Shown here: positions 1-64,000 of the stretch, in pieces | How the letters are laid out: every line of letters starts with the position of its first letter | How positions within the stretch are numbered: position 1 is the first letter of the stretch | NCBI RefSeq assembly: GCF_916618885.1 | Contig: NZ_CAKAKH010000001.1 | Coordinates: forward strand, 1,240,001 to 1,304,000 | Direction: 5' to 3' | Source of the DNA: Marinilactibacillus sp. Marseille-P9653 | GTDB lineage: Bacteria; Bacillota; Bacilli; Lactobacillales; Carnobacteriaceae_A | DNA length: 64,000 nucleotides | Program-made: the position numbers and the translations under genes | The notes under the pieces: model-generated | The model's database searches: none | What the model was told of the DNA's origin: nothing | What the model saw: only the letters and a program-made list of their open reading frames with translations

Positions 1-415
1 AGGCTGTGAGATTATTGCACTCGATGCCACCGATCAAAGACGACCAGAGGGACAATCACTTGAAGATTTTGTAAAACACATTCGAGAAAAGTATCCTGAT
101 GTCCTATTGATGGCCGATAGTTCAACTATAGAAGAAGTCATGGAAGCAGAGAAACTAGGGTTTGATCTTCTTTCGACCACATTGATGGGGTATACAGAAA
201 AGTCAAAAGGATTAAATATAGCAGATCAAGATTTTGAGAAACTAAAAATCATTTTAGAATCTGTTGAAACACCCGTCATAGCGGAAGGACATATTGATAC
301 ACCGGAGAAAGCAAAAAGATGTTTGGAGTTAGGTGTACATTCTGTAGTTGTTGGCAGTGCCATTACACGTCCTCAATTGATCACTGAACAATTTGTCAAT
401 AAAATCATAATGTAA
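1..415 (+). CDS. nanE: N-acetylmannosamine-6-phosphate 2-epimerase, 3' part
   Basis: This is the C-terminal 137 codons of a TIM-barrel epimerase that converts N-acetylmannosamine-6-P to N-acetylglucosamine-6-P in cytoplasmic sialic acid / amino sugar catabolism. The reading frame is open from base 2, so the gene is cut by the window edge. Visible family motifs are ALDATDQRRPEG near the left edge, LLMADSST, and the C-terminal phosphate-binding stretch GVHSVVVGSAITRP. The rest of any nan operon would lie to the left and cannot be seen. A strong terminator follows immediately, so this is the last gene of its transcript. Family assignment is confident; the substrate is inferred from the family. 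Confidence 0.88.
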   Translation, partial: GCEIIALDATDQRRPEGQSLEDFVKHIREKYPDVLLMADSSTIEEVMEAEKLGFDLLSTTLMGYTEKSKGLNIADQDFEKLKIILESVETPVIAEGHIDTPEKAKRCLELGVHSVVVGSAITRPQLITEQFVNKIIM

Positions 416-418
416 CGC

Positions 419-455
419 AAAAAGTCGGTAGAGGAGTCTATCGACTTTTTGTTTT
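419..455 (+). terminator. Intrinsic terminator after nanE
   Basis: A 13-bp stem (AAAAAGTCGGTAG at 419-431 pairing with CTATCGACTTTTT at 438-450, one G-U pair) with a 6-nt loop runs into a T-rich tail. It starts four bases after the nanE stop codon. Confidence 0.85.
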
Positions 456-485
456 CAAATATTCTGATCATTTAAGGTAAATCTT

Positions 486-514
486 TTGAGAAAAACCTAT
501 AGCTACGGTACATT
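486..514 (+). promoter_or_regulatory. Probable sigma-A promoter for the glucose dehydrogenase gene
   Basis: A -35 TTGAGA (486-491) and -10 TACATT (509-514) are separated by 17 bp. They lie between the nanE terminator and the next start codon. The match is good but not consensus. Confidence 0.45.
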
Positions 515-543
515 TAAAAAGAAAGAAGTCGTTTAATCAATAG

Positions 544-1347
<804 letters not shown>

Positions 1348-1401
1348 TTTAGGGCTTGCAAAAAGATGAACTAACTTTTAAAAAATTATATTAATAAATA
1401 T

Positions 1402-1446
1402 AAACCTCAGCGAGAGTCCTGTAAGACTCTCACTGAGGTTTTTGTT
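1402..1446 (+). terminator. Intrinsic terminator after gdh
   Basis: AAACCTCAG and GAGAGTC (1402-1418) pair with GACTCTC and CTGAGGTTT (1425-1441), interrupted by one C/A mismatch, followed by a T-rich stretch. Confidence 0.85.
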
Positions 1447-1587
1447 GTTGCCTCTATAATTAAGAGACGTCATTCTTATTTTTCGATAAACTAAGGTTAG
1501 ATCCTCACGTTCGAGCATATCATTAGAAACGACAAAAGTAAGTGCGTTACAATAATTTTGTCAAAAGTAATGAAAGGATGTTCTAAG

Positions 1588-2436
1588 ATGAAGAAAATGG
1601 AAACGTACGAATTAAATGACGGATCAAGCATTCCAAAAATTGGATTGGGTACTGTAAACATTCAAGGCGCGACTGGAGTCAATAGTATCTTGACCGCTAT
1701 TGAGGCAGGTTACCGCGTCATTGATACTTCAACTAACTACATGAACGAAGGAATGGTTGGGGAAGCAATCCGACGTTCTTCTGTTCCAAGAGAAGAATTG
1801 ATTATTAGTTCTAAGCTTCCTGGAATGGCACATGATTATGATAAAGCCATCAAAATGATTCAAGAGTCGCTATATAGATTAGGAATTGATTATTTTGATA
1901 AATATCTTATTCACTGGCCGCTACCAAAACAAGGTAAGTATGATCAAGCTTGGCAAGCGTTAGTCGATGCACAGAAATTTGGGTTGATCAAAACCATTGG
2001 TGTTTCAAACTTCTTAGAAGAACACCTGAATACGATAATCGACAAAACAGGTGTTACACCTGCTACAAACCAAATTGAAAGACATCCTTACTTCAACAAT
2101 AATGAACTAGTTGAAACAAACAAAAAGCTTGGCATTTTAACTGAAGCTTGGAGTCCATTTGGTAGAGAAATCAACGATGTAATCGAGCACGAAACCATTA
2201 CTGAGATTGCTAAAAAGTACGATAAATCGCCTACTCAAGTGATTTTAAGATGGAATTTACAAAACGGGGTTATGCCTATTGTGAAATCTTCTTCGTACAA
2301 GCATCAAAAAGCAAACCTTGATGTATTCGATTTTGAATTGTCACAAGAAGATATTGACACTATTGATGGATTGGATAAAGGAGAGCCTGGCCGTGTAGAA
2401 GGACAGCATCCGAATGAATATGAAGAATTTGGATAG
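1588..2436 (+). CDS. Aldo/keto reductase
   Basis: This 282-aa protein is a soluble NADPH-dependent aldehyde/ketone reductase of the 2,5-diketo-D-gluconate reductase-like branch. The catalytic tetrad is visible as Asp46, Tyr51, Lys76 and His109. Family motifs GLGTVNIQG, YRVIDTSTNY and GVSNFLEEHL are present, and PIVKSSS is in the C-terminal NADP-binding region. I chose the ATG at 1588, preceded by AAAGGA nine bases upstream, over an upstream in-frame TTG at 1558 that has no ribosome site. It is single-gene and closed by a terminator. The natural substrate cannot be read from sequence. Confidence 0.85.
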   Translation: MKKMETYELNDGSSIPKIGLGTVNIQGATGVNSILTAIEAGYRVIDTSTNYMNEGMVGEAIRRSSVPREELIISSKLPGMAHDYDKAIKMIQESLYRLGIDYFDKYLIHWPLPKQGKYDQAWQALVDAQKFGLIKTIGVSNFLEEHLNTIIDKTGVTPATNQIERHPYFNNNELVETNKKLGILTEAWSPFGREINDVIEHETITEIAKKYDKSPTQVILRWNLQNGVMPIVKSSSYKHQKANLDVFDFELSQEDIDTIDGLDKGEPGRVEGQHPNEYEEFG

Positions 2437-2450
2437 AATTTAAATTTACG

Positions 2451-2484
2451 GACAGTTTGCTATTAACAGCAAACTGTCTTTTTT
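2451..2484 (+). terminator. Intrinsic terminator after the aldo/keto reductase gene
   Basis: GACAGTTTGC (2451-2460) and GCAAACTGTC (2469-2478) form a perfect 10-bp stem with an 8-nt loop followed by six T. Confidence 0.9.
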
Positions 2485-2547
2485 AATGGATAAAAAGCTT
2501 ATTCTGTTCAAACCATCATAATTTTTCTGAAATTGTGTTCAAACTAA

Positions 2548-2576
2548 TTGATATTTGTTTTATATTTGTCTATGAT
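2548..2576 (+). promoter_or_regulatory. Sigma-A promoter of the first beta-glucoside PTS operon
   Basis: TTGATA (2548-2553) and TATGAT (2571-2576) are separated by exactly 17 bp, about 90 bp before the PTS gene. No RAT-like antiterminator sequence is visible between this promoter and the gene. Confidence 0.6.
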
Positions 2577-2615
2577 TAAGTTCTGACTTTAAATAACACT
2601 AATTTTATATAAGTA

Positions 2616-5991
<3,376 letters not shown>

Positions 5992-6049
5992 CAAAAAGAC
6001 TGGTAAAAGTCTTTAATGAACATTAATTTAAAAATTGAAAGAAAGAAAA

Positions 6050-6095
6050 CCGTCAAAATAAAGGATTTAATATCCTCATTTTGACGGCTTTTTTT
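6050..6095 (+). terminator. Intrinsic terminator of the first PTS/GH1 operon
   Basis: CCGTCAAAAT (6050-6059) pairs with ATTTTGACGG (6078-6087). An inner GGAT/ATCC helix is nested in the loop, and a run of T follows the stem. Confidence 0.85.
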
Positions 6096-6238
6096 GAAAT
6101 AGTTACTTTAAAGATGATTCGGCAAGTTGCAGATCAGAGCAAATAACAAAATAAATGAATAGACGATTGGTCTCTTAAACTGGAAATTAAAGAGAATGGC
6201 TAATATATATGTTTATGAATATATGTCACATGAACGTA

Positions 6239-7369
6239 CTAGGAGTTTTTTAGATAGTTAGGTGTTTGTGAAGAGCGCTTTTTGAATACCCAGTTCTTTT
6301 GAATATAAAATCCTATACAAAATATAAGTGCATCTACAGGAATTTTGATGACCCACTCTAAATCAAAAGAAAGAACAGATACTATTGTTTGAACCAAGAA
6401 TGCGGAAGTCATCATCTCAGCAACAAACAAAACCGTGTAACGATATACGGAACGAGAAGATTGTTTACTTTTAAAGACTAAATATTTGTTTGTTAGAAAA
6501 TTAAAACAAGCCGATCCAAAACGAGCAAAAATGGTGGCTAAAATAATATAGTAATTCTGTATCCAATTAGATAATAAGAAAACAAATATAGCAAATAAAA
6601 GTATATCAATTAAGAAAGAAAAGATCGCTGAAAGACTATACTTAAAGAAAGTTTTATAGATTTTTATTGAATCGATCATAGGATTAAAATGAGAAGATTC
6701 ATTGTTATTTAAATATACGGTAGAGATTGGTGTTTCTACGATTGAAATATCCTGATCTTTGAAAAATAAAAGCATATTCATTTCATATTCGTATCGATCT
6801 CCTTCAACCTTCAATAGGTCGCCAAGAACTCCTACCGGTATAACCCTCAAGCCTGTTTGGGTATCACTGATGTTGATTCCATGAAAAAGTCTAAGCGTTC
6901 CTCTCGAAAAAACATTTCCAAAACGGCTTCTAAATGGAACAGATTCTTTTTCAAAATTTCTACAACCCAATATGACAGAACAATGATTTGAATAATACTC
7001 TTGAAGGCAGTTCGAAATATCTGATGGTGTATGTTGACCATCTCCGTCTACTGTAACAACTGCTGACATTTCAGGAAATTCTTTTCTTACATAGTTAAAG
7101 GCTGTTCTTAATGCCTGACCTTTGCCTAAATTTTCGTCATGAGTAAGTAGATGAGTATTTGGGTCAACTGCTAGTTGATCAAAGACAGCCAAAGTATCAG
7201 CATCACTTCCATCATTTACTAAAATGATAGGAGAGCGCTCACTAACTTCAGTTCGAAGGTCCTGAACAAGCTTAATTAGTTTTTCGTCTGGATCTAACGA
7301 CGGAATAACTATAATAAAATCTTGATTTTTAGTATAAGAAAATAGATTGTCTTCTGTGTGCTCACTCAA
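6239..7369 (-). CDS. GT2 glycosyltransferase fused to a GtrA-like membrane domain
   Basis: The product (376 aa) joins an N-terminal family 2 glycosyltransferase with a C-terminal GtrA-like four-helix membrane domain (about residues 235-365). GT2 landmarks are FIIVIPSLDP, ILVNDGSDADT, LGKGQALRTAF and the DGDGQHTPSD metal/nucleotide site. Such two-domain proteins transfer sugars to or from polyprenyl phosphate, typically for cell-wall polysaccharide or teichoic acid glycosylation; the sugar is not known here. I place the start at TTG 7369 because AAAGGAGG (7377-7384) lies seven bases upstream. The longer frame from ATG 7411 would bury that ribosome site and begin directly after a GAGGA. It is an isolated gene. 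Confidence 0.8.
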   Translation of the reverse strand: MSEHTEDNLFSYTKNQDFIIVIPSLDPDEKLIKLVQDLRTEVSERSPIILVNDGSDADTLAVFDQLAVDPNTHLLTHDENLGKGQALRTAFNYVRKEFPEMSAVVTVDGDGQHTPSDISNCLQEYYSNHCSVILGCRNFEKESVPFRSRFGNVFSRGTLRLFHGINISDTQTGLRVIPVGVLGDLLKVEGDRYEYEMNMLLFFKDQDISIVETPISTVYLNNNESSHFNPMIDSIKIYKTFFKYSLSAIFSFLIDILLFAIFVFLLSNWIQNYYIILATIFARFGSACFNFLTNKYLVFKSKQSSRSVYRYTVLFVAEMMTSAFLVQTIVSVLSFDLEWVIKIPVDALIFCIGFYIQKNWVFKKRSSQTPNYLKNS

Positions 7370-7381
7370 AAAGAGACCTCC

Positions 7382-7401
7382 TTTACTATAAGTATAGTAA
7401 A
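7382..7401 (-). repeat. 20-bp palindrome overlapping the ribosome site of the glycosyltransferase gene
   Basis: On the plus strand TTTACTATA (7382-7390) and TATAGTAAA (7393-7401) are perfect inverted repeats around two bases. On the coding strand the second arm runs into AAAGGAGG, so a hairpin would include the first bases of the ribosome site. It could also act as a repressor operator. Function is unknown. Confidence 0.45.
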
Positions 7402-7444
7402 ATTTAGCCATTCCTCAAAATATTATAACTTGAAATGACTCATC

Positions 7445-7476
7445 AAAGAAAAGAGTTGCCTACTAAAAGGCAACTC
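7445..7476 (-). terminator. Intrinsic terminator of the minus-strand aldo/keto reductase gene
   Basis: On the minus strand GAGTTGCC and GGCAACTC (plus coordinates 7453-7460 and 7469-7476) form a perfect 8-bp stem followed by TTTTCTTT. Confidence 0.75.
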
Positions 7477-7498
7477 CTTAAGATATTCGTCATGTATT

Positions 7499-8311
7499 TT
7501 ATTTTCTTACGTCGTCCATTTGCATCAATTGTTTCATGTCTTCTTCTGAAATTTCAAAGTCGACTTCCTTGTTTTGAATGATACGTTCTTCGTGAGTTGA
7601 TTTTGGTAAAGGTAACGTATCTCTTTCTAGACAGTATCTGATAAGCAATTGAGCTGGAGTAACATCATATTTATCAGCTAATGCTTTGATGTCATCATTT
7701 TTCAAAAGCTCGCCAGTTGCTAGTGGAGAATAGGCTTCAACAACAATATTGTGTTCTTTACAGAATGCTAGTAGATCTTCTTGGTCTCGTCCAACATAAA
7801 AAGGAATTTGATTTACCATCGGCACGATATCGCAATTATCTAATAATGCTTGGATATCCTTTATCTCAAAGTTAGAAACGCCGATTGCTTTAATTTTACC
7901 TTCATTGTATAACTGTTCCATTGCTTTCCAAGATTGAATATTACCTTCAGTACAGTCTTTTCCGATTTCATCCCAAGGCCATGGTGCATGGATTAAATAT
8001 AAGTCTAAATAATCAACATCAAGATTTGTAATAGTTTCATCAAATGCTTTTAAAGTTTCTTCGAACCCTTTGATTTGAGCTGGCAGTTTACTTGTAATAA
8101 ACACTTCTTCTCTTGGTAGATTGAAATCCTTGATTGCTTTTCCAACATTTTCTTCATTTTGGTAAGCTAGTGCAGTATCGATGTGTGTATAGCCATTTTT
8201 CAATGCCATCGTGACTGAATCGTAAGCTTCGTCATTCGGGATTTGCCAAGTACCGAAACCGATTTTTGGTATTTCAACATCATTATGGAACTTAAAGTTT
8301 GCATTATTCAT
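7499..8311 (-). CDS. Aldo/keto reductase
   Basis: This 270-aa soluble NADPH-dependent reductase carries the AKR tetrad Asp45, Tyr50, Lys75 and His108. It has the family motifs IPKIGFGTWQIP, YTHIDTALAYQNE, KAIGVSNFEI and LPLPKSTHEERI. Its length is typical of the 2,5-diketogluconic acid reductase group. GGAGG lies 12 bases before the ATG, a slightly long spacing. It diverges from a small membrane protein gene, and a 12-bp inverted repeat lies in the shared upstream region, suggesting common control. It is only distantly like the other two AKRs in this window. The substrate is not determinable. Confidence 0.85.
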   Translation of the reverse strand: MNNANFKFHNDVEIPKIGFGTWQIPNDEAYDSVTMALKNGYTHIDTALAYQNEENVGKAIKDFNLPREEVFITSKLPAQIKGFEETLKAFDETITNLDVDYLDLYLIHAPWPWDEIGKDCTEGNIQSWKAMEQLYNEGKIKAIGVSNFEIKDIQALLDNCDIVPMVNQIPFYVGRDQEDLLAFCKEHNIVVEAYSPLATGELLKNDDIKALADKYDVTPAQLLIRYCLERDTLPLPKSTHEERIIQNKEVDFEISEEDMKQLMQMDDVRK

Positions 8312-8365
8312 AAATTAAACAATCCTCCATTACAATTTTTGACTACGGTTACTATTTTACAGTAA

Positions 8366-8393
8366 AGTTAAATGTAAGTCTTTACATTTAACT
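8366..8393. promoter_or_regulatory. Candidate operator between divergent genes
   Basis: AGTTAAATGTAA (8366-8377) and TTACATTTAACT (8382-8393) form a perfect 12-bp inverted repeat with a 4-bp spacer. The right arm overlaps TTTACA (8381-8386), a possible -35 lying 17 bp before AATATT (8404-8409) for the plus-strand gene. It is of the size bound by dimeric repressors. The regulator is not identified. Confidence 0.5.
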
Positions 8394-8430
8394 CAGTCAG
8401 CAAAATATTTACTAAAAAGGAGAAAGTACA

Positions 8431-8775
8431 ATGGAATGGTTTGCATCTGCATGCTTTACGATTGGATTGAGTTTAATTCTCTATGCAATGATATTGATCT
8501 TAAAAGGGCGCATAGATAATAGAGTAGTTAGGATATATGCAGTGAATCAGTATGTAGTGAGAAGTTATTCGGAAAGTACAGGGTTGCTACACAAACGTTT
8601 AAGAGTTCTGATTGTCTCCAGTACAGTTTTATTTATATTATTGAGTTGGACAGCGTTGATTAATCTGTTTACTGGGATGAATAATCTTTTTTTCTGGAGT
8701 CTAGCAGGTATGATAGTCATTATCGGTTTTCAACCTTTAGTGGCATGGATCTTGAATAAAAATAATGGCAAGTAA
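8431..8775 (+). CDS. Small membrane protein of unknown function
   Basis: The 114-aa product has three predicted hydrophobic segments (about residues 4-24, 57-78 and 84-106) and a basic loop between the first two, so it should sit in the cytoplasmic membrane. I do not recognise the family; a resemblance to DUF3899-type small membrane proteins is possible but weak. AAAAGGAGAAAG precedes the ATG. The gene diverges from an aldo/keto reductase across a candidate operator and converges on an SDR gene across a shared terminator. Confidence 0.65.
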   Translation: MEWFASACFTIGLSLILYAMILILKGRIDNRVVRIYAVNQYVVRSYSESTGLLHKRLRVLIVSSTVLFILLSWTALINLFTGMNNLFFWSLAGMIVIIGFQPLVAWILNKNNGK

Positions 8776-8790
8776 ATAGAAAACTAAATA

Positions 8791-8833
8791 AAAGTCCGCT
8801 AGCATCTGATTTAGATACTAGCGGACTTTTATT
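8791..8833. terminator. Bidirectional terminator between convergent genes
   Basis: AAAGTCCGCTAG (8791-8802) and CTAGCGGACTTT (8818-8829) form a perfect 12-bp stem extended by ATCT/AGAT, with A-rich and T-rich flanks. It can serve both the plus-strand membrane protein gene and the minus-strand SDR gene. Confidence 0.88.
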
Positions 8834-8860
8834 ATTCTTGAAGCAATACTTTAAATTTGC

Positions 8861-9751
8861 TTATGAAAGTGGTGTACCACCAGTAATACCGAAAATTTGA
8901 CCAGTAACGTAGTTAGCTTTTTCAGAAGCAAGATAAACATACATATCAGCTAATTCAGCAGGTTGGCCCGCTCTTTTAAGTGGAACTTGTTTACCAAATT
9001 CTGGGATAGTATCTTGCGGCTGTCCTCCAGAAACTTGAAGTGCAGTCCATACTGGACCAGGAGCAATTGAGTTCACACGAATGCCTTTAGGTGCAAGTTG
9101 CTTACCTAAACCAATTGTGAATCCTCTAATCGCATACTTAGTAGAAGCGTAGTCCAATAAGTTTGCAGATGGATCGTATCCTTGTACAGAAGAAGTTGTA
9201 ATAATAGAAGCTCCTTCAGATAAGTGAGGAATCGCTGCTTGAATTGACCAGAACATAGAATAAATATTCGTTTCAAAAGTACTTGTTAATTGTTCTGTTG
9301 TAATATCCTCAATATTTGACACTGCTTGCTGTTTACCAGCGACTAAAGCCAGTACATCAAGTCCACCTAATTCGGAAACAGCTTTTTCAACCATTCCTTT
9401 AGAGAATTCTTCGCTTCTTAAATCCCCTGGGATAAGAACAGCTTTTTTACCTTCTGCTTCAATTAATTGCTTAACATCATCTGCATCTGGTTGTTCTTCT
9501 GGAAGATAGTTGATTGCGACATCTGCACCTTCACGCGCATATGCAATTGCTGCAGCACGACCGATACCAGAATCTCCTCCGGTAACTAATATACGTTTGC
9601 CTTTTAATTGTCCATTTCCTACATATGAAGTTTCTCCGCAGTCAGGTACTGGATCCATCTCTTTTTGAAGACCTGGAGGTGTCTGAGGTTGCTTTGGAAA
9701 TTCTCCGTTGAAATATTGATCTAATGGATTGACATTTTGTTCATTACTCAT
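8861..9751 (-). CDS. SDR oxidoreductase with N-terminal extension, general-stress type
   Basis: The 296-aa product has about 45 extra N-terminal residues before the SDR core, typical of the YhdF/YdaD/YghA group of NAD(P)-dependent oxidoreductases found in stress regulons. The cofactor motif TGGDSGIG is at residues 57-64. Catalytic Ser188, Tyr201 and Lys205 (YASTK) are present, with LVAG in place of the usual NNAG. The start is ATG 9751 with GGGAG 12 bases upstream. It stands alone on the minus strand between two terminator-bounded regions. Stress induction is inferred from relatives; the substrate is unknown. Confidence 0.83.
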
Positions 9752-10224
9752 TTTTCAAAATCGCTCCCTTAAATTTAATATGTACCTATCATAAACCCAG
9801 AGAGCATAGTCTCAAAATGTAACGCTCAGGACTTAAATTTAAAATAATTTAGATAGAATTAGGAGCGTTTATAACTAAACTAACAAGTGAGTTAAAGTTT
9901 TATAGAAAATCAAATTTATCTATTTACGACAGAATTAATATTAGTGCCCCGTAGAAACGGTTAGTAGTAGATTTGTACTTTAAAGATCACTTTTACGGTT
10001 GTTAGTGAAATTGTAATCAATAGACAAAATCGGAATGGATAGAATAGTATTTATTTAACATTCTATTTATTTAATAGAATTAATTTATGAGAGTTTTATT
10101 TAGATATAAAGCTTTAAAATAAGGTTATTTATGCTATTAAATCAATTAATGTCATAAAACGTCCACAAGTTTAATTGTTTGAATAGTTATATTAATGATA
10201 GTATGATGGAAATGATAAATAGAT
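9752..10224. other. 473-bp intergenic region between divergent genes
   Basis: No convincing gene is seen in this AT-rich stretch. It holds a probable minus-strand promoter for the SDR gene (TTGAGA and TATGAT on the minus strand, plus 9810-9815 and 9788-9793, spacer 16). It also has an AT-rich 8-bp hairpin (ATTCTATT at 10060-10067 with AATAGAAT at 10073-10080) and, at its right end, the promoter of the WxL locus. Confidence 0.5.
10179..10207 (+). promoter_or_regulatory. Sigma-A promoter of the WxL surface-protein locus
   Basis: TTGAAT (10179-10184) and TATGAT (10202-10207) are 17 bp apart. The predicted transcript start near 10214 leaves only about 11 bases before the TTG at 10225, which has no ribosome site. 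This bears on the true start of the first gene. Confidence 0.6.
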
Positions 10225-12039
10225 TTGACTAGGTCATTTTTCTTTAAAAGGTTATTGTCCTATTTAATTAAACTAAAACACACTGATAGTCAGGGGGTAG
10301 TTAGAATAGTTAAATTTAGAAAAATCATTATTATTTTTAATTTTTTAGTTATTCTGACACTTCTAGTCCAGTTTGTTTCACCGGTTATTGCGGAGACGCT
10401 TAATCGAAGTGATGCTGAAACGGAAGAAATTCAGGATGATGAATCTGAAGTCTTAATGGAGTCTGAGGAATTAGACACTAGAGACAAAGTCGTTGACAGT
10501 GAAGTAGAAGTAGAAGAAATCGAACAGATAAGTAATGAGGTCGAAGAACCAACATCAGAGCAAGAACCAGAGCAAGAATCAGAACAAGAAGCTATAGAAG
10601 AAAACGAAATATTTTCTGAAGGGGTTATTGAAGAAAGTCCTATTTCACTATCCCGAGCAGCAGCGGTTGACGCAGGAATATTAAATGGTTCGACACTATC
10701 AGTGACGAATACTAGAATAAACAATCAAGATAGAATTACGCTCACTTTAAATGGTACGGGTGTATTAGATCTTGCACTTTTAAGAACATCCACAATTATT
10801 TTTAATCTTCCACCAGAGCTTATGAATGGGATTGTAAATAGAACAGGTAGAACAGAAATTCCTAGACTTCTGAATTTGGGAACACAAAATATGAATTATA
10901 ATGCCAATCAAATTGGCTTAGATACAGTTAATGATCAAGTCTTCATAACGATGTCGACATCATTGCTTAATCTTAGTTTAGGTGGCCATTATACTTATAC
11001 AATTAATCTGTTCTATGATAGATTGCCACTCGTTAATAATGGAACCTATAACTTCAGTGCAGCTTTAGTTACAGGAGGCTCTATTTTAGACCTTGATTTG
11101 ATTAGTCAAAACAGAGATACCGCAACTTTACAAGTAACAAATCCGACGGTACCACCACTAACTTTCACCACACCAATATTTTCAACAGATGGTACGATTC
11201 GTGGAACTGGAGTACCAGGCTATACAGCTAGGATTACAGTAGGAGGACAAACTTTCACTTCAGTAGTGGCCGCTAATGGAACTTTTTCAGTAGATATTGG
11301 AGCTCGTGAAGCGGGAACTATTATACGTGGGATACAAGTTAGAGAAAACGTTTTATTGAGTTCTGAAATCACTACTACAGTTATTCAAAGGCCAAATCCA
11401 CCGAATTTACTAGAGATTTATGATCAAGATACAGTGGTCAGAGGAACAGCGCCCCCTTACACTACAGTTCTGCTGACTATTGGAACTCAATCTTACTCAG
11501 GTCCTGTTGGTAACGATGGAACTTTTGCAATTAATATTCAATCCGCTCGAGCGGTAGGTACTCAAATTTCCGCTGTGACCATTAACGCTCAGCAACATTC
11601 CAGTTTACCAGGCGGTGGGATCGTGCTTGCAAGTGCACTATCTTTAGTATCAGTTCCTGAAACTATGCCTTTTGGTACACATAATTTAGAAAATGTTGGT
11701 TCGTTAATGCCTTTGGATGATTCTAGTTGGGCTATTGGAGTTCAAGATACTCGCGCGACAGGTAGTCGTTGGCGATTGGATGCTACTTTGGCGCACCCAC
11801 TAAGAGCCGGAACGATGCAGAGCGAATTGCCTGAAGCGTTAGTTTTCGTTGATCAAAATAATCAAGTGACGCCATTATCAAGTTCAGCATTAACGGTTTT
11901 TTCCGGAACGACCACCTCTAGGGAGCCAGTGAATATATCCTGGCCAACAAATAGAGGGCCGATGCTTCAAATAGTACCAGAAGCTATGGCAGACACTTAC
12001 AGTACAACTATTACCTGGACACTATCAGATGTCCCTTAA
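10225..12039 (+). CDS. WxL-domain surface adhesin with acidic stalk and Ig-like repeats
   Basis: This secreted cell-surface protein (604 aa as drawn) has a hydrophobic signal segment (about residues 32-54, ending VSPVIAET). A Glu-rich, low-complexity stretch follows (about 60-135), then an adhesin-like beta-rich domain (about 145-305). Two Ig-like repeats with the pattern GTG.PGYTARITVGGQ / GTAPPYTTVLLTIG span about 315-475. The C-terminal WxL domain has its two signature motifs, W516-R-L and W598-T-L. WxL domains bind peptidoglycan non-covalently. The TTG at 10225 lacks a ribosome site; AGGGGG at 10292-10297 sits eight bases before an in-frame ATA at 10306, which would give an ordinary signal peptide starting MVKFRK. 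First gene of a three-gene locus. Confidence 0.82.
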   Translation: MTRSFFFKRLLSYLIKLKHTDSQGVVRIVKFRKIIIIFNFLVILTLLVQFVSPVIAETLNRSDAETEEIQDDESEVLMESEELDTRDKVVDSEVEVEEIEQISNEVEEPTSEQEPEQESEQEAIEENEIFSEGVIEESPISLSRAAAVDAGILNGSTLSVTNTRINNQDRITLTLNGTGVLDLALLRTSTIIFNLPPELMNGIVNRTGRTEIPRLLNLGTQNMNYNANQIGLDTVNDQVFITMSTSLLNLSLGGHYTYTINLFYDRLPLVNNGTYNFSAALVTGGSILDLDLISQNRDTATLQVTNPTVPPLTFTTPIFSTDGTIRGTGVPGYTARITVGGQTFTSVVAANGTFSVDIGAREAGTIIRGIQVRENVLLSSEITTTVIQRPNPPNLLEIYDQDTVVRGTAPPYTTVLLTIGTQSYSGPVGNDGTFAINIQSARAVGTQISAVTINAQQHSSLPGGGIVLASALSLVSVPETMPFGTHNLENVGSLMPLDDSSWAIGVQDTRATGSRWRLDATLAHPLRAGTMQSELPEALVFVDQNNQVTPLSSSALTVFSGTTTSREPVNISWPTNRGPMLQIVPEAMADTYSTTITWTLSDVP

Positions 12040-12085
12040 CTTGTGATTCAACTATAAAAACTACATTCCTTGAGGAGGAAAAATA

Positions 12086-12685
12086 ATGAATTTAAAGAAG
12101 AAAATGATTAGCGGTTTAGGATTAGGATTATTACTAGGAGCAATTTCACCAATCGTGGCTCAAGCTGCAGTTGTAGACACGGATACGACTGAAGCAACTG
12201 TAACATTCGAAGGTGGAGCTTTGGACTTAGTTGATGCTCCAACAGCAATCACTTTCGGTACGGTTGATTTATCAGCTGATGAAGAAACTTATCTAGGTGC
12301 TAGTGTTGCTACAGCGGATGACAATGGATTTCTTGAAGTAGCTGATTCAAGAGGAAATCAAGAAGGATGGCATATCGTCGCTTCTATGACAGGTTTCACA
12401 CAGGACGGAGAACCTTCACTACCAGGAAGCACACTTACTTTTGTTGTACCAGATTTTGATACTACCAGTACAATTGCTGAAACTACACCAGTATTAAGTG
12501 GGATGACAATTAGTGCTGATGCTACTGCTATACCAATTAATGCATTGGCTGGAACGGGTATGGGACGTTCATTCTATGATTGGACGACTGAAGGAGATGT
12601 AGAACTATTTGTACCTGCTGGAGCTGGAGAAGCTGGTACTCACACTGCAACAATTACTTGGTCATTAGATGACACACCATCTTAG
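12086..12685 (+). CDS. WxL-domain-only secreted protein
   Basis: The 199-aa product has a clear signal peptide (KKK n-region, LGLGLLLGAI core, cleavage after AQA) and then little but a WxL domain. The proximal motif is the variant W95-H-I in EGWHIVASM, and the distal motif is ITW192SL near the C-terminus. The mature protein is acidic and threonine-rich. GAGGAGG precedes the ATG. It lies 46 bp after the large WxL adhesin gene and overlaps the next gene. It should be exported and held on peptidoglycan, perhaps in complex with its two neighbours, as in enterococcal WxL clusters. The ligand is unknown. Confidence 0.85.
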   Translation: MNLKKKMISGLGLGLLLGAISPIVAQAAVVDTDTTEATVTFEGGALDLVDAPTAITFGTVDLSADEETYLGASVATADDNGFLEVADSRGNQEGWHIVASMTGFTQDGEPSLPGSTLTFVVPDFDTTSTIAETTPVLSGMTISADATAIPINALAGTGMGRSFYDWTTEGDVELFVPAGAGEAGTHTATITWSLDDTPS

Positions 12686-13727
12686 GAATATAAACATTGT
12701 AAGAGGATTCAAATGGGTATTTATACTCGGGCGCATATTACTTTTTCGGGCTCCGAATGTAGCTCATGCAGAAGACGGCGTAGCTTTTTCTGTAAAAGCG
12801 GTGATACCTAAAAACCAGCATGATTTGAATCAATCTTACTTCGATTTACGAGTAGAGCCCGGACAAGTTCAAGAAGTGGTAACGATGATATTGAATAGGA
12901 GCGATAAAGAAATTATTGTTGATGTCGCGCTAAACGACGCATCAACAAATAGGAACGGCGTGATTATTTATGATGACCCAGAAGCTGTTGTTTATCGTGA
13001 AGATGCATTAACCGATTTCGCAATGTTGGAACAAACTGAAGTAACGGTTCAGCCCGGAGAAACAGAATCAGTGTTTGCGACGATATCAGTACCAGAAGAA
13101 CCTTTTGATGGAGTCGTTCTTGGAGGTCTTCGTTTTCAGGAAAGAAGAAACGTTAATGACGAAGAAAGTGAAGGCGTAGCAATCCTGAATGAATATGCCT
13201 ACGTTATTGGATTGCAGTTATCTCAAAATGATTCGGAGCTGGAACCGCTGATTGAATTAACAGACGTTGAACCTGGTTTATCTAATAGTAGAACGGCTGT
13301 TATCGCAACATTAAAAAATATGCAGCCTATGATCTTGAGAGACCTTGCGATTACTGCTGAAGTTTATGAAGGTGATACGCTAGTCAAAACGGCTTCAATG
13401 GAAGAAGTAAGAATCGCTCCTGAGTCTTCTATGGATGTCGTAATCAATTGGGAGAATTATGCGATTGAAGCTGGTGATTATAGTGTTGAACTAACAGCCT
13501 CAAGTGAACAAGGCGAATGGACTTTCAGTGAAGCATTCACGATTACTGAAGAAGAGGAAGAAGAAGCGAACGAACAAGCAGTTGTGATCGTGGAGAATAC
13601 GTCAAATCAGAACCCTGATAATATGATGCCACTGTACTTTATTATCGTAGGATTGTTTGTAGTAGTCAGTATCATGCTGATTTATATCATTAAAACTAGA
13701 ATGAAATTAAAACATGAAACACAATAA
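12669..13727 (+). CDS. WxL-interacting protein, DUF916 plus DUF3324
   Basis: This 352-aa membrane-anchored protein has an N-terminal signal segment ending VAHAED. The DUF916 domain (about residues 35-160, beginning FSVKAVIPKNQ and containing YFDLRVEPGQ) is followed by DUF3324 (about 165-295). A C-terminal membrane helix (about 315-340) and short basic tail complete it. Such proteins bind WxL domains and help attach WxL complexes to the cell surface. The ATG at 12669 overlaps the previous gene by 17 bp with no good ribosome site, so translation is probably coupled. The n-region is unusually rich in His, Asn and Arg. It closes the WxL locus. Confidence 0.88.
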   Translation: MTHHLRNINIVRGFKWVFILGRILLFRAPNVAHAEDGVAFSVKAVIPKNQHDLNQSYFDLRVEPGQVQEVVTMILNRSDKEIIVDVALNDASTNRNGVIIYDDPEAVVYREDALTDFAMLEQTEVTVQPGETESVFATISVPEEPFDGVVLGGLRFQERRNVNDEESEGVAILNEYAYVIGLQLSQNDSELEPLIELTDVEPGLSNSRTAVIATLKNMQPMILRDLAITAEVYEGDTLVKTASMEEVRIAPESSMDVVINWENYAIEAGDYSVELTASSEQGEWTFSEAFTITEEEEEEANEQAVVIVENTSNQNPDNMMPLYFIIVGLFVVVSIMLIYIIKTRMKLKHETQ

Positions 13728-13732
13728 AAATA

Positions 13733-13778
13733 AGCCTGTTATAGTAGAGGGAACTCTTACTATAGCAGGCTATTTTTT
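13733..13778. terminator. Bidirectional terminator of the WxL locus
   Basis: A long stem (13733-13771) combines AGCCTGTTATAGTA with TACTATAGCAGGCT and an inner GAG/CTC around a GGAA tetraloop, followed by six T. It lies between the WxL locus and the convergent DUF4153 gene. Confidence 0.87.
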
Positions 13779-15579
13779 AATCCTTTAAGCTAACTAAAAG
13801 ATACAAACTACCGGAATAGGACTCATTGTCTAACAGCTCAATATTATCAAAGATAACAGTCAAGGTAACTTGATTATTATTTTCAACAAAAGTTAAATCA
13901 GACGCTGAAAGATCTTGAATCGTATCATAGAATTCAAAGTTGTCTTCTAACATAAAGGATAAATCAAAGTTTAATATGGTTTCATTATCTGTAGTGTTCA
14001 AATCAAGTTCGAAAGCATCCTCTTCTGCTGTCGCGACCAAGTTGTACTCATCGTTTTCAATTTGAAAGGCTGTCTCTTGAGCACTTGGCTGTACATATTG
14101 ATCATACGAAAATGGAACAATCATTAATTGATCGATGTCAGTAGTACTAAAGGAGATAGTCTGCCTTTTATCCAATTGTAAACTCGTATAGGCTGGATTG
14201 TAAGTTTCATCGATAGTCGAGTCATCTTCATATTGAGACGGATACTGGTCAAAACCGAATACCGATTCAAAGTTTTCTCCGTAAAACTCGAAGTTATCAG
14301 GCAACCAGTCAATGCGATTCAAAGCGTCATAATCAGATAAATATTGAAGACTATCTACAATGATTTCACGGTCTTCGAGACTCACATCTGACTTACCAAT
14401 GATGCGGTTATCTTCCAACATATTATTCTTTTCAAGTAAGGACTCTAATTTTGATATCTGTGCATTAATCCCAAGGGTCATAGCATCAATGGGTGGAACA
14501 ATTGATAGGATTGTCAAAATGATAAACACTACTGGGACATATTGCTTTTTGTTTTTAGAAAAACTATAAAGCAGACTGGAGATAATTGAGAATAGACCGA
14601 ACAATATTACGTAATACCGTCCATGAGTTAATCCAAGTTGTTGGATTTTGATCAGAGAAGCGACTGTTTGAAAAATTGCTATAACCAAAAGGACTTTGGG
14701 AAAAATCAATTTAAAGTAATTTGTACTATTATTATCTATAGTATGTGAGATAAACAAAGTGATAAATCCAATGATGGCATAACTGATTAATAAAGGCTCG
14801 AGTAAATTATCGAACCAGAACTCCCCAGCAAGGTTAGGAACGATATATAATACTAAAATTAATGTATAGGCAGTAAGTAAAGGGATCACGATGTATGAAA
14901 TTAAGAAACTCAATAACTTTGGAATAGATAGGGAAGTTTGGTCTTTCTTTGATTCCAAGCCTTTCACAAGATTGTAATTAGGAATATAGGATAAGAAACA
15001 CATCGGCGCAAATAGACCGAATATGATTGCAGCTAAGTCTCCAAATATCTCAAAATTCACTTCGGATATTAAAAATCCATAGGTTCCAACAATTGCAAAC
15101 GAACCAATGACTAAGACCATAGAGTATAGGAAACTGGTGAAAAAAGCTTTAAATGCAACAGTAAAGGCTAAGTCAAAAGGCACGATAGACTTTAATGTAG
15201 GTACCCAGACATAAGCTGTCAAGGCAGCGGCGACAAGCGCGCTGGATCTTATGGCGACGATAGAGCTGTAATATGGATAACTTCGAAGAAAGAAAATATA
15301 ATAAATCATGGTGACAATGATAGAAATGATATATAGCCCTATTCGAAGGAATGGCTTTCCGCTGAAAAATCGTTCATAAAAAGATTGACTAACTGCCGCA
15401 AGCAGTCCTCCGATTGCATAAGCTAAAATCGGATTCTGATATACTTCAGAGAAATTTGAATGATTCGTTCTAATCATAAATACTGTTGAAAGAAGGAAAA
15501 ATAAAAAAGAAACTGGATAACGTACGAGTGATTGATTGAGAATGCCTAATTTGGAGAAACTATTTTCCATGAATTTCAT
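13777..15579 (-). CDS. DUF4153 polytopic membrane protein
   Basis: This 600-aa protein has roughly ten to twelve hydrophobic helices in its first 370 residues and a soluble, acidic, probably extracytoplasmic C-terminal region (about 375-600). The arrangement fits DUF4153, a widespread Firmicutes membrane family without established function. GGGAG sits four bases before ATG 15582 and seven before ATG 15579, so I prefer the latter. It converges on the WxL locus and shares its terminator; whether it takes part in WxL surface assembly is unknown. Confidence 0.75.
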   Translation of the reverse strand: MKFMENSFSKLGILNQSLVRYPVSFLFFLLSTVFMIRTNHSNFSEVYQNPILAYAIGGLLAAVSQSFYERFFSGKPFLRIGLYIISIIVTMIYYIFFLRSYPYYSSIVAIRSSALVAAALTAYVWVPTLKSIVPFDLAFTVAFKAFFTSFLYSMVLVIGSFAIVGTYGFLISEVNFEIFGDLAAIIFGLFAPMCFLSYIPNYNLVKGLESKKDQTSLSIPKLLSFLISYIVIPLLTAYTLILVLYIVPNLAGEFWFDNLLEPLLISYAIIGFITLFISHTIDNNSTNYFKLIFPKVLLVIAIFQTVASLIKIQQLGLTHGRYYVILFGLFSIISSLLYSFSKNKKQYVPVVFIILTILSIVPPIDAMTLGINAQISKLESLLEKNNMLEDNRIIGKSDVSLEDREIIVDSLQYLSDYDALNRIDWLPDNFEFYGENFESVFGFDQYPSQYEDDSTIDETYNPAYTSLQLDKRQTISFSTTDIDQLMIVPFSYDQYVQPSAQETAFQIENDEYNLVATAEEDAFELDLNTTDNETILNFDLSFMLEDNFEFYDTIQDLSASDLTFVENNNQVTLTVIFDNIELLDNESYSGSLYLLVSLKD

Positions 15580-15720
15580 CATAAAACTCCCTTAACGCGT
15601 TTATTTTAGTACAGCTAAGAATACTGTTATCATAATGTAAAAGACCTAAATTGACAATCGTTTTCGTGGACATACAAATTAATGGTGAAGTAAATTTTTA
15701 GTAAATAAGTAAAAAGTTTT

Positions 15721-15735
15721 CCTAAAGCGCTTGCA
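15721..15735 (+). promoter_or_regulatory. Catabolite-responsive element (cre)-like site before the galactoside operon
   Basis: AAAGCGCTTGCA matches the CcpA core pattern WAARCGYTWNCW, while the two preceding bases of the consensus (TG) are CT here. It lies about 120 bp before the beta-galactosidase gene. TTGCAA (15731-15736) and TATAAA (15752-15757) could be a promoter, but the 15-bp spacing is short. Confidence 0.45.
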
Positions 15736-15852
15736 ATTATTCTTTGATTGTTATAAAGTGTTCTTAAGAAGTTGTGCAAATTCTTTATTTACCAGCAATT
15801 AAGAACTTTAAGTGTTATAGGTAAATTTTAGTAAAGAATTGAGGCGTAATGA

Positions 15853-18915
<3,063 letters not shown>

Positions 18916-18940
18916 AAAATAGAATAATGGAGGAATACAC

Positions 18941-20242
18941 ATGTTTAATAAAAAAACTGCTTTAACATTGAGTGCTTCAGCATTACTAGTCCTAACAGCT
19001 TGTGGTGGCGGAAACGATACAGAAGAAGGCGATGAGTTAGAAGGCGCTACTGGAGAGCCAAACCAACTAACCGTATGGACTTGGGATCCGAACTTTAACG
19101 TTCGTGCACTTGAAATTGCTGAAGAGCACTACAAAGAAGATAACCCAGAATTCGAATTGAATATTGTTGAAAACTCACAAGATGATGTTATCCAAAGATT
19201 GAATACTAGTTTAAGTTCTGGAGTAGAAACAGGATTACCAAACATTGTTTTTATTGAAGATTATCGTGCACAAAGTTTCCTTAACTCTTATCCTGGTTCA
19301 TTCGTACCTCTAGAAGAGTATTATAATGTTGAGGATTTTGCAGATTATAAAACAAAAGCTGGAACGTACGAAGATGAAGTATACAATGTTCCTTTCGATA
19401 GTGGAGTAACTGGATTATACGTTAGAACAGATATTCTTGAAGAAGCAGGATACACACTTGAAGACGTTACAGACATTACTTGGGACGAATATGTTGAAAT
19501 TGGTAAAGATGTAACAGAAAAGACAGGTATCAAATGGATGACAAATGACCACAATGATTTAGGAATCATTCGTGTCATGATGCAATCTAGTGGGGTATGG
19601 CTAACAGAAGAAGACGGTCAAACTCCATACATTACTGAAAATGAATCATTAAGATTAGGTTTTGAAACGTATAAAGAGTTATTTGAATCTGGCGCTATGA
19701 ATGTTCATAATGACTGGGATCAGTTTTTACAAGCCTTTAATAACGGTGAAGTAGCGACTGTTCCAACAGGTAACTGGATCACGCCTTCTATCACAGCAGA
19801 AGAATCTCAATCTGGAGACTGGGCTATTGCACCGATTCCTCGTCAAACAATTGAAGGTTCAGTTAACGCTTCAAACTTAGGTGGATCTTCCATTTATGTG
19901 TTGAATATCGATAACAACGAACAAGCTGGAGAATTCCTTGGTGCTACATTTGGATCAGATGTTGACTTCTATCAAGATTTAGCAACTGAGATTAATGCTA
20001 TTGCTGCTTATGAACCAGCTGCTGAAGGTGAAGCTTATCAAGTAGAAAGCGAATTTTTCGGTGGTCAAATGGTTAATAGTGATTTTGCTGAATGGACACA
20101 AGAAATTCCAGAAGTGGAATTTGGTGAAAATACTTATGCGATTGAAGATATTCTAGCAGTTGCGTTACAAGATTATCTTAATGGAGCAGATCTGAATGAC
20201 GTGTTGGAGAGTGCGCAGCAACAAGCTGAATCTTCACTGTAG
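18941..20242 (+). CDS. Sugar ABC transporter substrate-binding lipoprotein
   Basis: The 433-aa product is an extracellular solute-binding protein of family 1. It has a lipoprotein signal peptide (lipobox LTAC, lipidated Cys21) and the family motif LTVWTWDPNFN after it. The mature protein is strongly acidic. It should capture an oligosaccharide and deliver it to the two permeases encoded next. Its place between lacZ and an alpha-galactosidase gene suggests a galactoside such as a raffinose-family sugar or galacto-oligosaccharide; this is inference. GGAGG precedes the ATG. A hairpin separates it from the permease genes, which would favour its higher expression. No ATPase gene is present; a shared MsmK-type ATPase is likely. 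Confidence 0.88.
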   Translation: MFNKKTALTLSASALLVLTACGGGNDTEEGDELEGATGEPNQLTVWTWDPNFNVRALEIAEEHYKEDNPEFELNIVENSQDDVIQRLNTSLSSGVETGLPNIVFIEDYRAQSFLNSYPGSFVPLEEYYNVEDFADYKTKAGTYEDEVYNVPFDSGVTGLYVRTDILEEAGYTLEDVTDITWDEYVEIGKDVTEKTGIKWMTNDHNDLGIIRVMMQSSGVWLTEEDGQTPYITENESLRLGFETYKELFESGAMNVHNDWDQFLQAFNNGEVATVPTGNWITPSITAEESQSGDWAIAPIPRQTIEGSVNASNLGGSSIYVLNIDNNEQAGEFLGATFGSDVDFYQDLATEINAIAAYEPAAEGEAYQVESEFFGGQMVNSDFAEWTQEIPEVEFGENTYAIEDILAVALQDYLNGADLNDVLESAQQQAESSL

Positions 20243-20261
20243 CACAAGGATTATTAAGAGA

Positions 20262-20307
20262 CAGACTCCTTTCAATGCATGATACGAAAGGGGTCTGAAT
20301 CTTTTTA
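20262..20307 (+). terminator. Intercistronic hairpin (partial terminator or mRNA stabiliser)
   Basis: CAGACTCCTTTC (20262-20273) pairs with GAAAGGGGTCTG (20286-20297) with one G-U pair, followed by AATCTTTTT. It lies between the binding-protein gene and the first permease gene, where it may lower permease relative to binding-protein expression. Confidence 0.65.
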
Positions 20308-20321
20308 GAGGAGGAACAACG

Positions 20322-21230
20322 ATGACGAAACAACCACCAGTTAAAAAGAAAAAATTAGGTAAATTAGAAAAGAAACGTAAAATCATGAGTTGGGCATTTG
20401 TAATTATCCCTACTTTTTTCATTGTCGTATTTTATTTCTACCCAATGATACAATCACTCTGGTTATCCCTTCATTCTGGTGCAGGTATTGGTCTAGAGTT
20501 TGTTGGTATAGAGAACTATAAGAGACTATTTAACGATCAAGCCTTTCTAACAGCAGTGAAGAATACCTTTATCTTCTTTATTTTTCAAATTCCAGTAATG
20601 ATTTTCTTGGCGTTAATCTTTTCAGTTGTATTGAATAATAAGGCGTTGCGATTTAAAGGGCTATTTAGAACACTGGTCTTCTTGCCCTCGATCACTTCTC
20701 TTGTTGCTTATTCATTGATTTTCAAGTATCTATTCGCAAACAATGGTATTGTCAATCAAGTGTTGATGTTTCTAAATCTGATTAATGACCCAATCTTGTG
20801 GTTAGGAGATCCGTTCTGGGCAAAAGTGTTAATTGTCATTGCGATTACTTGGAGATGGACTGGATATAATATGATTTTCTACTTATCTGCTTTACAAAAT
20901 GTAGATCCTAGTATTTATGAAGCAGCAAGAATCGATGGTGCGTCTTCATTCCAACAGTTCTTCAAAATTACTATCCCGATGTTACGTCCAGTAATCCTGT
21001 TTACTTCTATTACGTCAACAATTGGTACGTTACAATTATTCGATGAGCCAATGAACTTAACCGGTGGTGGACCAGGTAATGCCACAACAACTATTTCTCA
21101 GTATATTTATAATCTATCTTTCCAATACACACCAAATTTTGGATACGCAGCGGCTGTTTCGTATAGTATCGTATTCTTCGTTATTGTCTTAACGATTATT
21201 CAATTCAGATTGGGGAGAGAGAAAAAATGA
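20322..21230 (+). CDS. Sugar ABC transporter permease, MalF/UgpA type
   Basis: This 302-aa protein has six hydrophobic helices and the EAA loop (YEAARIDGASSFQQFFKITIPML, about residues 203-225) that docks the ATPase. That makes it one of two permeases of a carbohydrate uptake (CUT1) importer. The N-terminus is short and lysine-rich. AGAGGAGG precedes the ATG. Its stop overlaps the start of the second permease by 4 bp. It works with the preceding lipoprotein; the ATPase must be encoded elsewhere. Confidence 0.9.
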   Translation: MTKQPPVKKKKLGKLEKKRKIMSWAFVIIPTFFIVVFYFYPMIQSLWLSLHSGAGIGLEFVGIENYKRLFNDQAFLTAVKNTFIFFIFQIPVMIFLALIFSVVLNNKALRFKGLFRTLVFLPSITSLVAYSLIFKYLFANNGIVNQVLMFLNLINDPILWLGDPFWAKVLIVIAITWRWTGYNMIFYLSALQNVDPSIYEAARIDGASSFQQFFKITIPMLRPVILFTSITSTIGTLQLFDEPMNLTGGGPGNATTTISQYIYNLSFQYTPNFGYAAAVSYSIVFFVIVLTIIQFRLGREKK

Positions 21231-22060
21231 AAAATCAAATCTTAATGAAAAAAATTCTGATGTATGCTTTTATTATCGTCACATGTATTATGTTTTTCTT
21301 TCCATTCTACTTCCTAATGGTCAGTGTCACCAATCCTTCTATTGATGTAACAAGAGGTCAGTTGCTCCCAGGAACTCATTTCATGGAAAACTTAAGAACA
21401 GTTTTTGAAACAACAGATATTGTGAATGCAATTGGAAATTCTTCTCTCGTAGCTATTGGTCAAACTTTCATTGCGATCTTCATTTCTTCACTAGCAGGTT
21501 ATGGATTTGAAGTTCACCCATCTAAAGGAAAAGAAATTGTCTATACGTTGATTTTGGGATCAATGATGATTCCTTTTGCAGCGTTGATGGTTCCATTATT
21601 CAGACTTTTTGGAATGATTTCTAATGTTGCACCAAGTATCGGTATCGATACACTGGCTGGGGTTATGCTACCATACTTCTCAACGGCTTTTCTGATTTTC
21701 TTCTTTAGACAAAACGCAAAAATGTTTTCAAAAGAGCTTTTAGAAGCAGGAAGAATTGATGGCTTGTCTGAGCTTGGTCTTTTCCTTAGAGTCTTTATGC
21801 CAACAATGAAAACCACTTATGCAGCAGCTGGTATTGTTACTTTTATGAACTCTTGGAACAATTATCTATGGCCTCTTGTAATCTTACAAAACCCTAAAAA
21901 CTACACGGTTCCATTAGTTATTTCAGCTCTTGGATCAGGATATACACCAGATTACGGCGCAATCATGCTAGCTATTTTAATTACAACTATCCCAACAGCT
22001 CTGATTTTCTTCTTACTACAAAAATACTTTGTAGCTGGAATGATTGGATCTATTAAGTAG
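21227..22060 (+). CDS. Sugar ABC transporter permease, MalG/UgpE type
   Basis: This 277-aa second permease subunit of the same CUT1 importer has six hydrophobic helices, the EAA loop ELLEAGRIDGLSELGLF, and the usual C-terminal FLLQKYFVAGMIGSIK. Its ATG overlaps the stop of the first permease (ATGA), so translation is coupled. The alpha-galactosidase gene follows after 16 bp. Confidence 0.9.
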   Translation: MKNQILMKKILMYAFIIVTCIMFFFPFYFLMVSVTNPSIDVTRGQLLPGTHFMENLRTVFETTDIVNAIGNSSLVAIGQTFIAIFISSLAGYGFEVHPSKGKEIVYTLILGSMMIPFAALMVPLFRLFGMISNVAPSIGIDTLAGVMLPYFSTAFLIFFFRQNAKMFSKELLEAGRIDGLSELGLFLRVFMPTMKTTYAAAGIVTFMNSWNNYLWPLVILQNPKNYTVPLVISALGSGYTPDYGAIMLAILITTIPTALIFFLLQKYFVAGMIGSIK

Positions 22061-22076
22061 AGGAGCGATTTAATTA

Positions 22077-24269
22077 ATGATTCATTTTAATGAGAAAAAT
22101 CGAGTATTTAATTTATCGAACGCAGATATTAGTTATCAAATTTCAATTGAAGAACAACGCTTTTTAGCCCATCGGTATTTTGGAAAGAAACTAAGAGGGG
22201 ATACATTTAGAGGAGATTATCCAATCATCGGTCGAGCTTTTGGAACGAATCCGATAGATGCAGAGCAACGTGCATTTTCTTTGAATCATCAGTTGCTAGA
22301 ATACTCCGGGAATGATAACGGTGACTTCAGAGAATCCAGTTATCAAATTAATTTTTCAGACGGTTCTTATGTCAGTCAGTTTAATTATAAAGGCCATGAG
22401 ATCATTGATGGAAAACCAGACCTTGACGGATTGCCACAATCGTTCACAGAAACTGATGAACAGGCGCAAACGTTGAAAATCACATTAGAAGATGCTGCTA
22501 ATAAAGTTCAAATCATTTTAAATTATACGATTTTTTCTGATTATGGCGTTATTGTCAGATCAACTGAATTCGTCAACTTAAACTCAGAAAGTATCTTCTT
22601 GGATAAAGCACTCAGTATGTCGATGGACTTTTCACATTCTAAATTTGATTTGATTCAATTATCCGGATCTTGGGCAAGAGAGAGAGAACTCATTCGTCAC
22701 AAATTAAATAGAGGCGTAACAAAGGCAGACTCTAAGAGAGGAACGACTAGCCACAATTATCAACCATTTGTGGCCTTAGTAGATCCGGATACTACGGAAC
22801 ATACTGGGGAAGTATTCGGTGTACATCTTGTTTACACGGGGGAATTCGTCAGCAATATTGAAGTAGATGAGTACAATCAGACTCGTGTCCAAATGGGTAT
22901 TAATCCTGAACACTTTAACTGGGAAGTGAAATCAGGAGAAGTTTTTCAAACGCCTGAAACAGTGATGGTTTATAGCGCAGATGGATTGAATGGAATGAGT
23001 CAAGAGTATCACCGCTTTTATCAAAATCAACTGATTCGCTCTAAGTACAAAAAAGAAGAAAGGCCAGTACTCATCAACAACTGGGAAGCTACTTATTTTG
23101 ATTTCAATGAAGAAAAGTTGCATGCTTTAATTGATGAAGCAGCTTTATCAGGTGTGGAATTATTCGTTTTAGATGATGGCTGGTTCGGTAAAAGAGATGA
23201 CGATACGACATCGCTTGGTGACTGGAAAGAGTATAAAGAAAAACTTCCAAATGGCTTAAAAGGTTTATCTGATTATACTCATAATAAAGGGTTGAAATTT
23301 GGTCTATGGTTTGAACCAGAAATGATTTCTGAAGATAGCGATCTGTACCGGGAACATCCTGATTGGATTCTTGGTGCTAAAAACAGACAATCATCAGTCA
23401 GCAGAAATCAATATGTCTTAGATTTTAGTCGATCAGAAGTCAGAGAAAATGTATTGAATCAGATGAGAACCGTATTAAGCGACGTACCGATCGATTATAT
23501 TAAATGGGATTTCAATCGAAATATGTCGGAGATTGGTTCCAGAAATGCTTCTGTAAGAGATGGTGAAATTTTACATCGCTACATCCTTGGATTGTACGAG
23601 GTGCTTGAAACCCTAACAACTGAGCACCCTGACATTTTATGGGAAAGTTGTTCTGGAGGCGGTGGAAGATACGATCCAGGCATGCTTTACTATATGCCAC
23701 AAACTTGGACGAGCGATAACACGGATGCTGCTTCTAGACTGGATATTCAATATGGTACAAGTTTAGTCATGCCAATCAGTAGTATGGGTGCTCATGTTTC
23801 TGCTACGCCTAATCACCAAGTAGGTCGCTCAATTTCAATGGAAATGAGAGGGCATGCTGCTATGGCTGGAAATCTAGGCTATGAATTAGACCTTACAGAA
23901 CTTTCTTCTGATGAGAAGTTTGAAGTGAAAGATCAAATTGAGTGGTACAAAAAACATAGAAAATTGATTCAGTACGGTCGCTTCTCTAGATTGATCAGTC
24001 CGTTTGATAAGAATCATAAAGCTGCTTGGATGTTTACAAATGAAGAACAGACACAAGCGGTCTTGTTCTTCTATCAAACAATGGCTAGAGCCAATGATTC
24101 ATTTGATCAAATCAGGGTAGTGGGATTAAAACCAGACCAGAAATACCTTCTGAGTCATAACGGAGAAACCTATTATGGTGATGAATTAATGTATAGAGGG
24201 ATTTATATTAACCACGATTTACATGGTGATTACCAAAGTAAAATGGTTGAAATCACGGCTGTAGATTAA
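22077..24269 (+). CDS. Alpha-galactosidase, GH36
   Basis: This 730-aa cytoplasmic enzyme removes terminal alpha-galactosyl residues from melibiose, raffinose-type and related oligosaccharides. It has the GH36 plan: an N-terminal beta-sandwich (about 1-330), a central TIM barrel and a C-terminal sheet. The nucleophile Asp478 lies in DYIKWDFNR and the acid/base Asp547 in TWTSDNTDA. FVLDDGWFGKRDDD and KFGLWFEPEM are also family motifs. Length matches bacterial tetrameric GH36 enzymes. AGAGGAG precedes the ATG. It ends the galactoside operon, with an intrinsic terminator directly after it. Together with LacZ it would digest mixed alpha/beta galactosides after ABC uptake. Confidence 0.92.
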   Translation: MIHFNEKNRVFNLSNADISYQISIEEQRFLAHRYFGKKLRGDTFRGDYPIIGRAFGTNPIDAEQRAFSLNHQLLEYSGNDNGDFRESSYQINFSDGSYVSQFNYKGHEIIDGKPDLDGLPQSFTETDEQAQTLKITLEDAANKVQIILNYTIFSDYGVIVRSTEFVNLNSESIFLDKALSMSMDFSHSKFDLIQLSGSWARERELIRHKLNRGVTKADSKRGTTSHNYQPFVALVDPDTTEHTGEVFGVHLVYTGEFVSNIEVDEYNQTRVQMGINPEHFNWEVKSGEVFQTPETVMVYSADGLNGMSQEYHRFYQNQLIRSKYKKEERPVLINNWEATYFDFNEEKLHALIDEAALSGVELFVLDDGWFGKRDDDTTSLGDWKEYKEKLPNGLKGLSDYTHNKGLKFGLWFEPEMISEDSDLYREHPDWILGAKNRQSSVSRNQYVLDFSRSEVRENVLNQMRTVLSDVPIDYIKWDFNRNMSEIGSRNASVRDGEILHRYILGLYEVLETLTTEHPDILWESCSGGGGRYDPGMLYYMPQTWTSDNTDAASRLDIQYGTSLVMPISSMGAHVSATPNHQVGRSISMEMRGHAAMAGNLGYELDLTELSSDEKFEVKDQIEWYKKHRKLIQYGRFSRLISPFDKNHKAAWMFTNEEQTQAVLFFYQTMARANDSFDQIRVVGLKPDQKYLLSHNGETYYGDELMYRGIYINHDLHGDYQSKMVEITAVD

Positions 24270-24278
24270 TTTTGAAAG

Positions 24279-24312
24279 ACTTACCTTAGTTCAATTAGAG
24301 GTAAGTTTTTTT
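24279..24312 (+). terminator. Terminator of the galactoside operon
   Basis: ACTTACCT (24279-24286) and AGGTAAGT (24299-24306) form a perfect 8-bp stem followed by a run of T. Confidence 0.85.
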
Positions 24313-24434
24313 AAAAAAATAAGTGTCGATGTTAGCGATTTTTAAAAAGTAATAAAATCGTGGTGCTATTGCTTTGAATACAATTTCTGTTCTGTTAAAG
24401 TGAAACTGCAATAAAAATTGAAAGGGGTAATCAT

Positions 24435-25523
24435 ATGACAAAGTATGTATTTAGATCACCAAGCAGATATATCCAAGGCGCAGGTGTTATTGAAGAACTG
24501 GCTAAGGAAACAGAAGCAATTGGTAAACAACCCTTACTAATCGCAGATGAAGTTGTCTGGGATATTACACAAGAATCAATAGAAGCTAGTTTTGAAGGCT
24601 CTGAGTCGGAGTATCACTTTGAGCAGTTTAACGGCGAAGCTTCTACAAAAGAGATTGACCGTTTAGCAGATGCGGGTAAAGAACAGTCCGCTGACCTAGT
24701 TATTGGTGTAGGTGGAGGAAAGACATTAGATACTGTTAAAGCTGTTTCTGATGAATTAGGTGTGCCTGTAGTAATTGTACCTACAACTGCCTCAACGGAT
24801 GCACCGACAAGTGCACTTTCCGTTATTTATTCTGATGACGGCGTATTTGAAGGATATAAATTTTACGACAAAAATCCTGAACTCGTACTCATTGATACGG
24901 CAATTGTCGTGAATGCACCTATCCGTCTATTTGCTTCGGGTATTTGTGATGCGATGGCTACATTAGTCGAAGTTAAAGCAACACTTAAAAGAAATGGGGA
25001 TACGATGGCCGGTGGAAAACCGACACTAGCTTCTCAGGCCATTGCGGAAATGGCAGAAAAAACCTTATTTGAACATGGATTGAGTGCTTACAAAGCTGCT
25101 AAAGAAGGTATTGTTACACCAGCAGTCGAAGCTATTGTAGAAGCAAACACACTGCTTTCAGGTCTAGGATTTGAAAATGGTGGATTAGCAGGAGCACACG
25201 CCATTCATAATGGTTTCACTGCTTTACACGGAGACATTCACGATTTGACACACGGTGAAAAAGTGGCTTATGGTACACTTGTTCAACTCGTTCTTGAAAG
25301 AAAAACAGAATCAGAAATTAAAAAGTACATCGATTTCTATAATCAAATTGATATGCCGACGACACTAGAAGATATGCATTTAACAGATACCTCATTTGAA
25401 GACTTAATCGAGGTTGGAAAGCTAGCAACAGCCGATGGTGAGACAATGGAAAATCTTGATCCACAAATTACTGCGGAACAAGTTGCTAATGCTATACTAG
25501 CAGTGGATGCTCTAAGCAAGTGA
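24435..25523 (+). CDS. gldA: Glycerol dehydrogenase, iron/zinc-type
   Basis: The 362-aa product oxidises glycerol to dihydroxyacetone with NAD. The NAD motif GVGGGKTLDTVK (about 93-104) and the metal-binding Asp172, His255 and His273 are visible, aligning with an offset of one to the known zinc ligands of Geobacillus glycerol dehydrogenase. Family stretches VPTTASTDAPTSALSVIY and GLAGAHAIHNG are also present. AAAGGGG precedes the ATG. It appears monocistronic: the previous operon ends in a terminator and the next has its own promoter and antiterminator. No dihydroxyacetone kinase is adjacent. Confidence 0.92.
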   Translation: MTKYVFRSPSRYIQGAGVIEELAKETEAIGKQPLLIADEVVWDITQESIEASFEGSESEYHFEQFNGEASTKEIDRLADAGKEQSADLVIGVGGGKTLDTVKAVSDELGVPVVIVPTTASTDAPTSALSVIYSDDGVFEGYKFYDKNPELVLIDTAIVVNAPIRLFASGICDAMATLVEVKATLKRNGDTMAGGKPTLASQAIAEMAEKTLFEHGLSAYKAAKEGIVTPAVEAIVEANTLLSGLGFENGGLAGAHAIHNGFTALHGDIHDLTHGEKVAYGTLVQLVLERKTESEIKKYIDFYNQIDMPTTLEDMHLTDTSFEDLIEVGKLATADGETMENLDPQITAEQVANAILAVDALSK

Positions 25524-25573
25524 GAGATTAGGAGTATCTGAAAAGGACATTCTTAAAAAATATAAAAATAATG

Positions 25574-25602
25574 TTGACGTTTCCAAAACTTGATGATATA
25601 GT
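25574..25602 (+). promoter_or_regulatory. Sigma-A promoter of the second beta-glucoside PTS operon
   Basis: TTGACG (25574-25579) and TATAGT (25597-25602) are exactly 17 bp apart. Transcription would start near 25609, just before the RAT sequence. Confidence 0.75.
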
Positions 25603-25616
25603 AAGTTTAAATAACA

Positions 25617-25646
25617 GGCATGTGACTGGTAATGCAGGCAGGACCT
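25617..25646 (+). promoter_or_regulatory. Ribonucleic antiterminator (RAT) for a LicT/BglG protein
   Basis: The 30-nt element reads GGCATGTGACTG, a loop, then GCAGGCAGGACCT. It closely follows the known RAT pattern (GGATTGTTACTG ... GCAGGCAAAACCT). Its 3' part overlaps the left arm of the downstream terminator, so RAT folding and terminator folding exclude each other. The cognate protein is probably the LicT-like product encoded at the end of this operon. Confidence 0.85.
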
Positions 25647-25708
25647 AATGATCTAGATACCCGAAGTTTATCTTTAGGGGGATTCTATCATTATGTCCTG
25701 TCTTTTTT
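25639..25708 (+). terminator. Leader terminator controlled by antitermination
   Basis: CAGGAC and TAATGAT (25639-25652) pair with ATCATTA and GTCCTG (25687-25700) around a single mismatch, followed by six T (25703-25708). The left arm lies inside the RAT. Confidence 0.85.
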
Positions 25709-25732
25709 GTTTACCGAGGCCAGGTAAACAAA
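25706..25732 (+). repeat. Second leader inverted repeat, function unknown
   Basis: TTTGTTTACC (25706-25715) and GGTAAACAAA (25723-25732) are a perfect 10-bp inverted repeat with a 7-nt loop. It lies directly after the RAT-controlled terminator and 23 bases before the PTS start codon. It is not part of the known RAT architecture and could stabilise the mRNA 5' end or bind another protein. Confidence 0.5.
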
Positions 25733-25755
25733 ATTCAAAATAGGGAGATGTCAAC

Positions 25756-29066
<3,311 letters not shown>

Positions 29067-29101
29067 TAAAAAATGAAGTTGTCTGAGGAAGGGGGATTAG
29101 A

Positions 29102-29950
29102 TTGGCATTAATAAAAAAGGTATTGAACACGAGTGTCGTACTCATTGAAAAAGATGGAAAAGAAATTGTTGTATTTGGAAAAGGCATTGGATTTGGAGCG
29201 AAGCCGGGAGACTCTGTTGATCAATCAAAAGTAGATCAAGTATTCTTTTCAGCCGAAAATATTCGTATGCAGCAAGTGCTTGAATTGCTCAGTAATATTC
29301 CTGAAGTTTATTTAAATATGGTTCAAGAGATCATTGAGTATTCCAAAGTTCACTTAGATACAGAATTACAGCAAAGTATTTACTTTACACTAATGGATCA
29401 TATGCATTTTGCAGTGGAACGTGCTCAAAAAGGTATGAATATATCAAATCGTGTTTATTGGGAAGTGAAAAGTTACTATCCTAAAGAATTTCTAGTCGGT
29501 GAATACGCTAGAAAACTCATTAATGAAAAACTTGAAGTCGAATTGCCTAAAGAAGAATCAGCCAATATTGCTTTCCATCTGATTAATGCACAAAGTTCTG
29601 ATAATGAAAACGCAGACAGTATGAAAGTGGCTAAAATGCTAGGAAGTATTGTGAATCTAGTTCGCTATAATCTAAAAGCTAATCTTCAGACAGATTCAAT
29701 CCATTATAATCGATTTATCACACACGTTAAATTCTTCGTAGAACGATATTTGTCAGACAAATTGATGGAAGAGACAGCTGAAGAGTTATTTGAGCAAATT
29801 TCGACGTTGTATCCGGAATCTATGAATATTTCTTTTAAAATCAAAGAATATATGCAAGAAGTCCATCATAAACCAATCCCAAAAGATGAACTAACGTATC
29901 TTGCTGTTCATATCAATAGATTATTGAAATATTCAGAATTAAACGAATAG
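29102..29950 (+). CDS. licT: LicT/BglG-family transcription antiterminator
   Basis: The 282-aa product has the RNA-binding CAT domain (about residues 1-60, motifs VLNTSVVLIEKDG and VFGKGIGFGAKPGD). Two PTS regulation domains follow, PRD1 (about 65-170, with YFTLMDHMHFAVERA) and PRD2 (about 175-282, with HVKFFVERYL and LAVHINRLL). Such proteins bind a RAT in the nascent leader and stop terminator formation when the PTS substrate is present. A RAT/terminator sits at the head of this same operon, so it is autoregulatory. The start is TTG 29102, preceded by GGAAGGGGGA. A strong terminator follows. Confidence 0.92.
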   Translation: MALIKKVLNTSVVLIEKDGKEIVVFGKGIGFGAKPGDSVDQSKVDQVFFSAENIRMQQVLELLSNIPEVYLNMVQEIIEYSKVHLDTELQQSIYFTLMDHMHFAVERAQKGMNISNRVYWEVKSYYPKEFLVGEYARKLINEKLEVELPKEESANIAFHLINAQSSDNENADSMKVAKMLGSIVNLVRYNLKANLQTDSIHYNRFITHVKFFVERYLSDKLMEETAEELFEQISTLYPESMNISFKIKEYMQEVHHKPIPKDELTYLAVHINRLLKYSELNE

Positions 29951-29988
29951 GAAAAAGCACATATCTTTCTATAGGTATGTGCTTTTTC
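29951..29988 (+). terminator. Terminator of the bglP-GH1-licT operon
   Basis: GAAAAAGCACATA (29951-29963) and TATGTGCTTTTTC (29976-29988) form a perfect 13-bp stem with the T tract in the descending arm. It begins one base after the licT stop. Confidence 0.85.
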
Positions 29989-30065
29989 ATGCAGAGTGTT
30001 TTCTTTGATTTTATAGAATATTATCGTTAAGCTAATTTCAGAATAAAACAAAGGAGACCTAAAAA

Positions 30066-30803
30066 ATGAAATTAGAAAATAAAGTAGCTTTTGTAATCGG
30101 AGGAACTTCTGGAATCGGTGAAGCCACAGCAAAGAAATTTGCTAAAGAAGGGGCTAAAGTAATCGTCGGAGGTAGAAACGAGGATAAAGGAAACCGTATC
30201 GTAAATGAAATAAAAGAACAGAATAATGAAGCAATCTACAAGCATACAGATACAACAGATTTTAACGAAATCAATAAAGTTGTTCAAGAAATTTTAGATA
30301 TTTACGGAACAATTGATGTTCTTTATAATGGCGCTGGAATCCACGATAGCTACAAAACTATTCTGGATACTGATGAATCTGATTATGATAAAATCATGGA
30401 TGTGAATGTTAAAGGACCTTATTTAGCTTCAAAAGCCGTTCTACCAATCTTTATTGAAAAAGGGCAAGGTACCATTATCAATGTAGGCTCACAAGCAACC
30501 TTTGTAGCAGGCCCTGGGGGATCAACATACGTAACATCTAAACATGCTTTAGAAGGATTTACTAAACAGTTGGCCTATGACTTTGGTCGCAAAGGTGTTA
30601 AAGTTAACTTGTTAGCACCAGGATTTGTTGTGACACCAATGACAGAAGGTATCGATGACGAAAGACTCAAAGATATTCCTGACCAAAGAGCGGGTAAACC
30701 AGAAGAAATTGCGTCTGCAGCTACTTTCCTAGCCTCAGATGAGTCAAATTACATGCAAGGTACATCGTTAGTTATAGACGGTGGATGGAATGTTGGTCGT
30801 TAA
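30066..30803 (+). CDS. SDR-family oxidoreductase
   Basis: This 245-aa classical short-chain dehydrogenase has GGTSGIG at residues 12-18 and NGAG at 88-91, with Ser142, Tyr155 and Lys159 as the catalytic residues. The C-terminal GTSLVIDGGWNVGR is typical of 3-oxoacyl-ACP reductase-like SDRs. AAAGGAGA precedes the ATG. It stands alone between two terminators. The specific substrate cannot be assigned; it is distinct from the glucose dehydrogenase and the stress SDR earlier in the window. Confidence 0.83.
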   Translation: MKLENKVAFVIGGTSGIGEATAKKFAKEGAKVIVGGRNEDKGNRIVNEIKEQNNEAIYKHTDTTDFNEINKVVQEILDIYGTIDVLYNGAGIHDSYKTILDTDESDYDKIMDVNVKGPYLASKAVLPIFIEKGQGTIINVGSQATFVAGPGGSTYVTSKHALEGFTKQLAYDFGRKGVKVNLLAPGFVVTPMTEGIDDERLKDIPDQRAGKPEEIASAATFLASDESNYMQGTSLVIDGGWNVGR

Positions 30804-30813
30804 AAATACAGAC

Positions 30814-30843
30814 AAAAAGGCTGAAGTGGTTTTCAGTCTTTTT
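30814..30843 (+). terminator. Terminator after the SDR gene
   Basis: AAAAAGGCTGAA pairs with TTCAGTCTTTTT (one G-U pair) around a short loop, ending in five T. Confidence 0.75.
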
Positions 30844-30979
30844 ATTCCGCTTTATTTGTGAACAAAAATACATAAAAATGTAAAAAACCATAATTATTTC
30901 AAATATAATAGATAATTAAGCTTTATTTTTTTATTATTATTTGTTAAACTATTCACAAATAGAAGAGGAGGAATTAAAA

Positions 30980-31456
30980 ATGAAAAAAATGATGTCAGCG
31001 TTGAAATTTGTATTTAGAAATGGTGAAACATGGACGATTGAAAGAAAACATATTGGGGATTTATGGATCAAGCAAGTTACAACAAGTTATGGAAGAATCG
31101 GAAAAGACGATTTTCAAGAAATTCATCCTTGTGAATCATTGAAAATAGAGATCGATAGAGAAGCAGATGCGGTTAATTCTTCAGATATTAATTTAGGCGG
31201 ACTAGAAGCAGGGATGTTTGACCGTGTTAAGAAATTTCAGGATATCGAAATGATGGAAATCTTATACAGAGATAATTCCAATGGACAAAAGGAACTGTGT
31301 ACGGAGAAAGATCGTATCTATTTCCCTTATAAAGCAGTTGATAGTGATGGGCACGATAATGAATATCAATCTAGTCTTGTATCTAGTAATGATAAGTTAT
31401 ACATCGTCGTTGACCCTGAAAAGACTGTTCAAGAAGTCTATCCTGAAAAAGTTTAA
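30980..31456 (+). CDS. Hypothetical cytoplasmic protein
   Basis: The 158-aa product has no signal peptide or membrane segment. It begins MKKMMSALKFVFRNGETWTI and contains short charged beta-type stretches (WTIERKHIGDLWIKQVTTSYGR). I do not recognise the family. The start is ATG 30980, with AGAGGAGGAATT just upstream; an upstream in-frame TTG at 30941 would include that ribosome site in the coding region. It lies between terminators on both sides, so it is a single-gene unit. The strong ribosome site and dedicated terminator support it being a real gene. Confidence 0.65.
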   Translation: MKKMMSALKFVFRNGETWTIERKHIGDLWIKQVTTSYGRIGKDDFQEIHPCESLKIEIDREADAVNSSDINLGGLEAGMFDRVKKFQDIEMMEILYRDNSNGQKELCTEKDRIYFPYKAVDSDGHDNEYQSSLVSSNDKLYIVVDPEKTVQEVYPEKV

Positions 31457-31476
31457 CAATAGATAACGAATACTAT

Positions 31477-31513
31477 AAAAAGCTTGTTCTGAAATTGGAA
31501 CAAGCTTTTTTTT
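31477..31513 (+). terminator. Terminator after the hypothetical gene
   Basis: AAAAAGCTTGTTC (31477-31489) and GAACAAGCTTTTT (31498-31510) form a perfect 13-bp stem, with T continuing to 31513. Confidence 0.9.
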
Positions 31514-31538
31514 GGAATTAGTTAATGAGTCACTACTA

Positions 31539-31567
31539 TTGTGTTTATTTGTACAAGCAGTTACAAT
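31539..31567 (+). promoter_or_regulatory. Probable promoter of the flavin oxidoreductase gene
   Basis: TTGTGT (31539-31544) and TACAAT (31562-31567) are 17 bp apart, 35 bases before the ATG. Confidence 0.5.
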
Positions 31568-31601
31568 AAGTAAGTAGAATAAAAAGTGAGAGGAAGTTTT
31601 T

Positions 31602-32705
31602 ATGAACAATTTAGGAGATTCAGTACAACTTAAGCGTGGCGTTACATTAAAAAATAGAGCAATTATGGCACCAATGACCAATATGATGAGCTTCTTTGAT
31701 GGCACAATAACGGATAATGAATTGGCTTATTATGCACTTCGAAGTGGAGAATTAGGCGCTGTAATCACGGCTGCAGCCAATGTTCAGGCTATTGGAAAAG
31801 GCTGGGAAGGAGAATTGGGTGTACACGATGATCAGCACATACCTGGACTAGCCAAGTTAGCTTCTTCTATAAAGAAATCTGGAACAAAAGCTATTTTACA
31901 GATTTTCCATGGTGGTAGAATGTCTCCTAGTTCTGCATTAAGAGGAGAACAACCCGTCTCTGCAAGTGCTGTTAAAGCACTGAGACCAGAAGCTATTGAA
32001 CCAAGATCACTGTCTGATGAAGAAGTGGTTCAGGTGATTGAAGACTTCAAAGCAGCGGCTATTCGAGCAATTAGAGCTGGATTTGACGGAATTGAGATCC
32101 ACGGAGCGAATACTTATTTAATCCAACAATTCTTTTCTCCGCATTCCAATAGACGTGATGACAAATGGGGAGGAAGTCTTGAGAAAAGATTCCACTTTGT
32201 AGATAGACTTGTAGATGAAATTATCGAGACAGTCGATAATGAAACAACAGAACCTTTTATCGTCGGTTATAGATTTTCACCTGAAGAATACGAGAACCCT
32301 GGTATTCGCATTGACGACACATTATATCTGGTAGATCATTTAGCCGACAAAAAATTAGATTACCTACACATCTCACTCGGTGATTTCAGACAATTTTCTA
32401 AATTTGACGAAGTTAGAGAAAAAACGATTCTACAACAAATGCATGATAAAATTGCTGGAAGAGTCCCTCTAATCAGTGTAGGAGACATTCGAAACAGCGC
32501 TGACGCGAAAGAAGCATTGGAGCATAGTGAATTTGTCGCATTAGGTAGAGTGTTATTATCTGATCCGCATTGGGCAAGTAAAGCTTTAAGTGGAAGAGAT
32601 GAACAGATTCGTTTAAACGTTACAGAAGAAGAACGAGAAGAATTGAAATTAAACAGCGGTGTCTGGATGTTTATGAAAGCGATGATGTCAGATAGAATTA
32701 AGTAA
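31602..32705 (+). CDS. NADH:flavin oxidoreductase, old yellow enzyme family
   Basis: This 367-aa FMN-dependent ene-reductase-like TIM-barrel protein has the motifs LKNRAIMAPMTNMMS at the N-terminus, LQIFHGGRMS, and the active-site region EIHGANTYLIQQFFSP followed by NRRDDKWGGSLEKR. VSVGDI-type and LGRVLLSDP sequences near the C-terminus form the FMN phosphate site. The His-x-x-Asn pair replaces the His-x-x-His of some relatives, a known variant. GAGAGGAAG precedes the ATG. The gene is monocistronic with its own promoter and terminator. The physiological substrate is unknown; alpha,beta-unsaturated carbonyls are usual in vitro. Confidence 0.88.
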   Translation: MNNLGDSVQLKRGVTLKNRAIMAPMTNMMSFFDGTITDNELAYYALRSGELGAVITAAANVQAIGKGWEGELGVHDDQHIPGLAKLASSIKKSGTKAILQIFHGGRMSPSSALRGEQPVSASAVKALRPEAIEPRSLSDEEVVQVIEDFKAAAIRAIRAGFDGIEIHGANTYLIQQFFSPHSNRRDDKWGGSLEKRFHFVDRLVDEIIETVDNETTEPFIVGYRFSPEEYENPGIRIDDTLYLVDHLADKKLDYLHISLGDFRQFSKFDEVREKTILQQMHDKIAGRVPLISVGDIRNSADAKEALEHSEFVALGRVLLSDPHWASKALSGRDEQIRLNVTEEEREELKLNSGVWMFMKAMMSDRIK

Positions 32706-32709
32706 TATC

Positions 32710-32742
32710 AAAGCTTCGAGCGAATTGCTCGAAGCTTTTTTG
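32710..32742 (+). terminator. Terminator after the flavin oxidoreductase gene
   Basis: AAAGCTTCGAGC (32710-32721) and GCTCGAAGCTTT (32727-32738) form a perfect 12-bp stem with a T tail. Confidence 0.88.
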
Positions 32743-32762
32743 TTTGGTTAAGATTAGAACAT

Positions 32763-32792
32763 AAAAAAACCGACCATTTTGGTCGGCTTTTT
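32763..32792 (-). terminator. Terminator of the minus-strand hypothetical gene
   Basis: On the minus strand GCCGACC and GGTCGGT flank AAAAT and are followed by seven T. It lies back to back with the preceding plus-strand terminator. Confidence 0.82.
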
Positions 32793-32800
32793 GAAAAGGA

Positions 32801-33328
32801 TTAACTGAATTGGATATAGATACTGAGATCAAAGGGTTCATAATCTTTGATGATTTGTTCACTTTCAAAATTATAGTACTTATAAGGTCCACCTTTGATA
32901 TAGGCAAAATTAGCAACAATTGTGGATTGCAAATAAGATAACGTATTTTTAGTATATTCAATAGGTAGTTTACCCAAAAATATATCATCTATATAGATGT
33001 CTAATCTGTCAGCGTTACTGGGCACTATTTTAACGTTTTGAGTGCGATAACTCTCATATTTAAAGATTTTATTAGCAGACTTTTTAAATTCTTGAGCGCT
33101 TTTACCAGCATACTTTCTTTTATTAGGATCGTTTTCTATAATTTTAGATGTAATTGTATTTATAGTATCTTGATTAGAAGTTAACTCTTTTGCGGTTAAG
33201 TGGATTTTATATTCAATCGATAATGGAAGACGAGCCTTTTCTATCAGTATGGGCATTTCTTTAATGAATTGCTGTGACTGATTAGACTGTTTCTTCCAAA
33301 ACTTTTTTATAGCATTCATGAATCCCAT
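32801..33328 (-). CDS. Hypothetical protein
   Basis: The 175-aa product starts MGFMNAIKKFWKKQ and has no signal peptide or membrane helix. A lysine- and asparagine-rich helical N-terminal half precedes a C-terminal beta-type half (LDIYIDDIFLGKLP, FAYIKGGPYKYY). The C-terminal pattern recalls small conserved domains such as HIRAN but not well enough to assign. The start is ATG 33328, preceded by GAGAGGAGG seven bases upstream; the open frame extends further to a TTG at 33346 that overlaps this ribosome site. It is a single-gene unit with its own terminator. Confidence 0.65.
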   Translation of the reverse strand: MGFMNAIKKFWKKQSNQSQQFIKEMPILIEKARLPLSIEYKIHLTAKELTSNQDTINTITSKIIENDPNKRKYAGKSAQEFKKSANKIFKYESYRTQNVKIVPSNADRLDIYIDDIFLGKLPIEYTKNTLSYLQSTIVANFAYIKGGPYKYYNFESEQIIKDYEPFDLSIYIQFS

Positions 33329-33540
33329 ATTAAATCCTCCTCTCAATCAAGTAAAATGAAATTCATGGTATAAAAGGGAATGTTATCTTTAAATAACATT
33401 TCATATTTTTATATTAACTAAAATAGGAACTATCTTCAAGATTTAAGCCTTATTTTAAGGGAAGAAATTCTAAACATTATCGTTTTGTAACGATTTTTCA
33501 TCTATTGAACGTTATTTGATTCTTTATGGAAAAAAGTCAC

Positions 33541-33570
33541 TTGCTGTCTTTTATGAAAATGATTTATACT
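33541..33570 (+). promoter_or_regulatory. Probable promoter of the NarL-type two-component system
   Basis: TTGCTG (33541-33546) and TATACT (33565-33570) are 18 bp apart, about 40 bases before the kinase start. Confidence 0.5.
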
Positions 33571-33611
33571 TTGAATAGTAGAATTTATGATAATTGTTAG
33601 GAGGAGTTGTA

Positions 33612-34724
33612 TTGATCAATTATTGGATCTACTTCATACTTTTGACTGTGACTTGGATATCTGCACTTTTCTTTCAAGATAGTTCAGTTTTAGGATTATT
33701 TTATTCAGTACTTTTTTTTGCGGGATATAATCTTATACCATTAGTTTTTCTTTTTTTGAAAAAAGTGTTTTTTATCGGATTACTTTTATGTACCGTCTTA
33801 ACTTTTATTTCAGTGGAGTTGAATCCTTTTGTCTGGTTGATTCTGGTTATTCTTGCGGCACAATTCTATGAGCTTTTAAAACCTTACATACTCTATTGTC
33901 TGATCGTTCTCAGTTTCTTGATCATACTATTTCCAGCTTTTAACGCGCTAAATTCAAAGATGATCGTGTATCAACTTATACTCGTAGGTTTATCTATCCT
34001 ATTGATTGGTCAGCTAAATAACCAAAAGAAACAGCGATTTAAAATATCTTTGGATAATACTAGAATGTATAATGAGTTATCTTCTATCAAGCGACAGCAA
34101 TTCCTCAATGACGAGAGTATTCGCCTGGAAGAAAGAAGTCAGATTGCTAGAGAAATTCATGATGCAGTGGGGCATAGATTAACTGCTTTACTGATGCAAC
34201 TAGAAGTCGCTCGTTTACAAGCTAAAAACAAAGAAAGTGCTGAACAATTCAATGCTCTCAAGAAATTAGCTCAGATGAGCCTTTCGGATACGCGAAAGGC
34301 TGTTAGTACATTAAAGTCGCAAGAACAATCTGGTCTCCAAGCTGTAATTTTTCTGATTCGTAAATTAGAGACTGAAAGTCATTTGAGACTTACAATGACC
34401 TTGAAGTCTGGTGTTTTGAACAGTAGGTTAAACAATGAACAATCGGTTACACTTTACCGAGCGATTCAGGAGGCCCTCACCAATATGATGAAACATAGTG
34501 ACCGAAAACGTGCTGAAATCGTTTTTGAAATCATCGCGGAAAGAGAATTGAAATTTTCAGTAAAACATATTCAATCTGAAAAAGTGATCGTAAAAGAAGG
34601 CTTTGGTTTATCCAATATGAAAGAACGTCTGGAAAGAATCGATGGGAAGTTGTCTATTCAAAATAATGATAATCACTTCATTGTGATTGGCCAATTCCCA
34701 CTGGAGGTGAAGCAAAATGATTGA
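33612..34724 (+). CDS. Sensor histidine kinase, NarL-system (HisKA_3) type
   Basis: The 370-aa membrane kinase has about five or six closely packed N-terminal helices (to about residue 140) with almost no extracytoplasmic loop. A coiled-coil linker, the HisKA_3 phosphorylation helix (REIHDAVGHRLTALL, phospho-His183) and a HATPase domain (EALTNMMKHS, GFGLSNMKERLERI) follow. The absence of a sensor domain suggests it detects membrane perturbation or its partner transporter. The start is TTG 33612, five bases after AGGAGGAG; the frame is open to 33594, but that would cover the ribosome site. It overlaps the response regulator gene by 8 bp. The order kinase, regulator, ABC ATPase and two permeases matches LnrJK-LnrLMN of Bacillus. 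Confidence 0.85.
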   Translation: MINYWIYFILLTVTWISALFFQDSSVLGLFYSVLFFAGYNLIPLVFLFLKKVFFIGLLLCTVLTFISVELNPFVWLILVILAAQFYELLKPYILYCLIVLSFLIILFPAFNALNSKMIVYQLILVGLSILLIGQLNNQKKQRFKISLDNTRMYNELSSIKRQQFLNDESIRLEERSQIAREIHDAVGHRLTALLMQLEVARLQAKNKESAEQFNALKKLAQMSLSDTRKAVSTLKSQEQSGLQAVIFLIRKLETESHLRLTMTLKSGVLNSRLNNEQSVTLYRAIQEALTNMMKHSDRKRAEIVFEIIAERELKFSVKHIQSEKVIVKEGFGLSNMKERLERIDGKLSIQNNDNHFIVIGQFPLEVKQND

Positions 34725-35355
34725 TATTTTGATAGCTGAAGACCAAACCATAGTGAGACAAGGGTTAAAAATCATGCTCGAGACGGACAAAGAATTCAGA
34801 GTGACTGGACAAGCAGAAAATGATCTTCAGGCAGTAGAGCTTTGTGATCAAAATCGATATGATTTAATCTTACTTGACATTCGAATGCCGAAAATGACCG
34901 GGCTCGAAGCAGGGAAAAGAATTCGTGATAAATGGCCAGATGTTACCATATTAATGCTGACCACATTTAATGATCAGGACTATGCATTGGAAGCTTTGAA
35001 AAATCGTGCCAATGGGTATTTATTAAAAGATGGAGATGCGGATGAGCTGATCAAGTCGGTTAGAAGTGCTTTGAATGGAGGATTGGCCATTGAAGATCAA
35101 GTAGCTGCGAAATTAGTCCCCTCCTTATTGAAGCATCAGAGTGAACGGTTAGAAGTGGACGAAGCGTTAACTGAACGGGAAATAGCCATTATAAAAAGAA
35201 TCGGCGAAGGTATGAACAATCATGAAATAGCAGAATCGCTTTTTCTTTCAGTTGGGACAATCAAAAATCATATATCGACTATTTTGTTGAAGTTAGAATT
35301 GAGAGATCGAACGCAGATAGCGATTTACGCTATAAAACACCAGTTAACAAACTGA
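34717..35355 (+). CDS. Response regulator, NarL/LuxR type
   Basis: The 212-aa product has a receiver domain (about 1-120, phospho-acceptor Asp54 in LILLDIRMP, conserved Lys in YLLKDGDADEL) and a C-terminal LuxR-type helix-turn-helix (about 148-208, LTEREIAIIKRIGEGMNNHEIA). The start overlaps the end of the kinase gene by 8 bp, so the two are translationally coupled. It probably activates the ABC exporter genes immediately downstream, separated by a terminator. Target and inducer are inferred from gene order. Confidence 0.88.
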   Translation: MIDILIAEDQTIVRQGLKIMLETDKEFRVTGQAENDLQAVELCDQNRYDLILLDIRMPKMTGLEAGKRIRDKWPDVTILMLTTFNDQDYALEALKNRANGYLLKDGDADELIKSVRSALNGGLAIEDQVAAKLVPSLLKHQSERLEVDEALTEREIAIIKRIGEGMNNHEIAESLFLSVGTIKNHISTILLKLELRDRTQIAIYAIKHQLTN

Positions 35356-35388
35356 ATATAGTGACTAAAGTCATTTAAACTAATGACT

Positions 35389-35418
35389 AGAGACAGTAAC
35401 CTTGCTGTCTCTTTTTAT
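35389..35418 (+). terminator. Terminator between two-component genes and ABC exporter genes
   Basis: AGAGACAG (35389-35396) and CTGTCTCT (35405-35412) form a perfect 8-bp stem followed by TTTT. A second hairpin, AGTCATT/AATGACT, lies just upstream. It sits between the regulator gene and the transporter gene and may only attenuate transcription. Confidence 0.75.
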
Positions 35419-35454
35419 TTATACTAAAGACAAATAAAGAAAGGAGTGAACAAG

Positions 35455-36387
35455 ATGCTAGAAGTACGAGAGATATCTAAATCATTTAAAAAAACAGTTG
35501 CAGTCGATCATTTAAGTATGTATATAGAAAAAGGAGAATCTATTGGTTTGTTGGGTCCTAATGGAGCAGGTAAATCAACGACTATTTCTATGATTTCAAC
35601 ACTATTACCTCCAGATAATGGAACGATTGAATACAAAAATATCAATATTTTAAAAAATGCAAGCACGATCAGACCTGTACTAGGTGTCGTCCCGCAAGAG
35701 ATTGCACTATATGAAGAATTGTCAGCTTACGAGAATATGCGATTCTTTGGGAAGATATATGGGCTAAAAGGAACTGCTCTAAACAGTAAGGTGGATGAGG
35801 TATTAAAGCTCGTTGGTTTAACAGAGCGGCAAAAAGAACCTGTGAAAAATTATTCTGGTGGCATGAAAAGACGAATTAATTTAGCGGTAGCGCTTCTTCA
35901 CGATCCTGAAGTTCTGATTATGGATGAACCTACTGTAGGGATTGACCCGCAATCTAGAAATCATATATTGGATACGATTCGTAAACTGAACGTTGAGCAT
36001 AACTTGACCATACTCTATACCAGTCATTATATGGATGAAGTTGAAAAATTATGTGACCGAATCTATATTATGGATGACGGAAAAATTGTGGCTTCCGGTA
36101 CAAATAAAGAGTTGAAGAGTTTGTTATCAAATGAAGAGACTGTGGAAATTGAAGTGAAAACTAAAAAAGTAGAATTTGCAGAGGTATTGAAAAAACACCC
36201 TGATGTCAATCAACTATATGAAACAACTAAAGGTTATAGATTGATAGTGTCTAAAAGGGACGAACTCCTTGTAGACATCTTTCGTCAAGCCGCTCTTCAC
36301 GAAGTAACAGTAACCGGAATCCAAGTCAAAGAACCCACTCTTGAAGATGTGTTTTTACATTTAACAGGTAGGAAACTTAGAGATTAG
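35455..36387 (+). CDS. ABC exporter ATPase (LnrL-like)
   Basis: The 310-aa ATP-binding subunit has Walker A GPNGAGKSTT (about 34-43), Q-loop VPQEIAL, signature NYSGGMKRRINLA, Walker B VLIMDEPTVGIDP and the H-loop SHYMDEVE. A C-terminal extension of about 90 residues is typical of antibiotic and Na+ exporters of the NatA/BcrA/LnrL group. The start is ATG 35455, nine bases after AAAGGAG; an in-frame GTG at 35446 abuts the ribosome site. It is followed by two ABC-2 permeases. With the upstream NarL-type system this forms a likely membrane-active antibiotic response module. Confidence 0.88.
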   Translation: MLEVREISKSFKKTVAVDHLSMYIEKGESIGLLGPNGAGKSTTISMISTLLPPDNGTIEYKNINILKNASTIRPVLGVVPQEIALYEELSAYENMRFFGKIYGLKGTALNSKVDEVLKLVGLTERQKEPVKNYSGGMKRRINLAVALLHDPEVLIMDEPTVGIDPQSRNHILDTIRKLNVEHNLTILYTSHYMDEVEKLCDRIYIMDDGKIVASGTNKELKSLLSNEETVEIEVKTKKVEFAEVLKKHPDVNQLYETTKGYRLIVSKRDELLVDIFRQAALHEVTVTGIQVKEPTLEDVFLHLTGRKLRD

Positions 36388-36399
36388 GAGGTGTTCTCG

Positions 36400-37668
36400 A
36401 TGAAAGAGTTGATAAAAAAAGATTTTCTTTTACTTTCAAAAAATAAAAGTGAATTGATCGAACTACTACTCACACCTTTTCTATTGATTTGTATTTTAGG
36501 ATTTGCTCTTGGTAATCTGATGAACAACAGTGCAGAAAACACTATTGAGACAACTATCGTTGGTTTTGTGAACGATCAAAACGATGAAACAGTTAAGGCG
36601 GATTTTGAAGCAAAACTGGATGAGGAAAATGTGACTGATTTAGAGTACCAGCAGTTATTAGAAGCATCGTCTGAATTAGACCCAGTCTTTCATTTGAAAC
36701 AGTTGTTTGAACAAGAAGAGATAAAAGAGCTCTTTCATTTAAAAGCTTTTGAATCAATCGATTCTGCTCAGAAAGCGTTAGAAAATGACGAAATTGGCGG
36801 TATTATACATGTTCCAGACCAATTCAGTTTATCTGTATTGAATTCGACTTTATTTGGGGAAGAATTAAAAACAGAACTTAATGTGATGACACAAGATCCG
36901 AATCAAATTAGATCCATTACACTGACTAGTGTTTTAGATAGTTTTATTAACGAATATAATTTTCAGACATCCATAGTTCCATTCGCTGGAGATACAACAA
37001 TTGATGATACCTCACGATATGGTGAAACTCTGACAGTTTCTACTGAAGAGCCTATCAGCGCTTTTCAATACTATACGCTAGGAATGGGTGTGTTTTACGC
37101 TTTAAGCATTAGTACAATCATAGCAAACCGTAGCTTTAGGGAAAAAGAAACACATGTATTTGCAAGAATTATGATTTCGAATCAATCACCTTTAAGTTAC
37201 CTGATGAGTAAGATGGTTTCCAGTTCACTTATTGCTTTTATGCAGTTAAGTTTGTTATTTGGCCTTTCCAATTTAGTTTTCGGAATTTTTTCAGGACGAC
37301 CCAGTTCCTTTTGGTTAGATATTGCATTAATAACAGCCATTTATTCTTTATTGATAGGAAGTATAACTAGCTTGCTTACCTCTATATCACTATATGGAAA
37401 CGAAATTAAAATTGTAAATTTCTTTGGATCTTTCACTGCTGTACTAGCTTTTCTTGGAGGTAGCTTTACACCGACAGAAAACTTTTCTGATCTGATTAAG
37501 ACGATAGGGGATTGGACGCCTAATGGTGCAACATTGACATCATACTTGCAACTACTAATGGGGTTCGAAATACAAGAAATTTTACCTCTTTTAGCGAGAG
37601 TGATCGGCATGAGTATCGTCAGTTTGACCGTGGCTGTTCTATTGTTTCCGAAAAGGAGGTTAGATTAG
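36400..37668 (+). CDS. ABC-2 type exporter permease (LnrM-like)
   Basis: The 422-aa permease has the ABC-2 layout: one N-terminal helix (about 18-40), a large extracytoplasmic acidic region (about 45-220) and then about five helices. The start is ATG 36400, seven bases after AGGAGGT; the upstream in-frame GTG overlaps that site. It lies 12 bp after the ATPase gene and its stop directly precedes the second permease gene. It probably pairs with that second permease as a heterodimer. Confidence 0.83.
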   Translation: MKELIKKDFLLLSKNKSELIELLLTPFLLICILGFALGNLMNNSAENTIETTIVGFVNDQNDETVKADFEAKLDEENVTDLEYQQLLEASSELDPVFHLKQLFEQEEIKELFHLKAFESIDSAQKALENDEIGGIIHVPDQFSLSVLNSTLFGEELKTELNVMTQDPNQIRSITLTSVLDSFINEYNFQTSIVPFAGDTTIDDTSRYGETLTVSTEEPISAFQYYTLGMGVFYALSISTIIANRSFREKETHVFARIMISNQSPLSYLMSKMVSSSLIAFMQLSLLFGLSNLVFGIFSGRPSSFWLDIALITAIYSLLIGSITSLLTSISLYGNEIKIVNFFGSFTAVLAFLGGSFTPTENFSDLIKTIGDWTPNGATLTSYLQLLMGFEIQEILPLLARVIGMSIVSLTVAVLLFPKRRLD

Positions 37669-38751
37669 ATGATAACTGTATTTCTTATGCAATGGAAAAG
37701 AACCCTTAAGAGCCCGTTATTGCTCATATTGTTTTTTGGATTGACCATACTGATGGTCAATGTAGTGGCTGGCACCCAAGGTGGTCAAAAGTTGGAAGTA
37801 GCAGCTTATAGTCATAATCTATCAGAGAATCAAATACAATATAAATTAGATAGATTGAATCAAAGTGATACGATTAGTATTCATTTAAAAGAAAAAGATC
37901 AAGTAGAAGAAGATATCAAAATGGATAAGTATGGGTTTGCATTAGTACTTGAAGAAGATAATTATCAGATTCTTGTAGGAAGAGAAACGGAGCAGTTACC
38001 TGTCGTGGATCAATATCTTCGTAGAGTTTATAGTGAAGAAAATCGGCTCAGAAGCATTCAAGAGCAAAACCCAGAACAAGTCATCGAAGTTAAGGACCAC
38101 CTATTGTTAAACGTAAGCTCGTTGTCTGATACTGGTAATAGCATTGTGAATTTATCGGTCATGTTAGGTATGACCTTCTACTTCACGATATTTTCAATTC
38201 TTTTTCTTATGACAGATTTATTTGAAGACAAAAGAGATGGTATTTGGAACCGACTGATCTTTTCTCCAATTTCAAGAGCTAAAATCTATCTTGGACATCT
38301 TTTCTTTTATTTCAGCCTAGGAGTTTTGCAAATCACAGTACTATTAACGTTATTGAGTCAGATGCTTTTACTTGATTTAAATATCAACTATCTCGTAGCA
38401 ATTCTAATCACATTATCGTTTATTCTTTGTATTGTATCTCTAGGGATATTACTCATCGCCATGGCAAAAACTTCTTCAGGATTAATGGTCTTGATTCCCA
38501 TTGTCGCAACTTCTACAGCCATGTTAGGTGGGGCTTTTTGGCCGCTACAAGTGATTGATAATCGTTTTTTATTATTTGTAGCAGAATGGATGCCTATCAA
38601 ACAAGCTGTATACGGAATCATTGAAGCAACTGTTCAGTATAAAAGTTTCCTTGAAGCAATACAGCCTGTCGGAATTTTGCTATTGATGAGCTTATTCTTT
38701 ATGAGTATAGGCATCAATATGATGGAAAGAGTGAGTGATTCTCAATTATAA
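37669..38751 (+). CDS. ABC-2 type exporter permease (LnrN-like)
   Basis: This 360-aa second permease has an N-terminal helix, an extracytoplasmic region (about 45-155), and about five C-terminal helices containing the ABC-2 stretch FEDKRDGIWNRLIFSPISRAK. AAAAGGAGG precedes the ATG, which abuts the stop of the preceding gene. The operon ends in a hairpin that is also the apparent operator of the following TetR gene. The exported or expelled compound is unknown. Confidence 0.83.
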   Translation: MITVFLMQWKRTLKSPLLLILFFGLTILMVNVVAGTQGGQKLEVAAYSHNLSENQIQYKLDRLNQSDTISIHLKEKDQVEEDIKMDKYGFALVLEEDNYQILVGRETEQLPVVDQYLRRVYSEENRLRSIQEQNPEQVIEVKDHLLLNVSSLSDTGNSIVNLSVMLGMTFYFTIFSILFLMTDLFEDKRDGIWNRLIFSPISRAKIYLGHLFFYFSLGVLQITVLLTLLSQMLLLDLNINYLVAILITLSFILCIVSLGILLIAMAKTSSGLMVLIPIVATSTAMLGGAFWPLQVIDNRFLLFVAEWMPIKQAVYGIIEATVQYKSFLEAIQPVGILLLMSLFFMSIGINMMERVSDSQL

Positions 38752-38763
38752 AATAAAAACTAC

Positions 38764-38826
38764 AAAACATTGACCGACCTGGTCAGTAGTGGTAAACTCT
38801 CACCATGACCAGGTCGGTCAGTTTTT
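38764..38826 (+). terminator. Terminator hairpin of the ABC-2 operon, coincident with TetR operators
   Basis: TGACCGACCTGGTCA (38771-38785) and TGACCAGGTCGGTCA (38806-38820) are perfect 15-bp reverse complements. Flanking AAAAC and GTTTT extend the stem, and T follows. For read-through RNA from the upstream operon this is a strong intrinsic terminator. Confidence 0.7.
38770..38820 (+). promoter_or_regulatory. TetR-family promoter-operator region
   Basis: Each 15-bp arm is itself a palindrome of the form TGACC, five bases, GGTCA, giving two dimer sites 35 bp apart centre to centre. A promoter, TTGACC (38770-38775) and TAAACT (38793-38798) with 17-bp spacing, has its -35 inside the left site and its predicted start at the edge of the right site. 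Transcripts from this promoter carry only the right arm, so they would not form the terminator. Confidence 0.65.
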
Positions 38827-38853
38827 ATAGAGGATGATCGAGGTGAGTAAGTA

Positions 38854-39495
38854 TTGAACGAAGCGTTTAATAAATTACCAGATGGAAAAAAGTCTGCTAT
38901 CCTTAAAGCGGCTTATAATGAGTTTGAGGAAAATGGCTTTAAAAGGGCTTCTACAAATAAAATTGCTGCTAAAGCTAGAATTGGCAAAGGGACTTTGTTT
39001 TATTATTTTGGAAACAAGAAAAAACTATATCAGTATCTGATTACGACTTCTTTTAACATTGCTTATGATGAATATTTAATGCAGATAAATTTCGATAAAA
39101 CAGATTATTTTGATCGTTTAGAAAGTATAACTGATCTCAAACAAAAAGTAAGCAATCTTTATCCCAATGAATTGAGCTTCTTATCTAAACTTCTTTTAAC
39201 TCCAGATGATATGGAATGGTCGGATGTTATACAGGAGAAACGTGAAGAATCAGAAAAAGTATGGGAAAAGGTTTTGACTGAAAATATCGACTTCAGTAAA
39301 TTTAGAGAAGATTTGCCAAGGGAAAAAGTACTGAACTTAATCAAATGGGGACTTGAAGGATACCGTAAAGAACTGGAGCAGAAAGCAAACTCCTTAGGAA
39401 ATTCAACTGTCTTTTCAGAAGAAGAGATCAAGTATTACTATCAAGAATACAATGATTATATCGATTTATTAAAAAGAACATACTATAAATCATAG
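38854..39495 (+). CDS. TetR/AcrR-family transcriptional repressor
   Basis: The 213-aa regulator has an N-terminal helix-turn-helix (about residues 10-58, with GFKRASTNKIAAKARIGKG and LFYYFGNKKKLY) and a divergent helical ligand-binding domain. The TTG start has GAGGTGA seven bases upstream. It is the first gene of a transcript encoding an ABC exporter ATPase and a large permease. Two palindromic sites cover its promoter, so it is very likely an autorepressor relieved by the exporter's substrate. The effector is unknown. Confidence 0.88.
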   Translation: MNEAFNKLPDGKKSAILKAAYNEFEENGFKRASTNKIAAKARIGKGTLFYYFGNKKKLYQYLITTSFNIAYDEYLMQINFDKTDYFDRLESITDLKQKVSNLYPNELSFLSKLLLTPDDMEWSDVIQEKREESEKVWEKVLTENIDFSKFREDLPREKVLNLIKWGLEGYRKELEQKANSLGNSTVFSEEEIKYYYQEYNDYIDLLKRTYYKS

Positions 39496-39511
39496 TCAGG
39501 GAGTGAGTTAT

Positions 39512-40414
39512 ATGAGTTTAGTTTCAGTACAGGGGTTATCTAAATCTTTTGGTAAAACAGAGGCTTTAAAAGAAGTTAACTTTAGCATGGAAAAAGGGGA
39601 AGTTTTAGGCTTCATAGGACCAAATGGTTCAGGCAAATCGACAACCATTCGAGTACTTTTAGGACTATTAAAAGCAGATAGTGGAAAAGTACGTATATTT
39701 GACCAGGATGTATGGTCTGATTCTGTGGAGATACACAAACGTGTTGCTTATGTTCCTGGAGATGTCAATCTCTGGCCCAATCTAACTGGTGGAGAAGTTA
39801 TTGACCTTTTCTTAAGTATGAGAGGACAACAGGTAGATTATGATAAGATAGCCTCTTTAATCAAAGCATTTGATTTTGATCCTACAAAGAAATGTAGAAG
39901 TTATTCTAAAGGAAATCGTCAAAAAGTGGCGTTGATCGCTGCATTTGCTTCTGATGCAGACTTATACATATTGGATGAACCCACTTCTGGTTTAGATCCA
40001 CTACAAGAACGTGTTTTTCAACAACAAGTGGCAACCGTTAAAAAGCGTGGGGCTAGCGTCTTGTTATCTAGCCATATCTTATCTGAAGTTGAACAACTAT
40101 GTGATACGATTGCGATTATCCGTAACGGAAGCATTGTGGAAGCAGGAACACTTAATGATCTTAGACACCTTACCAGAACAGAAATTAGGTTACAAACACA
40201 AAAATCTTTGAACCATTTCAGTGATGTTAGTTGGATTCACCACTTTGTCCAAAAAGGAAACCAAGCCGTTTTTCAAATAGACTCCAATAAAATGGATCAA
40301 TTGATCCAGGCCTTACAAGGAATGGACGTTCAATCACTGGAAAGTGTTCCGCCTAAGTTAGAAGATCTATTCATGCGCCATTATGAAACGACTGGAGAGG
40401 CGGGGGAATCATGA
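39512..40414 (+). CDS. ABC exporter ATPase, TetR-controlled
   Basis: The 300-aa ATPase has Walker A GPNGSGKSTT, signature SYSKGNRQKVAL, Walker B LYILDEPTSGLDP and H-loop SSHILSEVE. The long C-terminal tail is typical of the drug-export ABC group with large two-repeat permeases (tetronasin/polyketide-resistance type). The start is ATG 39512, eight bases after AGGGAG; an in-frame GTG at 39503 is inside that site. Its stop overlaps the permease start by 4 bp. Confidence 0.88.
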   Translation: MSLVSVQGLSKSFGKTEALKEVNFSMEKGEVLGFIGPNGSGKSTTIRVLLGLLKADSGKVRIFDQDVWSDSVEIHKRVAYVPGDVNLWPNLTGGEVIDLFLSMRGQQVDYDKIASLIKAFDFDPTKKCRSYSKGNRQKVALIAAFASDADLYILDEPTSGLDPLQERVFQQQVATVKKRGASVLLSSHILSEVEQLCDTIAIIRNGSIVEAGTLNDLRHLTRTEIRLQTQKSLNHFSDVSWIHHFVQKGNQAVFQIDSNKMDQLIQALQGMDVQSLESVPPKLEDLFMRHYETTGEAGES

Positions 40415-42006
40415 AATCTATAACCGGATTTAAATTATTAACTCGCTTTGTCTTAAAAAAAGAATGGAAAGTTTTATTACTTTGGGCACTTGGCTGCTTG
40501 ATGTTTGTTTTTGTGGGCGTTTTTGCATTTGTAACCATTTATCCTTCTGCGACTGACCGCACAGCTATGGCAGTTGCAATGTCTAATCCGGCTATGGAAG
40601 CCCTTTTCGGAAAACTGATTGGAGGAGATAACTATACCATTGGTGCAATGTATTCACATACAATGACTATCCTCACATTGTCACTTTTTTCAGTAGCTTC
40701 GATATTAATGATGATTAGAAATACCAGAGCTGAAGAAGAACACGGTATGATGGAATTAATTCAATCATTTCCTATAGGAAGACTCGCACATTCGACGTCT
40801 GCTTCATTACTGTTAATAGGTTACAACATATCATTAGCACTACTGACTGGATTGCTCCTCTTATTGATGGGGGATTCGAGTATGGATTTGAACGGATCTT
40901 TTCTTACTGGAGCAATGTATGGCGCAATCGGATTGTTTTTCGGAAGTCTCGCCTTACTCGCAGCTCAATTATCCAGCAATAGTAGAAGTGCTACGATGAC
41001 CTGTTTTTCACTGTTAGGAGCTGCCTATATTATTAGAATCATCGGGGATACCGGTCAGGAATATTTGAATGTTCTTTCTCCACTAGGTTTGCTATACAAA
41101 TCAGAACCGTTTGTCTCCAATTACTGGTGGCCTGTAGGAATAATCTTACTTGTAACCTTTGTTATTTTGGGACTTGCCTTTTATTTCCAGACAAAAAGAG
41201 ATTTAGGTGCTGGACTATTGCCAGATAAAACGGGTAAACACTTAGCGTCTTCTTTTTTGAAACAACCGATAGGCTTTGTTTTCCGATTGATGAAAACACC
41301 TTTAATCGCTTGGACTATAGGGTTGGTTCTACTTGGGATTACTTACGGTTCGGTTATGGGAGACGTGGAAAGTCTGCTAGCTGGTAATGAATTGATTGAG
41401 CAAGTGATCAGTAGTGATGCTTCTCAATCCATTGTCACACAGTTTATTTCCATTATTATGGGCGTATTGGCTATAGCAGCTGTTATACCATCTATTCAAG
41501 TCATCGTTAGATTGTCTTCAGAAGAAAAACATGGACGCTTACAGCATTTACTTGTTGGAACGAAAAGCAGAAGTCAGATTTTATTGACTTTTATAGAGGT
41601 TAGTTTGATTTCTTTGGTAATGATTCAAGGAGTACAAATTGCTGCATTTGGAGTTACAGCAAGTTTAGGTCAGAGTATTCTAAGTTTCAGAGAAATTTTT
41701 GAAAGTGGTCTTGTCTATTTGCCCGCTATGGCTGTGATTTTGAGTATCTCTATCTGTCTATTCGGATGGTTTCCGAAGAAAATATTCTTAACTTGGTTAG
41801 TGCTAGGTTATTGCTTCTTTATACTATATTTTGCCAATTTATTTGAAATACCCGAATGGATAAAAGGACTTTCTCCGTTTTACCACATCCCAGAAAGATT
41901 GGTTGGAGAAAACAGTTCAACTGTTCTTCTATATTTAAACCTTGTTTCTTTATCTTTTTCTTTAGTAGGAATAATCGGTTTCAAAAAAAGAGATACGATT
42001 CATTAA
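40411..42006 (+). CDS. Large ABC exporter permease, tetronasin-resistance type
   Basis: The 531-aa polytopic protein has about twelve hydrophobic helices in two repeats of six, the layout of single-gene permeases partnered by one ATPase in polyether/polyketide resistance exporters. The ATG overlaps the ATPase stop (ATGA), and GGCGGGG precedes it. A charged cytoplasmic stretch (RNTRAEEEHGMMELIQSF) after the second helix and a matching one in the second half (SSEEKHGRLQHLLVG) fit the ATPase contact sites. It is the last gene of the TetR operon. Confidence 0.82.
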   Translation: MKSITGFKLLTRFVLKKEWKVLLLWALGCLMFVFVGVFAFVTIYPSATDRTAMAVAMSNPAMEALFGKLIGGDNYTIGAMYSHTMTILTLSLFSVASILMMIRNTRAEEEHGMMELIQSFPIGRLAHSTSASLLLIGYNISLALLTGLLLLLMGDSSMDLNGSFLTGAMYGAIGLFFGSLALLAAQLSSNSRSATMTCFSLLGAAYIIRIIGDTGQEYLNVLSPLGLLYKSEPFVSNYWWPVGIILLVTFVILGLAFYFQTKRDLGAGLLPDKTGKHLASSFLKQPIGFVFRLMKTPLIAWTIGLVLLGITYGSVMGDVESLLAGNELIEQVISSDASQSIVTQFISIIMGVLAIAAVIPSIQVIVRLSSEEKHGRLQHLLVGTKSRSQILLTFIEVSLISLVMIQGVQIAAFGVTASLGQSILSFREIFESGLVYLPAMAVILSISICLFGWFPKKIFLTWLVLGYCFFILYFANLFEIPEWIKGLSPFYHIPERLVGENSSTVLLYLNLVSLSFSLVGIIGFKKRDTIH

Positions 42007-42012
42007 ATGAAC

Positions 42013-42050
42013 CAGACTTCAGTCTACTAGGACTAAAGTCTGATTTTTTA
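42013..42050 (+). terminator. Terminator of the TetR-ABC operon
   Basis: CAGACTTCAGTC pairs with GACTAAAGTCTG around TACTAG with one mismatch, followed by A and six T. Confidence 0.8.
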
Positions 42051-42054
42051 TATT

Positions 42055-42127
42055 TACTGCATCTGATGTAGTAATTATCAAGTAGCTCTGGTATAATGAT
42101 TACAACGACAGATGCAGTAATCGTTGT
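42055..42127 (+). promoter_or_regulatory. PadR promoter with dense operator-like repeats
   Basis: A near-perfect palindrome, TACTGCATC and GATGTAGTA around one base (42055-42073), is followed by an extended -10 promoter, TGGTATAAT (42089-42097). GATGCAGTAAT recurs at 42111-42121. ACAACGA (42102-42108) and TCGTTGT (42121-42127) form a second perfect inverted repeat around the start region. These are good candidates for autoregulatory PadR sites. Confidence 0.55.
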
Positions 42128-42158
42128 CTGTTAATCTTTACATAAAGGGGTGGGATGA

Positions 42159-42488
42159 GTGATCAGTAGTGACGTAAGTAGAGGATATAATGACTCATTT
42201 ATCTTATCTATTTTAAATGAAGGCGATTCCTACGGATACGAGATCTCTAAACAAATTAGGGAAAGAACAAATGGTCAGTATGTAATGAAAGAAACGACGC
42301 TGTATTCTGCCTTTACTCGGTTGAAGTCTAAAGGATATATCACATCTTACCCAGGGAAAGAAACGCAAGGAAGGAAACGAACGTATTATAAGATTACAGT
42401 AGGTGGAAAAGGACTGTTATTAGAAAAGCAAAAGGAATGGCAGTTGACAAAATCTGTTGTAGACATATTTTTTGGAGGGGAAATATAA
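42159..42488 (+). CDS. PadR-family transcriptional regulator
   Basis: This 109-aa winged-helix regulator of the short PadR group has the motif ILSILNEGDSYGYEISKQI, the recognition region KETTLYSAFTRLKSKGYI, and the beta-wing ETQGRKRTYYKIT. PadR repressors commonly control a membrane or efflux gene encoded next to them and respond to antimicrobials or cell-envelope stress. The start is GTG 42159, preceded by AGGGGTGGG. Its stop overlaps the start of the next gene, so the pair is coupled. Repeats in its promoter suggest autoregulation. Confidence 0.9.
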   Translation: MISSDVSRGYNDSFILSILNEGDSYGYEISKQIRERTNGQYVMKETTLYSAFTRLKSKGYITSYPGKETQGRKRTYYKITVGGKGLLLEKQKEWQLTKSVVDIFFGGEI

Positions 42489-43459
42489 TGAATACAATAA
42501 AAGAGTATGTGGATAAAATGTTTAAACATGTTGTAAAAACACAGGAGACTGAGCAATTAAAAGTGGATATTCTAGCAAATATGGAGGATCGATTTATCGC
42601 ATTAAAAGAAGAAGGGGCCTCTGAGAACGAAGCGATTGGAACAGTAATTGTGGAGTTTGGTAATATTGAAGAAGTGCTAGAAGAGATGGGATTGAATGAG
42701 TATCAAAAATCAAATAATGATCTAGATGATGTGATGGTAGTAGAGATAGAAGATGCTTATGAGTATATAGAAGCCCGAAGAAAAGCGGGATTAGGTATCG
42801 GACTAGGTGTTCTTGCTTGTTGTATTGCTCTTGGTGGTTTTCTCGGTCTATTCGGATTATTCTCATTAGAGTCCTACGGTATTATTTTAGGCTTGATATG
42901 GATGTTCCTGTTTGCAGTCGTTGGCATTTCACTATTTATTATCCAAGGTTACCGATTGACGAGTTATAAAGAATACGAGCTTCCTTTCATTCTTGTGCCT
43001 GAAGCGAAAAGAAGGATTCAAGAAATGATGAATGCTTATAAAAAATCTTTCATATTTAGTATCGTAATCGGAGTAGCATTATGCATATTTTCTCTAATTC
43101 CAGTTTTGTTTACAGCTTTATCGTCCATAGATGAATTTATAGTCGTGGGTAGTGGAACGATGTTCGTGATAGCTGGAGTCGGGGTCTTATTGTTTATCTA
43201 TACTGGAATGATTTGGACGGGCTATCAAAAATTATTAGCTAAAGGCAAATCTGTTGAAGAAGTATATGAAGTTCGGGAGAAGTATAAGCGAAATACAAAA
43301 ATAACGAATATACTTGAAAATATATACTGGCCAATTTTACTAGTAATCTACTTTTCCTTGAGTTATTTTTCTGGATCATGGGCTTGGTCATGGATCATTT
43401 TTCCTATAGGTGGAATTTTACAAAGTACAATCGAATCTATTTTTGGTATTGAAGATTAA
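42488..43459 (+). CDS. HAAS-domain membrane protein
   Basis: The 323-aa product begins with a HAAS/DUF1700-like helical cytoplasmic domain (about residues 1-75, with EQLKVDILANMEDRFIALKEEG and FGNIEEVLEEMG). Six or so membrane helices follow in a DUF-type arrangement. HAAS domains usually occur in membrane proteins paired with a PadR regulator, as here, and the pair is thought to sense or counter envelope stress. ATG 42488 has GGAGGGG seven bases upstream and overlaps the PadR stop. The molecular activity is not known. Confidence 0.8.
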   Translation: MNTIKEYVDKMFKHVVKTQETEQLKVDILANMEDRFIALKEEGASENEAIGTVIVEFGNIEEVLEEMGLNEYQKSNNDLDDVMVVEIEDAYEYIEARRKAGLGIGLGVLACCIALGGFLGLFGLFSLESYGIILGLIWMFLFAVVGISLFIIQGYRLTSYKEYELPFILVPEAKRRIQEMMNAYKKSFIFSIVIGVALCIFSLIPVLFTALSSIDEFIVVGSGTMFVIAGVGVLLFIYTGMIWTGYQKLLAKGKSVEEVYEVREKYKRNTKITNILENIYWPILLVIYFSLSYFSGSWAWSWIIFPIGGILQSTIESIFGIED

Positions 43460-43814
43460 TAAAGTGGTTAAATACTAAAGGTGTAATCTGATTAGGATTA
43501 TACTTTTAGTATTTTTTTGTATTAAAGTAATTTAAGCGTATTTGTATATGTGTTCTCCTATCGAGAAGTAGTAGTGCTTTTTAAAAAACAAACGAGGTTG
43601 TAAGATTAATATAGTTATAAAAATAATGTTTTATCTATTGGCGAGGTTGCTTATACGATATCAATAGTTACTTCTCTTTGATTATTTTAGCACTGAAAAG
43701 TCTTTATATTTGCTTCTTCTCATGTCATCATTTATTGTTTAAAGTAGAAAAGGTTTGTGGATCAGTAGATTATCTAAAACTCTTTCATATTAATTATTTT
43801 AAGGGGGATTTCGA
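43460..43814. other. 355-bp region before a sugar ABC operon
   Basis: No gene is seen. A strong terminator fills the left end. The remainder is AT-rich and carries an 8-bp direct repeat, CGAGGTTG, at 43593-43600 and 43642-43649 (start to start 49 bp). No convincing promoter with consensus spacing was found for the following gene. Confidence 0.45.
43471..43518 (+). terminator. Terminator of the PadR/HAAS unit
   Basis: AATACTAAAGGTGTAATC pairs with GGATTATACTTTTAGTATT through two near-continuous helices, followed by seven T. Confidence 0.87.
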
Positions 43815-45146
43815 TTGAAATCTAAACGCTCAAATCAATTAATCAAACAAAGTTTACTATTAGGTAGTACAGTTTTACTTTTATCTGCATGTGGTAACGG
43901 AGACGATAATTCAAGTGGTGAGTCTGCTTCTGATGGGAATGACGGTAGAACAACACTGGAATTTTGGTCTTTCTGGGGATCTGGAGCTAGAAGAGATACG
44001 ATTGAATCCATCATTGAAGATTACAATGAGTCTCAAGATGCCGTCACAGTTGAACATGTCTATCAGCCATGGGGAGATATCTGGACTAAGTCTCTAGCAG
44101 CTATTGCCGGAGGTAATGCACCGGATGTAATTGTTCAAGATATAAATAGTGTGAAACAAAGAGCAGAAGCGCAACAAGCAACAAATATACAGGAATACTT
44201 AGATGCAGATGATATTTCAGGAGACTTTTATCCGCAGCTATGGGACACAGTGCTTTATGAAGATGAAGCCTATGCATTACCATTTAACACAGATACACAA
44301 GTATTGTTTTACAATAAAACCGCTTTTGAAGAAGCAGGGCTAGATCCAGAAACACCACCAGCAACTTGGGACGAACTGGAAGAAATGGCTAGAGTATTAG
44401 ATCAAGGAAGTGGAGATAGCTGGGAACAAATCGGATTTTACCCACGCTGGAATATTGGGGCTGATGTGTGGGCATTAAATGCAGATGGCGGAAATGCATG
44501 GTTCGATAATAGCGGAGAAGTTGCGATCAATACTCCTGAAAAGGTAGAAGCGCTAGAATGGATGCTTGAGTGGCAAGATTATTATGGTAGAGATACCATC
44601 AACCAATATGAAGCAGAATTTGGTTCAGGTGTATCAGATCCCTTCATTTCCGGTTTAGTATCTATGCGAGGACAAAATATCAACTATTACACCAACTTAA
44701 TGGAGAATGCTCCAGACGATTTCGAATTCGGTGTGGCGCCTTTACCTGAAAAAGAAGAAGGTAGTGGACACTGGTCATGGGGTGGCGGATTTGTTTTAGA
44801 AGTTCCAACTAATACGGACCATCCTGAAGAGTCTTATGATTTCATGAAGTATCTTTCTTCAACAGAAGTACAAGAAGAGTTTGGAATGAACAGTTTTGAC
44901 ATTATGGCGAATGCTGAAGCCAATGAAAACTTAAAAGAACATCCAGATCTTGATGAAATGGGTCAGATGATCTACGAACTTGCCGATTCCAATTTAGAAG
45001 TGACTACGATCACTCCGGTACCGCTTAATGCACCGGACTTTTCATCTCTTGTAAATACAGAAATCGATGCAGCCTTTCTAGGTCAGAAAACAGCTCAAGA
45101 AGCTCTGGATGATGCACAAGAATCCGTTGAGAATCTTGCTCAGTAA
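43815..45146 (+). CDS. Sugar ABC transporter substrate-binding lipoprotein
   Basis: This 443-aa extracellular solute-binding protein of family 1 has a lipoprotein signal (LLLSAC, lipidated Cys26), a short Gly/Ser/Asp linker, and the motif TLEFWSFWGSG at the start of the binding domain. YALPFNTDTQVLFYNKTAFEEAGL is the usual hinge-region sequence. The TTG start has AAGGGGGA six bases upstream. A strong hairpin separates it from two permease genes and a DUF624 gene. The sugar is unknown, since no glycoside hydrolase is adjacent; YesL-linked importers often take up pectin- or xylan-type oligosaccharides. No ATPase gene is present here. Confidence 0.87.
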   Translation: MKSKRSNQLIKQSLLLGSTVLLLSACGNGDDNSSGESASDGNDGRTTLEFWSFWGSGARRDTIESIIEDYNESQDAVTVEHVYQPWGDIWTKSLAAIAGGNAPDVIVQDINSVKQRAEAQQATNIQEYLDADDISGDFYPQLWDTVLYEDEAYALPFNTDTQVLFYNKTAFEEAGLDPETPPATWDELEEMARVLDQGSGDSWEQIGFYPRWNIGADVWALNADGGNAWFDNSGEVAINTPEKVEALEWMLEWQDYYGRDTINQYEAEFGSGVSDPFISGLVSMRGQNINYYTNLMENAPDDFEFGVAPLPEKEEGSGHWSWGGGFVLEVPTNTDHPEESYDFMKYLSSTEVQEEFGMNSFDIMANAEANENLKEHPDLDEMGQMIYELADSNLEVTTITPVPLNAPDFSSLVNTEIDAAFLGQKTAQEALDDAQESVENLAQ

Positions 45147-45188
45147 TTGAAGAACTGAATAGTCGTTCATTATAAATGATCAATAGTA

Positions 45189-45228
45189 AGTGAGAAGGGG
45201 CAGATCATTTCCCTTCTCACTATTTTTT
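45189..45228 (+). terminator. Intercistronic terminator-like hairpin
   Basis: AGTGAGAAGGG (45189-45199) and CCCTTCTCACT (45211-45221) form a perfect 11-bp stem followed by ATTTTTT. It is a textbook terminator placed inside the operon between binding-protein and permease genes, and so probably sets their expression ratio. Confidence 0.8.
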
Positions 45229-45242
45229 AAGGCGGTGTATAA

Positions 45243-46178
45243 ATGAAAGCAATGCATGCTACTAACAACCAGAAAAAAACTCATAAGCCTAAGTGGAATA
45301 AGCGCAAAAGAAATGAAGCTTTGTGGGGATTATTGTTTGTTTCTCCATTTATTATTGGCTTTATCGGCTTTATGTTCTTACCAATGGTTTTTTCTTTTAT
45401 TGGTAGTTTTACAAACTATAATATTACATCTAGAATGGATTTCATTGGATTTGACAATTTTAGAAGAATGTTTACGAATGACCAATTATTCCTGACCTCC
45501 CTTTACAATACTGTATTCTATGTTGTATTAAATGTTCCATTAACGACAGCGGGCGGGGTTTTTCTTGCTGTACTATTGAATCGAAATATCAGAGGAATTA
45601 CAATTTTCAGAACGATTTTTTATCTGCCAGCTATTTTATCGGGGGTTGCCGTATACGTCTTATGGATGCAGCTGCTTTCTCCCTCAAGTGGTCTGATAAA
45701 CACAGTATTATCTTGGGTAGGTATTGCCGGTCCTTCATGGTTGTTTGATCCAAATTGGACAAAACCTGCATTGATTCTTATGCGTTTGTGGAGTGTCGGC
45801 GGGGCAATGCTTCTGTATTTGGCTACTCTGCAAAACGTACCCAATCAGTTATATGAATCAGCTGAAGTTGATGGAGCCGGACCTTTTAGAAAGTTAAGAC
45901 ACATCACCTTACCACTGATTACACCTATTATTTTTTATGATGTGATTACATCAACCATTGGTGCTTTTCAAATATTCCAAGAAGCTTATGTAATGACAGA
46001 AAATGGTACAGGCGGACCAGCCAATTCGCTTCTTTTTTACAACCTTCATATGTGGAATAAAGCCTTTGTTGCTTTTGATATGGGATACGCGATGGCGATG
46101 TCACTTGTGTTATTTGCAATCGTTATTGTATTAACATTTATCAATTTGAAACTGGCTCCTAGATGGGTACATTACTAA
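45243..46178 (+). CDS. Sugar ABC transporter permease, MalF/UgpA type
   Basis: The 311-aa permease has six hydrophobic helices and the EAA loop YESAEVDGAGPFRKLRHITLPL near residues 203-224. The N-terminus is basic (KKTHKPKWNKRKRNEA). AAGGCGG precedes the ATG; a second in-frame ATG lies nine bases on. It belongs with the lipoprotein before it and the MalG-type permease after it. Confidence 0.9.
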   Translation: MKAMHATNNQKKTHKPKWNKRKRNEALWGLLFVSPFIIGFIGFMFLPMVFSFIGSFTNYNITSRMDFIGFDNFRRMFTNDQLFLTSLYNTVFYVVLNVPLTTAGGVFLAVLLNRNIRGITIFRTIFYLPAILSGVAVYVLWMQLLSPSSGLINTVLSWVGIAGPSWLFDPNWTKPALILMRLWSVGGAMLLYLATLQNVPNQLYESAEVDGAGPFRKLRHITLPLITPIIFYDVITSTIGAFQIFQEAYVMTENGTGGPANSLLFYNLHMWNKAFVAFDMGYAMAMSLVLFAIVIVLTFINLKLAPRWVHY

Positions 46179-46220
46179 ATAAATCAAAATAACTGAATAA
46201 TTAGAGAGTGAGGAGAGGCT

Positions 46221-47135
46221 ATGATAGAATCTTCTGAAACAAAATACGTGGAAGACGATGCTTCGAGTGCATCAAAAGCTCAGTCAAAATATTTTAAAAG
46301 TAAAAAGAGACAAGAACGAACTGGGAAAATACTCATCTATCTATTGCTGGTAGTTGTCAGTCTCGTCTTACTTGCGCCATTAGTTTGGATGTTAAGTACT
46401 TCGTTGAAACCTATGGCAGAGATTGTTAGATTTCCACCAACAATTCTTCCAGAAACATTTGTGTGGCAAAACTATATGGATACGATTCAGGCATTCCCGT
46501 TTTTTAAATATATGGGTAATACTTTGTTCATAACTGCATTCGTTGTACTCGGAAATGTTTTTTCCAATTCATTTATAGCTTACGGATTTGCTAAAATAGA
46601 TTTTCCAGGTAAAAAGATCTTATTTGCACTTGTGCTCGCTACAATGATGGTTCCAGGATTTGTTACAATGATTCCTCAATATATTCTTTTCACGAGAATC
46701 AATTGGGTAGGAACGTATTTACCACTCATTGTTCCTGCATTTTTTGGTAGTGCCTTTAATATCTTTTTATTGAGACAGTTTTATATGTCTATCAACAATG
46801 AATTAATTGAAGCGGCACAAATCGATGGTGCTAACCACCTATATATATGGAGCCGTTTAATGGTGCCATTAACGAAACCGGCACTCATTACGGTTGGGAT
46901 TATGTCCTTTAATGGAGCCTGGAATGATTTCTTAGGACCCTTGCTGTATATTACTAAAGAAGAGATGTACACGCTCCAAATAGGTCTTCAGTCATTTTCT
47001 AACCAGTCAACGACTCAATGGAATTATTTAATGGCAGGAGCAACTTTAGTTTTAATACCTAGTATATTACTCTTCTTCTTTGCTCAAAAATACTTTATCG
47101 AAGGAATGGATCTTACTGGTGGCACGAAAGGATAA
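46221..47135 (+). CDS. Sugar ABC transporter permease, MalG/UgpE type
   Basis: This 304-aa second permease has six hydrophobic helices, the EAA loop ELIEAAQIDGANHLYIWSRL and the C-terminal FFAQKYFIEGMDLTGGTKG, the last typical of CUT1 importers. It has an unusually long charged N-terminal tail (about 40 residues) before the first helix. GTGAGGAGAG precedes the ATG. The DUF624 gene follows after 3 bp. Confidence 0.9.
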   Translation: MIESSETKYVEDDASSASKAQSKYFKSKKRQERTGKILIYLLLVVVSLVLLAPLVWMLSTSLKPMAEIVRFPPTILPETFVWQNYMDTIQAFPFFKYMGNTLFITAFVVLGNVFSNSFIAYGFAKIDFPGKKILFALVLATMMVPGFVTMIPQYILFTRINWVGTYLPLIVPAFFGSAFNIFLLRQFYMSINNELIEAAQIDGANHLYIWSRLMVPLTKPALITVGIMSFNGAWNDFLGPLLYITKEEMYTLQIGLQSFSNQSTTQWNYLMAGATLVLIPSILLFFFAQKYFIEGMDLTGGTKG

Positions 47136-47138
47136 CTT

Positions 47139-47762
47139 ATGGCAATAGAAAAAAACCTACCTAAACAGACCTCGGTTATTGTGCGCTTCACAGAATGGTT
47201 TGCGAATTTATCGCTTTTGAATATGATATGGTTACTTTTTTGTATTCCAGTCGTAACCATTATACCGGCTTCTGAAAGTTTATTTTATGTGGTCAATAAA
47301 TTGTATAAGGCAAAAGAAAAGCATCCGATAAAATTGTTTCTTTCTCATTTCAAAGAAAATGGGTGGAGAAATTTCAAACAGGATGGGTATTTAGTGGTTA
47401 TTTATGTACTATTTCTATTTAATTTTATGATAATCAGAAACAGAACTGATCTTCCAGACTGGATGTATTTATTTACTGTAGCGATATCAGTCTTATTCGT
47501 ACTAGCCGTATTACTTTCAATCTACTATCTTTCTTTGAAAACTATGATTGAGATGAAACCAGAAAAAAGATGGCTGTTATCTTTCTATCTTGTATTTAAA
47601 TATATACTGAGTAACCTAGGATTGAGCCTAGCAATTGCTTTATTATTTGGATTATTATTTTTATGGCCAACATTAGCCATATTTTTTAGTATGAGTTTGT
47701 CTGCTTTGATTAGCATAATAGTAGTTGAAAGAAATTTTCACAAATTTAATAAGCAAAGATAG
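47139..47762 (+). CDS. YesL-like DUF624 membrane protein
   Basis: The 207-aa protein has about five hydrophobic helices and the family opening (FTEWFANLSLLNMIWLLFCIPVVTIIPA). DUF624/YesL proteins are regularly encoded within CUT1 sugar importer operons of Firmicutes, but their role is not settled. The start follows the permease stop by 3 bp, with AAAGGA upstream, so it is in the same transcript. A terminator follows. Confidence 0.82.
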   Translation: MAIEKNLPKQTSVIVRFTEWFANLSLLNMIWLLFCIPVVTIIPASESLFYVVNKLYKAKEKHPIKLFLSHFKENGWRNFKQDGYLVVIYVLFLFNFMIIRNRTDLPDWMYLFTVAISVLFVLAVLLSIYYLSLKTMIEMKPEKRWLLSFYLVFKYILSNLGLSLAIALLFGLLFLWPTLAIFFSMSLSALISIIVVERNFHKFNKQR

Positions 47763-47773
47763 TGATATCAATT

Positions 47774-47816
47774 CAAAGACTTTAGAAGAGCAAAGGCTCT
47801 TATAAAGTCTTTTTTC
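47774..47816 (+). terminator. Terminator of the sugar ABC operon
   Basis: AAAGACTTTA and AGAGC pair with GCTCT and TATAAAGTCTTT around a short loop, followed by T. Confidence 0.82.
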
Positions 47817-47921
47817 ACATTAGCTGGAGTCTGATTCTGTTAAGAGGGCTAGAAAACTAGGGGATATTTCTGTAAACTAAATCAAGAGTACCCAATACAT
47901 TGACTGGAGATGAGCGTACAA

Positions 47922-48599
47922 ATGAATAAAATTATGATTGTCGAAGATGATAACACGATTAACGAACTACTAGCGGATTTGTTAAGTGAACAGTATGAAG
48001 TGATCCAGGCTTTCGCTGGTTCTGAAGCATTGAGAATAATTGAAACAGAAAAATTAGATTTAATTTTGTTAGATTTAATGCTACCTGGCATAACAGGAGA
48101 AGAATTCATTTCGAACTTTCGTGAACAATCTAGTGTGCCGATTATAGTGATTACTGCAAAAGCAGAAATGAATGTTCTAGCAAATGTACTAGAAATAGGT
48201 GCGAATGATTACATAGCTAAACCATTTAATACGGTAGAAGTTCTTTCTAGAGTGAAAGCTCAATTGAGAGATCATCAAAATGACCGGAATAGTAATTCTA
48301 TCCATAAAGTCGGATCTTTAGAGATGGACGAAACGACGAGAGAAGTTAAAGTATCAGAGTCAGTTGTATCTCTTACTCAAAAAGAATATGAATTACTTAA
48401 ATGCTTCGTAGAACATCCTAAAAAAGTATTCACTAAGGCGAATCTTTTCGAAACTGTTTGGAAAGAAGCCTATTTTGGTGATGATAATACGATCTCTGTA
48501 CATATATCAAGATTGAGAAAAAAGTTATCCGAATACAGCGGTGAAGACCTTATTGAAACGGTTTGGGGAGTCGGCTTTAAACTTAAGGATAGTGAATAG
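47922..48599 (+). CDS. Response regulator, OmpR/PhoB type
   Basis: The 225-aa product has a receiver domain (about 1-118, phospho-acceptor Asp51 in LILLDLMLPG, YIAKPFNTVEVL) and an OmpR-type winged helix (about 130-225, LTQKEYELLKCFVEHP and ISVHISRLRKKL). I prefer ATG 47922, with GGAGATGAG upstream, to the ATG at 47910, which abuts that sequence. It precedes an ABC ATPase, a permease and a histidine kinase, forming an antibiotic/lantibiotic-response type cluster. It probably activates the transporter genes. Confidence 0.88.
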   Translation: MNKIMIVEDDNTINELLADLLSEQYEVIQAFAGSEALRIIETEKLDLILLDLMLPGITGEEFISNFREQSSVPIIVITAKAEMNVLANVLEIGANDYIAKPFNTVEVLSRVKAQLRDHQNDRNSNSIHKVGSLEMDETTREVKVSESVVSLTQKEYELLKCFVEHPKKVFTKANLFETVWKEAYFGDDNTISVHISRLRKKLSEYSGEDLIETVWGVGFKLKDSE

Positions 48600-48693
48600 T
48601 AGAATTAAGACTTTTGTAAGGTTTACTTCAGATTATTGAAACCTTTCTGCTTTAATATTGGTTTTGTAAGAAAGACAAAAAGGAGTGTTCAAA

Positions 48694-49614
48694 TTGGAAA
48701 ATCTGATTGAAACTATTGGGTTAACAAAACGTTACAAAAAACAATTAGCTTTAAATGATGTTTCGATTCATGTAAGACAAGGAGAAATTTACGGGTTAAT
48801 AGGTAAAAACGGTGCCGGTAAATCTACTTTTTTTAAAACACTAATGGGTTTGGCACCGGAGTATTCAGGTGAAATTTTATTGTTTGGAGAGCGCTCGAGT
48901 GCGGAGTTGAATGATGCCCGCCAGCGTATGGGATTTATGATGGGTGCAAACTTTTTCCCTTACTTAACAGCTAGAGAAAATTTAGAATACTACCGAAAAT
49001 TGAAAGGGATCAGCGACGCTTCGGAAGTTGACCGGGTACTTAAATTAGTGGAAATGGATCAAGTCAATAAAAAGTTCAAGGCGTTTTCAATGGGTATGAA
49101 GCAGCGTGTAAGTATCGCGAATGCATTGATGGGGTCTCCAGATATTATTGTTCTTGATGAGCCAATCAATGGACTAGATCCACAAGGGATAGCGGACTTT
49201 AGAAAAATTGTTCAAAAATTGAACAAAGAGCAACAAATCACTTTTTTGATCTCTTCGCATATTTTAGGAGAATTGGAACTGATGGCTACTCGATTTGGCT
49301 TTATTCATGATGGCGTACTAATTGAAGAATTGGATAGAGAAACCATACGCAATAAAACAGAAGAAAAAGTGGTAGTCAGAACTAATGACGTTGAAAAAAC
49401 AGCTTATCTTCTGGAACAACAATTTGACAATATTGATTACACTGTGAATAGCGGACAAGAAATTGTGATCTCGAAAATGACAGATAGAGTGGATGAAATT
49501 GCTCAATTAATTGTCAATAATGAACTGAAACTCTATAAACTAATCTCACAAGAAATTTCTATTCAAGATTATTATCTGAACTTGCTCGCTAAAGGAGGAG
49601 AACAACATGTTTAA
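48694..49614 (+). CDS. ABC exporter ATPase, BcrA/lantibiotic-protection type
   Basis: The 306-aa ATPase has Walker A GKNGAGKSTF, signature AFSMGMKQRVSIA, Walker B IIVLDEPINGLDP and H-loop SSHILGELE. The INGLDP form is common in BcrA/LanF-type immunity ATPases. The start is TTG 48694, eight bases after AAAAGGAG; an in-frame GTG at 48685 overlaps the ribosome site. Its end overlaps the permease gene by 8 bp. A role in resistance to a membrane-active peptide is inferred from this arrangement. Confidence 0.87.
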   Translation: MENLIETIGLTKRYKKQLALNDVSIHVRQGEIYGLIGKNGAGKSTFFKTLMGLAPEYSGEILLFGERSSAELNDARQRMGFMMGANFFPYLTARENLEYYRKLKGISDASEVDRVLKLVEMDQVNKKFKAFSMGMKQRVSIANALMGSPDIIVLDEPINGLDPQGIADFRKIVQKLNKEQQITFLISSHILGELELMATRFGFIHDGVLIEELDRETIRNKTEEKVVVRTNDVEKTAYLLEQQFDNIDYTVNSGQEIVISKMTDRVDEIAQLIVNNELKLYKLISQEISIQDYYLNLLAKGGEQHV

Positions 49615-50401
49615 TTTTATTCAGGCAGATTTATATAGACTAGCGCATAAAAAATCGAATTACGCATTTTATGGTATCTTATTTTCTCTTTTTGTTGTAG
49701 CGGTTATCCTACTACAGACGAGTTCTCCAGAGAGCGAAGGAATTTCTAACGCTTATATAGAACTGGGAGTATTTCTATTATCTCAAGCCTTTCCATTATT
49801 TTTTGGTTTACAAGCGTACTCTACTGTATATATAAACGATATATCATCGAGCTCACACCAAAATATCTTCAGTAGTGGATTATCTAAAACCGAGTTTGTG
49901 ATCGGTAAATTCATCACTTTTGTAATCTATCTATTTACAACTTTCCTTATAGGTGCCATTGTATTCTTTGCGCTATTCTTTTTCCTAACACTAAGTACAG
50001 GTGCACAGTTTGATACCGGAAACTTAAGCAACCTTGCTGTAGTGGGAACGACGATCTTTTTAGGCATGATCGGTTATGCAGCGGTAGCGAATGTGGTTGC
50101 TTTTATCAGTCAAAATACTACTGTATCTTTAATTACGTTTGGAGTCTTAATCTCAAATGTCAGCTTAACTGCCTTAAATTTAATTAGTCTAGCAACAGAT
50201 AAATTAGAATTTTTGAGAAAGTTCACTTTGTCTTACTATATAAACCATACGAACCAGTCTATCATAGCTGGATTTTTACCTGATATGCCATCAAATGCAG
50301 AGCCTTTAGTTACTTGGGGCGTAACGTTACTATATATTGTCGTTGCAAGTATAGTTGGAATTCTGATTCTGAACCGAATTGAAATCAAAGAAGGCAAGTA
50401 G
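49607..50401 (+). CDS. ABC exporter permease, lantibiotic-protection type
   Basis: The 264-aa permease has six predicted helices and lacks a large extracytoplasmic domain, as in the LanE/LanG or BcrB class. It contains YINDISSSSHQNIFSSGLSKTEFVIGK between helices two and three, the region that contacts the ATPase. The ATG overlaps the ATPase stop by 8 bp, with AAAGGAGG upstream. A histidine kinase gene follows after 37 bp. Confidence 0.82.
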   Translation: MFNFIQADLYRLAHKKSNYAFYGILFSLFVVAVILLQTSSPESEGISNAYIELGVFLLSQAFPLFFGLQAYSTVYINDISSSSHQNIFSSGLSKTEFVIGKFITFVIYLFTTFLIGAIVFFALFFFLTLSTGAQFDTGNLSNLAVVGTTIFLGMIGYAAVANVVAFISQNTTVSLITFGVLISNVSLTALNLISLATDKLEFLRKFTLSYYINHTNQSIIAGFLPDMPSNAEPLVTWGVTLLYIVVASIVGILILNRIEIKEGK

Positions 50402-50438
50402 GCTATTCATCTAAGTATAGTGAAATAGGAGGTGTTTT

Positions 50439-51344
50439 ATGGGCATCATTTTGCTGCTCAGCTTAATTCTAAATGGGGTATTCATGATTAAGTTTTACCA
50501 AAATAGAAAGTTTAATCAGCGTATCACAAACCAGCTTAAATGGATTGAACAAGGGGATGCTTTAGGTGAATTGAGAAAAAATCATTCTTCTGTTTCTCAA
50601 GATGTACTGGTTGAAGAAATTAATGGTTTAATCAAACGGCATAAACAAATTCAAATCGAATTTAATACGATTGTTAATCAGAACAAACAAATGATTTCTT
50701 CAATATCACATGACTTTAGAACACCTCTTACATCAATGCTAGGATATGTTCAAATCCTTCAGACATCTGCTGAAAGTGATAAAGAAATCAAATATTTAAA
50801 AGTAGTTGAAGAAAGAACAAATGTTTTAAGTGAGTTGGTAGAAGAATTCTATCGATTAAGTCTACTTGAATCTAAAGATCTTTCTTTTGAAATGGAACAA
50901 GCGTATCCAATTCTATTGTTACAAGAACAACTAGCGCTATATCATCAAGAATTATCACAATCTTTCAATACGGTGTCCATTCAATTGATGGAAGAGACAA
51001 CTAGTATTGAAACAAGTGTATTGGATTTCAATAGACTTTTAGGAAATCTCATTAAGAATGCCTTTTCTCACGGAACAGAGCGATTTTGTGTTTACAATGA
51101 ATTATCAGATGATAGTCTAATGATTTATATTGAAAACAAAGTAGAAAATCCAAATGCTCTTGACGTAAACAAACTTTTTGATAGAACCTACAAAGGGGAC
51201 AAACCAAGAACGTCTAGTTCTACAGGGCTAGGCTTATCTATCGCTAAAAAAATTGCTGAATCATTAGGATATACACTTGAAGCCGCTATCGAAGGACAGA
51301 TATTACAATTCAAGTTATCGATTCCCTTAAATGAACGTAAATAA
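50439..51344 (+). CDS. Histidine kinase with minimal sensor
   Basis: The 301-aa kinase has a single N-terminal membrane helix (about 2-20), a short linker, the HisKA domain (SISHDFRTPLTSMLGYVQIL, phospho-His91) and a HATPase domain (NLIKNAFSHG, STGLGLSIAKKIAESLG). With one helix and no extracellular domain it cannot sense a ligand outside the cell in the usual way and may depend on the ABC transporter encoded beside it. AGGAGGTG precedes the ATG. It pairs with the OmpR-type regulator at 47922. Confidence 0.87.
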   Translation: MGIILLLSLILNGVFMIKFYQNRKFNQRITNQLKWIEQGDALGELRKNHSSVSQDVLVEEINGLIKRHKQIQIEFNTIVNQNKQMISSISHDFRTPLTSMLGYVQILQTSAESDKEIKYLKVVEERTNVLSELVEEFYRLSLLESKDLSFEMEQAYPILLLQEQLALYHQELSQSFNTVSIQLMEETTSIETSVLDFNRLLGNLIKNAFSHGTERFCVYNELSDDSLMIYIENKVENPNALDVNKLFDRTYKGDKPRTSSSTGLGLSIAKKIAESLGYTLEAAIEGQILQFKLSIPLNERK

Positions 51345-51345
51345 A

Positions 51346-51380
51346 AACGAGTGACTCTGAGAAAGAGTCACTCATTTTTC
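51346..51380. terminator. Terminator between convergent genes
   Basis: GAGTGACTCT (51349-51358) and AGAGTCACTC (51364-51373) form a perfect 10-bp stem, with T on the plus-strand side and AAAA on the other side, so it may act in both directions. Confidence 0.85.
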
Positions 51381-51382
51381 AT

Positions 51383-52405
51383 TTATACAGTATGTTCAAG
51401 GACAATTTTTCCACTAGTATGCCCCGTCATCAGTTGATCATAAGCTTCACTCAATGTCTGTTCAGTTATTTTCTCAAATCTGTGGTTGATTGTTGAGTGT
51501 ATGTTTCCGGCTTCAACTTCTTTTCTCAATTCATCAAGATAATGATGTTGTTTAATCCAGTCCTCTGTTTTATAAACAGATCTCGTATACATCAATTCAT
51601 AATTGAACGAAACACTTTTAGAAAAGAATGTCATCGGCAGAGGTTCGCTTAATGGAAGTATAGAACAAACGTTACCTCTAGCGCTGACAATCTTACTAAC
51701 TTCTTTAATATTATCGTCAGCGTTGGCTGCTAAAAAGATATAATCTACAGAGTTGATCCCCAATTCTTTCAGTTGGGGTTCGAAAGGTTTTTTGTGGTCG
51801 ATGATTTTTTTCACGCCCAGAGATTTCAAATGTTCTCTGGATTCATCCCGAGAAGCTGTTCCAATGACATCAATCCCATCGTTTAAAGCGATTTGGGTAG
51901 CGATTGACCCCACACCTCCAGCTGCTCCAATGATTAAAAGGATAGGTGATGTTGAACTGTTTTTAGGGAGATTGAGTTGATCGTAAAACGTTTCATAAGC
52001 CGTTAGCGCTGTAAGAGGAAGTGCTGCTGCCTCTGCAAAGTCTAAGTTGTTCGGCTTCATAGCAACCATTCGTTCATCAATTAAGTGGTAATCAGCTTGA
52101 GCACCCTGAACGTTACTGGTTCCAGGATAAAAAACGTCATCGCCAACTTCGAATAATGTAACGTCTTCTCCAACCTCAACTACGGTACCAGAAACATCGC
52201 GTCCTAAAACAGTGAAACTCGTATCATCTGGTTTCTTCATTTTCCAAGTCATGACGTCTGTAGGATTCAACGCTACGGCTTTAACTTCTACTAATATTTG
52301 TCTATCAATAGGTTTCGGCTTATCAATCTCTCTTTTTTCAAATTGAATAGAACCATTGTGATCTTTAGATTGTTCGAATCCATATGCAGTCATTTGCTCT
52401 GTCAA
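51383..52405 (-). CDS. MDR-family zinc-independent alcohol dehydrogenase / quinone oxidoreductase
   Basis: The 340-aa product is a medium-chain dehydrogenase/reductase. It has LNPTDVMTWKM and GRDVSGTVVEVGEDV in the catalytic domain and the Rossmann motif GAAGGVGSIATQIA at about 159-172. The catalytic-zinc cysteine/histidine pattern is absent, so it belongs with quinone- or enone-reducing NADPH enzymes, often annotated as YogA-like zinc-type alcohol dehydrogenase. The TTG start at 52405 has AAAGGAAG upstream; the ATG four codons later is too far from that site. It diverges from the aminopeptidase gene. Confidence 0.82.
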   Translation of the reverse strand: MTEQMTAYGFEQSKDHNGSIQFEKREIDKPKPIDRQILVEVKAVALNPTDVMTWKMKKPDDTSFTVLGRDVSGTVVEVGEDVTLFEVGDDVFYPGTSNVQGAQADYHLIDERMVAMKPNNLDFAEAAALPLTALTAYETFYDQLNLPKNSSTSPILLIIGAAGGVGSIATQIALNDGIDVIGTASRDESREHLKSLGVKKIIDHKKPFEPQLKELGINSVDYIFLAANADDNIKEVSKIVSARGNVCSILPLSEPLPMTFFSKSVSFNYELMYTRSVYKTEDWIKQHHYLDELRKEVEAGNIHSTINHRFEKITEQTLSEAYDQLMTGHTSGKIVLEHTV

Positions 52406-52517
52406 ATTTAACTTCCTTTCTATTCATTAATAGGTACAGTCTACACCTTAAAAAAAGCAAGAACAAACGATATGTGATAGAATGAAAAAATACTGATTAA
52501 ACGAGGGATGGTTGAAC

Positions 52518-53459
52518 ATGAGTCAATATTTGGAAAATGCACAAAAAGTATTTGATAATAATTTCAATTTACAAAAAGAAGAAACAGTTTTAATCGTAAC
52601 AGACGATAAGATGAGCGAAATTGCTCACTTCTTCTATGAAGCGGCTAAACTTAATGGAAACGAAGCTGTGCTTACCCAGTTTCCAGCAACTTATAAAAGT
52701 GGAGAAGAACCACCCAAAGCAATTGCTGAGGCACTGAAGCATGCAGATGTTGCTCTATGTGTGACTTCAGCAAGCTTAACCCACACCAACGCTAAAAAAG
52801 AAGCAGCTGCTGGTGGCACAAGAATTGGGACAATGCCTGGAATTACATTAGAGATGTTAGAAAAAGGCGCGATAGAAGCTGATCCAGATACTGTCAAAAC
52901 CCTTACTGCTCAGTTCACAGAAAAGCTAGAAACAGGTTCAGAAGTCAAAATCGAAAAAGACGGAGAAGTTCTTGAATTTACGATTTCTGGCAGAAAAGGC
53001 GTTCCCAGTACAGGTATCTTTTGGAATAAGGGAGAAGCAGGGAATATCCCTTCTGGGGAAGCTTACATTGCTCCAATAGAAAATTCTGCAAATGGCTCAT
53101 TAATCGTAGATGGTTCAATCGCTCAGTTAGGTAAAGTAGAAAAGCCTATAAAGTTAACGCTTGTAGAAGGAAGATTAACAGAAGCTACTGGAGAGCAAGG
53201 TGCTGCATTATTGGACCTATTAGGAGAAGACAAAGGGAGAATAATAGCAGAGTTTGGTATCGGTACAAATCCAACTGCTCGTATAACAGGTGTGGTTCTT
53301 GAAGACGAGAAAGTTTTTGGAACAATCCATATCGCCTTTGGAAGCAACAAACCTTTTGGTGGTCAAACAGAAGCTGGTGTTCATATTGACTGCGTAGTAC
53401 AAAGTCCGACTGTTTGGTTAGATGGAGAAAAAATCATGGAAAAAGGACAGATTGTTTAA
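52518..53459 (+). CDS. M29-family (leucyl) aminopeptidase, short form
   Basis: The 313-aa cytoplasmic metallopeptidase resembles the short aminopeptidase T/leucyl aminopeptidase group, shorter than the roughly 400-residue PepS/AmpS proteins. Likely metal-site motifs are GEAYIAPIE, EFGIGTNP, FGTIHIAFG and the terminal VHIDCV, matching the Glu, His and His-x-Asp ligands of M29 enzymes. The start is ATG 52518 with GAGGGATGG upstream; a TTG at 52512 is too close to that site. It probably releases N-terminal amino acids from peptides. A possible regulatory inverted repeat lies just after it, before the VanZ-like gene. Confidence 0.82.
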   Translation: MSQYLENAQKVFDNNFNLQKEETVLIVTDDKMSEIAHFFYEAAKLNGNEAVLTQFPATYKSGEEPPKAIAEALKHADVALCVTSASLTHTNAKKEAAAGGTRIGTMPGITLEMLEKGAIEADPDTVKTLTAQFTEKLETGSEVKIEKDGEVLEFTISGRKGVPSTGIFWNKGEAGNIPSGEAYIAPIENSANGSLIVDGSIAQLGKVEKPIKLTLVEGRLTEATGEQGAALLDLLGEDKGRIIAEFGIGTNPTARITGVVLEDEKVFGTIHIAFGSNKPFGGQTEAGVHIDCVVQSPTVWLDGEKIMEKGQIV

Positions 53460-53495
53460 GGAAATTTAAGGAATAATCTTTAAAATGAATAGTTA

Positions 53496-53518
53496 TTCGA
53501 ACAAAAGAAACGTTCGAA
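53496..53518. promoter_or_regulatory. Inverted repeat upstream of the VanZ-family gene
   Basis: TTCGAAC (53496-53502) and GTTCGAA (53512-53518) are perfect 7-bp inverted repeats nine bases apart, 19 bp before the start codon. It may be an operator; the regulator is unknown. Confidence 0.35.
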
Positions 53519-53537
53519 AAAGAAAGAAGGAAAGCCT

Positions 53538-54209
53538 ATGAAGAGAGCGTCAAAATCAAGATACCCTTTATTTTTTGCTTGGCTAACGGTATTAGTCTGG
53601 ATGGCGATCATTTTCTGGTTTTCTTCTCAGCCTGCAAGTGAATCAGCGCAATTAAGTTTTGGTGCTATGGAAGTCGGAAGTCAAGTTGTCAATCATTGGA
53701 GAGTTGTTGGAGCGGTAGGGTTTTTACTGTTTTTTAATTTATTTCTCATTTGGTTGAAAAGAAGAAGTACACCGTTGTGGGGTAAAGTGCTAATTTTTAT
53801 TTTATTTGTTGTATTTTGTAGTGTAACTATCTACTTTCTTTTGACGATTGTTAGACCAAGACTAGGCATTAATGACATTAGAGGCATGAATTATTACACG
53901 TTGCATAATTTCATCAGGAAAAATGCTCATTTCTTTATCTATATGTTTCTTGGCATATTAGTGAAAAACGCGCTATCGACTTCAGATGTTAAGGGGATCA
54001 AAGCTGTTTTAATTGCACTCGTTATTTGCGCAGTGTATGCATCAACAGATGAATTCCATCAAAGTTTTGTACCTGGAAGAACGGCATTAGTTTCAGATGT
54101 TCTCATTGATTCTACTGGATCATTTATTGGCATCATTCTTTATTCAATATTAGACTGGATATCGGGTAAAAGAAGCATCTGGCAAGCTTTCTGGAATTTA
54201 AAAGCATAA
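53538..54209 (+). CDS. VanZ-family membrane protein
   Basis: The 223-aa protein has about five hydrophobic segments and the VanZ-like signatures KNAHFFIYMFLGILVKNAL and YASTDEFHQSFVPGR. The family is named for a teicoplanin-resistance protein, but most members have unknown function; no vancomycin genes are nearby, so I do not infer resistance. GAAGGAAAG precedes the ATG. It ends at a strong bidirectional terminator shared with a convergent DUF72 gene. Confidence 0.83.
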   Translation: MKRASKSRYPLFFAWLTVLVWMAIIFWFSSQPASESAQLSFGAMEVGSQVVNHWRVVGAVGFLLFFNLFLIWLKRRSTPLWGKVLIFILFVVFCSVTIYFLLTIVRPRLGINDIRGMNYYTLHNFIRKNAHFFIYMFLGILVKNALSTSDVKGIKAVLIALVICAVYASTDEFHQSFVPGRTALVSDVLIDSTGSFIGIILYSILDWISGKRSIWQAFWNLKA

Positions 54210-54213
54210 ATAC

Positions 54214-54256
54214 AAAAGAGCACAATCGATTAATCCATAATCGATTGTGCTTTTTA
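54214..54256. terminator. Bidirectional terminator
   Basis: GCACAATCGATTA (54220-54232) and TAATCGATTGTGC (54238-54250) form a perfect 13-bp stem flanked by AAAAGA and TTTTT. Confidence 0.88.
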
Positions 54257-55090
54257 AAATAGATCCAGTTGACGAGGAGAAAGATTTTCAAAATCTAACC
54301 CCAAAATCTTTTGTAAGGTTTTTGCATTAGGTGCTGCATGACCACCTGAGTTGTTATTAAAGATGATACATACTTCATTTGAATCCTTTTCTAATGTTCT
54401 GGCCGTTTCTGCAAAAGATTCTAATTCTTTTTCTTTGTATTCATATAACGTTCTTTCAGCACGCCAGTCCTGTATATTTTCTCCTAACCAACCTTCATAA
54501 TTTCGGCCATGAAGGCGATATATGGATAATGAAGGATGAGTTGACACAGAGACTGTTGGAACACTGTTATTTGGCGTTTGAGGCTGATCAACGATGACAT
54601 TAATCATTTCCAACTCTTTCAAAAAATGAATGGTTTTAGATTGGTTATTTTCATTGAACCAGCTTTGACTTCTAAACTCTATGGCTAAAGGCCAGTCATC
54701 CATCAGTTTTCGAACGAGTCTGAGATATTGTACATTTTGCTTGGTACAATCAAAGTATGGCGGAAACTGAAAAAGAAACGCTTTAACTTTCCCTACTTCA
54801 ACCATTGGAGAAAAGGTTTGTTTGTAAACTTTAAACATAGATTCAATACTTGTAAACTCTTCAATCCATTCCTTATGCATCGTCATAGCTTTATAAGCCT
54901 TTGGAATGAAAGTAAATGCAGCTGGTGTTTTCTCAATCCAGCTTTTGATATTTTTTTCGGGTGGGATAGCATAGAAACTAGTATCTAATTCTACAACTGG
55001 AAAATGACTAGAGTAGTTTTCCAATTTTTTTGATTGATCCAAAGTGATCAGTGGGTGATCGCTCCAACCAGTCAGTCCGATTGTTATCAT
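54254..55090 (-). CDS. DUF72 family protein
   Basis: The 278-aa product is a TIM-barrel-like DUF72 protein. Family motifs are IGLTGWSDH at the N-terminus, FPVVELDTSFYAIP, FLFQFPPYFD, AIEFRSQSWF, YRLHGRN and FNNNSGGHAAPNA. Its biochemical role is not established. The ATG at 55090 is preferred over 55096 because GAGG lies eight bases before the former and two before the latter. It converges on the VanZ-like gene and diverges from the RpiR regulator gene. Confidence 0.85.
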   Translation of the reverse strand: MITIGLTGWSDHPLITLDQSKKLENYSSHFPVVELDTSFYAIPPEKNIKSWIEKTPAAFTFIPKAYKAMTMHKEWIEEFTSIESMFKVYKQTFSPMVEVGKVKAFLFQFPPYFDCTKQNVQYLRLVRKLMDDWPLAIEFRSQSWFNENNQSKTIHFLKELEMINVIVDQPQTPNNSVPTVSVSTHPSLSIYRLHGRNYEGWLGENIQDWRAERTLYEYKEKELESFAETARTLEKDSNEVCIIFNNNSGGHAAPNAKTLQKILGLDFENLSPRQLDLF

Positions 55091-55160
55091 AATCATTGCC
55101 TCAATTCTACTTTTATCTATTTAGTTTAACATGATATAATAATTAGATAAACTATGTGGT

Positions 55161-55189
55161 TTGAATTTATCCTTCCTGTATTTGATAGA
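55161..55189 (+). promoter_or_regulatory. Possible promoter of the RpiR regulator gene
   Basis: TTGAAT (55161-55166) and GATAGA (55184-55189) are 17 bp apart. The -10 is weak, which would suit an activator-dependent or low-level promoter. Confidence 0.35.
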
Positions 55190-55247
55190 TTAGTAAAGAC
55201 TATTTTTCCAAAAATCGCGTTAATATGTTGTCAAAGGAGTCTTTCAA

Positions 55248-55988
55248 TTGTCCTTTTATAAATTTCTAGAAGAAAATCGTAACCAGCTAAATCAGACGGA
55301 AGAAAAGATTTTGACTTACTTAATAAAAGAAAAAAATGAAGTTGAAAAATGGACGATAAGGGAAGTAGCGCAACAGTTTTATACCGTTCCCAATACCATC
55401 GTACGAATGTGTCAAAAGCTTGGATTTCAAGGTTTTGTTCATTTTAAAAATTCCTTAAAAGATACGTTAGTAGAAGAGAAATCTATTTTAGAGTTGACCG
55501 ATTTAGATAGTAAGATTGTAAAAACAAAGCAATTTATAAATGATGAAATTATGGAAAAAGTGTTGCAAGCTATCAATGAGGCAGATCAAATTTTGTTCTT
55601 TGCAGTTGGATTATCTAGGTTTCCAGCCGAAGAGTTTAGTGAACGTCTTAAGATTTTAGGGAAGAGGAGCCAAACCTTTATTGATCCTCATCTTATGAAA
55701 CACAATGCAAAACAGATGACAGAAAAAGATTTAGGGATTGCACTCAGTCTAAGTGGTTCAGAAAAATCTAACGTGTTTTCTGCCACGAATCGTGCCAATA
55801 TATCCGGTGCAAAAACGATTAGTTTGACGGGTTTTTCAACTAATGAACTTTCTAAAATAACCGACTTACAGCTATATGTATATAGTACCGAAATCAAAAT
55901 TGAGGGCTTAGACGCATCGGATCGATTTGGCATGCACTATCTACTGAATCGATTATTTAAGGATTATGTAGATCGATATTCGATTTAA
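55248..55988 (+). CDS. MurR/RpiR-family regulator, GlvR-like
   Basis: The 246-aa regulator has an N-terminal RpiR helix-turn-helix (about 1-77, with WTIREVAQQFYTVPNTIVRMCQKLGF) and a C-terminal SIS phosphosugar-binding domain (about 105-235, FAVGLSRFPAEEFSERL and IALSLSGSEKSN). It converges on a GH4 6-phospho-alpha-glucosidase and an EIICB PTS gene. In Bacillus the equivalent glvA/glvC genes are activated by the RpiR-type GlvR, so this protein is probably their regulator responding to a sugar phosphate. The TTG start at 55248 has AAAGGAGT seven bases upstream. Confidence 0.83.
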   Translation: MSFYKFLEENRNQLNQTEEKILTYLIKEKNEVEKWTIREVAQQFYTVPNTIVRMCQKLGFQGFVHFKNSLKDTLVEEKSILELTDLDSKIVKTKQFINDEIMEKVLQAINEADQILFFAVGLSRFPAEEFSERLKILGKRSQTFIDPHLMKHNAKQMTEKDLGIALSLSGSEKSNVFSATNRANISGAKTISLTGFSTNELSKITDLQLYVYSTEIKIEGLDASDRFGMHYLLNRLFKDYVDRYSI

Positions 55989-55992
55989 AAAA

Positions 55993-56034
55993 GAGACCTC
56001 TACCTTACTTTTTAGTATAAGGTAGAGGTCTTGA
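55993..56034. terminator. Bidirectional terminator between rpiR-type gene and GH4 gene
   Basis: GACCTCTACCTTA pairs with TAAGGTAGAGGTC around an 11-nt loop. On the minus strand it ends in six T, so it terminates the PTS/GH4 operon; on the plus strand the T tail is short. Confidence 0.83.
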
Positions 56035-56045
56035 ACTCATTTAGG

Positions 56046-57374
56046 TTAGTTTAATTCTGGCCAGTAGTTTTGATTTGCTTGAATAAGATCATCTAATAAA
56101 AGACGAGCTTTTTTAGCATCTACAACAGTTCTATTCATGGTCAAGGCTTGTAATGCCTTTGTATAGGAATTTTCCATAAAAGCTTCAACCGTTAATTTTT
56201 CATAAGCATGCTGAGATTCAATCAACCCTTTGTAGAAAGTATCAATTTTACCAACAGCATAAGGTTGAGGACCATTAGCACCTAAAGATGCAGCGACTTC
56301 AATCATACTATCGTCCGGAAGGTTAGATACAACACCATTATTACGCACCATCACTACATAGGTTTTTCTTAAATTATGAGCAATAGAAGCGGCAACTTCA
56401 ACCATCATATCACCATGAGCATCGTTATGAACTACAGAAGAATCTCTAGCCGTACCATTTTTTACGATCCGTCTGCATTCTTCAAATACTTTCTTCTCAC
56501 GACCTTCTCTAACTTCATCTGTCCTAGTACGAATGGGATCCATTTTAGATAATTTGTAATCAGGGTATAAATAGTATTGAAGATATGTGTTTGGTAAATA
56601 ATCTGGGAAGTCTTTTAACATATCTTCAACCATGGCATACGTATCTAACCATGATTGATCTCTTTGTTCTGCGTCCACTGGTCTAAAGCCACCATTGAGG
56701 ATGATTTCCTTAATTTCTGGCATACGGTCTTTGCCATTCTCATCATAGAGATGTTTAAACCACCCATAATGGTTTAAACCGAAATAAACAGGCTCGAATT
56801 TGTTGGCATCAAAATCGATCAAACTTGCGAAGGATCTTAATAAGTTGACTGGTTGATCACAGATATTTAAAATTTTATCTTCTTCAGGGAATAACTTGTC
56901 CAATGCGAGCGCTACAATAGCTGCGGGGTTCGTATAATTTAAAATCCAAGCATCTGGAGAAATACTTCTGACTTTTTTAACCATTTTTTGCATATCTACT
57001 ATTGATCTGAGTCCATAAGCAAAACCACCGGGGCCACAAGTCTCTTGACCAATAACGCCATGTTTAAGTGGAATTTTTTCGTCTTTTTCACGCATCTCGA
57101 ATCCGCCAGTTCTCATTTGACAGAAAACGAAGTCTACATCGGTATAAGCAACCTCCTCATCTGTGGTGTATGTGACTTTTACATCAGGCGCTTCTTCTTT
57201 GAAAAGAATCTTAGCAAACTCTCCAATCACACTTTGACGATCTGCATCAATGTCATACAATGTGATTTTTTCAATAGGGAATGTACTTAAATGAGTGGTC
57301 ATAGCTTTTAAAATTCCAGGAGTCCATGTGGAACCTCCACCGACTAATACAATTTTACTTTTTTTATTCATCAT
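56046..57374 (-). CDS. glvA: 6-phospho-alpha-glucosidase, GH4 (GlvA/MalH-like)
   Basis: The 442-aa enzyme belongs to glycoside hydrolase family 4, which needs NAD and a divalent metal and works by an oxidation-elimination mechanism. The NAD site VGGGSTWTPG is at about 11-20. Metal ligands Cys172 (ICDQP) and His202 (GLNHYGW) and the adjacent Asp173 match the GlvA of Bacillus with an offset of one, supporting maltose-6'-P or related alpha-glucoside-6-P hydrolysis. It overlaps the end of the EIICB gene by 11 bp, so the two are coupled. AAAGGAG lies 12 bases before the first of two ATG codons. Confidence 0.87.
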   Translation of the reverse strand: MMNKKSKIVLVGGGSTWTPGILKAMTTHLSTFPIEKITLYDIDADRQSVIGEFAKILFKEEAPDVKVTYTTDEEVAYTDVDFVFCQMRTGGFEMREKDEKIPLKHGVIGQETCGPGGFAYGLRSIVDMQKMVKKVRSISPDAWILNYTNPAAIVALALDKLFPEEDKILNICDQPVNLLRSFASLIDFDANKFEPVYFGLNHYGWFKHLYDENGKDRMPEIKEIILNGGFRPVDAEQRDQSWLDTYAMVEDMLKDFPDYLPNTYLQYYLYPDYKLSKMDPIRTRTDEVREGREKKVFEECRRIVKNGTARDSSVVHNDAHGDMMVEVAASIAHNLRKTYVVMVRNNGVVSNLPDDSMIEVAASLGANGPQPYAVGKIDTFYKGLIESQHAYEKLTVEAFMENSYTKALQALTMNRTVVDAKKARLLLDDLIQANQNYWPELN

Positions 57375-58965
57375 GATAATTTGCTGCTCCTTTCACCTTG
57401 GGTGCAATATTTTCTACCTTTAGTCCATAAATGACTTGATAATTTGTTTCATCAATTTTTACCGTTCCTGCTGCGCCAGTTTTCTTGAGTTTAGCTTCAT
57501 CTACTAATGAGGTATCACTTAATACTAGGCGAAGTCTAGTGAAACAATTATCGATACTTTTAATATTTTGACTACCTCCTAGAGCTTCTACAATATTTAT
57601 TCCTAGTTCATCGTCAGATAGACTCGTCTTAGTATCTTCGCTTAAAGAAATATCTTCTTCAATTTCACGCCCAGGAGTTAGAACATTTCTTTTCTCGATA
57701 ACTAGTTTAAATACAAAGTAATAAATTGGGGCATACAATAATCCAACTAAAACGGGCCAATACCAATTTGTTTGCGTACCTTGTAGAATACCGAATACGG
57801 TTAAATCGATCACACCACCCTGAACATTTCCAATAACAACATTAAAGGCATCCATTAACATGAAACTTAATCCTGCCATAAATGAATGGAAGATATAGAG
57901 TATCGGTGAAACAAAGATAAAAGAAAATTCAATTGGTTCAGTGATTCCAGTCGTAAAACTTGCTAAGCCTGATGCTGACATTAATCCTTTAACTTCTTGT
58001 TTTTTCTCTTTTAATGTAGCTTGCACCATAGCAAAAGCTGCAGCAGGTAACCCGAATACCATGAATGGAATTTTACCTTGAGCTAAAAATCTTGTAGCCT
58101 CTGACATAACTGTAAGATCTGGTGAATCTTGAGCAAGTGAAGCATTAAAAATGTTCAGCGCACCTACCACTTGCTCACCGTCAATTTCAGCAATTCCACC
58201 AATGGGTGTAAATCTTACAATTTGATTTAATATATGATGTAACCCCGTTGGTACTAAGAGTCTCTCTAAGAATCCAAATAAAAATGTACCGAATAATCCA
58301 GCGTCAGCTATCAAACTACCAACACTTTCGATAGCTGTACCGAAATAGGGCCAAATAAAATACATTAAGATTGCAAGGAAAGGAACCACAACCGTTGTTA
58401 TGATGGGGACGAATCGTTTACCTCCAAAAAAGCTTATTGCAATAGGTAGATCAATAGTATGAAAATGATTGTGTAAGAATGAGACAAGTAAACCAGTTAT
58501 TATACCACCGAATACGTTCATTCTTAGAGTGAATATTCCTAGCACGGATTCATATTGCGAAGCTGTCTGGGTAGCTGCCAGTTCAGATAAACCAGATTCC
58601 ATAAGTGCTTCCACTGAATAGGTAGCTGCAGTTATGTCATTTATACTTAAGAGATATTGTATGGTTATATGGAAAAGTATAAATCCAATGATACCTGAAA
58701 AGGCTGCTGTTGTTTTTTCTTTTTTCGCTAACCCGAAGGATATTGCGACAGCGAATAAAATTGGTAAATTACCAAAAATCGCTCCTGCAAGTGCACGTAC
58801 GATCCCGATAACATGTTGCACAATTGTGAAGGACACGAAGGTGTCTCCCACAATGTCAGGATTTTGAAGGACGGAACTAATTCCTAAAAAAATACCTGCA
58901 GCGGCAATCAAAGAGATGGGAGTCATAAGTGCTTTACCAAGGCGTTGCCAAAAATCTTTAGACAT
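57364..58965 (-). CDS. glvC: Alpha-glucoside/maltose PTS transporter, EIICB
   Basis: The 533-aa PTS permease has an EIIC domain of the glucose/maltose family (about 1-430, with LLVPTGLHHILNQ and FTTGITEPIEFSF) and a C-terminal EIIB domain with phospho-cysteine Cys474 (DNCFTRLRL). There is no EIIA domain, so phosphate must come from an EIIA supplied by another protein; either EIIBCA protein in this window, or a stand-alone EIIA, could donate it. AAAGGAGGAAG precedes the ATG. It is the first gene of a two-gene operon with GH4. GlvC-type specificity is inferred from the GH4 partner and the RpiR regulator nearby. Confidence 0.86.
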   Translation of the reverse strand: MSKDFWQRLGKALMTPISLIAAAGIFLGISSVLQNPDIVGDTFVSFTIVQHVIGIVRALAGAIFGNLPILFAVAISFGLAKKEKTTAAFSGIIGFILFHITIQYLLSINDITAATYSVEALMESGLSELAATQTASQYESVLGIFTLRMNVFGGIITGLLVSFLHNHFHTIDLPIAISFFGGKRFVPIITTVVVPFLAILMYFIWPYFGTAIESVGSLIADAGLFGTFLFGFLERLLVPTGLHHILNQIVRFTPIGGIAEIDGEQVVGALNIFNASLAQDSPDLTVMSEATRFLAQGKIPFMVFGLPAAAFAMVQATLKEKKQEVKGLMSASGLASFTTGITEPIEFSFIFVSPILYIFHSFMAGLSFMLMDAFNVVIGNVQGGVIDLTVFGILQGTQTNWYWPVLVGLLYAPIYYFVFKLVIEKRNVLTPGREIEEDISLSEDTKTSLSDDELGINIVEALGGSQNIKSIDNCFTRLRLVLSDTSLVDEAKLKKTGAAGTVKIDETNYQVIYGLKVENIAPKVKGAANYHDE

Positions 58966-58997
58966 AATAACTTCCTCCTTTATTCTTTTATAAGTAT

Positions 58998-59027
58998 ATT
59001 GTAAGGGTTTTTATAAATAGTTTACAA
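58998..59027 (-). promoter_or_regulatory. Promoter of the EIICB-GH4 operon
   Basis: On the minus strand TTGTAA (plus 59022-59027) and TACAAT (plus 58998-59003) are 18 bp apart, with AAAGGAGG and the start codon following. Confidence 0.55.
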
Positions 59028-59040
59028 GAAGGAACAAGGC

Positions 59041-59079
59041 TGTACACAAGGTTTAAACTTGTTCACGAAACCGTGTACA
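59041..59079. promoter_or_regulatory. Inverted repeat between divergent PTS and aldo/keto reductase genes
   Basis: TGTACAC (59041-59047) and GTGTACA (59073-59079) are perfect inverted repeats, and GGTTT/AAACC arms inside extend the symmetry. The element lies just upstream of the minus-strand -35, the position expected for an activator such as a GlvR-type protein. The link to that regulator is inference. Confidence 0.5.
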
Positions 59080-59100
59080 TATTTCTATTATCAGTTGCTT

Positions 59101-59128
59101 TTGATTGTTAACTCTGCGAAAATATAGA
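59101..59128 (+). promoter_or_regulatory. Probable promoter of the aldo/keto reductase gene
   Basis: TTGATT (59101-59106) and TATAGA (59123-59128) are 16 bp apart, upstream of GGAGG and the ATG. Confidence 0.45.
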
Positions 59129-59153
59129 AAGAACTTACTATGGAGGCGATATC

Positions 59154-60125
59154 ATGGAGTATAGACAGTTAGGTAATAGTGGACTTAAAGTTTCAGAAAT
59201 TGCACTAGGTAGTTGGCTTACATACGGAAAGACAGTAAAAGATACGACTGCAGAAGATTGTATTCGACTAGCCTATGAAAAAGGCATTAACTTCTTCGAT
59301 ACAGCAAATGTTTATGAACAAGGTCAAGCTGAAAAAGTACTCGGTAAAGTATTAAAAGATTACCAAAGAGATCAAGTTGTTGTAGCAACCAAAGTATACT
59401 TCCCTATGGGAGATGGACCAAATGATAGAGGGCTTTCTAGAAAACATATCATTGAACAATGCGATAAGAGCCTTCAACGTCTAGGAATGGATTATGTAGA
59501 TCTATATCAATGTCACCGATTTGACCCAACGGTACCATTAGAAGAAACTTTAATGGCGCTAGATGACTTAGTAAAACAAGGAAAAGTTTTGTATACGGGG
59601 GTTAGCGAATGGTCTGCAGCTCAAATTGAGAAGGCTCAGGGGATCATTGATCATAGGGGATACCACAAAATGATTTCCAATCAACCAGTTTATAATTTAT
59701 TGCAACGATACATTGAATCCGAAGTTTTACCTGTCTCGGAATCTTATGGAATGGGTCAAATCGTGTTTTCTCCGTTAGCTCAAGGGGTCCTAACTGGAAA
59801 ATATAAACCAAATGCTGAAATACCGAAAGATTCTAGAGCGGCAAACAAAGAAATTGGAAGCTTTGTTAATCGTTATATGGACGATGAGACCTTGGAAGCC
59901 GTTCAGAAACTAGATGATATTGCTGATCAATTAGATATAAGTCTCGTTCAGCTTTCATTAGCCTGGATCCTACGTCAACCTGGTGTTTCTGCAGCAATCA
60001 TTGGAGCAAGTAGACCTTCTCAAATCGAAGAAAACGTTAAGGCATCTGGAATAAAATTATCAACAGATGTTTTAGAAGAAATCGATACAGTACTGGAAAG
60101 TATTGCACATATCAGAACAAGATAA
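59154..60125 (+). CDS. Aldo/keto reductase, Kv-beta-like group
   Basis: The 323-aa NADPH-dependent reductase opens MEYRQLGNSGLKVSEIALGSW and carries the tetrad Asp49, Tyr54, Lys80 and His121. VSEWSAAQIEKA and AAIIGASRPSQIEENV are typical of the voltage-gated potassium channel beta-subunit-like/YhdN group. TGGAGGCG precedes the ATG. It diverges from the alpha-glucoside PTS operon across a 39-bp inverted repeat. It is structurally distinct from the two shorter AKRs earlier in the window. The substrate is unknown. Confidence 0.87.
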   Translation: MEYRQLGNSGLKVSEIALGSWLTYGKTVKDTTAEDCIRLAYEKGINFFDTANVYEQGQAEKVLGKVLKDYQRDQVVVATKVYFPMGDGPNDRGLSRKHIIEQCDKSLQRLGMDYVDLYQCHRFDPTVPLEETLMALDDLVKQGKVLYTGVSEWSAAQIEKAQGIIDHRGYHKMISNQPVYNLLQRYIESEVLPVSESYGMGQIVFSPLAQGVLTGKYKPNAEIPKDSRAANKEIGSFVNRYMDDETLEAVQKLDDIADQLDISLVQLSLAWILRQPGVSAAIIGASRPSQIEENVKASGIKLSTDVLEEIDTVLESIAHIRTR

Positions 60126-60136
60126 CTAGACAACAT

Positions 60137-60182
60137 AAAACGGACCCACATTCTATCTCTAGAGTGTGTGCCCGTTTTTTTG
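60137..60182. terminator. Terminator between convergent AKR and xylR genes
   Basis: AAACGG and CCACA (60138-60150) pair imperfectly with TGTG and CCGTTT around an AGAG-containing loop, followed by seven T. Confidence 0.65.
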
Positions 60183-60195
60183 ATTATTTAGAATG

Positions 60196-61383
60196 TTACT
60201 TATCATAAAATCCTGCGGCTTTAGAAGCAAAACCTGTATCGAATTTAACTTCATCAAGATTAAAAAAGTTTTTTAGATTCAAGACGGTAGCGCCATAAAG
60301 ACTAGCTTGACTCCCTAATTTGGATTTAAATAGTTGAATGTTCTTATAAATAGATCGATCTAAATGGTTATCGATGATGGAAAGGATGTTTGGTAACTTA
60401 TCGAATATCTCAGAATTTACATAAATGACTTCTGGATCATATGTCCCCATGATATTCATTAAACCGATGGACAAATCTTTAGCAAAATGATCAATAAGCA
60501 CGATGGTATCAGCATCTTTCTGCTCAACAGCTTTTATTAGATCATCAAAAGTACATTGATCGTCCTTTTTTAAATTTTGGAACCTTCGAATCAAGGCTGT
60601 TAAAGAAGCGTATTGTTCAAAGCACCCCTTATTACCACAGGCACACTGAATGCCATCGGGATACAAAATCGTATGACCGATTTCGCCGCTACGTCCTTTA
60701 AATCCTCGGAGCAATTGTCGATCTAAGATAATTCCAGCACCTATACCTGTATGAACACTGAAGGAAATTAAATGAGTATGTTCGTAATCATATGCTGCTT
60801 CCGCTAAAGCAGAGAGATTGGCTTCATTTTCAATATAAACTGGAATGTTTAACCGATCTTCAAGTTCCTTCACTAGATCAATCTCATCAATATCAAAATA
60901 AGGAGTGTAACTGATTTTGTTTTCATTTACGACCCCATGAATGGCAATCGCTATACCAACAATTCCAAAAGGTTTAGCCTTATACTTAGCGTTAAATTCT
61001 TGAACGTGATTAACCAGTCGTTCAATCACATTTACTTTGTTAATGTTGCAATGCTCAGTATATTTTTCGATGACCTCACCGTTGAGGTAGGTGGCTAATG
61101 AGCTAATTTGATCAGAACGTAGGTCAATACTAAAAGAAACACCTGCCTTTTTATTAATTTCAAGGTAAATCGGTTTTCTACCACCAGCAGATGAGCTTTC
61201 TCCAGCTCCAATTTCAACGACATATTGGTCTTCAATCAAATTTCTGACGATTTCCGAAACAGTGGCCTTATTCATACCAGTAAGCTCTGATATTTTTGCT
61301 CTAGACACTTGATGGCCATTCATAATAGTTGAAAGGACGAGAATCGTATTGCTATTTCTTGTAAAAGACTGTTTAAGTTCCAT
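60196..61383 (-). CDS. xylR: XylR, ROK-family xylose repressor
   Basis: The 395-aa regulator has an N-terminal winged helix-turn-helix (about 15-70, VSRAKISELTGMNKATVSEIVRNLIE) and a ROK domain. In the ROK domain HTGIGAGIILDRQLLRG, the sugar-kinase-like GRSGEIGH and a zinc motif (CACGNKGCFEQY) are visible. It diverges from xylB; operators of the XylR type overlap both the xylB and xylA promoters. It should repress these genes until xylose binds. AGGAGA precedes the ATG. Confidence 0.9.
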   Translation of the reverse strand: MELKQSFTRNSNTILVLSTIMNGHQVSRAKISELTGMNKATVSEIVRNLIEDQYVVEIGAGESSSAGGRKPIYLEINKKAGVSFSIDLRSDQISSLATYLNGEVIEKYTEHCNINKVNVIERLVNHVQEFNAKYKAKPFGIVGIAIAIHGVVNENKISYTPYFDIDEIDLVKELEDRLNIPVYIENEANLSALAEAAYDYEHTHLISFSVHTGIGAGIILDRQLLRGFKGRSGEIGHTILYPDGIQCACGNKGCFEQYASLTALIRRFQNLKKDDQCTFDDLIKAVEQKDADTIVLIDHFAKDLSIGLMNIMGTYDPEVIYVNSEIFDKLPNILSIIDNHLDRSIYKNIQLFKSKLGSQASLYGATVLNLKNFFNLDEVKFDTGFASKAAGFYDK

Positions 61384-61418
61384 AGAGTTCTCCTATTTAG
61401 ATAATAAATTTAATTTAA

Positions 61419-61433
61419 ATGAAAGCGGTTGAC
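61419..61433 (+). promoter_or_regulatory. Partial cre-like site at the xylB promoter
   Basis: ATGAAAGCGGTTGAC follows the CcpA consensus for its first nine bases and diverges at three of the last six. It touches the -35 element, a plausible position for carbon catabolite repression. Confidence 0.35.
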
Positions 61434-61457
61434 TTTTTGGTGCTTTTAAACTATAGT
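61429..61457 (+). promoter_or_regulatory. Promoter of xylB
   Basis: TTGACT (61429-61434) and TATAGT (61452-61457) are exactly 17 bp apart. The -10 region runs into the XylR operator. Confidence 0.75.
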
Positions 61458-61478
61458 TTGTTTATTATATAAACTAAC
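61456..61478. promoter_or_regulatory. XylR operator at xylB
   Basis: A 23-bp near-palindrome with arms GTTTGTTTAT and ATAAACTAAC around three bases covers the -10 and start region. In reverse orientation it matches the operator before xylA at 21 of 23 positions. Confidence 0.78.
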
Positions 61479-61562
61479 TAGTTATACTGTACCATAATCT
61501 GATCCTTATTTGAATGAAATTTATTCTTTAAGTGAAACGAAAAAGTAAGAGGAGCGTGAAAA

Positions 61563-63062
61563 ATGAGTTATGTATTAGGAATGGATTTAGGAACGAGTGG
61601 ATTAAAAGGGATACTAGTAGATCGAACAGGTCGAATCGTAGCATCAGCAGAGAATGAATATCCACTGTTAACTCCGCAAAGAGGCTATAGTGAGCAAGAT
61701 CCTGAAGAATGGTATCTGGCAGCACTCAAAGTACTCCAAAGTATTAAAGAATCAGTACCTGATATGAGTCAGAATTTAAAAGGTATTAGTTTCTCTGGAC
61801 AAATGCATACGCTGGTCTTACTTGACCAAGAGGATAAGGTGTTAAAAAATGCAATCTTATGGAATGATGTTAGAACCACAGAACAATGTGAGCTGATCAC
61901 TGAAACATTAAAAGAAAGTTTGCTGGAGATTACTAAAAATAAAGCGCTTGAAGGGTTTACGCTTCCTAAACTACTTTGGGTCAAAGAACATGAACCAGAG
62001 ATATACGATAAAATCAGTACATTTTTACTACCAAAAGATTATTTGGGATTTCGTTTAACTGGTCATAAACAAATGGAGTTCTCAGATGCAGCAGGGACTT
62101 TACTGTTGGATATTGAAAATAGAAGTTGGAGTGAAACCATTCTGAATACCTTTTCAATTAATCCATATATCTGTCCAAAACTTGTCCGCTCAGATGAGTG
62201 CATTGGATTTTTAGATCCAGAGATTTCTAAAGCATTAGGTATTGAAAAAGCAGTAAAAGTCTTCTCAGGTGGAGCAGATAATGCTTGTGCTGCACTGGGT
62301 GCAGGTATTGTTGAACCAGATCAGGCTATGGCTAGTATCGGAACTTCAGGTGTCTTTCTCTCCAATGAAACACGAGGAGATAAATCATTTAATGGAGAAT
62401 TACATTATTTTAATCATGTTATTGCCGATCAATTTTATACAATGGGCGTTACATTAGCAGCAGGAAATAGCTTAAGCTGGTTCAAAAAAACATTTGCTGA
62501 GCATGAAACGTTTGAAACACTACTCGAGTCTATTGATACAATTGAACCAGGATCAGAAGGTTTGTTGTTTACACCTTATATATCGGGAGAGCGCACGCCG
62601 TACACAGATAGTACGATTCGAGGATCATTCATTGGAATGGATATTGGACATACTAGGGACCATTTCACGAGAGCGGTACTAGAAGGGATAACTTTTTCAT
62701 TAAAAGATTCATATCAAATTATGCGTACACACGCGGCCTATCCATTTAAGACAATCGTGTCAGTGGGAGGGGGGGCAAAAAATAAAGTTTGGCTACAAAT
62801 GCAAGCGGATATTTTTGATACACCAATCCGAACGCTTGAGACTGAGCAAGGGCCTGCGATGGGTAGTGCAATGATTGCAGCAGTGGGTACAGGCTGGTTT
62901 GATGACTTCAAAAATTGTGCGGATGCCTTTGTTCACTACAAAGATGTCTATCATCCAATAGAAGAAAACGTTCAAAAGTATGAAAATCTTTATACAGTCT
63001 ATAGACAAATTTACGCGGCTACTGCAGCTTTAAACAGTCAATTATCTAAATATAATAAATAG
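61563..63062 (+). CDS. xylB: Xylulokinase
   Basis: The 499-aa FGGY-family sugar kinase phosphorylates D-xylulose to xylulose-5-P. Motifs are VLGMDLGTSGLKGILVD at the N-terminus (phosphate-1 site), ISFSGQMHTLV with the QMH substrate motif, LLPKDYLGFRLTG, and the C-terminal SVGGGAKNKVWLQMQAD. Length is usual for the family. GAGGAGCG precedes the ATG. It is transcribed from an XylR-controlled promoter; xylA follows with its own promoter and operator. Confidence 0.92.
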   Translation: MSYVLGMDLGTSGLKGILVDRTGRIVASAENEYPLLTPQRGYSEQDPEEWYLAALKVLQSIKESVPDMSQNLKGISFSGQMHTLVLLDQEDKVLKNAILWNDVRTTEQCELITETLKESLLEITKNKALEGFTLPKLLWVKEHEPEIYDKISTFLLPKDYLGFRLTGHKQMEFSDAAGTLLLDIENRSWSETILNTFSINPYICPKLVRSDECIGFLDPEISKALGIEKAVKVFSGGADNACAALGAGIVEPDQAMASIGTSGVFLSNETRGDKSFNGELHYFNHVIADQFYTMGVTLAAGNSLSWFKKTFAEHETFETLLESIDTIEPGSEGLLFTPYISGERTPYTDSTIRGSFIGMDIGHTRDHFTRAVLEGITFSLKDSYQIMRTHAAYPFKTIVSVGGGAKNKVWLQMQADIFDTPIRTLETEQGPAMGSAMIAAVGTGWFDDFKNCADAFVHYKDVYHPIEENVQKYENLYTVYRQIYAATAALNSQLSKYNK

Positions 63063-63072
63063 AAAAGTTTAA

Positions 63073-63101
63073 TTGACAACGCATACATTTTTAGATATAG
63101 T
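63073..63101 (+). promoter_or_regulatory. Promoter of xylA
   Basis: Consensus TTGACA (63073-63078) and TATAGT (63096-63101) are 17 bp apart, in the 85-bp gap after xylB. Confidence 0.8.
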
Positions 63102-63122
63102 TAGTTTGTATAATAAACTAAC
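63100..63122. promoter_or_regulatory. XylR operator at xylA
   Basis: A 23-bp near-perfect palindrome with arms GTTAGTTTGT and ATAAACTAAC around ATA overlaps the end of the -10 element and the transcription start. It is of the known XylR operator type of Firmicutes. Confidence 0.82.
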
Positions 63123-63147
63123 CAACCTAATTAGGAGTGATTTATTA

Positions 63148-64000
63148 ATGGCATATTTTGATAACATCAATAAAATTCAATATGAAGGGGCTAATTCAAA
63201 AGACCCCTTAGCTTTCAAATTCTATAATCCTACTGAAAAAGTAGGGGACCAAACAATGGAAGAAATTCTAAGATTTGGTGTTGCTTACTGGCATACGTTC
63301 ACAGAAGATTTATCAGATCCTTTTGGGGCTGGAACAGCACTTAGACCTTGGGATAAATACTCAGATCCAATGGATAAAGCAAAAGCCAGAGTAGAGGCTG
63401 CTTTTGAGTTATTTGAAAAATTAGGCGTACCTTACTTCTGCTTCCATGATTTCGATATTGCTCCCGAAGGAAATTCCTTAAAAGAAACACTTGCGAATCA
63501 AGATACGATTGTGGATATGTTTGAAGACTATATGAAAGATAGCAAAGTTAAACTTCTGTGGAATACAGTGAATAACTTTTCGCATCCGAGATTTGTTCAC
63601 GGAGCAGCGACATCGAATAATGCAGATGTTTTTGCCTATGCAGCTGCAAAAGTAAAAAAAGGGCTTGAGGTCGGTAAGCGACTAGGAGCCGAAAATTACG
63701 TATTCTGGGGTGGTCGAGAAGGATATGAAAGTCTTCTAAACACTAATATGGAACTTGAACTAGATAATTTAGCAAAATTCTTCCATATGGCTGTAGACTA
63801 TTCAAAAGAAATTGGATTTGATGCTCAATTCTTGATTGAACCAAAACCAATGGAACCGACTTCTCACCAATATGATTACGACGTAGCACATGGATTTGCC
63901 TTTTTACAGAAATACGGTCTAGCAGACAAATTCAAATTCAATATTGAAGCCAACCACGCGACCTTGGCGGGACATAGTTTCGATCATGAACTTAGATACG
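63148..64000 (+). CDS. xylA: Xylose isomerase, 5' part
   Basis: The first 284 codons of xylose isomerase, which converts D-xylose to D-xylulose, are present; the gene runs off the right edge. The N-terminus [14 protein letters not shown], the region [18 protein letters not shown], the catalytic-histidine segment [30 protein letters not shown] and the metal-ligand stretches [18 protein letters not shown] and [20 protein letters not shown] are all typical of the class II (long) enzymes. ATTAGGAGTG precedes the ATG. It has its own promoter and XylR operator. Confidence 0.93.

Follow-up and report, generated by a model that had tools for sequence, protein, structure and literature searches.

A three-gene csc/WxL surface locus of ordinary, already described form in Marinilactibacillus sp. 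Marseille-P9653

Three neighbouring genes in a 64,000-nucleotide stretch of the genome of Marinilactibacillus sp. Marseille-P9653 (the window) are a real csc/WxL surface locus in its ordinary, already described form. They are the three genes of an earlier note on this sequence, intact open reading frames (ORFs) all on the plus strand between positions 10225 and 13727, and encode a large WxL protein (604 aa), a small WxL protein (199 aa), and a WxL-interacting protein (WxLIP; 352 aa). The genes are adjacent and co-oriented, their frames are open across 1155 codons, and the small WxL and WxLIP ORFs overlap by 17 nt. We consider it very likely that this is a csc/WxL locus cut down to the published three-protein core, with a membrane-held WxLIP and with the WxL proteins on peptidoglycan, and that it is ancestral in the genus with later loss. 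The features are listed in Table 1.

Table 1. Coordinates of the WxL locus features in the window and of remnants in related species.
Feature	Position	Strand	Basis
Large WxL protein (LWP/CscC type)	10225..12039	+	ORF from TTG; Pfam Big_6, sub-threshold WxL; large-WxL profile, 190 bits
Shine-Dalgarno-like AGGGGGT, 8 nt before ATA 10306	10292..10298	+	GGGGGTG at the equivalent spot before ATC in M. kalidii
Signal peptide of large WxL protein, residues 28-56 of the TTG-based ORF, ending SPVIA before ET	10306..10392	+	Sequence, hydropathy, M. kalidii alignment
Acidic low-complexity N-terminal segment	10393..10659	+	Composition
Beta-rich N-terminal domain (approximate bounds)	10660..11154	+	No Pfam match; AlphaFold2 strands, mostly of moderate confidence
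Two Ig-like (Big_6) repeats (bounds of the first approximate)	11158..11610	+	Pfam, NCBIfam
Large-type C-terminal WxL domain (W-R-L 11770-11778, W-T-L 12016-12024)	11620..12036	+	Pfam sub-threshold; profile; order-wide matches; 9i25_A
Small WxL protein (SWP/CscB type)	12086..12685	+	Pfam WxL; motifs; alignment with relatives
WxLIP (CscA type): DUF916, DUF3324, and C-terminal transmembrane helix	12669..13727	+	ORFs; Pfam; EfmWxLIP1 similarity
WxLIP transmembrane helix, followed by the tail KTRMKLKHETQ	13635..13691	+	Hydropathy
Terminator-like hairpin after WxLIP, before the convergent 601-aa gene	13733..13771	none	RNA fold -28 kcal/mol, z -7.2
WxLIP C-terminal remnants in two species without the locus	L055:5725-5943 and L057:12155-12566

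The 604-aa protein was matched by Pfam Big_6 (53.5 bits, two stretches, the best at residues 390-462) and, under the respective cut-offs, by NCBIfam Ca_tandemer (43.3 bits; cut-off 50) and Pfam WxL (21.7 bits; cut-off 25). Among the large proteins of other trios, the Pfam WxL score was above the cut-off for M. kalidii (29.5 bits) and Alkalibacterium (26.9 bits) and below it for E. crotali (17.8 bits); with trio proteins on either side of the cut-off, the 604-aa protein was examined further. Its last ~139 residues (~466-604) are a large-type WxL domain, with W-R-L at residue 516 and W-T-L at residue 598. The protein was matched in 112 of the 395 genomes of the order, and among the matches listed most fall in the final ~140 residues, with some in the Ig-like repeats; its C-terminus is similar to the C-termini of large proteins in other Lactobacillales. 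A seven-row large-WxL profile, which includes this same sequence, scored it at 190 bits, and a search of the PDB with the profile retrieved chain 9i25_A, a 'WxL domain surface protein' (1.7e-11), from an entry whose chain C is EfmWxLIP1. On the strength of the order-wide matches, the profile, and 9i25_A, what the earlier note had called a stalked adhesin with two Ig-like repeats is a large WxL protein: the two repeats were recovered as the Big_6 stretches, and the 'stalk' has to be read differently. This acidic segment (residues ~57-145, with 28 Glu and 6 Asp among 88 residues counted) is N-terminal, and since the protein is anchored at its C-terminus, the segment would be the distal tip rather than a stalk.

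Neither AlphaFold2 model was confident, with a mean pLDDT of 54 for a fragment of the large protein (three sequences) and 65 for the small WxL protein (seven sequences). Foldseek matched the former to many multi-domain Ig/Fn3 proteins, with the Bap BSP domain first (E 9e-13) and no query TM-score above 0.30 in the list of 50. A PDB sequence search with the same fragment gave a single weak match, to an ice-binding adhesin repeat (E 0.0015). We take the model to show only an 'Ig-like' protein resembling tandem Ig-like adhesins such as Bap, and nothing finer. The small WxL model had no match among PDB structures at E ≤ 0.001, and a search of the PDB with small-WxL sequences found no convincing relative.

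The 199-aa protein consists of a signal peptide and a WxL domain only (Pfam WxL, 92 bits), with two motifs, W-H-I at residue 95 (12368-12376) and W-S-L at 12659-12667. Its description in the earlier note as a nearly bare WxL domain was borne out. The W-H-I had also been pointed out there as a variant; the alignments show W-Q-V in M. kalidii, W-Q-I in Bhargavaea, and W-H-V in a Bacillus MAG, so that this is ordinary variation, and we rejected W-H-I as a special feature. The second motif is W-x-L across the small-WxL alignment except in the divergent row of Enterococcus sp. HY326. A Pro/Asp-rich linker is present in the other five aligned rows and absent from the window and M. kalidii proteins.

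In the 352-aa protein, Pfam found both DUF916 and DUF3324 (now WxLIP_PGBD and WxLIP_HBD), in agreement with the earlier note. Its relative EfmWxLIP1, for which structures 9i1y and 9i25 are available, was matched at 111 bits (9i1y). PF06030 (DUF916) also exceeded its cut-off in the control genome of Thermotoga maritima, and the WxL family did not. Hydropathy placed a C-terminal transmembrane helix in 32 of 33 WxLIPs compared, followed by a tail of net positive charge in 31. A stop-transfer anchor in a bacterial membrane usually looks like this, with positive charges behind the helix. This pattern argues against the proposal in PMC10599100 that the helix inserts into the host-cell membrane instead of the bacterial one, the trio being otherwise the same. 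The authors of that paper reason that nothing outside the wall can reach the bacterial membrane; passages of PMC1534035, on the other side, read the helix as a bacterial membrane anchor, and we regard insertion into a host membrane as very improbable.

Signal peptides were judged by hydropathy and layout rather than by a signal-peptide program. Those of the large and small WxL proteins are clear, and that of the WxLIP (12669-12780) is interrupted by arginines and has the weakest N-terminal hydrophobic segment of the 33 compared (1.88 vs 2.30-3.63). These features suggest that export of the WxLIP could be impaired. By eye, the window has ATA (12690) where the M. kalidii gene has its ATG start.

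The model preferred here, with a WxLIP anchored in the membrane of the bacterium itself, follows parts of PMC10599100, PMC9772566, and PMC1534035. The three proteins would be exported by Sec, as their signal peptides suggest, and the C-terminal helix and positive tail would retain the WxLIP in the membrane while it reaches into the wall. Its DUF916 domain may clasp WxL domains, a role suggested by homology to two molecules in 9i25 and by the published model, in which the small WxL protein would sit on peptidoglycan, as would the large protein through its C-terminal WxL domain. The Ig-like repeats, the N-terminal beta domain, and the acidic tip would project outward to a putative ligand, for example a polysaccharide or host matrix. 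In E. faecium, according to passages of PMC5341603, SwpA and DufA bind collagen and fibronectin.

No sortase partner is encoded at the locus. Within the trio and in the gaps to the adjoining genes, no ORF of 80 aa or more encodes a short LPxTG protein (CscD), and an LPxTG partner at the locus was rejected. The genome (2.55 Mb, 99.8% complete) has one sortase (PF04203) and two LPxTG proteins (PF00746), the latter at C1:301 kb and C1:352 kb; all of these lie elsewhere, far from the WxL locus at 1.25 Mb. The protein at C1:352 kb (L021:1-1626) is LPQTG-anchored and, from its look, presumably glycosidase-like. A genome-wide search with PF13731, PF06030, and two home-made profiles found no WxL or WxLIP gene beyond the two WxL proteins and the single WxLIP of the locus, which answers the earlier note's proposal to look for other WxL loci; PF13731 alone detected just the small WxL protein. 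With no other WxL or WxLIP gene found in the genome, the locus is self-contained.

The earlier note's suggestion of a minimal self-sufficient complex is supported as to self-containment. That its minimality is new or remarkable is not supported, since the trio has been published and is found in relatives, and we rejected the idea of a newly minimal system on these grounds. Passages of PMC9772566 describe a large WxL protein, a small WxL protein, and a DUF916 protein as the apparently minimal organisation, add that most clusters also hold an LPxTG protein, and call a short LPxTG protein 'useful but not essential'. In the corresponding part of PMC1534035, csc clusters carry a short LPxTG protein, CscD, that is 'missing in a few clusters'. 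These four-gene clusters share CscA, CscB, and CscC with the window, which has no CscD. The absence here of a protein that is usual in both sources counts against the core-trio model. E. faecium locus C, one of the loci studied in PMC10599100, is predicted to hold the trio only, and thus matches the window locus in its protein types and in having nothing beyond them. The window differs from such trio loci in the N-terminal domains of its large protein, in its compact, linker-free small WxL protein, and in the probable non-AUG start of its large WxL gene.

We also surveyed 30 WxL loci, in a biased choice, using simple profiles and motifs to tag the ORFs. At 12 of them a short LPxTG protein was tagged in or beside the cluster (one more, in L013, looks alike and is untagged), and the earlier note's statement that clusters often have sortase-anchored partners is fair by this count and by the passages of PMC9772566 and PMC1534035. 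Bare trios were seen at seven loci (L018, L012, L015, L016, L017, L062, and L077), of which L015 and L016 have a different gene order; within the window's own family, five of the seven surveyed loci were bare trios. The large-small-WxLIP order recurs in M. kalidii, Alkalibacterium sp. AK22, and E. crotali, in the last of which it was seen directly. Lack of the short LPxTG partner is a known variant, in the minority or common depending on the source. A WxLIP was present in five of 27 genomes of the window's family and in 185 of 395 genomes of the order sample (178 over the cut-off). An initial contig search with the WxLIP alone gave no relative, and the collection of papers searched contained none on WxL together with Marinilactibacillus.

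The ORF of the large WxL gene opens at TTG 10225, where the ribosome-binding site is modest (-6.8 kcal/mol, near the 10% level for random positions in the window). In M. kalidii, an in-frame TGA lies just 5' of the first TTG of the corresponding gene, and that TTG scores -1.6. Both genes carry GGGGGT, and 8 nt beyond it the window has AUA (10306) and M. kalidii AUC; the pairing energy is -11.4 in the window and -13.2 in M. kalidii. For comparison, -11.4 marks the 1% level of random positions in the window, the start of the small WxL gene has -11.5, and the first ATGs of 39 long window ORFs span -16.4 to +1.3. A signal peptide of normal layout starts at the ATA 10306 point. Judged from these two species, TTG 10225 is probably the wrong start and ATA 10306 a likelier one; the next codons score -11.5 (GTT) and -14.9 (ATT), and the energies leave the exact start codon unfixed. 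According to passages of PMC13009471, S. aureus has AUA and AUU start codons downstream of extended Shine-Dalgarno sites, which work at about 10% of AUG efficiency, and up to 30% for one. A possible reading, somewhat less likely than not, is deliberate throttling of the large WxL protein at translation, in the manner described there for S. aureus ccpN: a start at AUA (AUC in M. kalidii) following a strong, conserved Shine-Dalgarno sequence would keep the adhesin scarce and matched to the better-translated small WxL protein.

In M. kalidii (locus L012/L058) the trio occupies the same site, between SDR/AKR/GT2 genes and 601-aa/beta-galactosidase genes, with the same order and flanking genes and with proteins 39-56% identical to those of the window. 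On other contigs M. kalidii, unlike the window genome, has two additional WxLIP genes and more WxL genes. The trio is gone from the other three of the five Marinilactibacillus species searched, two of which keep WxLIP C-terminal remnants. One site (G002) has a 73-residue remnant (42% identity, E 9e-9), and another (G003) a shorter one with the transmembrane helix, which is 80% identical over 41 bp to the G002 remnant and 75% over 44 bp to the window; at the third (G004), the genes on either side are just 136 bp apart, and no match to WxLIP was seen. In an unrooted tree of three flanking proteins, these three species stand apart from the window and M. kalidii with a support of 1.0. From the shared site, the remnants, and this tree, the common ancestor of the five species most likely already had the trio, which was then lost once or more. 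Passages of PMC1534035 record one csc cluster that is missing as a unit in three of 20 strains.

The gene adjoining the WxL site in all five species (13777-15582 in the window) encodes a 601-aa, membrane-like product, with 43-49% identity in the other four and no Pfam match at E ≤ 1. A promoter scan gave 20 promoter-like sites vs 24.0 in shuffles. A catabolite-repression (CRE) pattern matched four times in the 64-kb window vs 5.5 by chance, with no match near the WxL locus.

With the trio absent from three of five species, early decay in the window strain itself has to be weighed: the locus would be open yet decaying, with poor WxLIP export and no good start for the large WxL protein, and the complex would be weak or non-functional and heading for the loss seen in the genus. 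The weak WxLIP signal peptide, the absence of a strong ribosome-binding site at any ATG, GTG, or TTG start of the large WxL gene, and the block loss with remnants elsewhere in the genus all fit such a course. Against it, the three frames have stayed open despite their divergence from the M. kalidii proteins, and the strong ribosome-binding site without a standard start codon is common to M. kalidii, which suggests an older state and not a fresh loss. We therefore judge decay in this strain unlikely, and prefer an intact core trio that the genus had at this site from its ancestor and that was lost, with decay, in three of the five species searched.

If the AUA/AUC start is true, a surface adhesin would join the genes limited by non-AUG initiation. 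As the only WxL locus in its genome, with no other WxL or WxLIP gene found that could compensate, the trio is suited to deletion work. A whole WxL module can also vanish in nature, as the three Marinilactibacillus species without it indicate, two of them with scraps of the WxLIP still in place.

Follow-up and report, generated by a model that had tools for sequence, protein, structure and literature searches.

Between two exporter operons of Marinilactibacillus sp. Marseille-P9653 lies a short inverted repeat whose position raises the question of whether the same bases could end transcription of the upstream operon while also starting and repressing that of the downstream one. A preliminary description of this DNA had proposed such a shared use. 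Our comparative analysis of the locus, carried out in a window of 64,000 nucleotides (the whole stretch of DNA analysed), suggests that a single element of ~57 bp (38770–38826) very probably unites three functions: terminator for the upstream ABC-2 operon, promoter for the tetR-ABC operon, and a pair of TetR operators.

Anatomy of the element between the two operons

The upstream operon encodes an ABC-2 exporter, comprising an ATPase (35446–36387), a first permease (36391–37668; both identified from the open reading frame list and Pfam), and, as its last gene, a 360-aa ABC-2 type permease (37669–38751, + strand; PF12698, E = 6e-27). A histidine kinase/response regulator pair at 33594–35355 of the window precedes this operon and may control it. 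On the other side of the element, also on the + strand, lies the gene for a 213-aa TetR-family regulator (38854–39495; TTG start; PF00440, E = 7e-14), which is preceded by the ribosome site GAGGTGAG at 38840–38847 and whose product has the TetR-family proteins 1zkg, 2id6, and 1z77 as its nearest solved structures (E about 1e-16). Its presumed targets, a DrrA-like ABC ATPase and a 531-aa membrane protein for which no family match was found, follow at 39503–42006 (+ strand), constituting the downstream exporter. A PadR regulator and a membrane protein lie 3' of this second exporter (42159–43459 of the window) and occupy the same place in Alkalibacterium (L135:6770–8067).

The element carries two 15-bp copies, the candidate left operator O1 (TGACCGACCTGGTCA, 38771–38785) and the candidate right operator O2 (TGACCAGGTCGGTCA, 38806–38820), neither assigned to a strand, which are exact reverse complements of each other and are each a palindrome of TGACC and GGTCA around a 5-nt centre, just as first described. 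A repeat search returned them as an inverted repeat with 21-nt arms and 90% complementarity. Among the matches listed for the 2.55 Mb genome, no exact TGACCN5GGTCA site other than O1 and O2 occurred, and the paired-site pattern was present in 4 of 148 relatives, with zero matches for the reversed control. The permease stop codon lies 19 nt before O1, and the tetR start codon lies 33 nt after O2 and 84 nt after the start of the element; a search of the 19-nt gap between permease stop and O1 for a separate terminator found none. RNA folding of 38750–38835 yielded -36.8 kcal/mol, compared with a shuffled mean of -14.7 (z = -7.5; 0/200 shuffles), placing a stable G+C-containing stem, with O1 as its 5' arm and O2 as its 3' arm, at the 3' end of the upstream operon. 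Directly 3' of the right arm stands GTTTTTATAG, kept in most loci of the Marinilactibacillus and Alkalibacterium clade, and the T-run GTTTTTATA (38821–38829, + strand) completes a predicted intrinsic terminator, consistent with the earlier proposal that the arms fold as RNA ahead of a T tail. The genome-wide motif counts, the fold z-score, and conservation together rule out a chance origin of the O1/O2 repeat. The 20-nt separation of the arms is long for an intrinsic terminator, the loops of which are usually short (about 3–10 nt), and counts against this assignment; in the minimum-energy structure, an apical helix of GUGG (38789–38792) with CACC (38801–38804), spanning 38789–38804 on the + strand, closes the hairpin loop around the -10 and, if it forms, shortens the loop to 7–8 nt.

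A sigma-A type promoter of tetR is predicted at 38770–38798 on the + strand, with its -35 (TTGACC, 38770–38775) beginning 1 nt before O1 and running inside it, followed by a 17-nt spacer and by the -10 (TAAACT, 38793–38798; extended -10 TG at 38790–38791) in the hairpin loop. The predicted transcription start of the tetR-ABC operon, 38805 (+ strand), lies 7 nt past the -10 and one base before O2, in line with the preliminary placement of the -35 in the left copy and of the start at the right copy. Promoter-like matches occur in this region at chance level (17 found versus 19.9 expected), although the position of the tetR match is conserved across the TetR family. RNA from the upstream operon would carry both arms and could fold into a stem of about 17 bp with a small apical helix, followed by the U-run, which would stop upstream transcription at about 38822–38828. 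RNA begun at about 38805 should lack the left arm, because the predicted start lies past it; carrying the right arm only, it would form no stem and would continue into tetR. TetR dimers at O1 and O2 would cover the -35 and the start site, thereby blocking initiation. It is rather unlikely that TetR, when occupying O1/O2, also reinforces termination as a roadblock, coupling operator occupancy to termination. If the two were coupled, ligand-induced release of TetR would switch on the second exporter and pass more upstream RNA, linking the exporters, and heavy upstream transcription would in turn occlude the embedded promoter.

Paired candidate operators across the TetR family

For a comparison across about 90 TetR homologues, 94 upstream regions were scanned, from which 82 loci were retained after duplicates and one deletion were dropped (11 from the clade of Marinilactibacillus and Alkalibacterium and 71 others). 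A TGACC/GGTCA site pair, 32–38 bp apart (mostly 33), was present in 85 of the 94 upstream regions, the nine without it including one that was wrongly placed (L024). Of the 82 loci, 71 had TTGACC as the six bases where O1 begins (11/11 in the clade, 60/71 elsewhere), and 77 had an acceptable -10 at 16–18 nt, versus 15% at shifted control offsets; in each of the 11 clade loci, the first base of O2 lay 1–2 nt past the predicted start. Because the positions of TTGACC and the -10 are conserved relative to O1, the site pair overlaps both the -35 and the point at which transcription of the regulator's operon would begin. The TetR gene lies directly downstream, and the palindromes overlap the promoter elements and are conserved with the regulator, as in an autoregulated TetR operator pair. 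In TetR-family autorepression, the regulator's own operon has two dimer sites lying over its -35 and its start, and the predicted sites here cover the same two positions. These paired operators would represent ordinary autorepression, recurrent across this TetR family in Bacillota, and the ancestral part of the element is, on this comparison, the paired-operator promoter common to the whole family. To our knowledge, the usual TetR paired operators are not arms of an upstream gene's terminator.

Outside the clade, the cores of O1 and O2 displayed an inverted complementarity of 2.73, versus 2.21 when shuffled (middle three bases, 1.37 versus 0.88), and no excess of direct identity over the shuffled cores. 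The inverted excess was equal beside co-directional and divergent genes (L043–L110). Because inverted cores are favoured throughout the family, even without any need for a terminator, inversion alone is not diagnostic of one, and arm inversion as proof of a terminator was ruled out. This is one correction to the logic of the preliminary description: the arms do co-vary, as detailed below, but their inversion is in itself no evidence of termination. Given that the excess exists in the rest of the family, some of the arm pairing has another cause; core inversion probably reflects the symmetry of the repressor–promoter complex or a mutational bias, and would have been available for later use in a stem.

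Predicted terminator features and natural variants in Marinilactibacillus and Alkalibacterium

The gene order permease, element, tetR, and ABC genes is shared by 4 Marinilactibacillus loci, including this one, and 8 Alkalibacterium loci. In all 12, the upstream neighbour is a co-directional ABC-2 permease gene that ends 14–47 nt ahead of O1, and a search of the sequence between the two found no other terminator. The stem was analysed in 11 of them, leaving out A. thalassium (L039), in which one arm and the promoter are deleted; about 150 nt upstream of its tetR, O1 and the promoter have been lost, apparently through a deletion that fused O1 to O2. Close to a contig end in M. piezotolerans DSM 16108 (L033/L136), the element has its left part replaced by unrelated sequence, perhaps as the result of an insertion.

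The co-variation of the arms that the preliminary description had pointed to was borne out by an alignment of the related intergenic regions, in which 95.2% of cells were paired across the 11 clade loci, with slid controls at 15–45%, and both sides had changed at 4 of the 15 stem pairs (7 cells). None of 500 shuffles reached the observed value in any of three measures (paired cells, cells with changes on both sides, covariation score), and RNAalifold, unaided, predicted the same helix. The co-varying core types include GACCT/AGGTC, ACCCT/AGGGT, AACCC/GGGTT, and ACTCT/AGAGT. This co-variation is supportive of a terminator without being proof alone, and the T-run, the folding of the spacer, and the half-decayed O2 of some loci appear to weigh more. 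In an 8-nt tail window, the median T count of the clade was 7, versus a mean of 3.0 in the 71 other family members, with weaker T-runs in L040 and L036. At least four Watson–Crick pairs in the core together with at least five T in eight were present in 10 of 12 clade loci versus 4 of 71 others (Fisher, 2e-8, ignoring relatedness, as do all Fisher and Mann–Whitney group comparisons here). The clade comprises two related genera of one family, and such comparisons rest on few independent origins. The spacer folded on itself below -1 kcal/mol in 11/11 clade loci versus 6/71 others (mean z, -1.96 versus +0.25). The spacer, which contains the -10, belongs to neither operator, and its helices vary by species (GUGG/CACC, UAAGUG/CACUUA, GAUAAA/UUUAUC, GAAGU/ACUUC, GAGU/ACUC); spacer folding seems to be the evidence least explained by protein binding. 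Arm pairing, T-run, and spacer folding are weak or absent outside these two genera. The conserved promoter layout, the T-run, the spacer folding, and the absence of another terminator lend support to the shared operator, terminator, and promoter originally proposed, and it is, jointly with that threefold reading, very likely that the Marinilactibacillus/Alkalibacterium lineage, in which the promoter directly adjoins a co-directional permease gene, acquired the terminator as an addition.

A natural dissection of the element comes from three loci: L034 of A. putridalgicola, L041 of Alkalibacterium sp. 20, and L135 of a further Alkalibacterium-group genome (G020). Instead of TGACC, the decayed loop-side half of their O2 reads TAAAC, TAAAG, and TAATC, respectively. 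All three retain the T-run and the O2 half complementary to O1 (with one A–C mismatch in L041), and each has a third operator-like copy farther downstream. Because L034 and L041 cluster in the TetR tree (98/99), their O2 copies probably decayed in a single event. Between the permease and the ABC genes of L135 there is no TetR gene (gap, about 390 nt); despite the loss of tetR, O1, the half-decayed O2, and a T7 remain, with the hairpin right after the permease. In a locus of another genus (L122), where the same permease occurs without this TetR adjoining, an unrelated hairpin follows. Third operator-like copies 3' of the T-run were observed in L034, L035, L038–L042, and L135, and may have freed O2 to decay.

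Elsewhere in the family, a separate terminator precedes the operators at many loci with a clear co-directional upstream gene (e.g., L046, L059, L062, L071, L087, L100) and, judged by eye, at L103; upstream gene calls outside the clade are based on open reading frames, some of which, short or of low complexity, are doubtful (e.g., L109). A class-wide pattern search for paired operators with a T4 tail in 398 genomes matched only this locus and one non-complementary case and thus found no independent origin. In Salibacterium (L045), a co-directional gene ends 22 nt upstream, the spacer folds, and the T-run is short; this locus and that of Tepidanaerobacter (L106) are weak candidates for independent origins.

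These variants bear on whether the element might be a pair of TetR operators only, in which case its palindromes would be arranged symmetrically around the promoter, and both hairpin and T-run would be by-products without a terminator role. Palindromic pairs do exist family-wide, with cores preferentially inverted even beside divergent genes, and in Paraliobacillus salinarum (L052:2920–2985) a perfect inverted operator pair, and hence a perfect stem, is followed by T7 beside a divergent gene, with no co-directional neighbour, so that a stem and T-run can arise without terminator use. Nevertheless, this explanation, which we regard as improbable, leaves unaccounted for the T-run, the spacer folding, the lack of another terminator in the 19-nt gap, and, in L034, L041, and L135, the persistence of the pairing half and the T-run where O2 has decayed as an operator. 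A mutational process, such as template switching or hairpin-guided correction at inverted repeats, could keep the arms identical in place of selection for termination, which would fit the family-wide excess of inverted, rather than direct, core similarity; we give it very little credence, as it fails to predict the T-run, the species-differing spacer helices, or an O2 that keeps only its pairing half. That the element is a terminator only, with a chance promoter-like sequence and the true tetR promoter or operators elsewhere, is barely credible: its stem with a U-run is strong and promoter-like matches in the region are not above chance, but the same -35, -10, and operator layout stands before tetR in about 70 other-genus loci without terminator features, and the element begins as close as 84 nt before the tetR start codon.

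Relation to known systems and significance

The combination of terminator, promoter, and operator pair favoured here has partial counterparts. In E. coli, the frd terminator overlaps the ampC attenuator, the ampC promoter lies inside the last frd gene, and the RNA of that promoter meets the terminator, resulting in attenuation (Grundstrom & Jaurin 1982, as described in PMC6045580). As far as that account goes, our element is alike in that the probable terminator of the upstream operon falls within the regulatory DNA of the gene that follows, with promoter and terminator interleaved, and differs in that the promoter lies inside the stem, the RNA is predicted to lack one arm, and the arms are candidate repressor operators. 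The downstream RNA of frd/ampC crosses the whole terminator, whereas the start predicted here, 38805, lies past the left arm. In B. pseudomallei, the nlpD1 terminator (TERM 264; -35.7 kcal/mol) adjoins a mutant penA promoter, which arises by mutation just upstream of the terminator, involves no repressor operators, and, being nearby, weakens nlpD1/penA termination (PMC6045580). Both loci have a strong terminator, here a predicted one, between two genes (-35.7 there, -36.8 here) and a close-set promoter that escapes termination or, here, would do so, but the stem arms here are candidate repressor operators. Inverted pairs of DNA uptake sequences have been proposed as terminators, a role that is called contentious in a paper citing the proposal (PMC2346458); they would likewise be a protein-recognised motif that, when inverted, doubles as a terminator stem, but in that description they are genome-wide repeats unrelated to promoters, whereas here a single regulatory locus contains an embedded promoter. 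Our literature search for operator–terminator overlap found no direct precedent beyond ampC/frd and penA. What is new is the combination of paired TetR operators with a terminator–promoter overlap in the style of ampC/frd, each part being already known.

Such an element carries a warning for annotation, since terminator predictors and operator predictors may each detect half of it. It would constitute a compact natural insulator, in which constraints at the DNA level (repressor and sigma factor) and at the RNA level (the terminator fold) act on the same bases. The related loci would form an evolutionary series, from paired operators only, through dual use, to a separation of roles once a third operator appears, and with this series the cost of overlapping regulatory codes, and how they arise, can be tested in short synthetic constructs.
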